The notes beneath the pieces were generated by a model, which saw only the letters and a program-made list of their open reading frames with translations, searched no databases and was not told where the DNA came from. A stretch of 64,000 bases of DNA from assembly GCA_030427595.1 (NCBI GenBank), contig JAUIBX010000002.1, forward strand, positions 1 to 64,000, in the 5' to 3' direction. Positions within the stretch are counted from its first letter, which is position 1; each line of letters starts with the position of its first letter. Both the position numbers and the translations under genes were made by a program. This document shows, piece by piece, positions 1 through 64,000 of this stretch. Source of the DNA: Bacteriovoracia bacterium. Lineage in GTDB: Bacteria; Bdellovibrionota; Bacteriovoracia; Bacteriovoracales; Bacteriovoracaceae.

Positions 1-3000
1 TACGATGTAGCAGTAGACAAAGATGGTAATGAGCAAAGAAACGTTTCATCCATTAAGGAACAAGAAGTTTACCTGGGTAACATTCCTTTGATGGCCGAGA
101 CTGGTTCTTTTGTTTACAACGGTACTGAAAGAGTAATCGTTTCTCAGCTTCATAGATCACCAGGTATTATCTTCGAACACGATGGTGGTAAGAAGCACTC
201 AAGTGGCAAGCTTCTTTATAGTGCAAGAATTATCCCTCATAGAGGTTCTTGGCTAGACTTTGAGTTTGACCACAAAAATATCCTATTTGCGAGAATTGAT
301 AGAAAGAGAAAGCTGCACGCTACTGTCGTTCTTAAGGCCATGGGTTACTCAACACCTGAGCTTTTGGATATTTTCTATAACAATGAAACAATCCACTTCA
401 ACAAAGATGGATCATTTACTAGAGAGCTTGATGTAAGCCTTCTTAATGGAACTCGCGCTAACCGTGACATCCTTGATCCTAAGTCTGGTAACCAACTCGT
501 AAGAAAAGGCAAAAAGTTTACAAAAGCTTCAATTAGAAAACTAAATGAAGCAGGAATTAATAAGCTTGAAGCTGAAGCAGAAGAAATTGTTGGTAAAGTC
601 GTTGCAGAAGATATCTTCGACGAAAATACTGGTGAGGTTCTCTGCCTTGCTAACGAAGCACTTTCTGAGGCTAAGATTCAGGAGCTCATTGCTGCTGGAG
701 TTACCAGTGTAAGAGTTCTTTACATCGATAATATTAACTTCGGTGATCAGGTAAGAAACACCCTTCTTCTCGATAAAACAGATTCAAGAGAAGAAGCACT
801 CATCAAGATTTTTGAAAGATTAAGACCAGGTGAGCCTCCGACATTGGAAGCTGCTGAAAACCTTTTCGAAAATCTTTTCTTCAATGAAGAAAAATACGAC
901 CTCTCTAAGGTTGGTCGTATGAAGATTAACTACAAGTTTGGAACTGATATTCCAGTTGAGAACACTGTTCTTACAAAAGACGATATCATTACAACTGCCA
1001 GATACCTTGTTGAGCTCAATAACGGTAAAGGTAAAGTTGATGACATTGACCACCTTGGTAACCGTCGTGTTCGTGCGGTTGGTGAGCTACTTGAAAACCA
1101 GTTCCGTGTTGGTCTTGTAAGAATGGAAAGAGCTGTTAAGGAAAGGATGGCGATTCAAGAAATCGACACCATGATGCCTTACGATCTTGTTAACCAAAAG
1201 CCAGTTGCAGCTGCAATTAAGGAATTCTTTGGTTCATCACAGCTTTCTCAATTCATGGATCAAACAAACCCACTTTCTGAGGTAACTCACAAGAGACGTC
1301 TCTCAGCACTTGGGCCTGGTGGTCTGACTCGTGAAAGAGCTGGTTTTGAGGTTCGTGACGTTCACTCTACTCACTACGGTAGAATGTGTCCGGTTGAGAC
1401 TCCAGAAGGACCAAATATTGGTCTTATCACCTCTCTGGCTACTTATGCTCGTGTTTCTGAGTACGGATTTATTGAGACACCATATCAGGTTGTTAAAGAA
1501 GACCGTACGATCGATAAGCCTAAGTATTTCACTGCATTTCAAGAGGAAGGCAAGGTTATTGCTCAGATTGATAATGCTCATATTGAGAATGGAAAAGTTC
1601 GTGGTGAGCACGTTCCATCTCGTGACTCTGGTGACTTCACCATCAGTCATATGGACGAAATCGACCTTATGGACGTTTCTCCAAGCCAGATGATCTCGAT
1701 TGCAACATCACTGATTCCTTTCCTAGAGCACGATGACGCTAACCGTGCTCTTATGGGATCGAACATGATGAGACAGGCCGTGCCTGTTGTGAAAACTGAT
1801 GCGCCAATTATTGGTACTGGTGTAGAAGCCGTTGTTGCTCGTGACTCAGGAGCTATCCTTACTGCGAAGGCAGACGGGAAGGTTATTTTCGTAGACTCAA
1901 ATAGAATTGTTATCCAAAGAGATAAGTTCCAAGAAGGTGAGTCTGGGGTAGATATTTACAAACTGATCAAATATCAGCGTACTAACCAAAATACTTGTAA
2001 CAACCAAAAAGCCCTCGTTAAAGAAGGTGACACGGTTAAGAAGGGAATGGTTATCGCCGACGGTCCAGGTACTCATATGGGTGACTTGGCTCTTGGTCAA
2101 AACGTACTTGTCGCCTTCATGCCTTGGGGCGGTTACAACTACGAAGACTCGATCCTTATTTCTGAAAACCTTCTTGCTCAAGACGTTTTCACTTCAGTTC
2201 ATATTGAATCATTTGAGGTTGAGGCTCGTGATACTAAGCTAGGTAAAGAAGAGATTACTCGCGATATTCCAAACGTATCGGAAGAAGCCCTTTCTGACCT
2301 CGATGAAGCTGGTATTATTCGCGTTGGTGCAATTATTAAGCCTGGTGACATCCTTGTCGGCAAGATTACACCAAAAGGTGAAACTCAACTTTCTCCTGAA
2401 GAAAAGCTTCTTAAGGCAATCTTCGGTGATAAAGCTGGTGATGTTAAGGATACATCTCTTAGAGTTCCTTCTTCGGTAAGAGGAACTGTGATTGATGCTA
2501 AAGTTTACACTCGTGAGGGTGTTGAGCTTGATGCAAGATCAAAAGAGATCATCGATCAAGAGACAACTCTTATCAGAAGAGATGAGAGAATCGAGATTAA
2601 AGCAATCCAAAACTCTGCAATTCACCAAATTGCTAAACTTCTTAAAGGTGCCAAGACAACTGATAAGCTTGTATCTGAAGATGGTTCAACAGAGCTATTA
2701 CCAAAAGGTTCTGATGTAACAGTAGACACTCTTAAGGGAATTCCTTTTGAGCTTATTGGTTACTTACCTCTTCAGCCAGAACTCGAAGAGAAGTTGAGTG
2801 AGTACTTTGCTGATATTAGAAACAGAATTAATAGAGTTCGCACTAAAGCTAACGACGAAATCGCTATGCTACACAGAGGGGATGAGCTTCCTCCTGGTGT
2901 CATCAAGAAGGTAACAGTTTACGTTGCTATTAAGCGTAAACTTCAGCCTGGTGATAAGATGGCCGGTCGTCACGGTAACAAAGGTGTTATCTCTAACGTT

Positions 3001-3804
3001 CTTCCACAAGAAGATATGCCATATCTTGCTGACGGTACTCCAGTTGAGATCGTACTTAACCCACTAGGGGTACCTTCTCGTATGAATATTGGTCAGCTTC
3101 TTGAGCTTCACCTTGGTTGGGCCGGACGTGGTCTTGGTGAGAAAATTAAGCTCATGATGGAAGAGCAAGCAGAAATTCATAAGATCAAAGACTTCATTTA
3201 TGACATTTATAAAACAGATGAAGTTAAAGAGTTTCTTAAGAAGGCCAGCGATAAGCGTGTGAAGGAAATCGCACAACAACTTGGAACTGGTGTTCGTTTT
3301 GCAACTCCTTGTTTTGACGGGGCAAAAGAGGAAGACATCCGTGAGATGTTTAGACTTGCTGACCTTGATGAATCAGGGAAGACGACATTATTCGACGGTC
3401 TTACTGGAGACGCTTTTGCGGAAGAAGTAACTGTTGGAATTATGTATATGCTCAAGCTTCACCACCTTGTTGATGAGAAAATTCACGCTCGTTCAACAGG
3501 ACCTTACTCTCTCGTTACCCAGCAACCACTCGGCGGTAAAGCTCAGTTTGGTGGTCAGCGTCTTGGGGAAATGGAAGTTTGGGCCCTTGAAGCCTATGGT
3601 GCTGCCTACACTCTTCAAGAGTTCTTAACTGTTAAGTCTGATGACGTTATCGGTAGAACGAGAATGTATGAGTCCATTGTCAAGGGCGAGCAAGTCCTAG
3701 AGCCAGGCCTGCCAGAATCATTCAACGTATTGATTCGCGAGCTTCAGGCACTATGTCTTGATGTGAAACTTGAAGAGAACAACGAAGAAGAAAGCTTTAA
3801 CTAA
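1..3804 (+). CDS. rpoB: RNA polymerase beta subunit, 5'-truncated by window
   Basis: The reading frame is open from base 1, so the true start lies upstream; 1267 codons are present against about 1340-1400 for full-length family members. It encodes the catalytic beta subunit of RNA polymerase. The rifampicin-pocket region (about bases 1225-1400) contains [21 protein letters not shown] and [10 protein letters not shown], with the Asp, His and Ser positions tied to rifampicin resistance all wild type. The active-site stretch [12 protein letters not shown] lies near 2956. It ends 16 bases before rpoC, with which it is surely cotranscribed. Identification is secure; only the N-terminus is unseen. 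Confidence 0.98.
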
Positions 3805-3820
3805 TTTTTGAGGGTAAAAA

Positions 3821-6800
3821 ATGAAAGACCTTTTAAACTTTTTTGATAAACCAAAAGATCCTATTAGTGTTGAAGCCGTCTCTATTAAGATGGCTTCTCC
3901 AGACACTATTCGTGAGTGGTCTTTTGGAGAAGTAAAAAAGCCAGAGACGATTAACTACAGAACATTTAAGCCCGAAAAAGACGGTCTTTTCTGTGCGAAA
4001 ATCTTTGGTCCCATCAAAGACTACGAATGTATTTGTGGGAAATATAAGAGAATGAAGCACAGAGGTGTTGTTTGCGAGAAGTGTGGCGTTGAAGTTACTC
4101 TCTCAAAAGTTAGAAGAGAGCGTTGTGGTCACATTGAGCTTGCAGCTCCTGTAGCTCACATCTGGTTCTTGAGATCACTGCCATCTCGTCTAGGGGCTCT
4201 TCTTAATCTTACGCTTAAGGAGCTTGAGAAAGTTCTTTATTATGAAGCCTACATCGTAACTCAATCAGCTACTGACGAAGTAGATAACGGTCTCAAGGTA
4301 GGCCAAGTTATTACTGAGCAACAATATTTCGAGCTTAAAGAGCAAGGAATTGAGTTTGAAGCCGGTATGGGTGGTGAAGTTGTTAAGGATCTTCTTAGAA
4401 AAGTAGACCTTGATATTGAAAATAAAGAACTTCGTCGTGGCCTTAATAATGCAACCACTGAAATGGCCCGTACAAAATTTATCAAACGCCTTAAGGTTGT
4501 TGAGTCAATCTTAAAGTCTGATAACAAGCCTGAGTGGTTCATGATGGATGTTATTCCTGTACTTCCACCGGATCTTCGTCCACTTGTTCCTCTTGAAGCT
4601 GGTCGTTTTGCGACTTCGGATCTTAACGACCTTTATAGACGTGTGATTAATAGAAACAACCGTCTCAAGAGACTAAAAGAGCTCAACGCTCCTGAAATTA
4701 TCATTAGAAACGAAAAGAGAATGCTTCAAGAGGCGGTAGATGCTCTTTTTGATAACGGAAGAAGAGGTAAGGTTTTTACTGGTGCTAACAAGCGTCCACT
4801 AAGATCTCTTTCAGACATGCTTAAAGGTAAGCAAGGTCGTTTCCGTCAAAACCTTCTAGGTAAACGTGTCGACTATTCAGGTCGTTCGGTTATCGTTGTT
4901 GGTCCAAGCCTTAGACTACACCAGTGTGGTCTTCCAAAGCTTATGGCCCTCGAGCTTTTCAAGCCATTTATCTATAACAAGCTCATTGAAAAAGGTCATT
5001 GTACGACTATCAAAGTAGCTAAGAGAATGGTTGATCAGCAAAAAGAAGAAGTTTGGAATATCCTTGAAGAAGTTGTTCAAGAGCACCCAGTGCTTCTTAA
5101 CCGTGCACCAACTCTTCACAGACTTGGTATTCAAGGCTTTGAGCCTGTACTTATCGAAGGTAAAGCTATTCAGCTTCACCCACTCGTTTGTACGGCATTT
5201 AACGCTGACTTCGACGGTGACCAGATGGCCGTTCACGTTCCTCTATCACTAGAGGCTCAAATTGAGTGTCGTGTACTTGCCATGTCAACGAACAACATTC
5301 TTTCTCCAAAAGATGGTACGCCAATTATCGTTCCTTCACAGGATATCGTACTTGGTCTCTACTATATGAGTAGGGTTCGTCCATTTGCTCGTGGTTACGG
5401 CAAAACTTTTTCTTCTAAAGAAGAAGCTCAGTTCGCTTTTCATTCTGGAAACCTTCACCTTCAAGCTCCAATTAAGATTCGTGTTGATGGTGAAATCATT
5501 GAAACAACTGTTGGTAGGACGTTTATTTACAACGTTATTCCAAGCTGTCTTAAGTACCAAGACATCAACAAAGTTCTTGGTAAGAAAGAGCTTGGTAAGT
5601 TGATTGATCTTGCTTACAGAGTAGGTACTGAGAAGGACACAGTTCTTCTTGCCGATGCTCTTATGAGACTTGGTTACAACTACTCAACGAAGGCAGGTAT
5701 CTCTATTAACGTTAACGATATGACTATCCCAGCGGAAAAGGTCGATATCCTTAATGAAGCCTACGGTGAAGTTGATAGAATCACTGAAGAGTACAACGAA
5801 GGTTCTATTACCAATGGTGAGAGATACAACAAGGTTGTCGATGTTTGGTCACAGGCCAACGAGAAACTCACCAAGGTAATGCTTGAAAAGATTTCAAAAG
5901 ACCAATTCACCAATGAAAAGGGTGAGGTTGAAGAAGCTCCTTCATTCAACGCTATCTTTATGATGGCAAACTCTGGTGCAAGGGGTTCTACAACTCAGAT
6001 GAGACAGCTCGCTGGTATGCGTGGTCTTATGGCCAAGCCTTCTGGTGAAATTATTGAGACACCGATTACCTCTAACTTCCGTGAAGGTCTATCGGTTCTT
6101 CAATACTTCTCATCTACTCACGGTGCACGTAAAGGTCTAGCCGATACGGCCCTTAAAACAGCTAACTCTGGTTACCTAACTCGTCGTCTTGTTGACGTTG
6201 CTCAGGACGGAATTATCCGTAATGTTGATTGTGGAACTACAGACGGGATTATTCTTAACTCAAGAATCGAGGCTGGTGAGATCGTTGAAGACGTAACAGA
6301 GAGAGTAATGGGACGTGTAACTGCTGGTCCTATTCTCAACGCTGACGGTGAAGAAGTTCTACCTTCTGGTTACATGCTAACTGAGAAAGATATTCCACTT
6401 CTCAAAGAGCACGAAATTGACCAAATTAAAGTGAGAACCGTTCTCACCTGTAGAGAGCGTTATGGTTTCTGTGCCAAGTGTTTTGGCCGTGACCTTGCCC
6501 GTGGCTCACTCGTTAGTATTGGTGAAACTGTTGGCATTATTGCTGCTCAGTCAATTGGTGAGCCTGGTACACAGCTTACGATGCGTACTTTCCACGTTGG
6601 TGGTACTGCAACTGCTGGTGCTCAAGTCAATAAAACTGAAGTTAAAACTGCCGGTATCATCCACTTTGATAATGTTAAAGTCGCCAATACTGCTGAAGGT
6701 GGCATGATCATTATGAACAAAGTTGGTGAGATCCTCGTTAAGGATAACACCGGGGTTGAAAAAGAAAGATATCCTGCCATCTACGGTGCAAAAATCTTCT

Positions 6801-7942
6801 TCAAAGAAGGAGAGGAAGTTAACGTTGGTGACAAGATTATTGAATGGGACCCATTCTCAATTCCAATCATTACTGAAGTTGAAGGTACAGTTAAGTTCGA
6901 AGACATTATTGTCGGTTCAACAATCAACGAAGCTGTAGACCCTGTTACAGGTCTTACAACTCGTGTCGTTTCCGAGTCTAAGGATCCTTCTCTTCAACCA
7001 AGAATTTCAATCGTCGATGGTTCTGGAAACCCAATTCTGATTCCTGGAACTAAGCGCCATGCAACTTACCGTTTGCAAACTGGTGCCAACATTATGGTTC
7101 AGGAAGGTGAGGCGATTGGAATTGGTACTGCCATTTCAAAAGTTGCTCGTGAAACGACTAAAACAAAAGATATTACCGGTGGTCTTCCAAGGGTTGCTGA
7201 GCTTTTTGAGGCGAGAAAGCCTGCTAACGCTGCTCAGATCTCAGATGTTGCTGGTACTGTTGAATTTGGTCCAGAGCTTAGAGGAAGTAGAAGAATTATC
7301 ATTAGACCTGATGATGGTTCAGATCCGGTAACATACACCGTTCCTAAGGGGCGTTATGTTGTTGTAAATGAAGGTGACTATGTCCGCTCTGGTGAGCCAA
7401 TCATGGATGGTCCTTCTAACCCTCACGACATCCTACGTGTTAAAGGTATTAAAGAGCTTGCACGTTATATTGTTGATGAGATTCAAGAAGTTTACCGTCT
7501 CCAAGGTGTTAAGATCGATGACAAGCACATTGAGGTTATCGTTTCTCAAATGCTTAAGAAGGTTGAAGTTACCGATACAGGTGACACCGGTCTTGTGATT
7601 GGTGATACTCTTACAAAAGGCCAACTTGCTGATATTAATGAGCAAGCGGCTGCTGAGGGTAGAGAGCCTGCTCAGGCAAGACCTCTTCTTCTTGGTATCA
7701 CCAAGGCGAGTTTGACGACAGAATCTTTTATCTCTGCGGCATCGTTCCAAGAGACAACTAAGGTTCTTACTCAAGCGGCTCTCGAAGGTAAGAAAGATAT
7801 GCTTCGCGGACTAAAAGAGAACGTCATTATGGGTCGCCTAATCCCAGCAGGTACGGGATTACCAAGATATAGAGATTTTGAAGCGTCTGTTAGTGATTCA
7901 GAGACCACTGAAAATGAGGAATCCGTTACACTAACGTTGTAA
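3821..7942 (+). CDS. rpoC: RNA polymerase beta' subunit
   Basis: This is full length at 1373 residues and begins at an ATG preceded by GAGGG. It forms the catalytic clamp of RNA polymerase. The Mg-binding motif [12 protein letters not shown] is at about bases 5200-5235. The N-terminal zinc ribbon (CICGK...CEKCG) is near 4030-4085 and the second zinc site ([11 protein letters not shown]) near 6450-6480. The C-terminal LFEARKP segment is also present. It is followed by an 88-base gap holding an unusual direct/inverted repeat before rpsL, so the rpo and str clusters appear to be one transcription unit or closely linked. Confidence 0.99.
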
Positions 7943-7951
7943 TTAACTTGT

Positions 7952-7998
7952 ACTAGCTAGTTTGGTGTGCTACATCAACTAGCTAGTTTAGTAGCTAT
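7952..7998 (+). repeat. Overlapping direct and inverted repeat in rpoC-rpsL gap
   Basis: ACTAGCTAGTTT occurs at 7952-7963 and again at 7978-7989, each followed by similar bases (gGTgtGCTA and aGTaGCTA). The core is self-complementary, so 7952-7962 and 7977-7987 also form an 11-bp stem with a 14-base loop, followed by only three T. It could be a weak terminator or attenuator, an RNA-processing hairpin or a protein-binding site. The lack of a proper T tract argues against a strong terminator. Confidence 0.6.
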
Positions 7999-8030
7999 AG
8001 TAGAAGTGAACCGTAGGAAGGAGCTGTAGA

Positions 8031-8405
8031 ATGCCTACTATTAACCAATTGATTAGAAAGGGAAGAAAAGACAAGTTTGAGAAAACGAAGTCTCCCGCAC
8101 TTAAAGCCTGTCCTCAAAGACGTGGCGTTTGTACTCGTGTTTACACAACCACACCTAAAAAACCGAACTCAGCGATGAGAAAGGTTTGTCGTGTACGTTT
8201 GACTTCAGGTTTTGAAGTTACTTCATATATCGGTGGTGAGGGTCACAACCTCCAGGAACACTCGATTGTTCTTATTAGAGGTGGAAGGGTTAAAGACCTT
8301 CCTGGTGTACGTTATCACACTGTTCGTGGTGCTCTTGATGCCACTGGTGTTGATAAAAGAGGTCAGCGTCGTTCTAAGTACGGTGCTAAAAAACCTAAGA
8401 AATAA
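8031..8405 (+). CDS. rpsL: 30S ribosomal protein S12
   Basis: This is a 124-residue S12, the usual length, with a strong SD (AAGGAG) before the ATG. S12 sits at the decoding centre. The [12 protein letters not shown] and [14 protein letters not shown] loops are intact, and both lysines commonly mutated in streptomycin resistance are present, so the allele looks streptomycin sensitive. It is first in the str-type cluster rpsL-rpsG. Confidence 0.99.
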
Positions 8406-8416
8406 TAATAACTTAA

Positions 8417-8467
8417 CTCTTTTGTTTGATACTTGAGCAAAAGAGAGTAATCCAACCTAGAGGTTGG
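8417..8467 (+). promoter_or_regulatory. Tandem hairpins in rpsL-rpsG intercistronic region
   Basis: CTCTTTTG (8417-8424) pairs with CAAAAGAG (8438-8445). CCAACC (8452-8457) pairs with GGTTGG (8462-8467) around a TAGA tetraloop. The second hairpin ends 17 bases before the rpsG start, and the AAGGAG SD lies between. In E. coli the S12-S7 intercistronic RNA binds S7 for feedback control; an equivalent role here is inference from position and structure only. Confidence 0.45.
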
Positions 8468-8484
8468 GTGAAGAAGGAGAATTT

Positions 8485-8955
8485 ATGAGTCGTAAGCATA
8501 GAGCAACCCCAAGAGTCGTTTTACCAGATCCACGTTATCAAGACGTTGTTGTAACTAAGTTCATCAACTCTCTAATGTACGGTGGGAAGAAATCTACAGC
8601 TGAAAAAATCTTCTACGGTGCTTTGGAAATTGCTGAGCAAAAAACTGGTGAAGAGCCTCTTAAGCTTTTTAAGAAAGCTCTATCAAACGTAAAGCCTGCT
8701 GTTGAGGTTAAATCAAGAAGAATTGGTGGTGCAACTTACCAAATTCCTGTTGAAGTGAGACCAAACAGAAGACAATCACTAGCGATTCGTTGGCTTCGTG
8801 ACTACGCTAGAGGCCGTAACGGTAAAACTATGACTGAAAAGCTTGCTGAGGAACTTATCGACGCAGCTAATGGTCGTGGTGGATCTGTTAAGAAAAGAGA
8901 AGACGTTTACAAAATGGCTGAGGCCAACAAGGCGTTTGCTCACCTTAAGTGGTAG
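8485..8955 (+). CDS. rpsG: 30S ribosomal protein S7
   Basis: The product has 156 residues and begins [11 protein letters not shown] chose the ATG at 8485 because GAAGGAG sits 5-10 bases upstream and the S7 family starts there; an in-frame TTG at 8464 would only add seven unrelated residues. S7 nucleates assembly of the 30S head and contacts the E site. The motifs [16 protein letters not shown] and [10 protein letters not shown] are typical. It is followed by an intrinsic terminator. Confidence 0.99.
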
Positions 8956-8979
8956 TAATTTTATAATTCTAAGATTTTT

Positions 8980-9022
8980 AAAAGGCTTCTTTGGTTCTAT
9001 ACTCAAGAAGCCTTTTTTTTTT
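8980..9022 (+). terminator. Intrinsic terminator after rpsG
   Basis: AAAGGCTTCTT (8981-8991) pairs with AAGAAGCCTTT (9005-9015) across a 13-base loop. The 3' arm runs into an uninterrupted T tract. It separates rpsL-rpsG from fusA, so fusA probably depends on readthrough or its own promoter. Confidence 0.9.
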
Positions 9023-9052
9023 GGTTTTTAATCAACTGTAAAGTGAGTTCAT

Positions 9053-11137
9053 ATGTCGGCAAATTATCTTGAACATATTCGTAATATTGGAATCATGGCC
9101 CACATCGATGCTGGGAAAACGACGACAACAGAGCGAATTCTCTATTACACCGGAAAGAACTATAAAATCGGTGAAGTTCATGATGGAGCGGCCACGATGG
9201 ACTGGATGGTCCAAGAGCAAGAGCGTGGGATTACGATTACATCTGCCGCTACGACTTGTAAGTGGAAGAGTGAGATTATTAACATTATCGATACTCCTGG
9301 ACACGTTGACTTTACTATTGAGGTAGAGAGAGCTCTCCGCGTACTAGATGGAGCAGTCGGTGTTTTTGACTCTGTCCACGGGGTGGAGCCTCAGTCTGAA
9401 ACAGTTTGGTCGCAAGCAGACCGGTACAATGTTCCAAGACTCGCTTTCTGTAACAAGATGGACAGGGTGGGAGCAGACTTCAACAATTGCGTAGAAGAGA
9501 TAAGAGAAAAATTAAAGAAGGTGGCTTGTCCTATCCAACTTCCTATTGGTGCGGAAGACCAGTTTGAGGGTCTTGTGGATCTTGTGGAGATGAGGGCGAA
9601 GACTTTTAGTTCAGATGATCTTGGTGCGAAAGTCATAGATGGAGAAATTCCTGAGTCTATGCAGGAAGCTTCGGAAATGGCGAGAGAGCAACTTATCGAG
9701 ACGTTGGCGGATTTTAGTGATGATCTTGCGGAAAAATATCTTGGTGGAGAAGAGCTCTCGACAGAGGAAATTAAAGCAACAATAAGAAGGGCCGTCATTG
9801 ATGATAACTTCATTCCTGTTCTTTGCGGCTCAGCTTTTAAAAATAAAGGCGTTCAACCACTTTTAGATGCAGTTTGTGATTACCTACCTTCACCACTCGA
9901 TAGAGGTGAGGTTAAAGGTCATAGTGCTAAGGATAATGAAAAAGAGGATTCAAGAAAGCCTGATCCTACAGATCTTTTTTCGGGTCTGGCCTTTAAGATC
10001 ACCTCAGACCCTTTTGTAGGTCTTTTGACTTACGTACGAATCTACAGTGGTGAAATTAAAGTCGGACAAAATATTTACAATCCTCTTAAAAAGAAAAAAG
10101 AAAGAGTTAATAAGATTCTTCAGATGCATGCGGATAAGAGAACTGAGATTGAAACGGCAAGGGCCGGGGATATTGTTGCTCTATCGGGTATGAAGTTCAC
10201 GACCACTGGTGAAACCCTTTGTACTGATCATAAGCCTATTATTTATGATTTGATGGATTTTCCTGAATCAGTGATCTCTGTTGCAATTGAACCTAAGACA
10301 ACGGTTGATGAAAAAAAGTTGTTAGCGACTCTTGAACAATTAAAAATTGAAGACCCAAGTTTTAGTTTTAAAAACAACCCTGAAACAGGTCAACTTCTCA
10401 TCTTTGGTATGGGAGAGCTTCACCTAGAAATTATCGCTGATAGGCTCTTAAGAGAGTTTAAGGTTGGAGTGAATGTAGGTAAGCCTCAAGTCTCTTATAG
10501 GGAAACGATATCTAGCGCAGCACAAGCGGAATCTACATTTAATAGAGAGCATGCAGGAAAGGTTCAGTTTGGGCATGCGAAAATAAAAGTTGAGCCATAT
10601 GATGGAAAAGGCACCATTGCCTTTGAGTCTGAAGTGACAAAGAAGCAGCTTCCTGCTGATTTTATCGAGGCGATTGAAAAAGGTATCAGGGACACTGCTC
10701 CTGGAGGTGCTCTTGCTGGTTATCCTATGATTAATCTTAAGGTGACTCTTCTCCAGGCCATTTACAATGAAGAGGAAAGTTCAGAAGTAGCGTATGTTAT
10801 AGCTGCGTCTCAAGCTTTCATGGATGCAATTAGAAAAGCTAACCTAGAACTCCTTGAACCGATAATGGATTTGGAGATTGTTACGCCATCAGAATACACC
10901 GGTGATGTTATCTCAGATATCAATCAAAAAAGAGGACATATTAGCAGTATGGGTGCGAAGCAGAATAAGGAGCTTATCCATGCCCAGGTGCCACTAGCTG
11001 AACTTTTCGGTTATTCAACTGATTTAAGGTCAAAATCTCAGGGCCGTGCCAGCTTTTCTATGGAATTTGCAAAGTATGAAATTGTCGCCAAAGACCTGGC
11101 TAAAAAGGTGCTAGAGAGTAAGGGGATTTATATTTAA
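9053..11137 (+). CDS. fusA: Elongation factor G
   Basis: This translational GTPase has 694 residues and catalyses ribosomal translocation and, with RRF, recycling. G1 AHIDAGKT is near residues 16-23, G2 [11 protein letters not shown]3 DTPGH and G4 NKMD. Domain IV ([16 protein letters not shown]) and domain V ([22 protein letters not shown]) follow in order. It is cut off from rpsG by a terminator and is not followed by tuf, unlike the classical str operon. Some sequence features, such as [11 protein letters not shown] in domain V, differ from textbook EF-G. It may therefore belong to one of the divergent EF-G subfamilies described in spirochaetes, planctomycetes and deltaproteobacteria; subfamily assignment needs a tree. 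Confidence 0.96.
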
Positions 11138-11221
11138 ATATAAATAGTTTAAGTGTTTGGAATTACTTATTTTAAGTGATATCAGTGACTTAAAAGACTC
11201 AACCGAGAGGCGTCTAAAATA

Positions 11222-11273
11222 TTTGCGGCCTAGCGTAAAAAGAGTCTAAAAAAGTTTGACATTGGGCCGCAAA
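11222..11273. repeat. 9-bp inverted repeat enclosing the S10 promoter
   Basis: TTTGCGGCC (11222-11230) is perfectly complementary to GGCCGCAAA (11265-11273), 34 bases apart. The GC-rich arms stand out in an AT-rich gap. The -35 hexamer lies in the loop, and the 3' arm fills the -35/-10 spacer. This could be an operator or simply a DNA cruciform; it would not be in the RNA if the promoter below is used. Confidence 0.6.
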
Positions 11274-11284
11274 AAATTTAAAAG
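11256..11284 (+). promoter_or_regulatory. Putative promoter of the S10 operon
   Basis: A perfect TTGACA at 11256-11261 is followed by an AT-rich -10 region (TTTAAA/TTAAAA, starting 15-17 bases later, 11277-11284). Start of transcription would be near 11290, about 40 bases before rpsJ. The -10 is not a close consensus match, so its exact position is uncertain. The gap 11138-11329 holds no gene. Confidence 0.6.
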
Positions 11285-11329
11285 TGTGCTTCAAAAAAAA
11301 TGAACAGGAATATGTTGAGGTTGATGTAG

Positions 11330-11638
11330 ATGAAAGCGTCGAGACTGCGAATTAAATTAAGAGCATACGATCACAAGTTACTTGATAATTCAGTTAATGA
11401 GATCGTTCAAACGGCGAAAGAAACAGGTGCTAGAGTTGCTGGTCCAATTCCTTTACCAACAGAAATCAATAAATTCACAGTTCTTAGAGGACCTCACGTT
11501 AACAAAAAGTCTCGTGAGCAGTTCGAAATGAGAACTCATAAAAGATTGATCGATATCGTCGATCCAACACAACAAACCGTTGACAGCCTTATGAAGCTTG
11601 ACCTGTCTTCAGGTGTTGATGTTGAAATTAAGTACTAA
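11330..11638 (+). CDS. rpsJ: 30S ribosomal protein S10
   Basis: This is a 102-residue S10 with the normal length. S10 is part of the 30S head and, in many bacteria, also of NusB/NusG antitermination complexes. The typical [13 protein letters not shown] and [20 protein letters not shown] segments are present. It is the first gene of the S10 cluster. Upstream is a TTGACA promoter rather than tuf. An 86-base gap with two hairpins separates it from rplC. Confidence 0.99.
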
Positions 11639-11650
11639 AAAGTAAAGTCC

Positions 11651-11712
11651 GAGCCTTTGGGCTCACCATACATTATTAACCCATGCACGCATCCCTGAAG
11701 TCAGGGTGATGC
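11651..11712 (+). promoter_or_regulatory. Paired hairpins between rpsJ and rplC
   Basis: GAGCC (11651-11655) pairs with GGCTC (11660-11664). A second stem pairs GCAT+CCCTG (11689-11697) with CAGGG+ATGC (11702-11712) with a two-base bulge. The second stem ends four bases before the GGAGG SD of rplC. The gap is long for an r-protein operon and the stems are good, so an r-protein or translational control element is plausible. No protein binding can be shown from sequence. Confidence 0.4.
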
Positions 11713-11724
11713 TGTGGAGGATGA

Positions 11725-12429
11725 ATGACCGAAGAAACGAAGTCAGTCGAAGAGACTGCAGAAAACACTTCTAATGAAAATACAGCAGACGCTGTAGAAC
11801 TCTCATCTTTTTACGGTATTAAAGCTGGTATGACTCGTATTTTTGACGAAGCAGGTAACCATGTTCCTGTAACAGTCATTAAGCTCGAGCCAAACTACAT
11901 CACGCAAGTAAAAACAAGCGACAAAGATGGTTATGAAGCTTACCAAGTAGGTTACTACTCAAAGAGAGAGAAACTCGTTAATAAAGCTACTAAAGGGCGC
12001 TTGGCTAAGGCCGGCGTTAAACCAGCTCTTACCCGTTTTGCTGAAGTAAAGGCAGATACTGTAGAGGCTGGAGCTCTTGGTAAAGAAGTCTCTATTGATA
12101 GCTTTGCTCCTGCGACTATTGTTGACGTAACGGGCAAGTCTAAAGGTAAAGGTTTCCAAGGTGTAATTAAGCGTTACAACTTTGCTGGTGGACCTCAGTC
12201 TCACGGTTCTAAGTTCCATAGAACAACTGGTTCAATTGGTAACAGAGCTACTCCTGGTAAAGTTTGGAAAAATAAAAAAATGCCTGGTCACATGGGTTGT
12301 GAAACTAAGACAGTTCAAAACCTAGAAGTGGTTGAAGTCAATAAAGACAAGGGTTACATGCTAATTAGAGGTTCAGTTCCTGGAAGTAAGAACAGCTGGG
12401 TAAAGATTTCTAAAGCGGTAAAAAAGTAA
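11725..12429 (+). CDS. rplC: 50S ribosomal protein L3 with acidic N-terminal extension
   Basis: The product has 234 residues against about 205-215 for most L3 proteins. The conserved L3 fold begins near residue 30 at YGIKAGMTRIF. The preceding 28 residues are rich in Glu, Thr, Asn and Ser, unlike normal basic r-protein tails. The GGAGG SD lies four bases upstream of the ATG at 11725, supporting the long form. The peptidyl-transferase-facing loop NFAGGPQSHGSKFHR is present. L3 is one of the first proteins assembled into the 50S subunit. Confidence 0.97.
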   Translation: MTEETKSVEETAENTSNENTADAVELSSFYGIKAGMTRIFDEAGNHVPVTVIKLEPNYITQVKTSDKDGYEAYQVGYYSKREKLVNKATKGRLAKAGVKPALTRFAEVKADTVEAGALGKEVSIDSFAPATIVDVTGKSKGKGFQGVIKRYNFAGGPQSHGSKFHRTTGSIGNRATPGKVWKNKKMPGHMGCETKTVQNLEVVEVNKDKGYMLIRGSVPGSKNSWVKISKAVKK

Positions 12430-12451
12430 ATCAAGTTAAGAGGATATAGAG

Positions 12452-13069
12452 ATGACTGACATAACAGTTCTTAACTCCAAGTTCGAAGATGCAGGTAAGA
12501 TTTCTACAAATGTAGAACTTGCAGCTGAAAATATTAAAGAGCCTGTGGTTCACCAAGTCGTTAAAGCGACTCTTGCCGGTCGCAGACAAGGAACGCACTC
12601 TACTAAAACTAGAGCCTTTGTAAGCGGTGGTGGAGCAAAGCCATTCAAGCAAAAGGGTACAGGTCGCGCTCGTCAGGGTACAAACCGCTCTGGTCTTATG
12701 GTTGGTGGTGCTCGAGTTTTTGGTCCCCTTCCTAGAAAGTATGACCAAAAAGTTAATAAGAAGATGAACAAAGTTGCTCTTCAATCAATTATTGCTGACA
12801 AGCTTCAGGCAGGTAAACTTACTGTCGTTGAAAAGTTTGATTCAACTGGTAAGACAAAGGATATGTTCAAGACTCTTAGTGATAAAGGTCTTCTTCCCGC
12901 TCTTGTTGTTGCTCAGGATAAGAATGATCCAGCATTAAAAGCTGCTAGAAATATTAGAAATGCTGACTCACTTCCTGTAGAGCACTTCAGTATTTATGCT
13001 GCAGTAAAATTTGAAAACTTAATCATTGAAAAACAAGCTTTGGAAACATTGCTTAATAGATTGGTGTAA
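12452..13069 (+). CDS. rplD: 50S ribosomal protein L4
   Basis: L4 of 205 residues, usual length, with the SD AGAGGA upstream. The exit-tunnel loop, rich in basic residues and glycine, contains GGGAKPFKQKGTGRARQG. In enterobacteria L4 also represses its own operon; no matching leader can be proved here. Two bases separate it from rplW. Confidence 0.98.
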   Translation: MTDITVLNSKFEDAGKISTNVELAAENIKEPVVHQVVKATLAGRRQGTHSTKTRAFVSGGGAKPFKQKGTGRARQGTNRSGLMVGGARVFGPLPRKYDQKVNKKMNKVALQSIIADKLQAGKLTVVEKFDSTGKTKDMFKTLSDKGLLPALVVAQDKNDPALKAARNIRNADSLPVEHFSIYAAVKFENLIIEKQALETLLNRLV

Positions 13070-13071
13070 CT

Positions 13072-13362
13072 ATGGCCCAGTTAACAGATGTACTAAAGAA
13101 ACCACTTATTACTGAAAAAACATCAATTCTTGGTGAGCAAGCTAATAGATATGGTTTTATTGTTGACCTAAAGGCTAACAAGAACCAAATCAAAAGCGCT
13201 ATTGAGGCTCTTTATGATGTAAAGGTTCTCAACATCAAGACAAGTATTCTTCCAGGTAAACTCAAGAGAGCTGGAAGATTTGTAAAGAAGACCTCAAAGA
13301 CAAAGAAGGCTTATGTTCAATTAGCTGAAGGTCAAAAAATTGAGTTCTTTAAGGGTGTTTAA
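13072..13362 (+). CDS. rplW: 50S ribosomal protein L23
   Basis: L23 of 96 residues, located at the tunnel exit where trigger factor and SRP dock. The typical opening VLKKPLITEKT and the basic loop PGKLKRAGRFVKKTSKTKKA are present. It starts two bases after rplD ends, so translation is probably coupled. Confidence 0.98.
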   Translation: MAQLTDVLKKPLITEKTSILGEQANRYGFIVDLKANKNQIKSAIEALYDVKVLNIKTSILPGKLKRAGRFVKKTSKTKKAYVQLAEGQKIEFFKGV

Positions 13363-13390
13363 TTAGGACTTGAGATAAGGAAATAATAAA

Positions 13391-14215
13391 ATGGGTATTC
13401 AAAAATTTAAGCCAGTAACTCCCTCTCAAAGAGAAAAAGCTGTTGTTAACAGTGCGGACCTTACTAAAAAAGCTAAAGTCCTAAAGTCGGCAATTGCTCC
13501 TCTTAAATCTAAGGCTGGACGCAACAATGCTGGTCGTATTACGACTCGTCATAAAGGCGGCGGTGTTAAGAGAAGATATAGAGTTATTGATTTCAAAAGA
13601 AACAAACTAAATATTCCTGCGACTGTTAAAGCAATTTCTTACGATCCAAATAGAACTTGTAACATTGCTTTGCTTGCTTACGCTGATGGTTTTAAAGCTT
13701 ATATTCTAGCTCCTCAAGGACTACAAGTTGGTGACAAAGTAATCAGCTCTGCAGATGCGGATATCAAAGTTGGAAACTCAAAGATGCTTAAGGATATTCC
13801 TGTAGGTACTTTGGTTCACAATGTTGAGCTTAACCCAGGTGCTGGTGGTCAGATGGCCCGTTCGGCTGGTGCTTATGTTCAACTTATGGCGAAAGAAGGA
13901 AATGAAGTTCTATTAAGAATGCCTTCAGGTGAACTAAGAAGAGTTAAGGAAAATTGTCGTGCAACAATTGGACAAGTTGGTAACCTCGAACATGAGAAGA
14001 GAAATCTTGGTAAAGCTGGTGCCACTCGTAAACTAGGTATTAGACCAAGTGTTCGTGGTGTTGCTATGAACCCAATCGATCACCCACACGGTGGTGGTGA
14101 AGGTAGAACTTCTGGTGGACGCCATCCTGTTTCACCATGGGGTATGCCTACTAAGGGTTATAAAACAAGAAAGAATAAGAGAACTAACCGCTACATCGTA
14201 AAGCGTAGAAAGTAA
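13391..14215 (+). CDS. rplB: 50S ribosomal protein L2
   Basis: L2 of 274 residues, full length. The C-terminal signature [20 protein letters not shown] carries the conserved histidine near the peptidyl-transferase centre. The RNA-binding region [22 protein letters not shown] is at the N-terminal side. The SD AAGGAAA lies upstream. Confidence 0.99.
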
Positions 14216-14231
14216 TTAGGGAGAATAAGGT

Positions 14232-14507
14232 ATGGCCCGTTCATTAAAAAAAGGACCATTTGTTGATACATCGCTCATGAACAAAGTTCTTGCAGCACAA
14301 GATGAAGGCAAGTCCAATAAAGTTATTAAGACTTGGTCACGTAGATCGACAATTGTTCCAGAGTTTATTGGTCTTACTTTTGCTGTACATAACGGGAAGA
14401 AGTTTATTCCTGTTTACGTAACAGACAATATGATTGGTCACAAACTTGGTGAATTTGCTTTGACTCGTACTTTTTACGGTCACGGCGCAGACAAGAAGAA
14501 AAAATAG
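14232..14507 (+). CDS. rpsS: 30S ribosomal protein S19
   Basis: S19 of 91 residues, opening [12 protein letters not shown] as in nearly all homologues and containing [23 protein letters not shown]. It binds the 30S head next to S13. It sits 16 bases after rplB. Confidence 0.99.
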
Positions 14508-14537
14508 TAGAAGTTGATTTAATAGGAGAGGGTCATC

Positions 14538-14873
14538 ATGGCCATTGTAGTTAAAAATAGCAGAGTTGGTATTGCCCCAAGAAAAGTAAGACAAGTTTGC
14601 GATCTTATCAGAGACAAAAAAGCCTCTGAAGCTCTTAAGATCCTACGCTTTTCTGAGAAAAAAGAGATCGCGATTATGCTTACAAAGCTAATCAATAGCG
14701 GTCTTGCTATTGCAGCTGATTCTGAAAAGTATGACATCGATAATCTTGTTATCAGTACTGTTTTCGCTAACGAAGGTCCTACACTTAAAAGGATCCAACC
14801 TCGTGCCCAGGGTCGTGCTTTTAGAGTACGTAAGAGAACTAGTCACGTAACAGTTGAAATGAAGGAAGCTTAA
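14538..14873 (+). CDS. rplV: 50S ribosomal protein L22
   Basis: L22 of 111 residues, a tunnel-lining protein. The pattern APRKVRQVCDLIRDKKASEAL and the beta-hairpin tip region RIQPRAQGRAFRVRKRTSHV are intact, with no sign of the deletions seen in macrolide-resistant strains. The AGGAGAGG SD precedes it. It ends two bases before rpsC. Confidence 0.98.
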   Translation: MAIVVKNSRVGIAPRKVRQVCDLIRDKKASEALKILRFSEKKEIAIMLTKLINSGLAIAADSEKYDIDNLVISTVFANEGPTLKRIQPRAQGRAFRVRKRTSHVTVEMKEA

Positions 14874-14875
14874 GA

Positions 14876-15505
14876 ATGGGACAGAAAGTACATCCATACG
14901 GATTTAGATTAGGTTATATCAAAGGTTGGAACTCTAATTGGTACGCTGATAAGACAACGTACGCCAAGACTCTTCAAGAAGACCTTGCGATTAGAAAGTA
15001 TATCGAAAAGAACATGAAGAATGCTTCTGTTGCCAGCGTTGATATTGCAAGAACTTCTGACCAGGTAAAAGTAACTGTTTACACAGCAAAGCCTGGTGTA
15101 GCGATTGGAAAGAAAGGTGCAGGGATCGAGAAAATTCGTAATGACCTTAAGAAGCTTACAACTGGAACTCTTATCTTCAACATTGCTGAAGTAAAGAGAC
15201 CAGATGCTGATGCAAAACTTATCGCTGAAAACATTGCTTCTCAGCTAGAAAAGCGTGTTGCTTTCAGAAGAGCGATGAAAAAAGTTATCCAATCAGCTTT
15301 TAGAGCTGGTGTTAAAGGTATCCGCGTGAGAACGGCTGGACGTCTAGGTGGTGCTGAGATGGCACGTGCTGAAGGTTACTCTGAGAGAAAAGTTCCTCTT
15401 CACACACTTAGAGCAGACATCGATTACAACACAGCGGAAGCTCAAACGACCTATGGGATTATTGGGGTAAAAGTTTGGGTATATAAAGGTGAGATTTACA
15501 AGTAA
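14876..15505 (+). CDS. rpsC: 30S ribosomal protein S3
   Basis: S3 of 209 residues. The opening MGQKVHPYGFRLGYIKGW, the KH-domain GxxG loop (AIGKKGAGIEKIR, about residues 76-88) and the C-terminal RTAGRLGGAEMARAEGYSEGRVP-type region all match the family. It lines the mRNA entry channel and contributes to helicase activity. It is coupled to rplV by a two-base gap. Confidence 0.99.
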   Translation: MGQKVHPYGFRLGYIKGWNSNWYADKTTYAKTLQEDLAIRKYIEKNMKNASVASVDIARTSDQVKVTVYTAKPGVAIGKKGAGIEKIRNDLKKLTTGTLIFNIAEVKRPDADAKLIAENIASQLEKRVAFRRAMKKVIQSAFRAGVKGIRVRTAGRLGGAEMARAEGYSERKVPLHTLRADIDYNTAEAQTTYGIIGVKVWVYKGEIYK

Positions 15506-15548
15506 GTAGGTCTAAACAAAGTGAATTTAGATTAAGTTGAGGTAGAAA

Positions 15549-15974
15549 ATGCTTAGTCCCAAAAAAGTAAAATGGCGTAAACAGCAAAAAGGTCGCATGA
15601 AGGGTAAAGCCTATCGTGGAAATACTATAACCTTCGGTGATTTTGCTATACAGGCAACGTCTTGTGGGTATATAACGAACCGCCAAATTGAAGCAGCTCG
15701 TATCGCCATGACCCGTAAGATTAAAAGGGGTGGTAATGTCTGGATTAAAATCTTCCCAGACAAGGTCCTTACTCGTAAGCCCGCGGAAGTTCGTATGGGT
15801 AAAGGTAAAGGATCACCCGATAGTTGGGTTGCTGTAATTAAGCCTGGCCGTGTTCTTTTTGAGATTAGTCACTTTGACCACGACCTAGCTCAAAGAGCTT
15901 TAAAACTTGCTTGTTACAAGCTACCTGTAAAAACAAAAATTATTAGTAAAGCAACTGCTGAGACTGCGAACTAA
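15549..15974 (+). CDS. rplP: 50S ribosomal protein L16
   Basis: L16 of 141 residues. It starts [21 protein letters not shown] and contains the loop [26 protein letters not shown] near the A-site tRNA. The SD TGAGGTAG lies upstream. Confidence 0.99.
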
Positions 15975-15991
15975 GTAATTGCGAGGACGTT

Positions 15992-16189
15992 ATGGCAGAA
16001 GTAATGAAATATGCTGAAATTAAAGATCTAGATGCTGCGGCGATTAATACTAAAGTGTCTGAGATGAGAAAAGAAATATTCACAATGAGAATGGAGAAAG
16101 CTACTTCAGGTCTTGAAAAACCACATAAGCTTAAAGTTCTTAAAAAGAATATTGCCCGACTTTTAACTGCGAAAGCGAATAATAAATAA
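15992..16189 (+). CDS. rpmC: 50S ribosomal protein L29
   Basis: L29 of 65 residues, mostly helical, with the family core LRKEIFTMRMEKATSGLEKP-like segment and LKKNIARLLT near the end. L29 binds beside L23 at the tunnel exit. The GAGGA SD precedes the ATG. It lies between rplP and rpsQ as in almost all bacteria. Confidence 0.97.
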   Translation: MAEVMKYAEIKDLDAAAINTKVSEMRKEIFTMRMEKATSGLEKPHKLKVLKKNIARLLTAKANNK

Positions 16190-16198
16190 GGTATCGAG

Positions 16199-16447
16199 AT
16201 GACTGTTGAAACGAAGTTTAAAAGAAAGTTATACGGCGTTGTTACTTCTGATACTAACGATAAAACCATTGTGGTTAACGTTGTTAGAAGATTTAAGCAC
16301 AGAACTTATAACAAGTTCGTGTCTCAATCTAAAAAATACCACGCTCATGACACCGATAATAAAGCGAAGGTGGGTGATAAGGTAACGATTATTGAATCAA
16401 GACCTTACTCAAAGAAAAAGAAGTGGGAACTTCTTAGTATTAACTAA
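16199..16447 (+). CDS. rpsQ: 30S ribosomal protein S17
   Basis: S17 of 82 residues, an OB-fold 16S rRNA-binding protein. Typical segments are [31 protein letters not shown] and [17 protein letters not shown]. It is nine bases after rpmC. Confidence 0.98.
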
Positions 16448-16477
16448 AAAGAAAATAATTGGTTCGGAGATATAGCC

Positions 16478-16846
16478 ATGATCCAAATGCAAACAACGCT
16501 CGACGTAGCAGATAATTCAGGTGCCAAAGTTGTTAAATGTGTAAAAGTTTTGGGTGGCTCCAAAAGAATGAGCGCTGGCTTGGGTGACATTGTAGTTGTT
16601 GCAGTTCAACAAGCTCTACCTGGTGGAAAAATTAAAAAAGGTGACGTTAAGAAAGCTGTCATTGTTAGAACATCTTACCCAATTAGAAGAGAAGATGGTT
16701 CATATATCCGCTTTGATAAGAATAGTGCAGTTATCTTGAACCCAAATAACGAGCCTGTAGGTACTCGTATTTTTGGCCCTGTTGCAAGAGAGCTCAGAGC
16801 GAAAAACTTTACAAAAATTTGTTCACTAGCCCCTGAGGTACTTTAA
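16478..16846 (+). CDS. rplN: 50S ribosomal protein L14
   Basis: L14 of 122 residues. It starts [17 protein letters not shown], with the usual [12 protein letters not shown] and [16 protein letters not shown] segments. The SD TCGGAGAT precedes the ATG. L14 forms an inter-subunit bridge and is the target of the silencing factor RsfS in other bacteria. Confidence 0.99.
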
Positions 16847-16864
16847 TCTTTAAAAGGTTTAATT

Positions 16865-17176
16865 ATGCAAAAGCTAAAAGTTAATGATGAAGTTGTTGTG
16901 ATTGCAGGTAAAGATAAAGGTAAGTCCGGCACGCTTCAAAAGATCAATTTTAAGAAAAACGAAGTTATTGTTTCTGGGGTCAACCTAGTAAAGAAAGCTT
17001 TACGTCCTTCACAAGAAAACCCTCAGGGTGGTTTTGCTGAAGTTGAAAGACCTCTTCATATCTCAAATGTAGCTGTAGTAAGCCCAAAAACTAAAAAGGG
17101 AACTAGAGTAAGAATTGAAGAGAAAGACGGTAAGAAAGTTAGAGTAGCTGTAGCGTGTGGTAGCGTACTCAGCTAA
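16865..17176 (+). CDS. rplX: 50S ribosomal protein L24
   Basis: L24 of 103 residues, an early assembly initiator of the 50S subunit. A KOW motif ([18 protein letters not shown]) opens the protein, followed by [21 protein letters not shown]. It lies 18 bases after rplN. Confidence 0.98.
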
Positions 17177-17190
17177 AGGAAGAGACTAAT

Positions 17191-17730
17191 ATGAGTAGAT
17201 TAAAGAAAATTTACGATAGCGAAATTAAAAAATCGATGCAGGATAAGTTTGGCTACAATAACCCAAACCAAATTCCTAAAATCGAAAAAGTTATCGTTAA
17301 CTGTGTAACTAAAGACTGTGTAACGAACTCAAAAGTAGTTGAAAGCATCAAAAATGACTTAGCTGCGATTACTGGTCAAAGACCTGTAACAGCTAAAGCA
17401 AAGAAATCTATTGCTTCTTTTAAGGTAAGAGAAGGAATGGCGCTAGGTGCTTCTGTAACGTTACGTGGTGAGAAAATGTACGAATTTCTTGATCGTCTTA
17501 TCTCAATTTCTCTTCCTCGTGTACGTGACTTTAGAGGTGTTTCGCCAAAAGCTTTTGATGGAAAAGGTAACTACACTCTAGGTCTTAAAGAGCAGATTAT
17601 TTTTCCTGAAATTAACTATGACAAAATTGATAAGGTTAGAGGCCTTGGGATCTCAATCGTCACAACTGCAAAGAATAACGAAGAAGGTCGTGAGCTTTTA
17701 ACTCAATTTGGAATGCCCTTTAGAAAATAA
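17191..17730 (+). CDS. rplE: 50S ribosomal protein L5
   Basis: L5 of 179 residues, a 5S rRNA-binding protein. Landmarks are the [23 protein letters not shown] region and the segment [22 protein letters not shown]. The SD AAAGGAAGAG lies upstream. Confidence 0.99.
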
Positions 17731-17744
17731 TAAGGTGATATAAA

Positions 17745-18050
17745 ATGGCAAGATTAGCTACAGTAGTAAAAAACGAAAAAAGAAAAAAGCAATCTCAAAA
17801 GCAGCTTGCTTTAAGAAAAGAACTTAGAAAGAAAGTTCGTAACGAAAACCTTTCTGAAGAAGAAAGATTTGAAGCTCAACTTAAGCTTCAGTCTCTTCCA
17901 AGAAATGCCTGTGAAAACAGAGTCCGTAATCGTTGTGAGCTTACAGGTCGTTCTCGTGGTTATTACAGAGCTTTTGGCCTTTCAAGAATTCAATTTAGGG
18001 AACTTGCACTCCGTGGCATGATTCCTGGTGTAACCAAGTCAAGCTGGTAA
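17745..18050 (+). CDS. rpsN: 30S ribosomal protein S14 (zinc-independent long form)
   Basis: S14 of 101 residues, the longer E. coli-type form. It has no paired CxxC zinc ribbon; the central segment reads [27 protein letters not shown]. It completes the 30S head. It is 14 bases downstream of rplE. Confidence 0.98.
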
Positions 18051-18067
18051 GGACGGAGATTATAGTT

Positions 18068-18451
18068 ATGATGACGGATCCTATTGCAGATATGTTAACA
18101 AGAATGAGAAATGCCCTTCAGGCGGGACAAGACAGAGTCGAGTTCCCTGCCAGTAAGCTTAAGGCAAACGTTTGTAAGGTCCTAAAGGACGAAGGTTACA
18201 TCCGTTCATTTAAGATTATTGCTAAGAGCAAATCAGATATTAGAATTAAAGTACTTTTTAAAGATAATGCTATTGTAGGTCTTAAAAGATACTCTAAGCC
18301 TGGCTTGAGACAGTATCGCGGTTACAGAGAAATGCCTAAGGTTTTAAGTGGTCTTGGAATCTCTGTTATCTCTACTTCTCAAGGTGTGATGAGCACTAAA
18401 GAAGCTAAGGCTAAAAAAGTCGGTGGAGAAGTACTCTGTAGCGTATGGTAA
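18068..18451 (+). CDS. rpsH: 30S ribosomal protein S8
   Basis: S8 of 127 residues with MTDPIADMLTRMRNA at the N-terminus and TSQGVMSTKEAKAKKVGGEVLCSVW at the end in the family pattern. Two adjacent ATGs exist; the first (18068) is nine bases from GGAG and is preferred. In E. coli S8 autoregulates the spc operon; no matching site was identified here. Confidence 0.98.
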   Translation: MMTDPIADMLTRMRNALQAGQDRVEFPASKLKANVCKVLKDEGYIRSFKIIAKSKSDIRIKVLFKDNAIVGLKRYSKPGLRQYRGYREMPKVLSGLGISVISTSQGVMSTKEAKAKKVGGEVLCSVW

Positions 18452-18479
18452 TCGCTAAAAATTAAAGAGGATTAATAAA

Positions 18480-19019
18480 ATGTCACGTATTGGAAAATTG
18501 CCTGTTGGTCTACCTGATAAAGTTGAAGTTAAAGTGAATGGTGCGCACGTGAGTGTAAAAGGTCCTAATGGCCAGCTCGAGTACACTTTTAACGACAACG
18601 TTAAAATTGAACTTAAGGAAAAAGAAGTTCTTGTAACTCCAATTGATGAGTCTAAAAAAGCTCGTTCAATGTGGGGAACTGCTAGAACCTTGATCAATAA
18701 TATGGTGACTGGTGTTACAACTGGTTTCACTAAGTCTCTTGAGTACAATGGTGTTGGTTACAAAGCCGCCGTATCAGGAAATAAACTTACTCTTAACCTT
18801 GGCTACTCTCACCCAATTGAGTACACCTTGCCCGAGGGAGTAAGTGCCAAAGTAAACAAAAATATCATTGATATTTCAGGCGCCAACAAAGAACTCGTTG
18901 GGTTCGTGGCAGCTAAGGTTCGTTCATTCAGACCACCAGAGCCATATAAAGGTAAAGGTGTTAAGTACGCTGATGAGCATATTATTAGAAAAGCTGGTAA
19001 GACCGGTGGTAAGAAGTAA
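18480..19019 (+). CDS. rplF: 50S ribosomal protein L6
   Basis: L6 of 179 residues, located near the sarcin-ricin loop. Typical segments are MSRIGKLPVGLP, VSVKGPNGQLEY and the C-terminal RSFRPPEPYKGKGVKYADE. The SD AGAGGA precedes the ATG. Confidence 0.99.
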   Translation: MSRIGKLPVGLPDKVEVKVNGAHVSVKGPNGQLEYTFNDNVKIELKEKEVLVTPIDESKKARSMWGTARTLINNMVTGVTTGFTKSLEYNGVGYKAAVSGNKLTLNLGYSHPIEYTLPEGVSAKVNKNIIDISGANKELVGFVAAKVRSFRPPEPYKGKGVKYADEHIIRKAGKTGGKK

Positions 19020-19045
19020 GCTAAAGCGACAAGTAGGATAAGAAG

Positions 19046-19420
19046 ATGAGAAAGCCAAACGGAAAACTTAAAAGCGAATCACAAAGAAAGCGTCTTAGAA
19101 GAAAGCTTGCAACTAGAAAGATCGTAAATGGTAGCGCTGATCGCCCACGTGTTTGCGTGACTAAGTCTAGTAAGAACCTTTTTGTTCAGGTTGTTAACGA
19201 CGAAGAAAGCAAAACGATCTTCTCTGTTCAAACCTTTGGAAAGAATGGTGTTGAGGCTAAAGCTAATAAAGATGGCGCTAAGCTTGTTGGTGCAAAAATT
19301 GCTGAAGGTCTTAAAGGTAAAAATATTGAAAAAGCAGTATTTGATCGCTCTGGTTACAAGTACCACGGTGTGATTGCAGCTCTTGCTGATTCAATTAGAG
19401 AAAATGGAATTCAAGTTTAA
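19046..19420 (+). CDS. rplR: 50S ribosomal protein L18
   Basis: L18 of 124 residues, a 5S rRNA-binding protein. A basic N-terminal third (RKRLRRKLATRKIVNGSADRPR-type) is followed by VTKSSKNLFVQVVND and a C-terminal KYHGVIAALADSIRENGIQV. It is 26 bases after rplF with the SD AGGAT. Confidence 0.98.
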   Translation: MRKPNGKLKSESQRKRLRRKLATRKIVNGSADRPRVCVTKSSKNLFVQVVNDEESKTIFSVQTFGKNGVEAKANKDGAKLVGAKIAEGLKGKNIEKAVFDRSGYKYHGVIAALADSIRENGIQV

Positions 19421-19435
19421 TCCTTGAGGAAAAAT

Positions 19436-20038
19436 ATGAGCGAAGAAAATAAAACAGAAGAAAAAACTGAAGTTGAAGCTACTGCTGGTGAGAAAAAAGC
19501 TGAATCTAAGGGCCGCAAAAGAGGTCCAGCTCCACGTAAGAACAAAGCACCTCAAACACCTCCTGAATTTGAGGAAAGAGTTGTTGCTGTAAATCGTGTT
19601 GCTAAGGTTGTTAAGGGTGGTCGTAGATTTTCCTTTTCTGCTCTTATGATCGTAGGCGATAAGAAAGGTCGCGTTGGTTTTGGTCTTGGTAAAGCTAAGG
19701 AAGTTCCCGAAGCTATCAGAAAGGCTACTCAATCTGCTCAGAAGAATCTAATTCACGTTCCTCTTGATGGCGGAACGATTCCTCATGAAATTCTTGGTGA
19801 ATTTGATGCAGGTAAGATTCTCTTTAAGCCTGCTGCGCAAGGTACTGGTGTTAAAGCTGCCGGTGCATGTCGTGCTATTTTAGAACTTGCTGGTGTTCGT
19901 GACGTTCTTACGAAGTCACTTAGAGGAACAAACCCTCATAACGTTGTTAAAGCAACTTTTAAGGCTCTATCTGACTTAAGATCAGCTGAAGAAATTGCAA
20001 AGCTTAGAGGCAAAGAAGTAAAAGGTCTTAGACTTTAA
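19436..20038 (+). CDS. rpsE: 30S ribosomal protein S5 with charged N-terminal extension
   Basis: The product has 200 residues, about 35 more than E. coli S5. The ATG at 19436 is chosen because an upstream in-frame TTG (19424) is part of the SD TTGAGGAA. The dsRBD-like S5 N-domain starts near residue 45 ([20 protein letters not shown]). The S5 C-domain with [21 protein letters not shown] follows. The first 45 residues are rich in Glu and Lys and then Arg/Pro, with no counterpart in E. coli. S5 helps form the mRNA entry site and decoding fidelity. Confidence 0.97.
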
Positions 20039-20051
20039 TTAGGAAAGAATC

Positions 20052-20234
20052 ATGACTAGTAAAACTATTACAGTAACGTTGAAAAAAAGTGTGATTAGCT
20101 GTACTGACAAGCAAAAGGCATGTGTTAAAGGTCTTGGACTCAGAAAAACGGGTTCATCAAAGACTCTTGAAAACACTCCTGCTGTTCGTGGCATGATCAA
20201 AAAGGTAATCCACCTACTAGAAATTGAAGAATAA
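20052..20234 (+). CDS. rpmD: 50S ribosomal protein L30
   Basis: L30 of 60 residues. It has the pattern KTITVTLKKSVISC, GLGLRKTGSSKTLENTPAVRG and a closing MIKKVIHLLEIEE. It follows rpsE by 13 bases with the SD AGGAAAG. Confidence 0.97.
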   Translation: MTSKTITVTLKKSVISCTDKQKACVKGLGLRKTGSSKTLENTPAVRGMIKKVIHLLEIEE

Positions 20235-20251
20235 GAGTTCGAGAGGATATT

Positions 20252-20704
20252 ATGCTTACGTTAAATAATCTAAAAAGCCCAAAAGGCGCCCACAGAAACA
20301 TCAAGAGAATTGGCCGTGGTCAAGGATCTGGTCAAGGTACTCAAGCCGGTAAAGGTCACAAGGGGCAAAAAGCTCGTGCAGGTGGCGGTGTAAGAACTGG
20401 TTTTGAGGGTGGTGCTATGCCTCTCTATATGAGACTTCCGAAGAAAGGTTTTTCTAACGCGCCTTTCCGTAAAGATTACGCTGAAGTTTCTCTTGGTCAA
20501 ATTGATAAGAAATTTGATTCGGGAGAGGTTACTAAAGCTGCTTTGATTGAAGCCGGCCTTATCAAAGGTGCCAATAAGCAACTTCCAGTTAAAATTTTAG
20601 GTAACGGAGAGCTTACAAAGAAGCTTACTTTTGTTAGCATTAGCAAGTTTTCAAAATCTGCACGCGAAGCTGTTGAAAAGCTTGGTGGTGAGATCAAGGA
20701 ATAA
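20252..20704 (+). CDS. rplO: 50S ribosomal protein L15
   Basis: L15 of 150 residues, a late 50S assembly protein. It has the glycine/lysine-rich N-terminal tail GRGQGSGQGTQAGKGHKGQK followed by a globular C-terminal domain with PVKILGNGELTKKLTF. The SD GAGAGGA lies upstream. Confidence 0.98.
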   Translation: MLTLNNLKSPKGAHRNIKRIGRGQGSGQGTQAGKGHKGQKARAGGGVRTGFEGGAMPLYMRLPKKGFSNAPFRKDYAEVSLGQIDKKFDSGEVTKAALIEAGLIKGANKQLPVKILGNGELTKKLTFVSISKFSKSAREAVEKLGGEIKE

Positions 20705-20730
20705 TCTCTGCTACAAAAGGAAGTCTTATA

Positions 20731-22041
20731 ATGTCATCCGCTCAAGGAAAGATTGAAGAGCTCAAGAAGAAGATCTTTTTTACCCTTCTTTTATTATTTG
20801 TTTACAGAATGGCTGCCCAAATTCCAGTTCCTGGAGTAAATGGTGCAGCTGTTCAATCTTATTTTGCCGAGTCTGGTGGCGGAATTTTTGATTTGATCAA
20901 CACCTTTTCTGGTGGTGCTTTCAAAAGATTCTCAATTCTTGCTCTTGGTATCATGCCCTATATCACCACCTCCATTATTTTTAGTCTTCTAGGCGAGGTT
21001 GTGCCTCAACTAGCTGAGTTGCAAGAGGATGCTGATGGCCATAAGAAGATTCAAAAATGGACCCGTTACGCTACTGTCCTTCTTTGCTGTGTTCAGGGTT
21101 ATGGTATGGCCGCCGTCTTTGAGACCTTTAAAAGTCCTGGTGGTGTCGCTGTTATTCCTGAGCCAGGTATGCTTTTTAGGCTAACAACTATGATCACTCT
21201 TGCTGGTGGCACAATGTTCCTTCTTTGGTTAGGGGAAAGAATCACTGAGTTTGGCTTAGAAAACGGTGTTTCCCTTATCATTTTTGCGGGTATCGCAGTT
21301 GAGCTTCCCACTGAAGTTATTCAAAAGCTTACCCTTTTCAGAAATGGTGAACTAAGTGGATTTAATCTCCTAATCTTCTTTGTTGTTATAGCTGTAGCCT
21401 TCTATGTCGTTGCCTTTATTGAAAGGGCGTTTAGAGGTATCCCAGTTCAATACGCCAAGAAAGTCGTTCATAACCGTGTTTATGGTGGAACTCAGACTCT
21501 TCCAATGAGAGTTGATACTGGTGGAGTTATGCCAGCTATCCTTGCGTCTTCTCTTCTTGCAGCGCCGGCAACCTTTGCTAGTTTTGTGCCTGCTGAGAGT
21601 TGGATTAAGCCTTATGTTGATAATATTCAGCAGAGTCTTTACCCAGGACAGTTGCTTTTTAATATCCTTTTTGGTCTTTTGATTGTTTACATGGCCTATT
21701 TCTATGCCCCTATTCAGTTTAAGACTAAGAAAGTTTCCGAAATGCTTCAAAAGAATAATGCCTTTATTCCTGGTTACAGACCTGGTAAGCAAACTAAGGA
21801 ATACCTAGATTATCTTCTTAACAGAATGACTTTCTTTGGTTCAATTTTCCTTGTTGTTATTTGTATTACTCCATCTCTCATCAGTGGGGCTCAAACAAGA
21901 TTCGGTGGTACTGCCATGCTTATCCTTGTTTCAGTTTCTATTCGTGTGATGATGAATATTCAATCATTTATGTATGCCGACAAATACGAAACCTCATACA
22001 AATCTCGAGGTAAGTACAAAGGCTCAAACAGAAGGTTCTAA
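20731..22041 (+). CDS. secY: Preprotein translocase subunit SecY
   Basis: This is the 436-residue channel-forming subunit of the Sec translocon in the inner membrane, of normal length and with ten predicted membrane segments. Recognisable parts are the plug region FSGGAFKRFSILALGIMPYI, the cytoplasmic loop RRIPVQYA-like RGIPVQYAKKVV, and the C-terminal NAFIPGYRPGKQT with the following helix. It lies between rplO and adk as in most bacteria. Confidence 0.98.
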   Translation: MSSAQGKIEELKKKIFFTLLLLFVYRMAAQIPVPGVNGAAVQSYFAESGGGIFDLINTFSGGAFKRFSILALGIMPYITTSIIFSLLGEVVPQLAELQEDADGHKKIQKWTRYATVLLCCVQGYGMAAVFETFKSPGGVAVIPEPGMLFRLTTMITLAGGTMFLLWLGERITEFGLENGVSLIIFAGIAVELPTEVIQKLTLFRNGELSGFNLLIFFVVIAVAFYVVAFIERAFRGIPVQYAKKVVHNRVYGGTQTLPMRVDTGGVMPAILASSLLAAPATFASFVPAESWIKPYVDNIQQSLYPGQLLFNILFGLLIVYMAYFYAPIQFKTKKVSEMLQKNNAFIPGYRPGKQTKEYLDYLLNRMTFFGSIFLVVICITPSLISGAQTRFGGTAMLILVSVSIRVMMNIQSFMYADKYETSYKSRGKYKGSNRRF

Positions 22042-22044
22042 TCC

Positions 22045-22683
22045 ATGAAGCCACAGCTTATTCTTTTAGGTGCTCCAGGATCAGGCAAAGGAACTCAAGC
22101 CGCGAGATTAGTCGCTGAGCTTGACTACAACCACCTTTCTACTGGTGACCTTCTAAGAAAAGAAATTAAATCTGAGTCTGAACTTGGTAAGAAAGTTCAG
22201 GGAATCATGGATGCTGGGAAGCTTGTTGATGACGATACAGTCCTTGAGCTTCTCAACGCAAACTGTGACCTAGGCTCAAATGTGTATATTTTTGATGGTT
22301 TCCCAAGAAACGGCGAGCAGGCGAAGGCACTAGATTCTGTTGTCCTTAAAGATGCAAAGAGTAAGGCCGTTTATTTTGAGATTGATCTTGATATGCTAGC
22401 GGCAAGGTTAACTAATCGTCGCACATGTTCTGGTTGTGGTGAAATCTACAACCTGCTTTCTAAAGCCCCTTCTAAAGAGGGTGTTTGTGATAAATGTGGT
22501 GGGGAACTCACTCAGAGAAAGGACGACAATGAGGAGACGGTGAAGACCCGTCTTCAGGTGTTTAAAGAGACAATTGACCCTGTTTTAGCCCATTATGAGG
22601 CTACTGGTCGCTTGGCTCGAATTGATGCCTCTCAGGACCCTGAAAGTGTATTTGGGGCCCTAAAAGCTGTTACAGAAGCGTAA
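22045..22683 (+). CDS. adk: Adenylate kinase, zinc-LID type
   Basis: The product has 212 residues and interconverts AMP+ATP and 2 ADP. The P-loop is GAPGSGKGTQAA (about residues 8-19), followed by the AMP-binding STGDLLRKEI and DGFPRN segments. The LID carries two CxxC pairs (CSGCG and CDKCGG), indicating a structural zinc as in Gram-positive and many deltaproteobacterial enzymes rather than the zinc-free E. coli type. It starts three bases after secY. No methionine aminopeptidase gene (map) follows. Confidence 0.98.
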   Translation: MKPQLILLGAPGSGKGTQAARLVAELDYNHLSTGDLLRKEIKSESELGKKVQGIMDAGKLVDDDTVLELLNANCDLGSNVYIFDGFPRNGEQAKALDSVVLKDAKSKAVYFEIDLDMLAARLTNRRTCSGCGEIYNLLSKAPSKEGVCDKCGGELTQRKDDNEETVKTRLQVFKETIDPVLAHYEATGRLARIDASQDPESVFGALKAVTEA

Positions 22684-22726
22684 TTTAGTATTTAAAGAAG
22701 TATTTATATAACAATTGTGTGTAGGC

Positions 22727-22755
22727 TTGCATTATGGTTTCTGACCATATATATA
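22727..22755 (+). promoter_or_regulatory. Promoter of infA-rpmJ-alpha segment
   Basis: TTGCAT (22727-22732) and TATATA (22750-22755) are separated by 17 bases, a good sigma-70 match. Transcription would start near 22762, giving infA a leader of about 25 bases. This provides an internal promoter for infA, rpmJ, rpsM, rpsK, rpoA and rplQ. Confidence 0.75.
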
Positions 22756-22786
22756 GGCTAGACGCGAAAAGGGCTATTTATTACCT

Positions 22787-23011
22787 ATGACAGACAAAGA
22801 AGTCATTGAAGTTGAGGGAGAAGTTACCGAACTTCTGCCAAATACTAAGTTTAAAGTGAAGCTTCCTAATGGGCACAGTGTAATTGCGCACATTAGTGGG
22901 AAGATGAGAATGCACTTCATTAAGATTCTGCCTGGGGATAAAGTCCTTGTTGAGATATCAAAATACGACTTAACGAAAGGTAGAATTACTTACCGTAGTA
23001 AAGGTAGATAA
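22787..23011 (+). CDS. infA: Translation initiation factor IF-1
   Basis: IF-1 of 74 residues, an OB-fold protein that blocks the A site during initiation. [32 protein letters not shown] and [10 protein letters not shown] match the family. The SD is weak: AAAAGGG ends 13 bases before the ATG. The preceding promoter gives a short leader. Confidence 0.98.
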
Positions 23012-23032
23012 GCGAAAGCAAAGGAAGTTGAA

Positions 23033-23149
23033 ATGAAAGTACGCGCTTCGGTTAAGCCAATTTGTAAGGACTGCAAGGTTGTCAAAAGAAAAGGCATCCT
23101 CCGTGTAGTTTGTAAGAAGAACCCTAAACATAAACAAAAACAAGGTTAA
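23033..23149 (+). CDS. rpmJ: 50S ribosomal protein L36 (zinc form)
   Basis: L36 of 38 residues, too short for most ORF filters. It begins [20 protein letters not shown]. The zinc ligands are Cys11, Cys14, Cys27 and His33, all present, so this is the zinc-binding form. The SD AAGGAAG precedes the ATG. Its position between infA and rpsM is the canonical one. Confidence 0.97.
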
Positions 23150-23173
23150 TACCTTAAATATAGGAGTGTAGCT

Positions 23174-23557
23174 ATGGCTAGAATACTTGGTGTTGATATT
23201 CCTAGAAATAAGGTCATGAGAGTTGCCTTGAGATACCTCTATGGTGTTGGTCCTGCCATCGCTCTAGATGTTCTTGGAAAGGCTGGAGTTGATCCAGAAA
23301 AGAGCTCAAATGATCTTACGGAAGAAGAAGTTCAAACCATTCGTAAAATCTTAGAAGAAGATTTCACTGTTGAAGGTGACCTCAGAAGAGAGGTTGGTCT
23401 TAACATCAAACGTCTTAAGGACATGGGATGTTACCGTGGGATCCGTCACAGAAGAAGCTTACCCATGAGAGGGCAGAGAACTCACACTAACGCGAGAACG
23501 CGTAAGGGTCCTGCTGTTTCTATTGCTGGTAAGAAGTCTATTAAGCAGCTGAAGTAG
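23174..23557 (+). CDS. rpsM: 30S ribosomal protein S13
   Basis: S13 of 127 residues from the 30S head, contacting tRNA and the inter-subunit bridge. It begins [13 protein letters not shown] and contains [28 protein letters not shown] in the family pattern. The SD AGGAG lies upstream. Confidence 0.99.
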
Positions 23558-23569
23558 TAGGAGCGAGTA

Positions 23570-23956
23570 ATGGTTAAGAAAACAGCTTCAAAGAAAAAAG
23601 TTAAAAAGAATATTTCGACTGGAATTTGCCACATTCAGGCATCTTTCAATAATACCATCGTGACTTTCACTGACACTCAAGGAAATGCTCTTGCTTGGGC
23701 CAGTGCTGGACAATTGGGCTTTCGTGGTTCGAAAAAGTCTACCCCATTTGCTGCTCAGTCTGCTTCAATGGAAGCTGCTAAGAGAGCAATGGAGCACGGT
23801 CTACAAACTGTAGAAGTTCGAGTTAAGGGGCCAGGTGCAGGACGTGAAAACGCTATCCGTGCCTTGGTACAAGCTGGTCTTAAGATCACTGCTGTTGCCG
23901 ACAAGTCTCCCATCCCCCATAATGGTTGTCGCGCACCTAAGAGAAGAAGAGTTTAA
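23570..23956 (+). CDS. rpsK: 30S ribosomal protein S11
   Basis: S11 of 128 residues from the 30S platform. Typical segments are [33 protein letters not shown] and the closing [13 protein letters not shown]. It is followed directly by rpoA; rpsD, usually in between, is absent. Confidence 0.99.
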
Positions 23957-23984
23957 GTAATAAGTTTCACAGGAGACTATCAGA

Positions 23985-25010
23985 ATGGATACATTTGTAG
24001 AAAAAAACTGGACTAATATGATTAGACCAGTTGCCCTTGAGGGAGACAACGAAGCTAGCAACGCAGCCTATGGAAAGTTTGTTGCAAGACCGCTTGAGCG
24101 TGGCTACGGCCAAACTCTTGGAAACTCCCTGAGAAGAGTCCTTCTTTCTTCTCTTCAAGGAGCAGGTATCGTTGCCATTCGTATCGAAGGTGTTGATCAC
24201 GAGTTTGGTACAATCAATAACGTTAAAGAAGAAGTTTCTGAAATTATCCTTAACCTTAAAGAAGTTCGCTTTAAGCTTAAGGGAAAAGAAGATGTTATCC
24301 TTACTCTTGAGAAATCAGGGGAAGGTCCAGTAAAAGCTGGGGACATCACTGACAATGCAAGTGTAGAGGTTCTTAACCCTGATCACGTAATCTGTAACAT
24401 TTCTTCTGGTGGTAACATCAGAATGGAAATCAAAGTTGCTCGTGGTAAAGGTTATGTAACTGCTTTGGATAACAAAGAAGAGTTTGATCTACCTGTTGGT
24501 TGGATCTACCTCGATACACTTTTTTCACCTGTACACCGTGTAAATTACACTGTTACCAACTCTCGAGTTGGTAAGAGAACGGACTATGACAAGCTTACTC
24601 TAGAAGTTTGGACAAATAGTGGAATTGATCCTACTGATGCTGTGGCTTTCTCGGCTAAGATCCTTAGAGATCAACTTGCTGTTTTTCTTAACTTTGAAGA
24701 TGAGGATGAGGCAGTTCGTGTTGAGACAACTCAAACACAGACTCAACAGTCACCTGCTAACAACTTCCTTCTTAAGCCTGTTAGTGAGCTAGAGCTCTCT
24801 GTTCGTTCAGCAAATTGTCTTCAAAATGCCAATATCAAGTACATTTATGAGCTTGTTTCTAAAACAGAAGGCGAAATGCTTAGAACTAAGAATTTTGGTC
24901 GTAAGTCTCTAAATGAGATCAAGGAAATCTTGTCTCAAATGGGTCTTGGACTGGGAATGAAAGTTGATAGCATCATGAAAGAGATGCAAGAGAAAAAGGA
25001 CGCTGAATAA
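23985..25010 (+). CDS. rpoA: RNA polymerase alpha subunit
   Basis: Alpha subunit of 341 residues. The N-terminal dimerisation/assembly domain contains RPLERGYGQTLGNSLRRVLLSS. The C-terminal domain (about residues 265-320) carries the helix-hairpin-helix ELSVRSANCLQNANIKYIYEL and KNFGRKSLNEIKEIL that contacts UP elements and activators. It is full length. The SD AGGAG precedes the ATG. Confidence 0.99.
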   Translation: MDTFVEKNWTNMIRPVALEGDNEASNAAYGKFVARPLERGYGQTLGNSLRRVLLSSLQGAGIVAIRIEGVDHEFGTINNVKEEVSEIILNLKEVRFKLKGKEDVILTLEKSGEGPVKAGDITDNASVEVLNPDHVICNISSGGNIRMEIKVARGKGYVTALDNKEEFDLPVGWIYLDTLFSPVHRVNYTVTNSRVGKRTDYDKLTLEVWTNSGIDPTDAVAFSAKILRDQLAVFLNFEDEDEAVRVETTQTQTQQSPANNFLLKPVSELELSVRSANCLQNANIKYIYELVSKTEGEMLRTKNFGRKSLNEIKEILSQMGLGLGMKVDSIMKEMQEKKDAE

Positions 25011-25034
25011 AAGCTGAAGTTGTAGGAGTTCCTT

Positions 25035-25391
25035 ATGAGACACCAAAAGAAAAAATATAGAATTGGTACTTCACCGGCCCATAGAAATTCTTTGTTAAGA
25101 AACCTAGCTGTTGAAGTTATTGAGCATGAAAGTATCAAAACTACTCAAGCAAAGTGTAAAGCAGTTCGCGGTTACGTAGAAAAGCTAGTTACTCTTGCTA
25201 AGAATGATACTGTAGCAAATCGTCGCCAGGCTTTTAGAAAGCTAAATGACAAAAATGCTGTAAAGAAGCTTTTCGAAGACGTAGCTCCTCGTTTTAAAGA
25301 AAGACCAGGTGGTTATACTCGTATTCTTAAGCTTGCTGACGGCCGTGTAGGTGATAATGCCCAAATGGGTCTCATCACTTTTGTCGACTAA
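25035..25391 (+). CDS. rplQ: 50S ribosomal protein L17
   Basis: L17 of 118 residues, the last gene of the alpha cluster. It begins MRHQKKKYRIGTSPAHRNSLLRNL and ends DNAQMGLITFVD, both family hallmarks. An intrinsic terminator follows 40 bases downstream. Confidence 0.99.
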   Translation: MRHQKKKYRIGTSPAHRNSLLRNLAVEVIEHESIKTTQAKCKAVRGYVEKLVTLAKNDTVANRRQAFRKLNDKNAVKKLFEDVAPRFKERPGGYTRILKLADGRVGDNAQMGLITFVD

Positions 25392-25430
25392 GCTAAACTA
25401 GCCTAACGATTAAAATTGGATTAATTTAAG

Positions 25431-25457
25431 AAGGCCTTCCTTAGGGAAGGTCTTTTT
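25431..25457 (+). terminator. Terminator of the ribosomal superoperon, also carrying the next gene's SD
   Basis: AAGGCCTTCC (25431-25440) pairs with GGAAGGTCTT (25445-25454, one G-U pair) and is followed by a T run. GGAAGG in the 3' arm (25445-25450) is also the only SD-like sequence for the ATG at 25462. The hairpin therefore both ends the upstream transcript and would hide the ribosome-binding site of any readthrough RNA. Confidence 0.85.
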
Positions 25458-25461
25458 TATT

Positions 25462-26097
25462 ATGAGCACAATGCCAAATGCCCAAAAGGGCCCAAACTTT
25501 ATTACTAAGCTTGCTATCATCGCTTTAATTATGGCGTCGACTCTTGCTTATTCAATTATTCAAAAAAGAAAGATTGATAAGCTCACAAGTGCTGAAAACA
25601 ATCTCATCCTAAAGACCTTGCCTGAGTTCTCCTTTCCCCCTGTTCGAGGATATGAAGGAAGTATTGAGCTAAATAATGAAAATGTATTTTCCGGTAATTA
25701 CGAAGCAGTCTTGATTCACTTCTGGGGAACTTGGTGTGCTCCTTGTGAAGCCGAATTGCCTGAGTTTCTCGAGTTTGTTGAATCTTTCAGGGATCAAAAA
25801 GTAAAGGCCGTTCTCTTGGCCGTTCAGGATGATGATAAGAAAATAAATAAGTTCCTTAAACGTTTTGGTGAACTTCCTGAGAATGTTGCTGTTGTTCATG
25901 ATCAGAAAGGCGATAGCATGTTAACTTTTGGTACAGTTAAAGTGCCTGAAACCTATTTATTCGCTAAAAACGGAAAAAATTTAAACAAATACATTGGTCC
26001 ACAAGACTGGAAACATAAATCCTATAAAGATAGGATGAATTTCTACCTGAGTTCTCTAACGAATAGTCAGACTTCATACAAAATCGAATCTCATTAA
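25462..26097 (+). CDS. Membrane-anchored TlpA/ResA-like thioredoxin
   Basis: The product has 211 residues with one N-terminal membrane anchor (about residues 14-31) and an extracytoplasmic thioredoxin fold. The redox motif WCAPC is within HFWGTWCAPCEAELP (about residues 86-100), and the cis-proline segment is KVPETYLF. Such proteins reduce cytochrome c apoproteins or other periplasmic disulfides; the substrate is unknown here. No ccm genes are nearby. The start at 25462 is only four bases from the terminator T run; an in-frame ATG at 25471 is an alternative. Confidence 0.85.
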   Translation: MSTMPNAQKGPNFITKLAIIALIMASTLAYSIIQKRKIDKLTSAENNLILKTLPEFSFPPVRGYEGSIELNNENVFSGNYEAVLIHFWGTWCAPCEAELPEFLEFVESFRDQKVKAVLLAVQDDDKKINKFLKRFGELPENVAVVHDQKGDSMLTFGTVKVPETYLFAKNGKNLNKYIGPQDWKHKSYKDRMNFYLSSLTNSQTSYKIESH

Positions 26098-26314
26098 GAA
26101 AACTGACACCCCTTCTTTCCTGTTTTAAGTTGCTGAAATTACTGGCTTGCTTGATCTTGCCTGCTTATTTTTTCGTCAAATTGTCTGATTTTTAATCTTA
26201 AGTTCCTGAGGGTCATTGCCGAAAAGTTATACAGATTTAAGGGGTGATGTTCTTTTTTTAATCAAAATGACCCCGCTAAAACGTTTAGGGATTGTCCTAA
26301 ATGAGGAGATTGTC
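26098..26314. other. Gap upstream of sigma-54 activator gene
   Basis: No gene or convincing promoter was recognised in these 217 bases. A TTG at 26216 opens the same frame as the following CDS, but the region 26216-26314 is not needed for the product. TGGC and TTGC elements at 26143 and 26157 are spaced three bases too far for a sigma-54 promoter. Confidence 0.5.
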
Positions 26315-27895
26315 ATGATCAACTGGAAAGAAACAAAAAACTTACACGTGATCTCAAAGCTGTCTGAGATTCTGAATAAGTGGTACGGAACGGAACTTAT
26401 TTGGACTGATTCTCATGCAAAAATTCAAAGTGGTCACCTTGATAAGGGACGCGAACACAAGAATTTATTTTTTAAGCTGCAAATGAATATGCCGCACGGT
26501 CATGATTTTATTCATCAGGACATTGAAGCTGTTACTGAAGAGCTCAAAGATGGTCATGATCAAACATTGATTTTTGATGGAACTTTTAAGCACATAAAAG
26601 GTGTTGCTTCAAAAGTGGTCGTTGATGGTGAATATATGGGTACAGTTATTGCTTACCCTTTCATTATGGATTCAGTGACCGAGAAAGAAAAAGGTGAATT
26701 GGTTGCCCAAATGGTTGATGCGGGAGTTTCGGAAGCGGATGCAAAGTCTGCTGTCGCCCATCTTCGTTTCATGAACCAGACCGATGTGGAGTATCTTCCA
26801 GAGCTTGTTGAGCTTGTTTCTGAGGAAATTATTGAATTCCACGAAGAAATTAGTAAGCGTGAAGAAAGAATTCAAGAGCTTAACTCTGAGCTTGGAGATA
26901 AGTACCGCTATCACATGATGATTGGTAAATCGAAGAAGATGCAGCAAATCTATAACCTTCTTGAGAAGGTTTCTAATAGTGAGGCTTCTGTTTTTATCCA
27001 AGGTGAAAATGGTACTGGTAAAGAACTTGTCGCTAAAGCTGTTCATTACTACTCACCTAGAAAGGATCATATGTTCCTTGCTCTCAACTGTTCGGCCTTT
27101 AACGATAACCTTCTAGACTCGGAACTTTTTGGACATGTTAAGGGAGCCTTTACTGGTGCCGTCAAAGATAAGAAAGGTCTCTTTGAGCAGGCCAATGGTG
27201 GAACACTCTTCTTGGATGAAGTTGGTGATACATCACTATCGATGCAGGTTAAGCTTCTTCGTGTTCTTCAGGAAGGAACTTATCTTCCTGTAGGGGCAAA
27301 TGCACCGAAGAAAACAGACGTAAGAATTATCGCTGCAACAAATAGAAATATTAAAAAAATGATGGAAGATGGGGAATTCAGAGAAGACCTCTATTACAGA
27401 ATTAACGTCATTAATATCAATTTGCCTCCACTTCGTGATCGTCGTGAAGATATTCCTATTCTTATGGATCACTTCCTTAAGAAGAGATGTGATGAAGCTG
27501 GTCTTCCTATGAAGACATTTTCAAAGAAGTGTCTTGAGAAGATGCTTGATTATCACTGGCCAGGAAATGTTCGTGAGCTAGAAAATGAAGTGGAAAGGCT
27601 AGTTGTTCTCGCTGGTGAAGATAAGATTATTGCTCCAGACCTTCTTAGTGCGCGTATCATGGATGCTGTTGGCGGACCTCGCGGTGGCGCTGGAGTTGTT
27701 AAAGGCATCAACACCAATGGTTCACTTAAGGCCGCTCTAGAGGAGCTTGAGTCACTTATGATTCGTGAGGGATTGAAGCGGTGCAACTTTAATAAATCTA
27801 AGCTGTCAAAAGAGCTCGGTATCAGTCGTGCGAGTCTTATTATGAAGGTTGATAAGTATGACCTAGACAAGCGTAAAAAGGCAGCCAACGAGTAG
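26315..27895 (+). CDS. Sigma-54-dependent transcriptional activator
   Basis: The product has 526 residues. The ATG at 26315 is preferred because GAGGAG ends six bases upstream; an in-frame TTG at 26216 and ATG at 26267 would add up to 33 residues. Residues 1-190 are a sensory region that I do not recognise with certainty, followed by a coiled segment ([17 protein letters not shown]). The AAA+ domain has Walker A GENGTGKE (230-237), the sigma-54 contact loop GAFTGA (277-282) and Walker B LFLDEVGD (298-305). A Fis-type HTH closes the protein ([22 protein letters not shown]). There is no receiver domain, so ligand or protein sensing is likely. The targets are unknown. Confidence 0.93.
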
Positions 27896-27928
27896 CGAAA
27901 ATTCACTTTAAATAACGCAGAGAAATAG

Positions 27929-27979
27929 CCTCCTAAAGGTCCAAAAGGTAATATACCTAGGCTTTTAGGAGGTTTTTTT
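27929..27979 (+). terminator. Terminator-like hairpin whose 3' arm is the SD of the carboxylase gene
   Basis: CCTCCTAAA (27929-27937) pairs perfectly with TTTAGGAGG (27964-27972), followed by seven T (27973-27979) and immediately by the ATG at 27980. AGGAGG (27967-27972) is a perfect SD. The loop contains a smaller GGTA/TACC stem. It can act as a terminator for the sigma-54 activator transcript and would sequester the SD of the downstream gene on readthrough RNA. Confidence 0.8.
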
Positions 27980-29545
27980 ATGACCACAAACGTTTTGGAA
28001 GAGAAGCGTAATCAGCTGTCTGAACTAAGAAAACAAGCTGCCCTTGGTGGCGGTGAAAAAAGAATAGAGAAACAACATTCCCAAGGGAAATTTACAGCAA
28101 GAGAGAGGATCGAAAGGCTCCTTGATCCAGGATCATTTATTGAGTTTGATCGCTTTGTCGTTCATCGCTGTATTTCTTTTGGTATGGAAAAGAATAAGTA
28201 CCTTGGCGACGGCGTCATCACCGGAATTGGTGAGATCAATGGCCAAAAGGTAGCCCTTTATTCGCAAGACTTTACTTGTTGGGGTGGTGCTCTAGGTGCC
28301 GCTCATGCCAAGAAGATATGTAAGATCATGGACTTTGCTCTTGAAAATAGAATTCCTATCATCGGAATCAATGATAGTGGTGGAGCGCGTATCCAAGAAG
28401 GGGTTGAGTCCTTGGCCGGTTATGCAGATATTTTCTATCGCAACGTAAAATGCTCTGGAGTGATCCCGCAAATTTCTTTAATCATGGGGCCTTGTGCTGG
28501 TGGTGCGGTTTATTCTCCGGCCATTACAGACTTTATTTTTATGGTCGATCAAACTTCTTACATGTTTGTCACTGGACCTGATGTTATTAAGACTGTAACT
28601 CACGAAGAAGTAACCAAAGAAGACCTTGGTGGTGCCACTTCTCACAATGAAAAGTCAGGAGTTGCTCAATTCAAGTGCATTGATGAGAACGAATGTTTTG
28701 AACGAGTTCGCGAGCTAATGACTTACATTCCCGCCTCTAATTATAGAAAGCAAACCTGTAAGGAAACAGCAGACTCTGTCTTTAGAGATAATGTGAAGCT
28801 TAAGGAACTCATCCCTGCAAACCCCAAAAAGCCCTATGATATGAAGGAAGTCATTATTGATATCGTCGATGATGGATCTTTTTTAGAATCTCATAAGGAC
28901 TTTGCTAAAAATATCATCGTAGGCTTTGCCAGTATCGGTGGTATTAAGATTGGTATTGTGGCCACCCAGCCCCAGGTTCTTGCAGGTGTCCTAGATATTG
29001 ATTCTTCAAGAAAAGCCGCGCGTTTTATTAGATTCTGCGATGCCTTTGATATTCCACTTCTTACTCTTGTTGATGTCCCTGGGTTTCTCCCTGGTACAAC
29101 TCAAGAATATGGAGGGATTATCACACATGGCTCGAAGCTTCTTTTCGCTTATGCTGAAGCCACTGTGCCTATGATAACTTTAATTACACGCAAGGCCTAT
29201 GGAGGAGCTTACGATGTGATGGCCTCTAAGCATATTAAGGCTGACGTAAACCTTGCTTACCCAACGGCTGAGATTGCGGTTATGGGTGCTGAAGGTGCTG
29301 TAAATATTATCTTTAGAAATGAGCTCAAAGGATTGGAGGGTGAAGCTTTTGATAAAAAGAAGGCAGAACTCATTGCTAACTACGAAAAGCAATTTAATAA
29401 CCCTTACCGTGCAGCAGAGTTAGGGTATCTTGACGCTGTAATCTTTCCAGAAGAGACACGTGCCCGTCTCTTTGAGTACTTTACAGTTCTTAAAGATAAG
29501 AAAGTTGAACTTCCACAAAGAAAACACGGGAACATTCAGCTATGA
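27980..29545 (+). CDS. pccB: Acyl-CoA (propionyl-CoA) carboxylase, carboxyltransferase subunit
   Basis: The product has 521 residues with two crotonase-like halves, typical of PccB/MmdA/AccD5. [20 protein letters not shown] and [20 protein letters not shown] are the acyl-CoA oxyanion-hole region. [21 protein letters not shown] and the following [12 protein letters not shown] belong to the carboxybiotin half. It transfers CO2 from biotin to an acyl-CoA. Propionyl-CoA is the likely substrate because methylmalonyl-CoA mutase is encoded 8 kb away, but this is inference. ATGA overlap with the next gene implies translational coupling. Initiation uses an AGGAGG inside a hairpin. Confidence 0.9.
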
Positions 29546-30993
29546 ATATTCGCATTAAAAAATCTCAACCAAAAAGAATAATGATTGTGAATAGAGGGGA
29601 GATTGCCTCTCGAGTCGCTAAGGCCTGTCGTGAGCTTGGCCATACTGCCGTTGGTCTTTGGACAGATAATGAACCGAGTGCAGCTCACCTTGAGTTCTGT
29701 GATGAGTGGGTTCATTTGGAAGGCTCATCAAATGCTGAAACCTACCTCAATATTGAAAAAATCGTTTCTTTAGCTAAAGAGCACAATATTGATGGTATTC
29801 ACCCTGGCTATGGTTTTCTCTCTGAAAATGGAAAGTTTGCTGATGCTCTTCATGATGCTGGCATTACTTTCATCGGTCCTCATAAAGAAGCCATTAGAGT
29901 CATGGGGGATAAGGCGACTTCAAAGGCCCTCGCTCGTGATGCGGGTGTTCCCGTTGTTCCCGGTACAGCAGAGGCTGTGCCAAGTGTGGAAGAAGCCTTA
30001 AAGGTTGCTAATGATATTGGTTACCCTGTTCTTCTAAAGGCCGTTGCTGGTGGTGGTGGCCGAGGGATGAGAGCATGTGCCAATGACGAAGAAGTGAAGA
30101 AACAATTTGAGGCCGTTGGTAGGGAGTCAAAAGCGGCTTTTGGCAACGGTGACCTTCTTGTCGAAAAGCTTATCGTTAATCCTCACCATATCGAAGTTCA
30201 GATTATGGCGGATAAGAACGGTAATGTGTTTCATTTCTTTGAAAGAGAGTGTTCTATTCAAAGGCGCCACCAAAAAATTATCGAAGAGGCTCCATCTCCC
30301 TTTATTGGAAGTGATGAAGAATTAAGGCAAAGAGTTTGTGAAACGGCAGTTCAACTGGCGAAGGCCGTAAATTATGACAGTGCCGGCACTGTTGAATTCA
30401 TTATGGGAGAAGATAAGAACTTCTACTTCCTTGAGATGAATACACGAATTCAAGTTGAGCATCCTATTACTGAAGAAATAACAGGGGTTGATTTAATCAT
30501 CTGTATGATCCAGTCTGCGTTTGGTGAAGATCTCCAGATCCCTAATCAAGAATGGATTAAGAAAACAGGACACGCCATTGAGTGTAGAATCTGTGCTGAG
30601 GACCCTATTACTATGCTACCTGCTCCAGGAGTCGTCACAGGGTTTGAAACAAATTTTCCTCAAGGTGTTCGCTTTGATCATTGTCTTTATCGTGGATTAA
30701 ACGTCACTCCTGACTTTGATCCTATGGTTGGAAAGCTTGTGGCAAAGGGACTTGTTAGAGACGTCGCTATTAGAAAAATGCGCTCAGCTCTAGATGGCCT
30801 CTACATTGAAGGGTTAAAGAATAATATTCCTCTTCACAAAGTTGTTATGGATGATCCTGTATTTAGTGAAGGGCAATATACAACAGATTACATCAAAGAG
30901 GTCTCTCCACAGGAGCGTATAGAGACTGATATGGACTTTGATTCTATTTACCGTAAATTGGCCGCTGCAGAAGCCAGAAACATGGGAATGTAA
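29542..30993 (+). CDS. Biotin carboxylase subunit of acyl-CoA carboxylase
   Basis: The product has 483 residues, an ATP-grasp enzyme that carboxylates biotin with bicarbonate and ATP. Key segments are the glycine-rich [12 protein letters not shown], the [21 protein letters not shown] block and [18 protein letters not shown] with the catalytic Glu and Arg. It lacks the fused BT/BCCP domains of animal PccA because BCCP is a separate downstream gene. The start overlaps the pccB stop (ATGA), and the stop abuts the next ATG (TAAATG). Confidence 0.93.
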
Positions 30994-31500
30994 ATGAGAA
31001 GTTATTTAATTGATTCAGACAATAATGAATTTATTATTGACCTCACCAAAACGATCAAGCATTCAAGTGAATTGGTAGAATTTGAGTTTTCCTCTATTAA
31101 AGATAATGAAATGTTAAACAAGCGTAATGTCTATATAAGGAAACTTGCCGGAAACTACTATTGCTCGTTTGATAATAAGGCATGGAGAAAGCTTGCGAGG
31201 CAACACGTTCCGAGAAAGATTCTCAATGTCGACAAAGTTTATGACCTCTATAGAGGCTATAAGCCTTCGGGGCTTTCTGCCGGAGCCACTGGCGATCTTT
31301 TAACTCAAATGCCTGGAAAGGTAGTTAAGCTAAATATCAAAGAAGGTGACACTGTTGAAGCAGGGGACTGCGTTTTAATTCTAGAGGCCATGAAAATGGA
31401 AAATGAGATTAAGACAAGTGTTGCCGGCACTGTTAAGGCCATTCATGTGAAAGAGGGCGATGCGCTTGAGTCTGGCGTCTTAATGGTGGAAATCGAATAA
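30994..31500 (+). CDS. Biotin carboxyl carrier protein of the acyl-CoA carboxylase
   Basis: The product has 168 residues. The C-terminal biotinyl domain (about residues 98-168) carries EAMKMEN, in which the central lysine is biotinylated. The first 95 residues resemble nothing I recognise with certainty and may form the BT-like interface with the two other subunits. It begins directly after the stop of the biotin carboxylase gene, so the three genes make one enzyme. It is followed 14 bases later by hflK. Confidence 0.9.
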   Translation: MRSYLIDSDNNEFIIDLTKTIKHSSELVEFEFSSIKDNEMLNKRNVYIRKLAGNYYCSFDNKAWRKLARQHVPRKILNVDKVYDLYRGYKPSGLSAGATGDLLTQMPGKVVKLNIKEGDTVEAGDCVLILEAMKMENEIKTSVAGTVKAIHVKEGDALESGVLMVEIE

Positions 31501-31514
31501 TCTAAGGAGTTCAT

Positions 31515-32489
31515 GTGAACGATTGGGATAGAGCTAAGGATGACATACGCAAGGGAGCCCGCTTTGTAGGACCGATTATTGCCATTCTTTTTATTATTGG
31601 GGCGGTGAGATCTAGTTTTTATACCGTGGACCCTGACGAAGAAGCCGTTATCATAAGGTTCGGTAAGTACGTGGGAACCTCTCAACCAGGACTTCACTTT
31701 AAGCTTCCTCTTGGAATCGACAGTGTCACTTTGGTTAAAACAAAGCGTGTTTTACAGCAAGAGTTTGGCTTTAGGACACGCAATACCTCAGGAAGACGAA
31801 CAAGTTACGATCAAAAGAATTTCGATACTGAGTCCCTTATGCTTACTGGGGATCTTAATGTCGCGGATGTTGAGTGGGTTGTTCAATATCAAATCTCAGA
31901 TCCTTTTAAGTACCTTTTTCAAACCTCTGCACCTGAAAGAAATATTCGCGATGTCTCAGAATCTATCATGAGAAGAGTTGTGGGGGATCGCGATGTTACC
32001 GAAGTTTTAACTACGGGTAGGGTGGAGATTGCAGGTGATGCAAAAGTTCTCATGCAAGAGGTTCTTGATAAGTATGATATGGGTGTAAAGGTCGTCACTG
32101 TAAAGCTTCAAGATGTGAACCCTCCAAATGTAGTTAAAAAATCCTTCAATGAAGTGAACGCTGCTAAACAAGAACAAGAAAAGGTTATTAATCAGGCCGA
32201 GGAAGCTTATAACCGAGTTATTCCTGAAGCCCGTGGTAAAGCCGAAAAGCTCATTAGTGAAGCTGAAGGTTTTGCTAAAGCAAAAGTGAATCAAGCGGAA
32301 GGTGACGCCAAGAAGTTTGAAGCAATCCTTAAAGAGTACAAAAGAGCTCCAAGTATTACTCGTAAGAGAATCTATCTCGAAACTATGGAGAGTATTTTAA
32401 AAAGAGTAGAAGACATCACCGTTGTCGACCCTTCAGTAAAAGGGGTTTTACCCGTATTCAATGGTAAAGGAGTTGTCAGTGGGCAGTAA
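31515..32489 (+). CDS. hflK: HflK, band-7/SPFH protease modulator
   Basis: The product has 324 residues, starts at GTG with AAGGAG upstream and has one N-terminal membrane helix (about residues 16-33). The SPFH domain follows (VDPDEEAVIIRFGKYV...PGLHFKLPLGID), then a charged coiled region rich in Lys/Glu/Ala. HflK with HflC forms a membrane cage around FtsH in other bacteria. The long glycine-rich cytoplasmic tail of E. coli HflK is missing. Its cotranscription with the carboxylase genes is unusual. Confidence 0.94.
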   Translation: MNDWDRAKDDIRKGARFVGPIIAILFIIGAVRSSFYTVDPDEEAVIIRFGKYVGTSQPGLHFKLPLGIDSVTLVKTKRVLQQEFGFRTRNTSGRRTSYDQKNFDTESLMLTGDLNVADVEWVVQYQISDPFKYLFQTSAPERNIRDVSESIMRRVVGDRDVTEVLTTGRVEIAGDAKVLMQEVLDKYDMGVKVVTVKLQDVNPPNVVKKSFNEVNAAKQEQEKVINQAEEAYNRVIPEARGKAEKLISEAEGFAKAKVNQAEGDAKKFEAILKEYKRAPSITRKRIYLETMESILKRVEDITVVDPSVKGVLPVFNGKGVVSGQ

Positions 32490-33456
32490 ATCAGCAATAA
32501 CCCTCATATTTTTTGTGGCCATTCTCATAGTTTTGAAAGGAACTTTCTTTGAGTTAAATGAAGGACGCCAGGCCATCATCACTCAATTTGGTAAGCCTAT
32601 TGGTGATCCCATTACTGAAGCTGGCCTTCATATTAAAACTCCCTTTATTCAAGAAGTACGCTTTGTCGACAAACGAATTCTCAGTTGGGATGGCTTTCCC
32701 AATCAAATCCCTACAAAGGATAAGAAGTACATTAAGGTCGATACAACTGCTCGATGGAGAGTTGTTGATGCGCTTAAATTTATCCAAACAGTAAGAAATG
32801 AGACTGGGGCAAGGGCCCGGTTGGATGCGATTCTCGATTCAGCAACTCGCGATGTCATTTCTAATCATAACCTTGTTGAAGCCGTAAGAAACTCCAACAG
32901 CATTATTGAGAAGATTGAGGAGAAAAAGGCATTAATTGAGAAGCTCAAAAAAGAAGGTAAGCCAGTCATTGAAGAAGGTGTTACCGGTGAAATTGAAAAA
33001 ATTAAAGTTGGACGAGAAAACCTAAGTGAAATGATTGTGAAGTCTGCTGAAAAGGAGCTTAAAGCTTTCGGTATTGCCCTTATTGATGTTCAGTTAAGAC
33101 GAATTAGTTATGAGCGATCAGTTGAGGCCAAGGTTTATGAAAGGATGACCTCTGAAAGACAAAGAATTGCCCAGAAAATTCGCTCAATAGGTCAGGGAGA
33201 AAAGGCCAAGATTGAGGGGCGTCTTCAGAGAGATTTGAGGGAAATTAAGTCACAGGCCTACAAGCAAGCTCAGATCATTCGAGGGAGTGGCGAGGCCAAA
33301 GCCCTTAAGATTTATGCTCAGTCACTTTCTAAAGACCCTAAGTTTTACTCTTTCCTCAAGACAATGGAAGTCTATAAAGACTCCATTCAAGAGCGTACAA
33401 AGTTTCTTATGAGTTCAGATGGTGAGCTCTTCAAGTTCTTTAAGAAGGCAGACTAG
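32479..33456 (+). CDS. hflC: HflC, band-7/SPFH protease modulator
   Basis: The product has about 325 residues. The GTG at 32479 is chosen because AAGGAG (32467-32472) is six bases upstream; an ATG at 32461 would lie before that SD. It overlaps the end of hflK by 11 bases, implying coupling. It has an N-terminal helix (ITLIFFVAILIVLKGTFF), the SPFH motif EGRQAIITQFGKPIGDP and a lysine/glutamate-rich insert near residues 145-185, as in other HflC proteins. Its stop overlaps the convergent speA stop in the palindrome CTAG. Confidence 0.94.
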   Translation: MGSKSAITLIFFVAILIVLKGTFFELNEGRQAIITQFGKPIGDPITEAGLHIKTPFIQEVRFVDKRILSWDGFPNQIPTKDKKYIKVDTTARWRVVDALKFIQTVRNETGARARLDAILDSATRDVISNHNLVEAVRNSNSIIEKIEEKKALIEKLKKEGKPVIEEGVTGEIEKIKVGRENLSEMIVKSAEKELKAFGIALIDVQLRRISYERSVEAKVYERMTSERQRIAQKIRSIGQGEKAKIEGRLQRDLREIKSQAYKQAQIIRGSGEAKALKIYAQSLSKDPKFYSFLKTMEVYKDSIQERTKFLMSSDGELFKFFKKAD

Positions 33457-35357
33457 TTTTTCAAATAGGTATAACTCGTGAGGCAGTCTTCATAGAAGTC
33501 GACCCACTTTACTCCAAGTCTGGGGGGAATTTTTCCCTCAGACACAATCTTAGAAACATTCTTCTTCATCTTTTGGGCCATATACTCAGGGTTATACTGC
33601 ATTGTTGAAAGAACACCTGATGCGGTATTGCCTTTGATGATTTCCTCTATATAGAAGCCTTGAGGGTCATCATTATCTCCGTAGACATGCACTTCATGGA
33701 GTCTCCCAAAGAGGTTATGCATATCCCCCATAACGTCTTGGTAAGCGCCTGTGAGAAAGAGGCCAACCAAGTATTCCTCGTCCTCTTTGAGATGGTGAAT
33801 GGCCATTGTCGGAGTGATCCCATCTCTATTGATGAACTTGCCTATGATTCCGTCACTATCACAAGTGATATCAGCAATGGAACAATTGGCATCAGGCTTT
33901 TCATTAAGTCGACTTATAGGCACAACTGGAAGAAGTTGATCAATGGCCCAATGGTCAGCAGCTGATTGGAACACTGAAAAGTTACAAAGGTACTGAGGGG
34001 CAAGTTTATTATCAAGCTCAGAGAGGGATTCGGGTACAAACTCCAGCATTTCAGAGAAGTTCATAATACCTTCCATGATTTGCCAGTAAAGAGTTTCAAT
34101 AACGGCCCTGTCTTTGAGGCTAATAACTCCTAGGTTAAAGGCACTCAAGGTCTGCTCTTTAATCTGTATCGCCTCATTATAAATTTCTTGAAAGTTATCT
34201 TCACCAATCACCCAGCTGTGCATTTCGCGCATATTCTTGATAAGCATATGCTCATTATCATTAACTTTGGTGTCGAAGTTGGGCTGGGTAACGCTGATCT
34301 TGTCAACGACATTCGTGATGACTAGAGAATGGTGTGCCGTAATTGCTCTACCACTTTCTGTGACGATATTGGGATGGGGGACATTTTCAATATCACAGAT
34401 TTGCTTAAGGCCATAGACAATATCAGCAACATATTCATTTAAAGTATAGTTTACGGATGAATCGGAAGACGACCGGCTTCCATCGTAGTCAATTCCCAGT
34501 CCGCCACCGGCGTCAAAGTATTCAAGTTGACAGCCTAGCTTGTGAAGCTGAGTAAAGACCCGTGCACCTTCTGTGATGGCCTCTTTAAAAGTTCTAATAT
34601 CTGAAATTTGAGATCCTATGTGAAAATGGAAAAGTTTAATACAGTCTTTGAGACCATATTCTTCCATTAGTTCCACAGCTCTAATCATTTCAGAAGTTGA
34701 AAGGCCAAACTTAGCACGATCTCCGGTAGACTTGGCCCATCTCCCTCTACTCTTAAGGGACATTTTTCCTCTAAGACCGATGAGTGGTTTAACTTGGTAC
34801 TCTTGAGAAAGTTTAAGGAGTTTTGGAAGTTCGGAAAACTTTTCTATGACGATGATGATTTTTCGCCCAAGCTGTCTGCCTAAAAGCGCAAGAGAGAGGT
34901 AATCTTCATCTTTATAGCCATTTAAAACAGTAATCGCCTCAGGGTTGGTGTTGTAGGCTAAAACAGAGAGAAGCTCCGGCTTTGAGCCTGCTTCGAGACC
35001 GAAGTTGAACTCTTCGCCTGCATCCACAATTTCTTCAACAACTTCTCTCATTTGGTTAACTTTAACGGGGTAGACGCCACAGTATTTACCGTTGTAGTTG
35101 GCCTCTTTAATAACCTCACTAAAGCTTTGATTAATTTTTCTGACTTGAGATCTAAGAATATCGTGGAAGCGTATAACTGCGGGAAGACTAACACCTTGAG
35201 AGCGCATCTCTTCTACGACTTCTCTTATATTAATACTTTTGGCTTCAGGAGATGGTTTAACAACTAAGTCGCCCTCTGGTGAAATATCAAAGTAACCTTC
35301 ACCCCAAGTACTAATATTATATGTTTTTTCAGCTTCTTCTCTTGTCCATTCGTTCAT
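33453..35357 (-). CDS. speA: Biosynthetic arginine decarboxylase
   Basis: The product has 634 residues, the usual size of the PLP-dependent SpeA class (alanine-racemase fold). It converts arginine to agmatine. Recognisable parts are VYPVKVNQMREVVEEI (PLP-lysine region), FHIGSQISDIRTF, FDAGGGLGIDYDGS and TESGRAITAHHS. It starts nine bases after the agmatinase stop, with AAGGA overlapping that stop, so speB-speA is an operon making putrescine. It converges on hflC with a four-base shared stop and no terminator. Confidence 0.96.
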   Translation of the reverse strand: MNEWTREEAEKTYNISTWGEGYFDISPEGDLVVKPSPEAKSINIREVVEEMRSQGVSLPAVIRFHDILRSQVRKINQSFSEVIKEANYNGKYCGVYPVKVNQMREVVEEIVDAGEEFNFGLEAGSKPELLSVLAYNTNPEAITVLNGYKDEDYLSLALLGRQLGRKIIIVIEKFSELPKLLKLSQEYQVKPLIGLRGKMSLKSRGRWAKSTGDRAKFGLSTSEMIRAVELMEEYGLKDCIKLFHFHIGSQISDIRTFKEAITEGARVFTQLHKLGCQLEYFDAGGGLGIDYDGSRSSSDSSVNYTLNEYVADIVYGLKQICDIENVPHPNIVTESGRAITAHHSLVITNVVDKISVTQPNFDTKVNDNEHMLIKNMREMHSWVIGEDNFQEIYNEAIQIKEQTLSAFNLGVISLKDRAVIETLYWQIMEGIMNFSEMLEFVPESLSELDNKLAPQYLCNFSVFQSAADHWAIDQLLPVVPISRLNEKPDANCSIADITCDSDGIIGKFINRDGITPTMAIHHLKEDEEYLVGLFLTGAYQDVMGDMHNLFGRLHEVHVYGDNDDPQGFYIEEIIKGNTASGVLSTMQYNPEYMAQKMKKNVSKIVSEGKIPPRLGVKWVDFYEDCLTSYTYLKN

Positions 35358-35366
35358 GATGGGTCC

Positions 35367-36269
35367 TTAGGTGTTGAGAGCAAGGATGGTTTCTCGTGTC
35401 ACTTTGGTGGCAAAAACATTACTATTTCCTGAGGCATCCAATGGCGGGGATAATTCAACAATATCCGCTCCTACAAAATTTTTGTGGCGAAGGATTTTCA
35501 TTAGCTTGATAAAGGAATGAAAGGTTTCACCACCTGCTTCAGGTGTTCCTGTTCCAGGCATATAGGCCGGGTCAAAATAGTCCAAGTCTAAAGTCAGGTA
35601 GATGGGACGATCTTTTGGTATATTTTCCACAGACTCAATAAAGTCATTAAGGCTGGTGCGTATTGTTTTATTTTCTCGCATCCATACATACTCATCTTTT
35701 GTACCTGAGCGAATACCATATTGAATGAGGTCATGTTTATCAGTCATATGGTCTAGGGCCCTTCTGATAATTGAGGCATGAGAATAGTGGTAACCCTCAT
35801 AACCATCCCTTAAATCAGCATGGGCATCGAGGTGTAAAAGAACTAGGTCCTCAAAGTTTTCAAGGTATCTTCTTATGGGAGCATAGGAAATGGAGTGTTC
35901 ACCACCCAAGGTCACAATTTTAATATTATCTCTTTTGAGGTCTACATTCGCAGTCCAGTTAAGAAAAGTATCTGTTGCTTTTTGCCAATTCGCCTCTTGA
36001 TTCTCACTATCTCCAACAGGAAGATTTCCTAAATCGTAGAGGTTTTTAAGATCTTCTAGGTCACAATCAAGGTAGGGGCTATAAGATTCGATACCAGTGC
36101 TGTCTTTTCTAATGGCATCTGGTCCCAGTTTTGTGCCCTTTCTAAAACAGGCCGTACCATCAAAACCAAAACCCACAAGATAGGTCCCGGGACCTGTGAT
36201 TTTTGGTGAAAAGTGAAAAAAATCGTAAGGGCCACAATCTGGCTTTATGGCATCGTCATGCAAATCCAT
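35367..36269 (-). CDS. speB: Agmatinase / ureohydrolase
   Basis: The product has about 300 residues and hydrolyses agmatine to putrescine and urea. Binuclear Mn ligands are visible in GGEHS, DAHADLRD, the HAS motif and DLDYFDP. I prefer the ATG at 36269, which has AGGA upstream; an ATG at 36290 lacks an SD and would add seven residues. It precedes speA, which supports agmatine as substrate, though ureohydrolases of other specificity look similar. A promoter lies at 36309-36336. Confidence 0.92.
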   Translation of the reverse strand: MDLHDDAIKPDCGPYDFFHFSPKITGPGTYLVGFGFDGTACFRKGTKLGPDAIRKDSTGIESYSPYLDCDLEDLKNLYDLGNLPVGDSENQEANWQKATDTFLNWTANVDLKRDNIKIVTLGGEHSISYAPIRRYLENFEDLVLLHLDAHADLRDGYEGYHYSHASIIRRALDHMTDKHDLIQYGIRSGTKDEYVWMRENKTIRTSLNDFIESVENIPKDRPIYLTLDLDYFDPAYMPGTGTPEAGGETFHSFIKLMKILRHKNFVGADIVELSPPLDASGNSNVFATKVTRETILALNT

Positions 36270-36308
36270 GGCTTTTTTCCTGCTTGGCATATAAAGAATA
36301 TTTTCAAC

Positions 36309-36336
36309 TATTTACCCTTTTTTAGAGTTTTCGCAA
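36309..36336 (-). promoter_or_regulatory. Putative promoter of speB-speA
   Basis: On the minus strand TTGCGA (36331-36336) and TAAATA (36309-36314) are 16 bases apart, placed about 35 bases upstream of the preferred speB start. The gap 36270-36458 also contains the 15-bp palindrome CTGAAA-TAG-TTTCAG at 36365-36379. The promoter for the divergent gene was not clearly recognised. Confidence 0.45.
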
Positions 36337-36458
36337 ACCACTATAAAGTAGCATTCGGTAGGCCCTGAAATAGTTTCAGAAGGTAAGTTTTTCAAAAAAC
36401 CCATAAATAGCTGGAATACGACCCTTTTTTAAGTAATAATGCGCTGCAAAAGGGGTGG

Positions 36459-38393
36459 GTGTTGAAAAAGACACATCTTTCATTGGCCATAACACTGCTC
36501 TCTTTGCCTCTTTTTGCGCAGGAGAATAATTTCTTTGATTTCTTCAATGAAGAGATGGCCCCTAAAATTGAGGTCAATATCAAGACCCTCAATTATGAGA
36601 GAAAGGAGGACCGGGATCAGTCCCAGGGTCATTTTTCATTCGATAAGTTTCAAATCCTTTCTGAAAAAACAAATTTAAAGCTCCATAACGAGTCTCAATT
36701 CTACGATGCTGATATTTATCGGCGAGGAAAGATGATTGGATTTCATGGTCCAGCAGCTTCGTTTGTCTACCAGTTAAGGGATCAGGACTTTAAATATGTT
36801 GATTCCTTTCAATGGATGACCATGAATAATGTCTATTACTTTATGGATCGAAACGAAATTATCCTTCAGGGTAAGAACTTTGCCATGAGAGAACCTCAGA
36901 CAATGCTCCTTACAAATGATTTTAAACTGAATTGTGATAGACACCCCGATTATCTTTTAAATGACGGGGATGGCTTTATTGCTGGCTGTTTTAATTATGG
37001 CTTTGCTAGTGCACTGGATAATCAAGGAATCTCTTCAGATTTTAGATTTTTTGATGAAAGTGGAAAGAAGCTTATTGATTTAAAAGGATATTTTAAAAGA
37101 ATAGATTTTCAGCAAGAAGCGATTGATGCTGACATTACAAGTTTGACTTCTAACTTTAGTGATGAAGTTCTTCTTAATGCTACAGATATAAAGCTAGCGT
37201 GTGAGAAACCACGTGATGTTGTTTCAGTCACCCCAGAAAAACTGGTTGTTCCTTGTTTAGACAATATTAGTATAGAAGGCAACTTCTTGGGGGCGGAGTT
37301 TTTAGAGGATAATGACGAATTAACCATTCTCAATCCTAGAATAACACATGAAGACAAAACTCTAACGATTGATCATAGTGATATTAGGTATAAGGCGAAA
37401 GAGTCTGAGTTTAAGCTAAGTAATTCAATCCTAAGATGTAAGACACCTGAAAAAGGTAATGTGATTGAGGTTGAGACTTTTTTAAGTGGTTGCTTAAATG
37501 ACTCTGAACTCTTTAAAAAAGAAGAAGATGTTTCGTTTGAATTCAAAGTCACAGAGACAGAACCTAAACCCTTTGAGCTAATCGTTGGGGGAGATGTTCA
37601 GTCCTTTCAGGTAAATTCTGAAAGGTTAAATATGACTTCTGATAAATTGAAGTTGGAAATAGATAAGAGTATTTTTATCGATTTCAATCAGATCAATCTA
37701 GATTGTCAGAAAGAAGAAGGTTTGAGCCAGTTTGATGCCAAGGCCATGCTTACTCACTGTAAGAAGGATATGGTGATTGGTCTTGATACCTTTTCACTTA
37801 AAGATTTTATTGATCCAAGAAATCCTGTACTTGTAAAGACTCATCCTTCAGTTGTTAAAAACCGTGATGAGCTTCTTCACATTGAGCTTCCAGAGTTGAA
37901 GTTGGTTGATCAAGAAGACTTAACGCTCATGGAGAATGTGAAGATTCTTTGTAAAACCGAAAATAACGAAGATGTTTTCATCCCAAATGAAATTATCGGA
38001 GCCTGCGTAAAAAGAGGTCAAATTAATATAGATAAGATCTTTACAGATGACTCAAACCTTTCCGTTTCTACTTTAACAAACCCTCAAACAAATATTGATA
38101 ATGTTCAGGTAGAAAAGAAAAAAGCTAAGATCTTTGATGTCAACCTGATCACTCAAGATGGGAAGATATATGGAAAGGTGATGATACGCTTTCTTGGTAT
38201 GAAGTCGGAAGTTACTTTTTCAGGACCGATTTCATGGGATATAGAAAAAGAGGTTTTGACGATAAAAGTGGAAAACTCACGGCTGCCTTTGGGCATAAAA
38301 TCAGAAAATATTTTTATGTTCTTTCTTAAGAAAATGCTTGTGGCCGAGATGATCACTTATGAAAAGGATAAGACCATAAAGATTTCTCTTTAA
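36459..38393 (+). CDS. Exported protein with five C-x17-C repeats, function unknown
   Basis: The product has 644 residues. It starts at GTG (or TTG at 36462) after AGGGG, with a Sec signal peptide of about 20 residues (SLAITLLSLPLFA). I do not recognise the family. Five cysteine pairs have exactly 17 residues between them: C159/C177, C248/C266, C327/C345, C416/C434 and C498/C516. Each first Cys follows a beta-like hydrophobic strand (KLNC, KLAC, LRC, LDC, ILC). Pair-to-pair distances are 89, 79, 89 and 82. These are the only regularly spaced cysteines, so five disulfide-closed beta modules are likely. The C-terminal 70 residues (MIRFLGMKSEVTFSGPISW...) differ. It converges on meaB. Confidence 0.8.
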   Translation: MLKKTHLSLAITLLSLPLFAQENNFFDFFNEEMAPKIEVNIKTLNYERKEDRDQSQGHFSFDKFQILSEKTNLKLHNESQFYDADIYRRGKMIGFHGPAASFVYQLRDQDFKYVDSFQWMTMNNVYYFMDRNEIILQGKNFAMREPQTMLLTNDFKLNCDRHPDYLLNDGDGFIAGCFNYGFASALDNQGISSDFRFFDESGKKLIDLKGYFKRIDFQQEAIDADITSLTSNFSDEVLLNATDIKLACEKPRDVVSVTPEKLVVPCLDNISIEGNFLGAEFLEDNDELTILNPRITHEDKTLTIDHSDIRYKAKESEFKLSNSILRCKTPEKGNVIEVETFLSGCLNDSELFKKEEDVSFEFKVTETEPKPFELIVGGDVQSFQVNSERLNMTSDKLKLEIDKSIFIDFNQINLDCQKEEGLSQFDAKAMLTHCKKDMVIGLDTFSLKDFIDPRNPVLVKTHPSVVKNRDELLHIELPELKLVDQEDLTLMENVKILCKTENNEDVFIPNEIIGACVKRGQINIDKIFTDDSNLSVSTLTNPQTNIDNVQVEKKKAKIFDVNLITQDGKIYGKVMIRFLGMKSEVTFSGPISWDIEKEVLTIKVENSRLPLGIKSENIFMFFLKKMLVAEMITYEKDKTIKISL

Positions 38394-38396
38394 GGC

Positions 38397-39374
38397 TTAG
38401 AGCTTTTCTTTAATAAGTTTAATCATCTCACTAGAGGCTTCTCTTACAGTCGCCTTACCATCTTGAACATTTTTACGAATTTTCTCAAACTGAGAATTGA
38501 GAGAACTATTTTCTTTTATTTCTTGAAATAGCCTCTCTTGAAATAGGCTATCAAGCCAAGATTGAGACTGCTCTTTCCTATTAGATTCAAAATGACCGCT
38601 CTTTTTTGAATCCTCATCAAATGAGCTTAGAGCCTCTTTAATTTCTTCAAAGCCTGTTTTTTCTAAAGAGCTACAATTTAAGACCATTGGGCTCCAGAAC
38701 CTTTCCTTCTTAATAATATGAAGAGCGTTTTGATACGTCGTCTTGGCATTTTCGGCGAGGATTTTAGTATCACCATCGGCCTTATTGATAATGAGAAGAT
38801 CAGCGAGTTCAATAATACCCTTCTTAATACCTTGAAGTTCATCACCTGTGTTGGGGACCATAAGCACCATAAAGAGGTCAACCATCGATGATACTTGGTA
38901 TTCCGACTGACCTACGCCGACTGTTTCAATTAAAACAATATCGTAACCAGCTGCTTCACAAAGGAAAATAGACTCTCTTGTTTTGGCGGTAACACCACCA
39001 AGGCTGCCTGTTGTTGGTGATGGCCTAATAAAGGCATCTTTATTTTGGGAGAGTTCTTCCATGCGGGTTTTGTCCCCAAGAATACTACCTCCGGAAATAG
39101 GCGAGCTGGGATCTACAGCGAGGACAGCAACTTTATGACCGGCCTTTATAAGTTGGAGGCCTAGTACTTCAATAAAACTAGATTTGCCTACGCCGGGAAT
39201 ACCAGAAATACCGATCCTCAGGCTATTTCCGCTTTTTGGGATAATGTCTTTAAGGAGCTTTTCGGCCATTTCTCTGTCTGTTGGTCGATGAGACTCCACC
39301 AGAGTGATGGCCTTAGCAAGTGCTCTGCGGTCACCTTTTAGAAGGTTGCTTTTTATTTCTTTCCAGTCTTTCAC
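38397..39374 (-). CDS. meaB: Methylmalonyl-CoA mutase-associated GTPase MeaB/ArgK
   Basis: The product has 325 residues. It protects and reloads methylmalonyl-CoA mutase with adenosylcobalamin. The G1 P-loop [32 protein letters not shown], and [12 protein letters not shown] match MeaB/ArgK (G3 family); NKADGD is the base-recognition motif. It starts at GTG, overlapping the mutase stop as GTGA, so the two are translated together. An earlier name, arginine/ornithine transport ATPase, is now regarded as wrong. Confidence 0.95.
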
Positions 39375-41512
39375 GAATTGCCTTGGCCTTCATTGATGGC
39401 CTTCAATACTGCCTTGGCCGAAACGGGGATGGGGGTTCCTGGGCCAAAGATACCTTTTACGCCGGCCTTCTCAAGGAATTCATAGTCTTTCTTAGGGATG
39501 ACTCCACCAACAACCACAATAATGTCTTGAGCATTTAATTTTTTTAACTCCTCAATAAGGGCTGGAACTAATGTTTTATGGCCAGCAGCCTGAGAGCTTA
39601 CGCCGACAACGTGGACATCATTATCAACAGCTTGTCTTGCCACTTCCTCTGGTGTGGAGAAAAGTGGAGCAAGGTCAATATCAAAACCAACGTCCGCAAA
39701 GGCAGTGGCAATAACTTTAGCGCCTCTGTCATGTCCATCTTGTCCCATTTTAGCAACGAGCATGCGAGGACGACGGCCATGTTGTTTTTCAAAACTTTCA
39801 ATATCAGATTTGATGTTCATCCAACCCTCATCCTTTTCAAATGCACTACCGTATACACCACTAACTGTTCTCGTATTATCTTTGAAACGACCCCAGTGCT
39901 TTTCGAGCATATAAGTAATTTCACCTACAGTTGCTCTGGCACGAGCTGCTTTAACCGCAAGGTCAAGAGCGTTGCCTTCTCCATTAACTGCATAGGCTTC
40001 TAGGGCATCAAGGGCCTCTTTTACTTTATCATTATCTCTTGAACTTCGAATATGATCTAGGGCCTTTATTTGACCTTCCCTAACTTTGACGTTGTCAATT
40101 TCAAGAACCTCAACAGGGTCATCATTGGTGTTGGGGTATTTGTTGACGCCAACGATGACATCCTCGCCACGGTCAATTCGAGCCTGTTTAGCTGCTGCAG
40201 ACTTTTCAATATTGAGCTTGGGTACGCCCTTTTCAATGGCCTTTGCCATTCCGCCAAGAGAGTCGACTTCCTTGATGATCTCGCGGGCCTTGTCAGCGAT
40301 ATCTTTAGTAAGGCTTTCCATCATGTAGCTTCCACCCCATGGGTCTACAACTCCTGTGATACCTGTTTCTTCTTGAAGAATAATTTGAGTATTTCGAGCA
40401 ATTCTTGCAGAAAACTCTGTCGGTAGGGCGATGGCCTCATCAAAACTATTAGTGTGAAGTGATTGGGTGCCACCAAATACAGCGGCCATGGCCTCTATGG
40501 TTGTTCTGACAATATTATTATAGGGGTCTTGTTCTGTGAGACTCCAACCTGAAGTTTGGCAGTGGGTTCTAAGCATAGAAGACTTGGGTTTTTCTGGATT
40601 AAACTCACTCACTATTTCATGCCAAAGCAGTCTTGCTGCTCTTAGTTTGGCGACTTCCATGTAGAAGTTCATACCAATGCCAAAGAAGAAAGAGAGTCTT
40701 GGGGCAAATGAGTCAATCTTAAGACCAGATTCAATCGCCGTCTTAATATACTCCTTACCATCGGCCAATGTATAAGCGAGCTCAAGTGCAGCATCAGCTC
40801 CTGCCTCTTGCATGTGGTAGCCGGAGATAGAGATACTATTAAACTTGGGCATATTTTCTGATGTATAGGCAAAAATATCTGAGATGATTTTCATAGAAGG
40901 AGCCGGTGGATAAATATAAGTATTTCTCACCATGAACTCTTTAAGAATATCGTTTTGAATTGTACCTGATAGCTTTTCTGGGCCTACCCCTTGTTCCTCG
41001 GCCGCGACAATATAGTTGGCAAGGATAGGGAGAACGGCACCGTTCATTGTCATCGAAACAGAAACTTTGTCTAAAGGGATACCATCAAAGAGTACCTTCA
41101 TATCTTCTACGCTATCGATGGCCACACCGGCCTTACCAACATCGCCTACGACACGAGGATGATCTGAGTCGTAGCCACGGTGGGTGGCCAGATCAAAAGC
41201 GACGGATACGCCTTGACCTCCGGCCGCAAGAGCTTTGCGATAGAAGGCATTTGACTCTTCAGCAGTTGAAAAGCCTGCATATTGGCGAATGGTCCAAGGC
41301 CGGCCAGTGTACATGGTTGCTCTTGGGCCACGAATAAAGGGGGCCATTCCAGGGGTTGTATCCACCAAGTCGTTATTGGAAGTATCCGCTTTTGTGTAGA
41401 GGGGTTTAATTTTAATACCCTCTGGACTAAGCTTTGCCAGCGAGTCGGAAGATTTACCCTTCGTTTCTTTTTCTACAAGCTTTTCCCACTGATCTTTTCG
41501 AAAAATCGTCAT
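39371..41512 (-). CDS. scpA: Methylmalonyl-CoA mutase, large subunit type
   Basis: The product has 713 residues. The N-terminal TIM barrel holds the CoA- and substrate-binding motif [25 protein letters not shown] and [16 protein letters not shown]. The C-terminal cobalamin domain carries [21 protein letters not shown] with the base-off histidine. Residues in the substrate loop match the methylmalonyl, not isobutyryl or ethylmalonyl, type as far as can be judged. The length and the absence of a small-subunit gene suggest a homodimer like E. coli Sbm. It converts methylmalonyl-CoA to succinyl-CoA and pairs logically with the carboxylase at 27980-31500. No epimerase is seen. Confidence 0.95.
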
Positions 41513-41627
41513 AATCCGGATTCCATTTCTAATTGGTGAATATTTGGCTCAATTCTTATCAAAAGTGGGTTAAAAGCTCAAAAATAAGTGTTGGAAAGGC
41601 TTGAAATTAGGCAGGATTTACCACTTT

Positions 41628-41655
41628 TTGTGCAGCGCTCGTGGTCTGGTAAAAT
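41628..41655 (+). promoter_or_regulatory. Putative promoter of the 41692 gene
   Basis: TTGTGC (41628-41633) and TAAAAT (41650-41655) are 16 bases apart. Transcription would begin near 41662, which argues that translation starts at 41692 rather than at the GTG at 41662. The gap 41513-41691 otherwise contains only a weak minus-strand promoter-like pair (TTGAGC, 17 bases, TAAGAA) for the mutase. Confidence 0.55.
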
Positions 41656-41691
41656 AGAAGAGTGAAACTGTTGAAACCTGGAGGTCATTTG

Positions 41692-42243
41692 GTGTCAGGC
41701 GGAGACCGCGATTCTAAAGATTTTGTTCTAGAGTCATCCCTACAGTACTTCTTTTATTCCCAACTACAAGAGTTCAATGAGAAGTCTCAAGAACCTCTTC
41801 CTAACGAGGCGATTTACTACTCAAGCATGGTGATGGACCGCTTTGGTGAATCTGAAAACTACTTCGAAGTTTCAGAGGGAAAAGTGAAGGACAAGGTTCT
41901 TGGTGTAAAACTTCTTCAAACGAGTCACATGCCAAGAGAAGAAAAGAAGAGAGTTTTAAAGGATATCGGAGATATGGCGCTTTTGATCTGTGGCTTTTTT
42001 TCCGATTCACTTAATAAGAAAATTTTGGATACTAAGTACTATCAAGAGCTTGGGCAACGAGCATACAGTCACCTTAATGCAGAAGTGCCATCAGCTTATG
42101 ATGTACCGGAATTTTTCCATCTTTTGTCTCTACGCTTCGATCAGCTCGCGACAGTTATGAGCTTAGTGTCTGAGAAGACCATTGGTCAGGCCGCTGATTT
42201 CGAATCACCTTATTTAATTATCACCAAAAAAATTGCTGGTTAA
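41692..42243 (+). CDS. Small soluble protein of unknown function
   Basis: The product has 183 residues and no signal peptide or membrane segment. It looks mainly helical. The start GTG at 41692 lies seven bases after GGAGG (41680-41684) and fits the promoter at 41628; the longer GTG at 41662 would coincide with the transcription start. I do not recognise the family. Conspicuous parts are QYFFYSQLQEFNEKS and EFFHLLSLRFDQLATVM. It is alone between divergent scpA and the convergent M16 gene, with whose stop it shares a TTAA. Confidence 0.7.
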   Translation: MSGGDRDSKDFVLESSLQYFFYSQLQEFNEKSQEPLPNEAIYYSSMVMDRFGESENYFEVSEGKVKDKVLGVKLLQTSHMPREEKKRVLKDIGDMALLICGFFSDSLNKKILDTKYYQELGQRAYSHLNAEVPSAYDVPEFFHLLSLRFDQLATVMSLVSEKTIGQAADFESPYLIITKKIAG

Positions 42244-44816
42244 AATCCTTCTGGTTTTTCTCGTCCCACGAGGATCGTGCTCCACTTTTTGGAGAGGATA
42301 CGCTTTAAGTCCTTACTAAAAGAGTCATAGGTGAGCTTCTCAATTTCATTATTAGAGAGATGATAATGGTCTAAAGGAAATCCCTGGAGCGTTGTGACGG
42401 AATAGATATTGGCATAGTCATCATTCGTTTGAATATTAAGCAGACTTTGACCCGCAATCATTTTCTTTATTCTTTTAAACTCGTCACGGCTAAGACCATG
42501 AACACGAATTTTATCAATAATTTCGTGAATGGCCTTAAGAGCAGCCTCTACCTTGTCATATCCACTGGCCATATAGATTCCCCAGTAGCCCGCCTCTAGG
42601 GCAGAAAAATGAACAGGCTGAGCTGTATAGCATAGTCCTTGGCGGTCTCTCACTTCAACAAAGAGTTCTGAACTTTGACCTGACAGATGAGTGGTGAGCA
42701 TCTTGAGTGCCAAATGATCTTTATGCTTTAAAGGAGCCGTAGGAATCCCTGTGAAAATTTGAGTTTGCTCTCTGTCAAATTCTACAAAGATCTTTTCTCC
42801 AAGCTTTGGTTTAACTTTTCCTTGTTTTGCAGGTTTTTCTTTTCGAGATTTGAGACTTTCAAAGAGAGGCTCAAGTTTGTCATAGACTTCATCAAAACTT
42901 TTATCCCCACAGTAAGTGATAAGAATTTCTTTATTTCTTAAATTCTTCTGATGGGTTTCTTTTATAAGTTTTGCGGAGACTTTTTTAACACTAGATTCTG
43001 TTCCCATGACAGACATGGCGTAAGGGTGACCGTTGAAGAATGTCTGGGAGGCATTATTAAAGCAAATCTTAACGGGGTCTTTGAGATGATTTTTTAACAT
43101 CCTTAAGGCCATCTCTTTTTCTTGTTTTACAAAGGTTGATTTAAAACTAGGGCCAATGAGAGTGCCATTAAAATGATCCAGTAAGGTTTCAAAATGTTCA
43201 CTTTGGCCATGCATAGTAAGACCATAAGCATTCTTTCCCGAAAATGAACTTAAAGAAGCGGTTAGGTAGTCGAGTTCTTTTTTAAGGTCAAGATAATCTA
43301 CCTTTCCATAACCTTTGGTAATGGTTGAACTTATCAGTTGGTAAAGGCCATTTGTGGCCTTACTTTCCTCTGTGATTCCACCCTTTATATAGGCATGAAG
43401 AACAAATGTTGGGTTCATTAAGTTTTGGCGATAAATAAGCTTAACCCCAGGCTTGACTGTGTAGCATTGTACTTGGGGATCAAACTTACTTTTGAGAGGC
43501 TTTGAGAGTTTAGGGTGAGCCTCTTTTACTGACTTTAATTTTTTTATAAAGCGTGTTTGAAAGCTTTCAAGTAGCTTTTCGTTTTTGGCATTCTTCTGCC
43601 CAAGTGGCATTTGAACACTAAAATGAATTGGCCTCTTAAAGATTCTCTTTAAGCTGTCATTGACTTCACTTACAGTTGTTTTCTTAATGCGATTGATGAA
43701 TTCTTCTTCTGAAGTAATATCACCAGTAGAAGCGAAGCTATGACCTAGAGAGAAGGCATAACTTTCAATGGATTCCATGTCATAAACTTTTGAGGCGACA
43801 TATTGATTCTTTATCTTTTGAATTTCTTTATCTGAAAGACCTTCATTTAGAGTTGATATAATAAGCTTTTCAAATGAGCTAAGTACCTCTCTCATCTTCT
43901 CAATGGGGAAGATGAGTTTAATAAAATGAAGTCCTCCATCATTCATGAACATAGTTGAAGAGCCACAACTGGTTGCAATGGCCGTTTGACCTACAAGTTC
44001 TTGATAGAGCCGACTCGATTCACCATGACCAAGGCAATTTATAGCAAGGTCTTCTTGAGGGGCTGAGCTTGATTCAAATGTCGGAGCTTGGAGGCAGATA
44101 CTCATTTGGACCATGTGAGTATCTTTTTCGTGAATTTCTATTGTTGATTGAGACTTAAGTTTAAACTTGGGAAACTCAGAACGTGGACCATTGGGGAGCT
44201 TGAATTCCTCAATCGTTTTTTTGATTTGGTTTTTCTCTTTCATATCTCCCGCAACAACCAACAGGGCATTGTTGAGGTTATAAAAACCTTTTCTAAAATC
44301 TTTAAGTTGATCTTGAGAGAAGTTGAGGATTGTTTTTTCTGTTCCAAGAATCGGATGGGCGTAACCACCAGTAAAACAGGACTTTTGAATTTTTTGAAAT
44401 CCGTATTGGTTGGGATTGTCGATGGAGCGGCGATACTCCTCAAAAACAACTCCTCTTTCAGGCACGAGGTCCTCTTCTAGAAAGCGAGGGTTAGAAACCA
44501 TATCTAAAAGAATCTCGGTTGTATGATTAAGTTCAGTTGCAGGGGTGTTGATGTAGTAGCAAGTGTAATCGAAGCTTGTGAAGGCATTGATTTCTCCACC
44601 AAAACTTTCTACTTCGTGAGCGATGGCCGCCCCCGGTCTCTTATCAGTCCCTTTAAAGAACATATGCTCAAGAAAGTGAGCGATACCTTCATTTTCTTTC
44701 TTTTCTAACGCTGAGCCTGCTCTAAACCAAATTTGAACAGAGGCTGATGTACTACCGGGCGCATCAATAAAGAGAGTTTGTAGGTTGTTTCCAAGTTTGG
44801 TGAGCTCATGCTGCAT
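42240..44816 (-). CDS. M16-family zinc metallopeptidase (insulinase-like), two-domain
   Basis: The product has 858 residues. The N-terminal half carries the inverted zinc motif HFLEH (His47, Glu50, His51) in GIAHFLEHMFFKGT. The second half (from about residue 450, GVKLIYRQNLMNPTFVLHAYIKGG) is a degenerate M16 repeat without HxxEH, as usual for clamshell M16 enzymes of the PqqL/processing-peptidase type. No signal peptide was found, so the site of action is unclear. It is divergent to hemW and converges with the 41692 gene. Confidence 0.92.
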   Translation of the reverse strand: MQHELTKLGNNLQTLFIDAPGSTSASVQIWFRAGSALEKKENEGIAHFLEHMFFKGTDKRPGAAIAHEVESFGGEINAFTSFDYTCYYINTPATELNHTTEILLDMVSNPRFLEEDLVPERGVVFEEYRRSIDNPNQYGFQKIQKSCFTGGYAHPILGTEKTILNFSQDQLKDFRKGFYNLNNALLVVAGDMKEKNQIKKTIEEFKLPNGPRSEFPKFKLKSQSTIEIHEKDTHMVQMSICLQAPTFESSSAPQEDLAINCLGHGESSRLYQELVGQTAIATSCGSSTMFMNDGGLHFIKLIFPIEKMREVLSSFEKLIISTLNEGLSDKEIQKIKNQYVASKVYDMESIESYAFSLGHSFASTGDITSEEEFINRIKKTTVSEVNDSLKRIFKRPIHFSVQMPLGQKNAKNEKLLESFQTRFIKKLKSVKEAHPKLSKPLKSKFDPQVQCYTVKPGVKLIYRQNLMNPTFVLHAYIKGGITEESKATNGLYQLISSTITKGYGKVDYLDLKKELDYLTASLSSFSGKNAYGLTMHGQSEHFETLLDHFNGTLIGPSFKSTFVKQEKEMALRMLKNHLKDPVKICFNNASQTFFNGHPYAMSVMGTESSVKKVSAKLIKETHQKNLRNKEILITYCGDKSFDEVYDKLEPLFESLKSRKEKPAKQGKVKPKLGEKIFVEFDREQTQIFTGIPTAPLKHKDHLALKMLTTHLSGQSSELFVEVRDRQGLCYTAQPVHFSALEAGYWGIYMASGYDKVEAALKAIHEIIDKIRVHGLSRDEFKRIKKMIAGQSLLNIQTNDDYANIYSVTTLQGFPLDHYHLSNNEIEKLTYDSFSKDLKRILSKKWSTILVGREKPEGF

Positions 44817-44920
44817 ATTTGGGCTTCCTGAGTAAAATTAGTAGATAAAATGAGTTGTTGGCCAAGCTTCTCTATTATAAACAGATGTTAGCTTATAGTC
44901 ATACAGTTTGAGGTTCCTTT

Positions 44921-46033
44921 ATTAGATCAATTGAATCGCTCTACATTCACTTTCCTTTTTGTCGCCATCTTTGTAACTACTGCGACTTTTATAAGAAGGT
45001 TCCTCAGGGAAATGACCTTGAGAGCTTTGAGCTTCTTTTTGAGAAGATGTGGGCAAGGAATAAGGCCCTTCTTCTGGAAAATGGTTGTGAAATGAATCGT
45101 CTTCAAACACTTTATATTGGAGGCGGTACGCCTTCGCTATGGGGGGCTAGAGGAGCTCAATTCCTTCAAGACCTCTTGATCAGGGAAGGTGTTGAGTTGG
45201 CAGAGGGTTGTGAGTTCACTTTGGAAGTTAACCCTGGAACATGGACAGAGGACTCTATTAAAGCGTGGAAGGACCTAGGTGTTAGTCGTTTTTCTTTAGG
45301 GATCCAGTCTCTCCGCGCAGACTATTTAAAGATTCTAGACCGAGTTCACTCTGTCGATGATGTTTTTGAAACTTTAAAGTATTTCAATTCAATAGATGCT
45401 GCCTTCTCTGTCGACTTCATGCTTGGTCTGCCTTGGTCTGAGTCCAAAGATCGTCAAATTGAAAATGAGCTTAATGAAATTTTAAGCTTTAAACCAGAAC
45501 ACCTAAGCCTCTATATTCTTACGGCAAAAGGTGGCTACCCTTATAAAGAAGAGCTTCCCGAGGATGACTTTCTTGAAACAGAATATTTAAAGGTGGCAAA
45601 CCTTTTGAAGCAAAAAGGTTTTGGTCATTATGAGGTTTCAAACTTTGCCCAAAAGGGAAAGGAGTCTCTTCATAATCTTCAATACTGGCGAGGAGGGTCT
45701 GTCGCTGCCGTAGGTCCATCGGGTGTCGGCTTTCTTTCAAAGGAATCTCTTCGTTATAAATGGAAAACTTCTGAGGCATCTCCTGTGCTCGAAAACCTTA
45801 ATAAAGAAGAGGTTGCTCTGGAAAAACTCTATTTAGGATTAAGAATTTCCGATGGTATTGTCCTTAGTGATCACTTTGATTCTTCTGAGCTCAAAGCTCT
45901 TCGACCACTATTCAGCGATTGGGCCGCAAAAGAACTTGCTCAATATGAAGAAGAGGGTCATCACCTTTCTTTAACGTCACGCGGCTATCTGGTCCTAGAT
46001 GGTCTCATAAATCAGATTTTTTCTCGAATTTAG
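44921..46033 (+). CDS. hemW: HemW-like radical SAM protein with apparent AUU start
   Basis: The frame is open from 44912 and the product from 44921 has 370 residues. SLYIHFPFC is followed by the radical SAM cysteines Cys14, Cys18 and Cys21 (CRHLCNYC). The SAM-binding glycine motif GGGTPS is near residue 67 and the HemW-specific HNLQYW motif is present. HemW is a heme chaperone/coproporphyrinogen-oxidase homologue. There is no in-frame ATG, GTG or TTG before the cysteines. ATT at 44921 lies seven bases after TTTGAGG (44907-44913), and the N-terminal length matches E. coli HemW. The first in-frame ATG (45047) is past the iron-sulfur motif and cannot be the start. A frameshift or sequence error is the alternative. 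Confidence 0.85.
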   Translation: MRSIESLYIHFPFCRHLCNYCDFYKKVPQGNDLESFELLFEKMWARNKALLLENGCEMNRLQTLYIGGGTPSLWGARGAQFLQDLLIREGVELAEGCEFTLEVNPGTWTEDSIKAWKDLGVSRFSLGIQSLRADYLKILDRVHSVDDVFETLKYFNSIDAAFSVDFMLGLPWSESKDRQIENELNEILSFKPEHLSLYILTAKGGYPYKEELPEDDFLETEYLKVANLLKQKGFGHYEVSNFAQKGKESLHNLQYWRGGSVAAVGPSGVGFLSKESLRYKWKTSEASPVLENLNKEEVALEKLYLGLRISDGIVLSDHFDSSELKALRPLFSDWAAKELAQYEEEGHHLSLTSRGYLVLDGLINQIFSRI

Positions 46034-46086
46034 CATGTGATTACAGGCTCTTAGGCGGTCCCTGAAAGACTTTTTTAGGCTCAACA

Positions 46087-46114
46087 TTGACATGGGCGCC
46101 TTTCATCCCATCTT
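46087..46114 (+). promoter_or_regulatory. Heat-shock-like promoter of grpE-dnaK-dnaJ
   Basis: TTGACA (46087-46092) is followed after 14 bases by CCCATCTT (46107-46114), close to the sigma-32 -10 consensus CCCCATnT. As a sigma-70 promoter the -10 would be poor. Start of transcription near 46122 lies downstream of the in-frame ATG at 46092, so grpE translation must begin later, at 46152. Confidence 0.6.
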
Positions 46115-46151
46115 GTTTGGCGAGAAACGTGAACCAGAGGTTGATGAAGAC

Positions 46152-46739
46152 ATGGCAGAACAAAGTGAAAATCAAGAGAAGGATGAAGAGACGGTAATCG
46201 ATGCTCAAGCGGAAGCTGAAACTCAGGAAAATGACGTAGAAAAAGAGCCTGAAGTTGTCGAAGACTCTGATGAAGGCGTTACGGCCGAAGAAGAGTCAAA
46301 AAATGAAGAGCATGACTTCAAACAAAAGTTCTATTATCTGGCTGCAGAAATGGACAACATGAAGAAGCGCTTTGATAGGGAAAAAGACAACCTTATCAAG
46401 TATGGAAATGAAAAAGTTTTAAGCGGTCTTCTGGAAGTTGTAGATAACCTAGATAGAACAGTCGACGCAATCGCGGGAGACGAAGATGAAAAGGTTAAGA
46501 ACATTTACTCTGGAATTGAGATGGTAAGGAAGCAATTCCTTGATGTCTTAAAGGCCAATGGCCTAGAGAAGGTAGAAGCACTTGGAGAAATTTTTGATCC
46601 TAATGTCCATGAAGCCATGGCCCAACAGCCTGCTGAAGGAAAGAAAGATCAAGAGATTATTCAGGTTTTCCAACATGGATATACATTAAATGGCCGCCTC
46701 CTTCGTGCAGCCAAAGTAGTCATTGCTAGTAACGAATAA
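46152..46739 (+). CDS. grpE: GrpE nucleotide exchange factor
   Basis: The product has 195 residues from the ATG at 46152; an in-frame ATG at 46092 overlaps the promoter. The first 55 residues are very acidic. The long helix [17 protein letters not shown] and the head-domain hallmark [14 protein letters not shown] followed by [16 protein letters not shown] identify GrpE. It releases ADP from DnaK. It is first of grpE-dnaK-dnaJ. Confidence 0.94.
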
Positions 46740-46761
46740 GTTTAAATATAAGGAGAATATC

Positions 46762-48696
46762 ATGGGTAAAATTATCGGAATTGACTTAGGTACTACGAAC
46801 TCTTGTGTCGCAGTTCTAGAAAATGGAAAGTATAAAATTGTCCCCAATGCTGAAGGTCACAACACAACTCCCTCAGTAATTGGTTTTGGTAAAAATGACG
46901 AAGTTCTTGTTGGTCAGGTTGCTAAGCGCCAAGCTGTAACCAATCCAAATAAGACCCTCTACGGGATTAAACGACTCATTGGTCGTAAGTTTGAATCGCC
47001 TGAAGCAAAGAAGTTTGCTGACGTTGCACCTTTTGAAATTTTCGCCAATAAAAATGGCGACGCTTGGGTAAAAGTAGACGGTAAAGAAATGTCTGCTCAA
47101 GAAATCTCAGCTAAGGTTCTTCAAAAAATGAAGAAATCAGCTGAAGACTATCTTGGTGAAGAGGTTACAGAAGCTGTTATTACTGTTCCTGCCTACTTCA
47201 ACGATGCTCAAAGACAAGCAACAAAAGATGCTGGTCGTATTGCTGGGCTAGAAGTTAAGCGAATTGTGAACGAGCCTACAGCAGCAGCTCTGGCTTATGG
47301 CCTAGAGTCTAAGCAAGATAAGAATATTGCAGTATTTGACCTTGGTGGTGGTACTTTCGATATCTCTATCCTTGAGATTACTGGTGATGGTGTTTTCGAA
47401 GTTAAGGCAACTAATGGTGATACATTCCTTGGCGGTGAAAACTTTGATGAAGCCATCATTAACTTTCTTGCTGAAGAGTTTCAAAAGCAAGAAGGTATTG
47501 ACCTTAGAAAAGATCAAATGGCCCTTCAACGTCTTAAAGAAGCTGCAGAAAAAGCAAAGCATGAGCTTTCAACAACAACTTCAACTGACGTGAACTTGCC
47601 ATTTATTACAGCTGACCAGTCTGGACCCAAGCACCTTAACGTAAATATGAGTCGTGCTAAGTTTGAATCTTTGATTTCTGATCACCTCAATGCGCTTGCG
47701 AAGCCATGTGAAACGGCCATTGCTGACTCTGGTCTCTCTAAGTCAGAAATTCATGAAGTGATTCTTGTCGGTGGCTCAACTCGTATCCCAGCTGTTCAAG
47801 AAAAAGTTAAAGAAATCTTTGGTAAGGAAGCTTCAAAAGGTGTTAACCCTGATGAGGTTGTAGCAGCTGGTGCTGCTATCCAAGGTGGTGTTCTTGCTGG
47901 TGACGTTAAAGATGTTCTTCTCCTCGATGTAACACCTCTTTCTCTTGGTATTGAGACTCTTGGTGGTGTAATGACTAAGATCATCGAGAAAAACACTACT
48001 ATTCCTACTAAGAAATCACAGGTTTTCTCTACAGCTGCTGACAACCAGCCTGCTGTGAGCATCCACGTACTTCAAGGTGAGAGAGAGTTCTCAAAAGATA
48101 ATAAGACTCTTGGAAAATTTGATCTTACGGGAATTAACCCAGCTCCACGTGGCGTGCCTCAAATTGAAGTAACCTTTGATATTGATGCTAACGGTATCGT
48201 GAACGTGTCTGCTGTTGATAAGGCCACTGGCAAGTCTCAAGAAATTAAGATTACTGCTGGGTCTGGTCTTTCTGAAGAAGAAATCGACAGAATGGTTCGT
48301 GAAGCTGAAGAAAATAAAGAAGAAGATCAGAAGAGAAGAGAAGTTGTCGATACTCGCAACAGCCTCGACGCTATGATTCTTGCTGCAGAAAAAATGATCA
48401 AAGATGGTGAAGGGAAAATCTCTGATGCCTCTAAGTCTGAAGTTGAATCAGCTGTCGCAGAAGCTAAGACTAAACTAGAGTCTGAAAGTGTTGATGAACT
48501 TAAAGCAGCTTCTGAAGCGCTTCAGAATGTCACTCATAAAGTAGCTACTGAAATGTATCAGCAAGGTGGTGGAAACCCAGAAGATATGGCAGGTGCTGCT
48601 GGAGCAGGCACTGGTGACCAAGGTCAGGCAGGAGCCGGTGGCGAGCAGAAAAAAGACGACGATGATGTCGTTGATGCTGACTTCAAAGAAGTATAA
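46762..48696 (+). CDS. dnaK: Chaperone DnaK (Hsp70)
   Basis: The product has 644 residues. The ATG at 46762 is chosen because AGGAG (46751-46755) precedes it and DnaK proteins begin [14 protein letters not shown]. The ATPase domain has [23 protein letters not shown] and [14 protein letters not shown]. The substrate-binding domain starts near [15 protein letters not shown], with a Gly-rich tail ending DADFKEV, close to the EEVD-like DnaK C-terminus. It is 22 bases after grpE. Confidence 0.99.
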
Positions 48697-48716
48697 GTTA
48701 TAGAATACTTTGAAAG

Positions 48717-48742
48717 AGAAGGCCCTTCCTAGGGCCTTCTTC
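48717..48742 (+). terminator. Hairpin between dnaK and dnaJ
   Basis: AGAAGGCCCT (48717-48726) pairs with AGGGCCTTCT (48731-48740) around TCCT. The T tract is short and interrupted (TTCATTT), so partial termination or RNA stabilisation is likely. It would lower dnaJ relative to dnaK. Confidence 0.75.
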
Positions 48743-48765
48743 ATTTAACGATCTAGGATTAATTA

Positions 48766-49899
48766 ATGAGTAAGCGAGACTATTACGAAGTTTTAGGGGT
48801 TCAAAGAGGTGCTTCAAAAGATGAGATTAAAAAGGCTTATCGAAAGTTAGCACTTAAGTATCACCCAGACCGTAATCCAGACGACAAAGAGGCTGAAGCC
48901 AAATTCAAAGAAGCTTCTGAAGCGGCTGAAATTCTTTTAGATGACAATAAGAAGTCTCGTTATGATCAATTTGGTCATGCAGGAGTTGATGGTCAGTCTG
49001 GCTTTGGTCAGGGTGGATTTGGAGCAGGAGGGGACTTCGGTGACTTAGGGGATATCTTTGGAGACATTTTCGGAGATATTCTTGGTGGCGGAAGAAGAGG
49101 TGGACGCAGAAGACATCGTGGTACCCCTGGAAATGACCTCCAAATGACTCTTGATGTGTCTTTTGAAGAAGCTGCCTTTGGCGCTGAAAAGAATATCTCA
49201 CTTACTCGTTTCGTTGAGTGTGAAACTTGTCATGGCTCTGGGGCCAAGAGTGGAACTCAACCTTCTACATGTGACATGTGTCAGGGGATGGGTGAGGTTC
49301 GTAGGCAGCAAGGTTTCTTTACCGTTGCAACGACTTGTCCCAAATGTCAGGGCTCAGGTCAAATGGTGACTGACCCTTGTGGAACCTGTTCTGGACAAGG
49401 ACGTAAGAAGAAGAAAGTTGATCTCGCAGTCAAAGTACCTGTTGGTATTGATACCAATCAGCGCCTCAAGCTTTCTGGCGAGGGTGACTCAGGTACACAG
49501 GGTGCTCCCAACGGAGACCTTTATGTTGTTATTAATGTCCTTAACCACTCGATCTTTGAGCGTGATGGTTTTGATATTCACTGTACTGTCCCGATCAGCT
49601 TTTCTCAGGCAGCTCTAGGTGCCAGCATTGAAGTGCCTACGCTTGATGGAAAAGTGGAAGTCACTGTTCCTGAAGGAACTCAGTCGGGTAAAAAAATGCG
49701 TCTTAAGGGTAAGGGCATACAGCGCCTTGGCGCCTACGGTGTAGGTGACCTCATTTTGACTATTCATGTCGAAACGCCGACCAAGCTTTCAAGCGAGCAA
49801 AAGGAAATTTTCAAACGCCTTTCTGAGCTTGAAAGTAACGAAAAGAGTCATCCTATGAGCCGTGGCTTCTTCGACAAAGTTAAGGACCTCTTCCACTAA
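48766..49899 (+). CDS. dnaJ: Chaperone DnaJ (Hsp40)
   Basis: The product has 377 residues and is a class A J protein. The J domain has [12 protein letters not shown] and HPDRNP with the HPD motif near residues 33-35. A Gly/Phe region follows, then four zinc repeats [24 protein letters not shown] and CGTCSGQG, and the C-terminal substrate domain with [20 protein letters not shown]. All elements are present. It stimulates DnaK ATPase. Confidence 0.98.
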
Positions 49900-49952
49900 A
49901 TCATTAAAATTTAAAGTATCGTCCGGTGGAATCTCGGTTCACGAAGGTATAA

Positions 49953-49984
49953 AATATCCTCTCAAAAAGGAATTTGAGGATATT
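49953..49984 (+). promoter_or_regulatory. SD-sequestering hairpin before the lipoprotein gene
   Basis: AATATCCTC (49953-49961) pairs perfectly with GAGGATATT (49976-49984) across a 14-base loop. The SD GAGGA (49976-49980) is fully inside the 3' arm; the ATG at 49986 follows directly. The stem is AU-rich and might open with temperature. The -10-like TATAAAAT (49948-49955) overlaps the 5' arm, so the hairpin forms only if transcription begins upstream. Confidence 0.55.
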
Positions 49985-49985
49985 C

Positions 49986-52001
49986 ATGAAGAACCTATTA
50001 AAGTGCTCTGTCGGCGTAACTATTCTTTTGCTGCTATTTCTTTCGGGCTGCTCTGGGATAAAGATGCTCTCTGGTCCATCTCAGAAAGATCTCTATTCGT
50101 CCGAGTTTCTCACCAAAATTGAAAAAATTAAAACTCAGTATAGAAGAGGTGAGGTCGCTCAGGTCCTTCAATCTCTTCAGCAAATGAATGAGGCGACATT
50201 AAAGCCAACGGAAAAGGCACTACGAAGAAACCTCATTGGTGTTATTTACTTCGGTAAACAAAACTATGAACAAGCAATTTTTAACTTCAATCAAGCCTTA
50301 GCAACTTCTGAGGATGACCCTGCGCTTGCTGGTCAAATAAGGCTTAATCTTGGCGGCTCCTACTATAAGCTCAGTATGGTTGAGAAGGCCTTTGAGGTTA
50401 TACAAGGGGCGGATTTTGAAAAACTGGCTCCACAGGATCTTGTGAAGTTTCATAAGCTTCGTTACCGACTAGCTAATGAGCTCGGTAAGGACGATGTCGC
50501 CATCGACTCCTTAATTTGGACACTTTCGACTAAGTCTAAAATTAGTGAGTTGAGAATTGAGCCTCTCTATGAGGCCTTAGTTGCCAAGTTTAGAAAGCTA
50601 GAACAGACAACAAAATATCGTACCTTAGAAAGTTTTGAAAAAATTGCTCCCTTTGTAGTGGGTTACCTTGCTTATCTTGAAGCCGAAAAAGTCTATTACA
50701 GTGGTAGAAAAGATGATGCCAAAGATTTGATCCGTTGGGTTGAGACAAACTTCTCTAAGTATCCAGAGATTTCTACCCTAGTTAAGAACTTTACTTTTAA
50801 AGTTGAAAACTATGCTCGCCTAGACCCTCTCACAATTGGCATTGTCCTTCCTCTTTCTGGAGACAAGAAGAACTTTGGTCAAAGGGCACTATTTGGTATT
50901 GATGCAGCTCTAAGAGATCTCAAGGAGAGGAATCCTGACCTCCCTAATTATAAGGTAATCGTTAAGGACTCGGAGGGAAGTGGTGTTGTTGGTGCCCATC
51001 AGGTTAAAGAACTGGTTGAAAAGGACTTTGCTTCTATTATAATTGGCGGACTTTTCTCACTTGAGGCCACAAAAGAGTTTTCTGTCGCAAAGAGAAGAGG
51101 GGTTTTCTTTGTAAGTCTTTCTCAAATTTACATGGATAAAGAAGATAAAGACCATCTTCTCTTAGAGGTTCCTGGTTCGATTGAGTCTCAAGTTAATCAA
51201 CTTTTTCAATCTGAGATAATCAATCAATTCGGTAAACGTTCTGCGATCGTTTTTCCAGAATCTAAACGCGGTAAGGCCTACGTTAATGAGTTTTGGCGAA
51301 AAGCGAACCTCCTAAATATTCCAGTAATGGGGGTCTTGAGCTATGACAATAAGGCGAATGATTTTAGAGAACCGGTCAAAAACCTCTTAGGTCTTAAGTA
51401 CCCTAGAGCGAGAAAGGAAGAGTATGAGGTTCTTGATGAAATTTATTCACTAGAGGAGTCTCGATCTACCAGAAGAATTCAAATTCTTAAGCCACAGCTT
51501 GATTTTGATTGGGTTTTTATCCCGGCCTTTCCTTTGGAAGCTATTCAAATTATCCCATCTTTTACCTACTATGATGCTTTCAATGTTCCCATTGTTGGTG
51601 GACCAAGTTGGAGAAGTCGTAGGCTTAGTAGGGAGAGTTATAAGTTCAAAAATATCTACTTTGTCGGTGATGACGTTAAGCAAGTTTCTAGTAACCTTTC
51701 CCAGTCCTTTTATCAGAAATATGGACGCAAGCTTAGACTTATCGAACTGCGTTCCTATGATTCTATGAGAATCGCTATGAATATTCTTGGTGGAGGTCAA
51801 TACAACTCCCGTGATGAGCTTGATATGGCCATCAGAGGGTTGGGCTCTATTGAAGGCCAGACGGGAAGTTGGAACCTTGTTGATGGTGTATGGATTAAAA
51901 AGCTAGCAAGTCTTCATATTCGTAATGGAAAAATTAATGAGCTAACCCCTCAAGCGAATGAACCACAGGGGGAAGTTGAGAAGACCCCACAAAACCCCTA
52001 A
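49986..52001 (+). CDS. LpoA-like lipoprotein: TPR plus periplasmic-binding-protein fold
   Basis: The product has 671 residues, starting at the ATG at 49986 (SD TGAGGA). A lipoprotein signal ends FLSGC with the lipidated Cys22. Residues 45-270 are helical with TPR-like repeats (NYEQAIFNFNQALATSEDDP). From about 285, LTIGIVLPLSGDKKNFGQRALFGIDAAL starts a type-I periplasmic-binding fold to the C-terminus. This architecture is that of LpoA, the outer-membrane activator of the penicillin-binding protein PBP1a. Whether it regulates peptidoglycan synthesis here is inference. Its last 60 bases overlap a convergent glycosyltransferase gene. Confidence 0.82.
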   Translation: MKNLLKCSVGVTILLLLFLSGCSGIKMLSGPSQKDLYSSEFLTKIEKIKTQYRRGEVAQVLQSLQQMNEATLKPTEKALRRNLIGVIYFGKQNYEQAIFNFNQALATSEDDPALAGQIRLNLGGSYYKLSMVEKAFEVIQGADFEKLAPQDLVKFHKLRYRLANELGKDDVAIDSLIWTLSTKSKISELRIEPLYEALVAKFRKLEQTTKYRTLESFEKIAPFVVGYLAYLEAEKVYYSGRKDDAKDLIRWVETNFSKYPEISTLVKNFTFKVENYARLDPLTIGIVLPLSGDKKNFGQRALFGIDAALRDLKERNPDLPNYKVIVKDSEGSGVVGAHQVKELVEKDFASIIIGGLFSLEATKEFSVAKRRGVFFVSLSQIYMDKEDKDHLLLEVPGSIESQVNQLFQSEIINQFGKRSAIVFPESKRGKAYVNEFWRKANLLNIPVMGVLSYDNKANDFREPVKNLLGLKYPRARKEEYEVLDEIYSLEESRSTRRIQILKPQLDFDWVFIPAFPLEAIQIIPSFTYYDAFNVPIVGGPSWRSRRLSRESYKFKNIYFVGDDVKQVSSNLSQSFYQKYGRKLRLIELRSYDSMRIAMNILGGGQYNSRDELDMAIRGLGSIEGQTGSWNLVDGVWIKKLASLHIRNGKINELTPQANEPQGEVEKTPQNP

Positions 52002-52937
52002 TCCATAGAAGAAATTAAGAAAAACTTGGTATAGAAAGACAAGAGGCCAAACTCTTTTGTGAAGAAGGGAAACTTTCAAGCTCATAAAAAGTGAGAGTGT
52101 CAGATAAATCTTTAAAGGCACTAAAGTATTGGGGACCCCATTTAGGAAGGGTATCACCATCAGATAAATGAGAAAAAGCGCAGGCCCTAAAAAGAGAAAA
52201 TTAAAAAGACTCTTTGAAAATATCCACGATTTAACTCTATTCTTTCCACTGGAAAAGACAGCTCGACCTAAACTAAGGGGATTGGTTTTTCGTTCATGGT
52301 AAACATAAAGCTCTGGAATATAGAGGGCCTTGGCATCGTTATGATGAGATAGGGATTCTGTTATAAAAAGATTTTCCTCATTTCTAAAGAGTTCCTCATT
52401 GAAGCGGATTTGGTGAGTATCTACCAAAGACTTCCTTACCCATAAATTACAAAGAATGAGGTTGCTTTCATCTCCTGGGCGTATTTCCTGTGTTTGCTGA
52501 GTGTGACGTAATCTTGTATGTGCCGTTGCTAAAGGTGAGGTGAGGGTAAGGCTCAAGGCTTGGCTAAAAATACTTTGATTAGGGTAGGGTTGGTCTGGTC
52601 CTCCGAAGAGGACTGTTGTTTGATCAATAGTCTTTAAATAGCTTTCTGAGGTTTCCGCAAAACCTTTGGGGATATCCACATCATCATCAAGAAAGAGTAA
52701 CCATTTTCCACTGGCCCTTTCAATTCCACTATTTCTCGCACAACCGGGTGTTTTAAAAGAGCCTTCAATCCATTGAATAGAAAAGACTTCTCTAAGAGCT
52801 TGATATTTCTCTGAATTATCCTGATTGATAATGACAATTTTCTCTGCATGAGGAAATTGATCCTGAAGACTTTGAAGCAGTCTTTTGAGTTTCTCAACCC
52901 TATTATGGGTTACAATGATAATTGAGATTTCTTTCAT
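51942..52937 (-). CDS. Family 2 glycosyltransferase with C-terminal membrane segments
   Basis: The product has 331 residues. The GT-A fold begins ISIIIVTHNRVEKLKRLL. The nucleotide/metal motif is DDD at residues 84-86 in LLFLDDDVDIP. Its C-terminal third has several hydrophobic helices (FLFLGPALFLIYLMVIPFL and later ones), implying membrane attachment. Sugar donor and acceptor are unknown. It is divergent to the HPr-kinase-like gene with a 26-base gap and overlaps the lipoprotein gene's 3' end by 60 bases, placing the two C-termini on the same DNA. Confidence 0.88.
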   Translation of the reverse strand: MKEISIIIVTHNRVEKLKRLLQSLQDQFPHAEKIVIINQDNSEKYQALREVFSIQWIEGSFKTPGCARNSGIERASGKWLLFLDDDVDIPKGFAETSESYLKTIDQTTVLFGGPDQPYPNQSIFSQALSLTLTSPLATAHTRLRHTQQTQEIRPGDESNLILCNLWVRKSLVDTHQIRFNEELFRNEENLFITESLSHHNDAKALYIPELYVYHERKTNPLSLGRAVFSSGKNRVKSWIFSKSLFNFLFLGPALFLIYLMVIPFLNGVPNTLVPLKIYLTLSLFMSLKVSLLHKRVWPLVFLYQVFLNFFYGLGVLWGLLNFPLWFIRLRG

Positions 52938-52963
52938 TTCTTTAATTTTATCATTAGAGGCTT

Positions 52964-53962
52964 ATGACTAAAAAGCTCTTCTTTAATTTTTATGGGGTCG
53001 AGGTCGTTGTTGAGACTTTGTGGCAAGAAATTGCAGATCGCCTCGATAAAGACTTCTCTCTTTACTCTTGCGAGGGTGCTAAAGGTCCAGCTTTATCTGT
53101 GCAGATAGATCAAACAGCTATTTCTTCCACCGAAAATGCAAAATATCAGTATAGAAGTTCAAAGGTTTCCTTTTACGAAGATCAAGGGAAACGCCACTGC
53201 CGTTACCTTGATAAAGTTGAAAGTGAAATATGCTTTCATACAGGTGAGGCAAAAGTCAGAGGTTTAGATTTAAATAGTGTTCACGAAGTGAGTTACCTTT
53301 TGATTCTTTCCCGGGTGGGGAAAGCTTTAGATACTTTAGGAATGCACCGCCTTCACGCAGCGGCTTTCATAAAAGATGAGGTTCTCTTTTTAGCGCTTTT
53401 TCCATCTGGAGGAGGGAAGTCGACTCTTATAAGCTCTCTTATGGAAGATAAGAGCTTTAAACTCTATTCGGATGATAGCCCCCTTATTGATAGCGAGGGT
53501 AAGGTTCATCCCTTTGCCATTCGTATTGGCTTTGAAAGGGGGTCTGTGCCAGAGAGTCTTATCAACCATCCCTATTATCTCTTAAAGCGCTTTCGCTACG
53601 GAGAAAAAGCTCTTTTTTCCCTTCGTGATTTGGATTGGTCTGTTGGTGGCAAGTATAAAGAAGTCGTTTTACTTAGTGGCCTTAGAGGAAGTTCTGCTTC
53701 TTTCAATAAGAACCTGGGGCTTAGTCAGCTTTCTCACGTTTTTAATGAAGGAGTGATTGGATTTGGCCTGCCCATTCTCTATGAGTATTTTTGGGAGTAT
53801 GGCCATCGAGATTTTTTTAGGAAGGTGCAAATTGTGATTGCTAGAGTTTTAACTTTTATGAAGTTTTGGTTTAAGGCAAATAAATATGAAGTCACTCTTA
53901 CAAGTGACTTCAATGAGAATAAAAATTTGATTCAGAAGCTAGTTAAAGCGGTACGAAATTAA
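52964..53962 (+). CDS. HPr-kinase-like P-loop protein
   Basis: The product has 332 residues. Walker A PSGGGKST is at residues 147-154, followed by YSDDSPLI (168-175) like the Asp-Asp step of HPr kinases. The preceding GMHRLHAAAF block (126-135) is also typical of HprK-like proteins found in peptide or polysaccharide clusters. The N-terminal 110 residues are beta-rich and unassigned. Homologues act as kinases in some lasso peptide and other clusters, but no precursor peptide is seen here and the substrate is unknown. It lacks the full HprK N-terminal domain. Its stop shares TTAA with a minus-strand microprotein. Confidence 0.75.
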   Translation: MTKKLFFNFYGVEVVVETLWQEIADRLDKDFSLYSCEGAKGPALSVQIDQTAISSTENAKYQYRSSKVSFYEDQGKRHCRYLDKVESEICFHTGEAKVRGLDLNSVHEVSYLLILSRVGKALDTLGMHRLHAAAFIKDEVLFLALFPSGGGKSTLISSLMEDKSFKLYSDDSPLIDSEGKVHPFAIRIGFERGSVPESLINHPYYLLKRFRYGEKALFSLRDLDWSVGGKYKEVVLLSGLRGSSASFNKNLGLSQLSHVFNEGVIGFGLPILYEYFWEYGHRDFFRKVQIVIARVLTFMKFWFKANKYEVTLTSDFNENKNLIQKLVKAVRN

Positions 53963-54069
53963 GCTTTCTTTTTACCGGCTTCAATTGCTTTAAGGATTCT
54001 GGCCTTTTTCTTAGCTTGGCCTTTTCTTCTCTTCATTTTAAAAACTTGTTTCTTTCTACCTCTACCCAT
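53959..54069 (-). CDS. 36-residue very basic protein
   Basis: The product begins MGRGRKKQVFKMKRRKGQ and ends AIEAGKKKA; 18 of 36 residues are Lys or Arg. AGAGG lies nine bases before the ATG (54069). The core KMKRRKGQAKKKARILK resembles the COX24/AURKAIP1-type basic motif seen in small ribosome-associated bacterial proteins, so a ribosomal microprotein is the leading guess. It is too short for most gene finders. Its stop shares the TTAA palindrome with the convergent gene, supporting a real coding gene. Confidence 0.6.
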   Translation of the reverse strand: MGRGRKKQVFKMKRRKGQAKKKARILKAIEAGKKKA

Positions 54070-54275
54070 GGTGCTCAACCTCTACTGCTTGGTGTTAAAT
54101 AATTGAAGATAGGCGCTCATCCTAATGCGAACATGGGCGATTGGCAAGAGAGAGGCCATAAACTTGTATAAAATGACCTTTTGGGCCCTGCAAATTGTTG
54201 TCAGTGAACTTCTCTAAGTGTTAAATTTTACATCTAAACCATATGGATAGGGTTTTTTCTATTTAGGAATTGACA
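54070..54275. other. Gap between microprotein and AMP nucleosidase genes
   Basis: This 206-base region carries no gene. A -10-like TATAAA is at 54167-54172, with TTGGCA 20 bases upstream at 54141 (spacer too long for a standard promoter). The SD TAGGAAT for the next gene is at 54264-54269. No terminator was convincing. Confidence 0.4.
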
Positions 54276-55274
54276 ATGAGCGTCAAAAAGAAGACAGGTA
54301 CACGGAAGAGTACGTCGGCCAAAACGACTAAAGCGACAAAGAAGAAGGTGACCAAAAAGGCCGCTGGACGCAGAAAAGCTACTAAGAAAAAGTCTGCCAA
54401 AACAACTTCCACCCGAAAAAAAGTAGATGATCAGGATTTTTTAAATAGTCCTTTCGCCGTTAAGAAGTCTCTGCTCAAGGCCATGAGAATTCATGGTAAC
54501 GACGAGAAAAGACAGATCGCCATCGATATGCTCGAGCGATACACAGGTCATGACTTCAAAGATTTTCAAAAACAGGTGATCCTGACTAACTTCCATTACT
54601 ACGTTGAAAGATTTAACTCAATCTTAGATGACTCCTACTATACACAGGGGAGTGCCTTCAAAGCCGCTAGTTCTAAAAAAGCAGAAGTTACTATTATCGA
54701 GTTCGGAGTTGGCTCGGCCATGGCCGCACTCATTGGTGAGCTCCTCGCTGTTGTTCAGCCAAAGGCCGTCCTTTTCTTGGGTCTATGTGGGGCAGTTCAT
54801 CCCTCATTAAAAGTTGGCGACTTCATTCTCCCCATTGCTTCAATTAGGGCAGAGGGGGTTTCTCGTCACTTCTTGCCAGAGCAGGTTCCTGCACTTCCGA
54901 CTTTCAAAGTTCAGAAGTTTGTCAGTCAGATTTTAGTTGAACATGGCCATGAATATAGAACGGGAACAATCCATTCAACAGATTTTCGTTTTTGGGAATT
55001 TGATGAAAAATTCAAGCTCAACCTTATCGAAGAGAGAGTTTTAGCTGTTGAGATGGAAACAGCCGCTCTCTTTACCACTTGCTTTGTGAGTAAAGTGAAT
55101 ATTGGTGCCCTTCTTTTAGTTTCAGACTGTCCCCTTAAGCCGGGTGGAATCAAAACAAAGAAGTCAGCAAAGAGTGTTTTTAAGAAGTTTACAGATGTAC
55201 ACATTGAGCTTGGCATAGAGGCGATGGCCGATATTGCTGAACGAGGTGAAAATATTAGGCATTACCACTGGTAA
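54276..55274 (+). CDS. amn: AMP nucleosidase with histone-H1-like N-terminal tail
   Basis: The product has 332 residues from the ATG at 54276 (AGGA seven bases upstream; an in-frame TTG at 54270 is less likely). The first 50 residues are almost only Lys, Arg, Thr, Ser and Ala, like eukaryotic H1 tails or bacterial Hc1/AlgP proteins. From about residue 55 a nucleoside-phosphorylase fold begins. It has GVGSAMAALIGELLAVVQPKAVLFLGLCGA, the substrate motif VEMETAALFT and the catalytic Asp in VSDCPLK. The short AMP nucleosidase class hydrolyses AMP to adenine and ribose 5-phosphate. The tail may target DNA, RNA or polyphosphate. It precedes mreB by 22 bases. Confidence 0.85.
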   Translation: MSVKKKTGTRKSTSAKTTKATKKKVTKKAAGRRKATKKKSAKTTSTRKKVDDQDFLNSPFAVKKSLLKAMRIHGNDEKRQIAIDMLERYTGHDFKDFQKQVILTNFHYYVERFNSILDDSYYTQGSAFKAASSKKAEVTIIEFGVGSAMAALIGELLAVVQPKAVLFLGLCGAVHPSLKVGDFILPIASIRAEGVSRHFLPEQVPALPTFKVQKFVSQILVEHGHEYRTGTIHSTDFRFWEFDEKFKLNLIEERVLAVEMETAALFTTCFVSKVNIGALLLVSDCPLKPGGIKTKKSAKSVFKKFTDVHIELGIEAMADIAERGENIRHYHW

Positions 55275-55296
55275 TAATCTTTTAAGGAATTGAATT

Positions 55297-56334
55297 ATGT
55301 TTAAAAAGTTTTTGGATTGGTTTTCTAATGACCTGGCCATCGATTTGGGAACAGCCAACTGCCTCGTTTACGCAAAAGATCGTGGAATTATTGTCAATGA
55401 ACCCTCAGTTGTAGCGGTTCATCAAGGTGTTAAGGGGGTTTCTAAGGTTCTTGCTGTTGGTAAGGAAGCTAAAGAGATGCTTGGGCGTACACCTGGTTCA
55501 ATCAAAGCAATTCGTCCTATGAAGGACGGGGTCATTGCTGATTTTGAAGTGACTCAGGCCATGTTGAGATACTTTATTCAAAAATCATTGGCAGGTTCTA
55601 AGCTTGTAAAACCAAGAATCATTATTTGTATTCCTTTTGGTATTACCCAAGTTGAAAAGCGTGCGGTTAAGGAATCAGCAGAGCAAGCCGGTGCCAGAGA
55701 AGTTTACTTAATTGAGGAGCCAATGGCCGCAGCTATTGGAGCAGGTCTCCCTATTACAGAGCCAAGTGGAAATATGATTGTCGATATCGGTGGTGGTACC
55801 ACTGAAGTTGCCGTTATTTCTCTCGGTGGGATTGTCTTTTCTAAATCCGTTCGAGTGGCCGGTGACAAGTTTGACGAAGCGATTACTCAATATATTAAAA
55901 AGAAATACTCTCTTCTTATTGGTGAGAGAACTGCTGAAGCAATTAAAATAAGTATAGGTAATGCTTACCCCTTTGATGAAGAGGTTAAGTCTTTTGAAGT
56001 TAAAGGTCGTGACTTGATTGCTGGTGCACCTAAAATTATTGAAGTTACCAGTGATGAGATTCGCGATGCTCTCAGTGACCCTATTTCTGAAGTTGTTGAG
56101 GCCATTAAGATCTCTCTAGAAAAAACTCCTCCAGAGCTTGCTGCTGATATTGTTGATAACGGAATTATCCTTGCTGGTGGCGGTTCCTTACTTGCTAACC
56201 TCGATATTCTTATTAAAGAAAAGACTGGTTTACCAGTAAGTCTTGCTGAAGACCCACTTACTTGTGTTGTTCGAGGCTGTGGTAAGGCTCTCGAATCTAT
56301 CGATCTTCTCAAGCAGGTCACAACCCTGTCATAA
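55297..56334 (+). CDS. mreB: Rod-shape-determining actin-like protein MreB
   Basis: The product has 345 residues. The phosphate-1 motif [25 protein letters not shown] and the adenosine-binding [15 protein letters not shown] identify MreB. It polymerises on the inner membrane to direct peptidoglycan synthesis. The usual mreC does not follow; instead a PilZ-domain gene starts ten bases after its stop. It is probably in the amn operon. Confidence 0.97.
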
Positions 56335-56343
56335 GGAACAGCT

Positions 56344-57204
56344 ATGTCTGGAGCTCACGCAAGTTTTATTAAGCTTTCCGTTGAAGAAATGGGGCCTAAG
56401 CTTAATGTACTTGCAAAGCAAAAGGAAATAATTAAAGTCTGGATCAAGGGAGAGGCTTCAAGTCTTTACCGGGTTACAGACTATACTGTGCTTAAGAGTC
56501 CAGATTCTTCTGATTATCTCCTTACACTTTTTAGTGAGGGCGAAGAAAGCGATCAACTCTTCATTGGAAAAAAAGTTCTTTTCAATTTTAGTTTGAATGA
56601 TTCGGATTACTTTTCTGAAGGAAATGTTAGTCACGATGATATTCATAACACCCTTGTGATTAGGCTAACTGAGAATTTTTATCGTACAGAGAAGCGTGAC
56701 AACGAAAGGCTTCTCACTTTTCCTCATCATCAGGTATATGCTTATTTTAAAGTACTCAATGAAAAAGATGAGAGCAATGTCATTGAGCTTAAGAGAGAAG
56801 AAGATAAGCTCTATATTGATTATAAGATGAGACAAAAGAAAGAGCTTAAAGAGCGTCTCAAAAAGAAAATAAGTGATGTTGAAGATCTTATTGGCTTTAG
56901 GGCCCTAGATATTTCACGTTCAGGGATTGCTTTCATAATCAATAATGATGAGTCGAAATATTTTAAAGATGGTATTAAGTACTCTTTTTATATCCTCTTT
57001 GATGGCGATATTTTTGTGGTTAAGGGTGCCAACCTTGTATACAAAGTTGACTATGTAGGTGGTCCGGAAGGGAAGAAGCGCTTTAAAGTAGGACTGAACT
57101 TTAACCCTGTTGAAAATCTGAGTCGTCATATTCAAGAATTATTACGTGAAAGCTCTGGTGTCGGCTCAATACAAAAAGAATTTGAAGAATTTGTTGATGA
57201 GTAA
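56344..57204 (+). CDS. PilZ-domain (c-di-GMP-binding) protein downstream of mreB
   Basis: The product has 286 residues without membrane segments. An N-terminal YcgR-like beta domain (1-105) is followed by a C-terminal PilZ. The c-di-GMP motif RxxxR is R118-R122 (EKRDNER) and DxSxxG is at 189-194 (DISRSG). A charged helical insert of about 60 residues separates the two motifs, longer than usual. It starts ten bases after mreB, suggesting a link between c-di-GMP and cell shape. The ligand is predicted, not proven. Confidence 0.85.
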   Translation: MSGAHASFIKLSVEEMGPKLNVLAKQKEIIKVWIKGEASSLYRVTDYTVLKSPDSSDYLLTLFSEGEESDQLFIGKKVLFNFSLNDSDYFSEGNVSHDDIHNTLVIRLTENFYRTEKRDNERLLTFPHHQVYAYFKVLNEKDESNVIELKREEDKLYIDYKMRQKKELKERLKKKISDVEDLIGFRALDISRSGIAFIINNDESKYFKDGIKYSFYILFDGDIFVVKGANLVYKVDYVGGPEGKKRFKVGLNFNPVENLSRHIQELLRESSGVGSIQKEFEEFVDE

Positions 57205-57967
57205 TTCTGATCAATTTATGAAGATCTTTTTCTTTTTACCTCTCTTCTTATTCATGTCATGTAGCTCCTCAAGTATTAAGACTGGGGTCAATAGTTATAA
57301 AGTGAAGATGAACCTTGAGGACAAGTCGGGCAAGTTCCTGGTTGTGAGAGAGGGGGGACTTTCAAAAGATACCAAACATGTCGTTTCCAAATATCGGGTA
57401 TATTCTATTGAGGGTGTTGGTCAAAAGGTTTTAGAGCAGTCTATAACCTTCTCAACACCAGGCGTTTTAAAGAATAAGATTAGACTTTTGAGACCAGAAA
57501 AAAGTCAGTACAAAGTTTGGTTTGACGGTCAGCTTTATCAAACAGAAACAAGGCTTGATAAGAAAACTAAGAGTCTTGTCGTTTCCATGAAGAGCCCTGA
57601 AAAACAATGGAGTGGCACTAAGAAGTTTGTTTTTCCTGGGGGCACCGGAATCTTCTGCTATTTCTCTCAACTTGTTGAGTGTATTCAGTACACAGGATTT
57701 ATTGAAAAGGCGATTAAAGACAAAAATGGCCGCATGAATTTTCATATTATCTGGGACGGCTATCCATACATTCAAGAGCAATACCTAAACATAATCAATG
57801 AACCATTTGCCGCAGCTGTTATTGAATATGATGGTCAAACAGAGTCTAAAGACCACCGTTTCTCGTTAAGTACTTCCGGAAATGCTATTTTTTACCTCTT
57901 TAATGACAGCTACGAATATGCAAAAATCTTCTGGCCTGCACAAGGGTATTCCCTCTACCACAAGTGA
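57197..57967 (+). CDS. Lipoprotein of unknown function, mreB operon
   Basis: The product has 256 residues from the ATG at 57197, which overlaps the PilZ gene's end; a later ATG at 57218 gives a classical 14-residue signal before Cys. The lipobox FMSC is followed by a run of serines. The mature part is beta-rich with aromatic residues (QYKVWFDGQLYQTET, KYNR-type patterns). I do not recognise the family. No SD is clear, consistent with coupling to the PilZ gene. Two short genes of a c-di-GMP/cell-shape unit are likely. Confidence 0.7.
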   Translation: MSNSDQFMKIFFFLPLFLFMSCSSSSIKTGVNSYKVKMNLEDKSGKFLVVREGGLSKDTKHVVSKYRVYSIEGVGQKVLEQSITFSTPGVLKNKIRLLRPEKSQYKVWFDGQLYQTETRLDKKTKSLVVSMKSPEKQWSGTKKFVFPGGTGIFCYFSQLVECIQYTGFIEKAIKDKNGRMNFHIIWDGYPYIQEQYLNIINEPFAAAVIEYDGQTESKDHRFSLSTSGNAIFYLFNDSYEYAKIFWPAQGYSLYHK

Positions 57968-58057
57968 GTAAAGCTCTAGACATATGACCTTTTGCGGAAT
58001 GACCCCACGCTTAGGACTCTTAAAATGGTTTAAAGTGGCACAAGATGGCGGTACAAG

Positions 58058-59146
58058 ATGAATGAATTAGGCCAAATGATTATGACTGGTGTTTCGGGTA
58101 CCAGTTTAACAGCAGAGGAATCCAAGTTCTTAGAAGAAGAGAATATTGGTGGCGTGCTGCTCTTTTCACATAATTACGACAATCCTGCACAACTCGCCGA
58201 ACTGGTGAATAGTATTCAACAGGCTCGCCAAGAATATCCACTTTTTATCGCCGTAGATAATGAAGGCGGCAGAGTTTTTCGTTTTAAGAAAAACTTCACC
58301 CAATTTCCTCCCATGTATCATGTAGGGCTTACAGATAGTCCTAAGCTTTGCTTTCATATTGCAAAAATTATGGCCGATGAGCTGTTGGCCTGTGGGATAA
58401 ACGTAAACTTCGCACCAGTGTGTGATGTTTGGACTAATCCCAATAATAAGGTCATTGGTGATCGTGCTTTTGGAAAAGATGAAGAGACTGTCAGTAAGTT
58501 TGTGTCATCTATTATTCGCGGTCTGCAAACTAATGGGGTTCTCTCCTGTGCCAAGCACTTTCCTGGGCATGGCCATACAACAAAAGACTCCCATTATGAT
58601 TTACCCATTTTAAAAAGAACGCGTGAAGAGCTTGAGGACTTAGAGTTTAAGCCCTTTATCAAAGCAATTAAGTCTCGAACTGAGTTTGTCATGATGGCCC
58701 ATCTTATTGTTGATTCTATCGATAATGAGTTGCCAAGTTCTCTTAGCCCAAAGGCTTATCAAATCCTTAGGGAGGATTTGAAGTTTAATAAGTTGATCAT
58801 CACCGATGACATGGAAATGCAGGCGATTACAGATCATTATTCCGTTGAAGAAGCTGCAGTAATGGCCATTTCGGCCGGCGCAGATATGATCGAATACCGC
58901 TCAATGGATGCTGCAAGAAAGGCCCTTGAAGGATTAAAAGAGGCCAAGAAAACCAAAAAGATCAAAAATGATCAGTTTAATCAGTCCATCGCTAGAATAA
59001 CTGAAGCTAAAAAGACTTATCTGAGTGAATACAAACCAGTCTATATCCCTGATATTGCAAAAAAGCTTAATACCGGAGCATCTCAATCTCTTATGGCCGA
59101 GATTCGGGAAAAAATCGACCAAGTTTTGGGTCAGAAAAATCAGTAG
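58058..59146 (+). CDS. nagZ: Beta-N-acetylhexosaminidase (GH3), NagZ-like
   Basis: The product has 362 residues and no signal peptide, so it is cytoplasmic. NagZ removes GlcNAc from anhydro-muropeptides in peptidoglycan recycling. The catalytic loop KHFPGHGHTTKDSHYDLP carries the His and Asp general-acid pair, and the nucleophile Asp is in ITDDMEM. DNEGGRVFRFK at the N-terminal side is the substrate pocket. The SD is weak. It is monocistronic by spacing. Confidence 0.95.
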   Translation: MNELGQMIMTGVSGTSLTAEESKFLEEENIGGVLLFSHNYDNPAQLAELVNSIQQARQEYPLFIAVDNEGGRVFRFKKNFTQFPPMYHVGLTDSPKLCFHIAKIMADELLACGINVNFAPVCDVWTNPNNKVIGDRAFGKDEETVSKFVSSIIRGLQTNGVLSCAKHFPGHGHTTKDSHYDLPILKRTREELEDLEFKPFIKAIKSRTEFVMMAHLIVDSIDNELPSSLSPKAYQILREDLKFNKLIITDDMEMQAITDHYSVEEAAVMAISAGADMIEYRSMDAARKALEGLKEAKKTKKIKNDQFNQSIARITEAKKTYLSEYKPVYIPDIAKKLNTGASQSLMAEIREKIDQVLGQKNQ

Positions 59147-59225
59147 TTTAAATTAAGCATTTTTAACTAACCTATTGAAATTACCACCTCTTTAGAGGAC
59201 ATTCTTGCCTCTTTGTCTCACCGAG

Positions 59226-59254
59226 TTAACCTTCTGATATTCTATAGTTATAAC
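59226..59254 (+). promoter_or_regulatory. Possible promoter of the TadC-FHA operon
   Basis: TTAACC (59226-59231) and TATAAC (59249-59254) are 17 bases apart, with AGGAG at 59260-59264 and the ATG at 59272. The -35 is weak. The rest of the 59147-59271 gap shows only a small CCTCT/AGAGG stem at 59187-59198. Confidence 0.35.
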
Positions 59255-59271
59255 TGCACAGGAGTGCTTTG

Positions 59272-60177
59272 ATGTTAATGTATGCGTCCCTATTTCTAAC
59301 GGGGTTATCCATCTTTTTGGTAACGAGCCTGATGTTCCAGGAGGAGGACGAATATAAGGCACAGGAAAAACTTGAGTCTGGCGCTGGTTCAGACAAAGAG
59401 TCTCTGGCCCAGCATGGAATCGTCTTGCGTTATTCCCGTCCCTTCTTTCGTCGTTATGTCACGCCTATCGTTTCCAGTTTTAAAAATAAGAAGAAGATTA
59501 GAGAGAAATATAAGAGAAACCTGGCCTCTGCTGGCCTAACTGAAATTCTTTCCCCAGAAGACTTCTTTAGTTTTAAGCTCTTCTTGATTGTCGGATTTCC
59601 TATTGTCTTTCTTGGTCTGAGAACATTCTTAGAGGAAACATGGCCTTTGAATTATATTTTCCCTATTTCGATCTTTGGATTTTTCTATCCTGACATTTGG
59701 ATTAAGGGAAAGATTCAGGAACGTCAGCAAGAAATCATTCGTAACATGCCTTTTGCTGTCGATATGCTCGCTTTGAGTGTTGAGGCCGGTCTCGACTTTA
59801 TCGCGGCAATGTCAAAGGTGAATGAAAAAGCTAAACCTTCAGCATTAACCAAAGAATTTGAAATTCTCATGAAAGAGATCAAGATTGGTGCCTCAAGAGC
59901 TGAGGCCCTTAGAAATATGGCCTGGCGGGTTGATCTCATACAGATCTCATCATTTTGTGCCACACTCATTGCGGCCGACTCAGTTGGTGCCAGTATTGGG
60001 CCTATCTTAAAAGCGCTCAGTGTGGAGATTCGTCAAAAGAGATCTTCTGACGTGGAAAAGGCAGGTGCTACTGCTGCCACAAAGATTCTCTTTCCTATGC
60101 TCTTTCTTATTGTTCCTGCAGTATTCATCGTTGTTGGTGCACCACTTGCCCTTGAGGCGATGACGGGGGGACGATGA
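59272..60177 (+). CDS. tadC: TadC-like type II/IV secretion inner-membrane protein
   Basis: The product has 301 residues; the ATG at 59272 follows AGGAG by seven bases. It has an N-terminal helix, a cytoplasmic region, a paired central membrane segment (FKLFLIVGFPIVFLGL and NYIFPISIFGFFYP) and a C-terminal helix (ILFPMLFLIVPAVFIVVG). The T2SSF domain contains NMPFAVDMLALSVEAGLDFIAAM and GASRAEALRNMAWRVD. TadC with TadB forms the platform for Flp pili or related secretion. No tadA or tadB is in the window. Its stop overlaps the next start (ATGA). Confidence 0.9.
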   Translation: MLMYASLFLTGLSIFLVTSLMFQEEDEYKAQEKLESGAGSDKESLAQHGIVLRYSRPFFRRYVTPIVSSFKNKKKIREKYKRNLASAGLTEILSPEDFFSFKLFLIVGFPIVFLGLRTFLEETWPLNYIFPISIFGFFYPDIWIKGKIQERQQEIIRNMPFAVDMLALSVEAGLDFIAAMSKVNEKAKPSALTKEFEILMKEIKIGASRAEALRNMAWRVDLIQISSFCATLIAADSVGASIGPILKALSVEIRQKRSSDVEKAGATAATKILFPMLFLIVPAVFIVVGAPLALEAMTGGR

Positions 60178-60530
60178 GCAATCAAATCTTAAAAGTTAAA
60201 AAAGGTGATGAGGTTGTGGCCGAAAAGGTCGGTCTCGCTGACTCTTTTCGCCTGAGGCTACTCGGCCTTATGTTTAGTAAAGATCTTGGTGGAAGAGGGG
60301 GCCTATTAATTGAGCCCTGCAATTCTATTCATACATTTTTTATGAATTACAAGATTGATGTCATTTTTCTCAGTCGAGATAACAAAGTTGTTAAGGTTTT
60401 TAAGAACCTAAAGCCTTGGAGAATGACTCGAATGTATTTTAGTGCAGCAAAGGTATTAGAAATGATGGGGGGAAGCTTGGCAACAGAGCTCAACCCTGGG
60501 GATCAATTGGAAATTGAATGTATAAGTTAG
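60174..60530 (+). CDS. DUF192 protein
   Basis: The product has 118 residues with the DUF192 core RLLGLMF, PCNSIHTFFMNYKIDVIFL and the closing MGGSLATELNPGDQLEIE. No signal peptide is present, although some homologues are exported. Biochemical function is not established. It is translationally coupled to tadC (4-base overlap) and to the FHA gene that begins inside its last 13 bases. That suggests a role in the secretion apparatus. Confidence 0.9.
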   Translation: MSNQILKVKKGDEVVAEKVGLADSFRLRLLGLMFSKDLGGRGGLLIEPCNSIHTFFMNYKIDVIFLSRDNKVVKVFKNLKPWRMTRMYFSAAKVLEMMGGSLATELNPGDQLEIECIS

Positions 60531-62077
60531 TCGTTGTAGCTGGTAAATTGAGAGGTCAAGAGTATCCTCTGGAAGAGGGGGAGAATTCTCTAGGGAGAGA
60601 TGAATCATGCTCTATTCACTTTCCTGTTCCAGGTGTTTCAAAGAAACACTTTTCTATTACAGTGACGGGAGATACATGCTTCATTTCTGATCAGGGCAGC
60701 TCCAATGGTACCTTTCTCAATGGTAAAGCAATCAAAAGAGCAACTGTTCAAAATGGCGATAAGATTGCCTTGCCCGATACCATTATTCAAGTTGTCTACG
60801 TTGAAGAAAAGAAAGTCATCATTAAAAAGAGAGTTGCGGACGATGATGATGAAGCTGATTTTATGGACCCAGGGACTCCACCAGACTCTTTGGTTGCCAA
60901 AATTTTCTGGGCCTTTAAGTTTAAGGTCATGCCTGTCCTTCATGGAATTAATGAAGAATATGAGTGGCATCACCTCATGGGGATTCTTTGTGCAATTTTT
61001 TCTGTGGCAGCAATATCTTTAACTATCTTCCCAGCACTTCAAGACTCAAAAATGATTCTTATCCGTGAAACTGCGACGCGAGGAAGTTCCTACGCGGACA
61101 TGGTTGCAAGAATGAATAACCGTGCTCTTGAAAGAAAGGAGCTTGAAAAGATCGATACCAACTTCATCAAGAATGAGGAAGGTGTAAAAGAGTTTCGTCT
61201 CTTTGATATGGAGGGTCGTATTGTTCGTCCTATCGAAGAACTTAATAATAATATTGGGCGGGATCCTTTCTTTGCTCAGGCCCTAAACTGGGCAATTAAA
61301 ACTTTAGATAAGAAAGGGGTGGTCCTCAAAAGACTTCTCGATGATGGGGAGATTGGTATCGCCAAAAAGATTGTTGCTTTTAACCCGAGAACGGCGACGG
61401 AAGAAGCCGTTGGGGTGATCGCCATCAAATTTGAGCCCACATCTCTAAAAGTTGAAGCTGCCAAGTCTCGAAAAGCTTATCTAGAGTCCCTCGTAACAAC
61501 TTCTCTGGTTGCGATATTCTTCTTTGGCTTTGTTTACTACTTAACAGTAAGACCTCTCGAGGAATTAAATTTTCAAATTGAGGAAGCTTTAAGAGGTCGA
61601 AGAAAGAATCTTGAGAGTCGCTTTCTCTTTAAAGAACTCAATCCTCTAAGAAATAGTATCAACGCCCTCCTCGCTCGTATTAGAGAACTCAATAATGAAG
61701 ATGATGGAGACTTTGATGAAGAGGAGAGTGACGAGACCTATGTTCGTCAGCTTTATGAGTTTCTCCAAGGAGCAAATGGGCCGGCTTTTGTCCTAGATTC
61801 TCAAAAGAACCTCGCCCATATTAATTTGGAGGCCGAAGACTTAACTGGTATGCGAGAAAGTGCCAGTCAAGGGATGAGTCTTTTGGATGTTTCAAGAGAG
61901 CAAGGTTTCGCTGCAACAGTAATCGAATTATGTGATAACAGCGCCAATAATATGGGAACAAACCAACAGGGTGAATATGATTTGCAGGGTATACCTCAAA
62001 CAATTCATGTGAGTTGTTTATTGGGGAGGGATGGTTTTGCAAAAGCATATTACATTACTTTTGTGAGAGCTGACTAA
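60518..62077 (+). CDS. Transmembrane FHA receptor with HAMP- and PAS-like parts
   Basis: The product has 519 residues. A FHA domain (1-95) has LGRDESCSIHF, GVSKKHFSI and SSNGTFLNG, conserved phosphothreonine-binding residues. An acidic linker leads to membrane helices at about 152-174 and 325-344, with about 150 residues outside. A HAMP-like segment follows (345-392), then a PAS-like C-terminus (410-519, GPAFVLDSQKNLAHIN...EDLTG). No kinase, cyclase or methyl-accepting region is present, so it is a sensor whose only output is the FHA domain or its partners. It starts inside the DUF192 gene and its stop shares one A with the next ATG. Confidence 0.85.
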   Translation: MYKLVVVAGKLRGQEYPLEEGENSLGRDESCSIHFPVPGVSKKHFSITVTGDTCFISDQGSSNGTFLNGKAIKRATVQNGDKIALPDTIIQVVYVEEKKVIIKKRVADDDDEADFMDPGTPPDSLVAKIFWAFKFKVMPVLHGINEEYEWHHLMGILCAIFSVAAISLTIFPALQDSKMILIRETATRGSSYADMVARMNNRALERKELEKIDTNFIKNEEGVKEFRLFDMEGRIVRPIEELNNNIGRDPFFAQALNWAIKTLDKKGVVLKRLLDDGEIGIAKKIVAFNPRTATEEAVGVIAIKFEPTSLKVEAAKSRKAYLESLVTTSLVAIFFFGFVYYLTVRPLEELNFQIEEALRGRRKNLESRFLFKELNPLRNSINALLARIRELNNEDDGDFDEEESDETYVRQLYEFLQGANGPAFVLDSQKNLAHINLEAEDLTGMRESASQGMSLLDVSREQGFAATVIELCDNSANNMGTNQQGEYDLQGIPQTIHVSCLLGRDGFAKAYYITFVRAD

Positions 62078-63075
62078 TGGTTATGAGCGAGAAGACGCCA
62101 GTAAAAATAGTGAAGACCTTAAAGGCTCCAAAAGAGCCTGGGAAGCACTATCGTCTTCTTTGTATGACGGGGAAAAATAAAGGACTTTCTTATTTTATTA
62201 ATTCCAAACGTATTGTGATGGGGAGGTCCGATAAAGCTGATGTTCAGGTGTTGGATGGAAAGTCCTCGCGAGAACATGCCGAACTGGCCCTTGTCGGTGA
62301 TCAATATGTCCTCACTGATCTTGGTAGTCAAAATGGTGTTATCGTTAATGACCTTAAGGTGAGTCAGCACCGTTTGGCCGATAATGACAAGATCATTATT
62401 GGTCAAACTGTCTACAAGTATAACCAAATAGAAGTCAAGAAAGCAGAGCTTCCTACTGTAGTTGACGATGAAGATGAGCTTGAAGAATTTGAAGAAGAGG
62501 AAGAAGAAAAGACCAAGAAAGGTAAAAAGAAGCCCAAAAAGAAAAAGAATAATATGGTGATGATTCTTGTCGCCGTTTTAGCCGTTGTTTTTCTCTTGCC
62601 TGAGGATAAAGACTCTGGGGCTAATCGCAAACGCAAGGGTACAACTCTTGGGACAGTTCAAAGAGAGAAGATTGCTTTGTCTGACCCTCGTAATAATGAA
62701 ATTCAGGACAAAGATGTTCGTGATAAACTCCGGGCTTTTATTCATAGAGGTCAAAGGGAGTATCGAGAAGGTAATTACTTTAGGGCCATTGAGCAATTTG
62801 AGCTAGCTCTGATTTTGGTTCCAAATCATGTTGATGCCTCCTTTTATTTGAGAAAGACAAGAGAGTCTCTAAAGGAGTACCTCAAGTCGATTAAGGATAA
62901 GGCCCAGCAGGATCAAGATGCACTTAAGTATACATCAGCATTAAATCAGTACTGTGCGATTATCTCTTTCCTTCAGGATTATCCTGAAGACGAGAGATAT
63001 AAAGAAGCAGAGAAGCAGATAGAATTATTAGAAGAAAAAATAGGGCTCGAGAAAGGTGAATTTAAATGTTATTAA
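62077..63075 (+). CDS. FHA protein with one membrane helix and C-terminal TPR
   Basis: The product has 332 residues. The FHA domain is at about 24-118 (MGRSDKADVQV, SSREHAEL, GSQNGVIVND). A run of Glu and Lys (128-158) precedes a single membrane helix (159-174, MVMILVAVLAVVFLL). The remainder holds TPR-like helices (YFRAIEQFELALILVPNHVDASFYLRK). The FHA is thus cytoplasmic and the TPR extracytoplasmic. An alternative ATG is at 62083. Its end overlaps the next gene's GTG by 20 bases. Confidence 0.87.
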   Translation: MVMSEKTPVKIVKTLKAPKEPGKHYRLLCMTGKNKGLSYFINSKRIVMGRSDKADVQVLDGKSSREHAELALVGDQYVLTDLGSQNGVIVNDLKVSQHRLADNDKIIIGQTVYKYNQIEVKKAELPTVVDDEDELEEFEEEEEEKTKKGKKKPKKKKNNMVMILVAVLAVVFLLPEDKDSGANRKRKGTTLGTVQREKIALSDPRNNEIQDKDVRDKLRAFIHRGQREYREGNYFRAIEQFELALILVPNHVDASFYLRKTRESLKEYLKSIKDKAQQDQDALKYTSALNQYCAIISFLQDYPEDERYKEAEKQIELLEEKIGLEKGEFKCY

Positions 63076-64000
63076 AGATAATCAAGCTCTTTTCCAGATA
63101 GATCTGGCTAAAGAGGTTGAAGGCACAGATGGTGCGCCCCTTACATTCTTTGTAGGGCGGAGTGATTCGTGCCAAGTTGTCCTTGATGATCAGCAAGTTT
63201 CTCGAGAACATGCAAAAATCACCTACGCTCAAGGTTCTTGGTCTATTGAAAAGGCATCAGACTTTAACACCCTTAGTCTCAACGGTACTTTTTGCGAAAA
63301 TGCTCAATTAAAAAATGGTGACCTAATTAATATCGGTCCCTTTACGATTAATGTCTCCCTCTCTGAGGTTGTTCAAGAAGTGGCGCCCGCTGCCGCACCT
63401 ACTGGTCACGATATGGAAATCACTGGCGATGATGCTTCAAGTGTTGATGTTGGTTTAGGAGATGATGAAGCAACAGAACTTCTTACTGATCAAGATGTAG
63501 CCTCGGAGCTTGAGGGTGACCTTGGTGGTGATTTAGATGATAACCTAGATGGAGGTCTAGATGATGGACTTGACGGAGACCTCGGAGATGGCGGGCTTGG
63601 TGATGATTTAGAAGGTGGTCTAGAGGACGATCTAGGTGAAGGTGGGCTCGATGACGAGTTAGGGGACCTTGATGAATTAGATCAAACCCTTGCTGAAGAT
63701 GCTGACCTTTCAGGTGGAAATGATGAGTTCGCAGATGATTTCGCAGGAGATGAGGCTGCAGGCGATTTTGCTGAGGAAGGTGGTGGCGCAGAGGGGTTTG
63801 AATCGGGTGATGCTGACTTTGAAGGTGGTTTTGAAGAGGGCTTTGACGATCAAGAATATGGCGATGAAGGCGGCTATGACGTCGATAATTTTGACGATGA
63901 AAAAACACAAGTCGTTAAGAGCTTTGCCAACTTTATGCTGGAGATATTCGGTGAGTATGCCCCTTATGATAAGTTTAATATTGAAAAGCCTGAGACCTTC
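63056..64000 (+). CDS. FHA protein with long acidic Gly/Leu/Asp tract, 3'-truncated
   Basis: The frame is open from the GTG at 63056 to the window end (315 codons), with no stop. GAGAAAG is upstream and the start lies 20 bases inside the previous gene. The FHA domain (about 25-105) has VGRSDSCQVVL, VSREHAKI and LSLNGTF. Residues 150-282 are a low-complexity acidic segment, first DDxL/GGL repeats, then D/E/F/G. After DEKTQVVKSF a folded part begins (FANFMLEIFGEYAPYDKF). A minus-strand ORF (63483-63908) over the repeat is an artefact. Likely coupled to the preceding FHA genes. The C-terminus and role are unknown. Confidence 0.85.
   Translation, partial: MNLNVIKDNQALFQIDLAKEVEGTDGAPLTFFVGRSDSCQVVLDDQQVSREHAKITYAQGSWSIEKASDFNTLSLNGTFCENAQLKNGDLINIGPFTINVSLSEVVQEVAPAAAPTGHDMEITGDDASSVDVGLGDDEATELLTDQDVASELEGDLGGDLDDNLDGGLDDGLDGDLGDGGLGDDLEGGLEDDLGEGGLDDELGDLDELDQTLAEDADLSGGNDEFADDFAGDEAAGDFAEEGGGAEGFESGDADFEGGFEEGFDDQEYGDEGGYDVDNFDDEKTQVVKSFANFMLEIFGEYAPYDKFNIEKPETF

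Follow-up and report, generated by a model that had tools for sequence, protein, structure and literature searches.

A candidate family of length-variable, disulfide-stapled periplasmic beta-repeat proteins in Bacteriovoracaceae

A gene encoding an exported five-module repeat protein was identified in the window, the 64,000-nucleotide stretch of Bacteriovoracia DNA analysed here. The gene is located between hflK-hflC and meaB-mcm, an arrangement that is found by synteny in several genera. The features of the locus and of the protein are as follows, with their basis in brackets.

31506..33456, plus strand: hflK and hflC (SPFH/Band 7), conserved upstream neighbours (Pfam, synteny)
36459..38393, plus strand: whole gene, exported five-module protein of 644 aa with a GTG start (translation; homologues)
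36459..36518, plus strand: signal peptide VLKKTHLSLAITLLSLPLFA, residues 1-20, without a lipobox cysteine (sequence)
36558..36812, plus strand: N-terminal cap, residues ~34-118, predicted to be beta-rich (AlphaFold secondary structure; alignment)
36813..36998, plus strand: module 1, residues 119-180, Cys159/Cys177 (Cys positions, AlphaFold, profile comparison)
36999..37265, plus strand: module 2, residues 181-269, Cys248/Cys266 (Cys positions, AlphaFold, profile comparison)
37266..37502, plus strand: module 3, residues 270-348, Cys327/Cys345 (Cys positions, profile comparison)
37503..37769, plus strand: module 4, residues 349-437, Cys416/Cys434 (Cys positions, AlphaFold, profile comparison)
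37770..38012, plus strand: module 5, residues 438-518, Cys498/Cys516 (Cys positions; profile match to one-module paralogues)
38013..38390, plus strand: C-terminal cap, residues 519-644 (AlphaFold secondary structure, profile match to one-module paralogues)
38397..41512, minus strand: meaB and methylmalonyl-CoA mutase, conserved downstream neighbours (synteny; identity recognised from sequence)

The signal peptide appears to be of the Sec type and is probably cleaved, and nearly all relatives have a hydrophobic N-terminus as well. Beyond this start, no further hydrophobic segment was found in the sequence of the window protein. The N-terminal cap can be aligned in 21 of 21 homologues and shows no profile similarity to the modules by hhalign. 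Module 5 is the module that the window protein has in common with one-module paralogues, with a profile E-value of 1.6e-16 over module 5 and the C-terminal cap. The C-terminal cap is predicted to contain beta strands followed by a hydrophobic helix (616-626) and two last strands. The junction between hflC and the repeat-protein gene contains speA and speB in the window (33453-36290; genus g1), a Sua5/YciO-like open reading frame in genus g11 and no gene in genus g8; this junction thus took different genes in different genera. The neighbouring genes are 70-95% identical within the genus, whereas full-length homologues of the repeat protein are 48-50% identical.

The ten cysteines of the protein form the five pairs listed above, all of them C-x17-C, and the steps from one first cysteine to the next are 89, 79, 89 and 82 residues. 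The codons of the first and last cysteines lie at 36933-36935 and 38004-38006, respectively, in agreement with a sequence-only reading of the DNA that had described five such pairs, 79-89 residues apart after a signal peptide, at 36933-38006. When the ten cysteines were placed at random in the window protein, at most three of the odd-numbered gaps were equal in 200,000 draws.

Outside the cysteines the modules diverge strongly, as that reading had also stated, and any two of them share 6-12 identities per 75 residues. Comparison of orthologue profiles by hhalign detected homology in all 10 module pairings, with E-values from 2.7e-11 to 9.5e-5, whereas reversed controls reached 0.007 at best, and with the cap comparisons included all E-values were 0.006 or worse. 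The profiles strongly support the view that the modules, each about 80-89 residues long, are tandem repeats of common origin. Module 2 is closest to module 4 (E 2.7e-11) and module 3 is closest to module 1 (E 5.9e-10). Together with the recurring spacings of 89, 79 and 89 residues, these best pairs suggest that the protein may have grown by duplication of a two-module unit of ~168 residues.

The protein had been called an orphan, a description that does not hold: relatives occur in most Bacteriovoracaceae, in a multi-copy family with conserved synteny. A single-sequence search gave matches in 21 of 144 related genomes, including the window's own, and a profile search found a member in 64 of 129 Bacteriovoracaceae genomes. 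With a profile of the short members, matches were obtained in 104 of 369 phylum genomes; 102 of these belong to the same 129 Bacteriovoracaceae genomes and 2 lie outside. The window's genome encodes at least four members, namely the window protein, a two-pair member (G000:C126), a one-pair member (G000:C181) and a short member (G000:C277). The plasmid and phage records searched contained no family match. The family is unnamed in the libraries used, yet most of the Bacteriovoracaceae genomes that were searched contain it, often as several copies.

The number of modules varies widely within the family. Among 97 distinct open reading frames, in which cysteine pairs were counted C-terminal to the signal peptide, members contain 1 to 6 pairs and each pair adds ~85 residues. 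Median lengths are 268, 349, 450, 638 and 694 residues for members with 1, 2, 3, 5 and 6 pairs, respectively. The four-pair class is a mixture of 570-residue proteins and g8 proteins, the latter being five-module proteins by length. For three members (L065, L066 and L073), additional cap or loop cysteines make the pair count uncertain. L065 and L066, which are long members, contain an additional short-spaced cysteine pair inside the cap near the C-terminus. In L073 (minus strand, 1097-2824), additional cysteines accompany the usual pairs and the total is even; these cysteines possibly form inter-module disulfides.

At the hflK-hflC...meaB-mcm locus, the orthologues contain five pairs in g1, four pairs plus one cysteine-less module in g8, and three pairs in g11 and g41, the g41 contig covering the meaB-mcm side alone. 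In a tree of the last module and cap, one-module members stand apart from those with several modules, and a single group (35 rows, support 94/97) contains 3-, 4- and 5-module proteins intermixed. The differing counts at one locus and the mixed tree group strongly support a change of module number in place at the orthologous locus, probably more than once. The family offers a natural series for studying the gain and loss of repeat units, with 1 to 6 modules overall and 3, 4 or 5 at a single locus. In one genome of the genus, the orthologue (L005, G006:C15) is split by a TGA codon in frame downstream of module 1, at about position 2023; it is a pseudogene or reflects an assembly error, and it was left out of the counts.

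Among 63 non-redundant relatives, the two cysteines of a pair differ by 18 positions in 46% of pairs, compared with ~1% at random. Other common differences are 17, 14, 19 and 21, and the whole range extends from 10 to 26. An interval of exactly 17 residues is therefore the value of the window lineage, and it is preferred rather than universal in the family. The cysteine count of the mature part is even in all 94 usable relatives, and in 63 of 63 after removal of relatives that are >50% identical. In three g8 orthologues (L007, L008 and L009), module 3 lacks both cysteines while its position and length are kept, and no module with one cysteine of the pair alone was seen among the collected members. 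The cysteines are thus gained and lost in pairs, as in a disulfide-closed repeat, which supports the earlier proposal of one disulfide per module. The genome also encodes DsbB. The even counts, the joint loss in g8 and DsbB make it very likely that the pairs are structural disulfides formed in the periplasm.

A beta repeat had also been proposed from the letters of the DNA, and the predicted structure supports it. The AlphaFold model of the five-module protein, built with 21 homologues, has a pLDDT of 85.7 and a pTM of 0.74. In this model each module consists of roughly five strands followed by a 10-residue helix that holds the second cysteine. The placement of the first cysteine at a strand end and of the second in a short helix 17 residues on is strongly supported for each module. 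The model of the one-module paralogue from the same genome, built with 29 sequences, has a pLDDT of 87.7 and a pTM of 0.80. In the average of 243 modules, the approach to the first cysteine has alternating hydrophobic residues, at -9 and -7 and then at -4, -2 and 0, with a conserved bulge, and two hydrophobic helix residues immediately precede the second cysteine. This pattern suggests that both the first cysteine and the helix lie on the hydrophobic side of the sheet. Strand alternation across the whole window protein was not above that of shuffled sequences (0.62 vs 0.55 +/- 0.08). Mean-field covariation over the 243 modules gave a huge coupling between the two cysteines together with hairpin-like couplings. 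The cysteine coupling is circular because the modules were picked for having the pair, and an ungapped, cysteine-anchored covariation test of strand pairing across the loop was null (0.37 vs a permuted mean of 0.48); hence no topology is claimed from covariation.

The window protein matched no Pfam or NCBIfam family at the curated cut-off and no PDB sequence. No known sequence family at cut-off covers the modules in these three libraries, so that the earlier failure to name a family is upheld. PDB sequence searches with family members, as single sequences and as profiles, returned nothing, and when single members and every member of two alignments were scanned against Pfam and NCBIfam, scattered chance matches were the sole result besides DUF4403. 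A description of the repeat family was not found in the literature. This family of probably disulfide-stapled modular beta repeats of Bacteriovoracaceae is well supported and, as far as the libraries and papers used show, undescribed.

In the TULIP fold, a curved antiparallel sheet wraps around a long helix, and a lipid tunnel is present. DUF4403 (PF14356), a predicted bacterial TULIP family of pseudo-dimeric proteins (PMC6791001), aligns with the C-terminal cap in one-module members, with a best E-value of 5.7e-5 and 22.4 bits against a cut-off of 28.3. A DUF4403 search of 358 phylum genomes gave 13 matches with E<=0.01 and none over the Pfam cut-off. Twelve of the 13 are one-module family members, assigned to the family by their coordinates in the short-member profile search; they cover profile positions 265-352, and eleven are from genus g25 and one from g41. 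No DUF4403 match was seen in members with more than one module. DUF4403 proteins and the repeat family are alike exported, beta-rich and found in diderm bacteria. However, their alignment with the one-module cap covers ~60-85 residues alone and stays below the curated cut-off, the repeat ladder is absent from DUF4403, and the two-domain TULIP by which DUF4403 is defined was not detected in the repeat family. This weak profile similarity gives the strongest clue to function, although it falls short of establishing membership.

In a fold search with the one-module model, the top PDB match was P47 of Clostridium botulinum, a TULIP protein (PDB 5wix), with an E-value of 0.02, a probability of 0.38 and a TM of 0.22; the likeness consists of this top rank and is not significant. 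The five-module model gave no meaningful match in PDB and BFVD (TM about 0.1). Beta propellers, LptD and ApoB from PDB (TM about 0.1), and phage tail fibres and MORN repeats from BFVD, were taken as generic beta matches to that model. The E. coli TULIP lipoprotein YceB/DUF1439 is likewise small, periplasmic and beta-rich, but it is a lipoprotein, and the single E. coli YceB sequence gave no profile match.

The preferred reading is a new, length-variable family of probably disulfide-stapled periplasmic beta-repeat proteins; the lipid-binding function tentatively assigned to them from the TULIP similarity is given a probability of about 0.4. Each cysteine pair, as a periplasmic disulfide, most probably pins a helix-containing loop to the sheet, and the stapled helix would pack on the hydrophobic sheet face. 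The protein would then form a long beta sheet, hydrophobic on its inner face and ending in a TULIP-like C-terminal cap. In the periplasm, such a sheet could bind or shield lipid or some other hydrophobic ligand, and the number of modules would set its length or capacity. Lipid binding is the best-supported function and is suggested by the weak TULIP signal; lipids may be carried or shielded between the two cell membranes. The neighbouring genes (hflKC, propionyl-CoA pathway) give no pointer to lipid transport. A bolder version, to which we give a small chance, is a periplasmic lipid carrier or conduit class of a new kind in these predators, with stapled beta modules that lengthen TULIP-like caps and whose copy number, changed in place, sets the length, linking single-cargo TULIPs to long beta-groove bridges. 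If the TULIP link is true, the family would relate compact lipid carriers to long lipid bridges of the beta-groove type and would be an additional envelope component restricted to a lineage of predators; Bacteriovoracales is an order of predatory bacteria.

A stalk or adhesin at the surface or for contact with prey, with its reach tuned by repeat number, is an unlikely alternative that would account for the varying repeat number at one locus, for the fast divergence of the protein relative to its neighbours and for the almost complete confinement of the family to the predator lineage. However, no lipobox, anchor, autotransporter or other surface signal is present, and the single-module paralogues would be poor stalks.

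An RBG-type bridge-like lipid conduit would form a stack of modules spanning the periplasm. The RBG unit consists of five strands and a helix or loop crossing the groove (PMC7613979), and the RBG proteins (VPS13 and ATG2, and the bacterial AsmA, TamB and YhdP) likewise contain a variable number of tandem modules of ~five strands plus a helical element. The model has a comparable strand count and one helix per module, and 5-6 modules with caps would amount to about 38 predicted strands, enough by estimate for most of the periplasm. Unlike the RBG proteins, the repeat family has two cysteines per module and is exported without a membrane anchor, its presumed covalently closed loop precedes the helix, which stands at the loop end, and this order is the reverse of that in RBG. 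A disulfide joining both loop ends is hard to square with a loop across an open groove. The window protein also lacks an N-terminal inner-membrane anchor and a Chorein-N-like start (sequence, Pfam). Single E. coli AsmA, TamB and YhdP sequences gave hhalign probabilities of 0.1-1.1%, which is no match, and no VPS13, ATG2, TamB or YhdP appeared among the 50 PDB fold matches listed for the five-module model. The window's genome contains a separate TamB homologue and gave no match to AsmA. An RBG conduit is accordingly considered quite improbable.

A periplasmic scaffold, chaperone or regulator that partners the HflK-HflC (SPFH) membrane assembly is given a similarly low probability. The neighbour is conserved, and in g8 the gene adjoins hflC on the same strand with a gap of about 100 bp, but the window gene is separated from hflC by speA and speB and stands on its own strand, and the paralogues elsewhere in the genome show that this neighbourhood is no family trait. 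Metal-binding or redox cysteine pairs, suggested by the two conserved cysteines in each module, are very improbable, as the alignments show neither a CxxC motif nor conserved His/Asp/Cys ligands to accompany the pairs, the protein is exported in a DsbB-positive genome, and the cysteine spacing is widely variable among relatives.

Several minor observations concern the neighbourhood and the relatives. A 193-aa open reading frame without a Pfam match (window 41662-42243) is conserved in four genera, where it separates the methylmalonyl-CoA mutase gene from that of an M16 protease (37-74% identity). In three genomes of the genus, a two-module paralogue (L061, L063 and L064) lies directly 3' of an amino-acid-type ABC transporter ATPase gene. 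The two members outside Bacteriovoracaceae (G236:C92:4076-4897 and G327:C105:1604-2437) have one-module length and come from two further families in the phylum, which may point to transfer or to an earlier origin.
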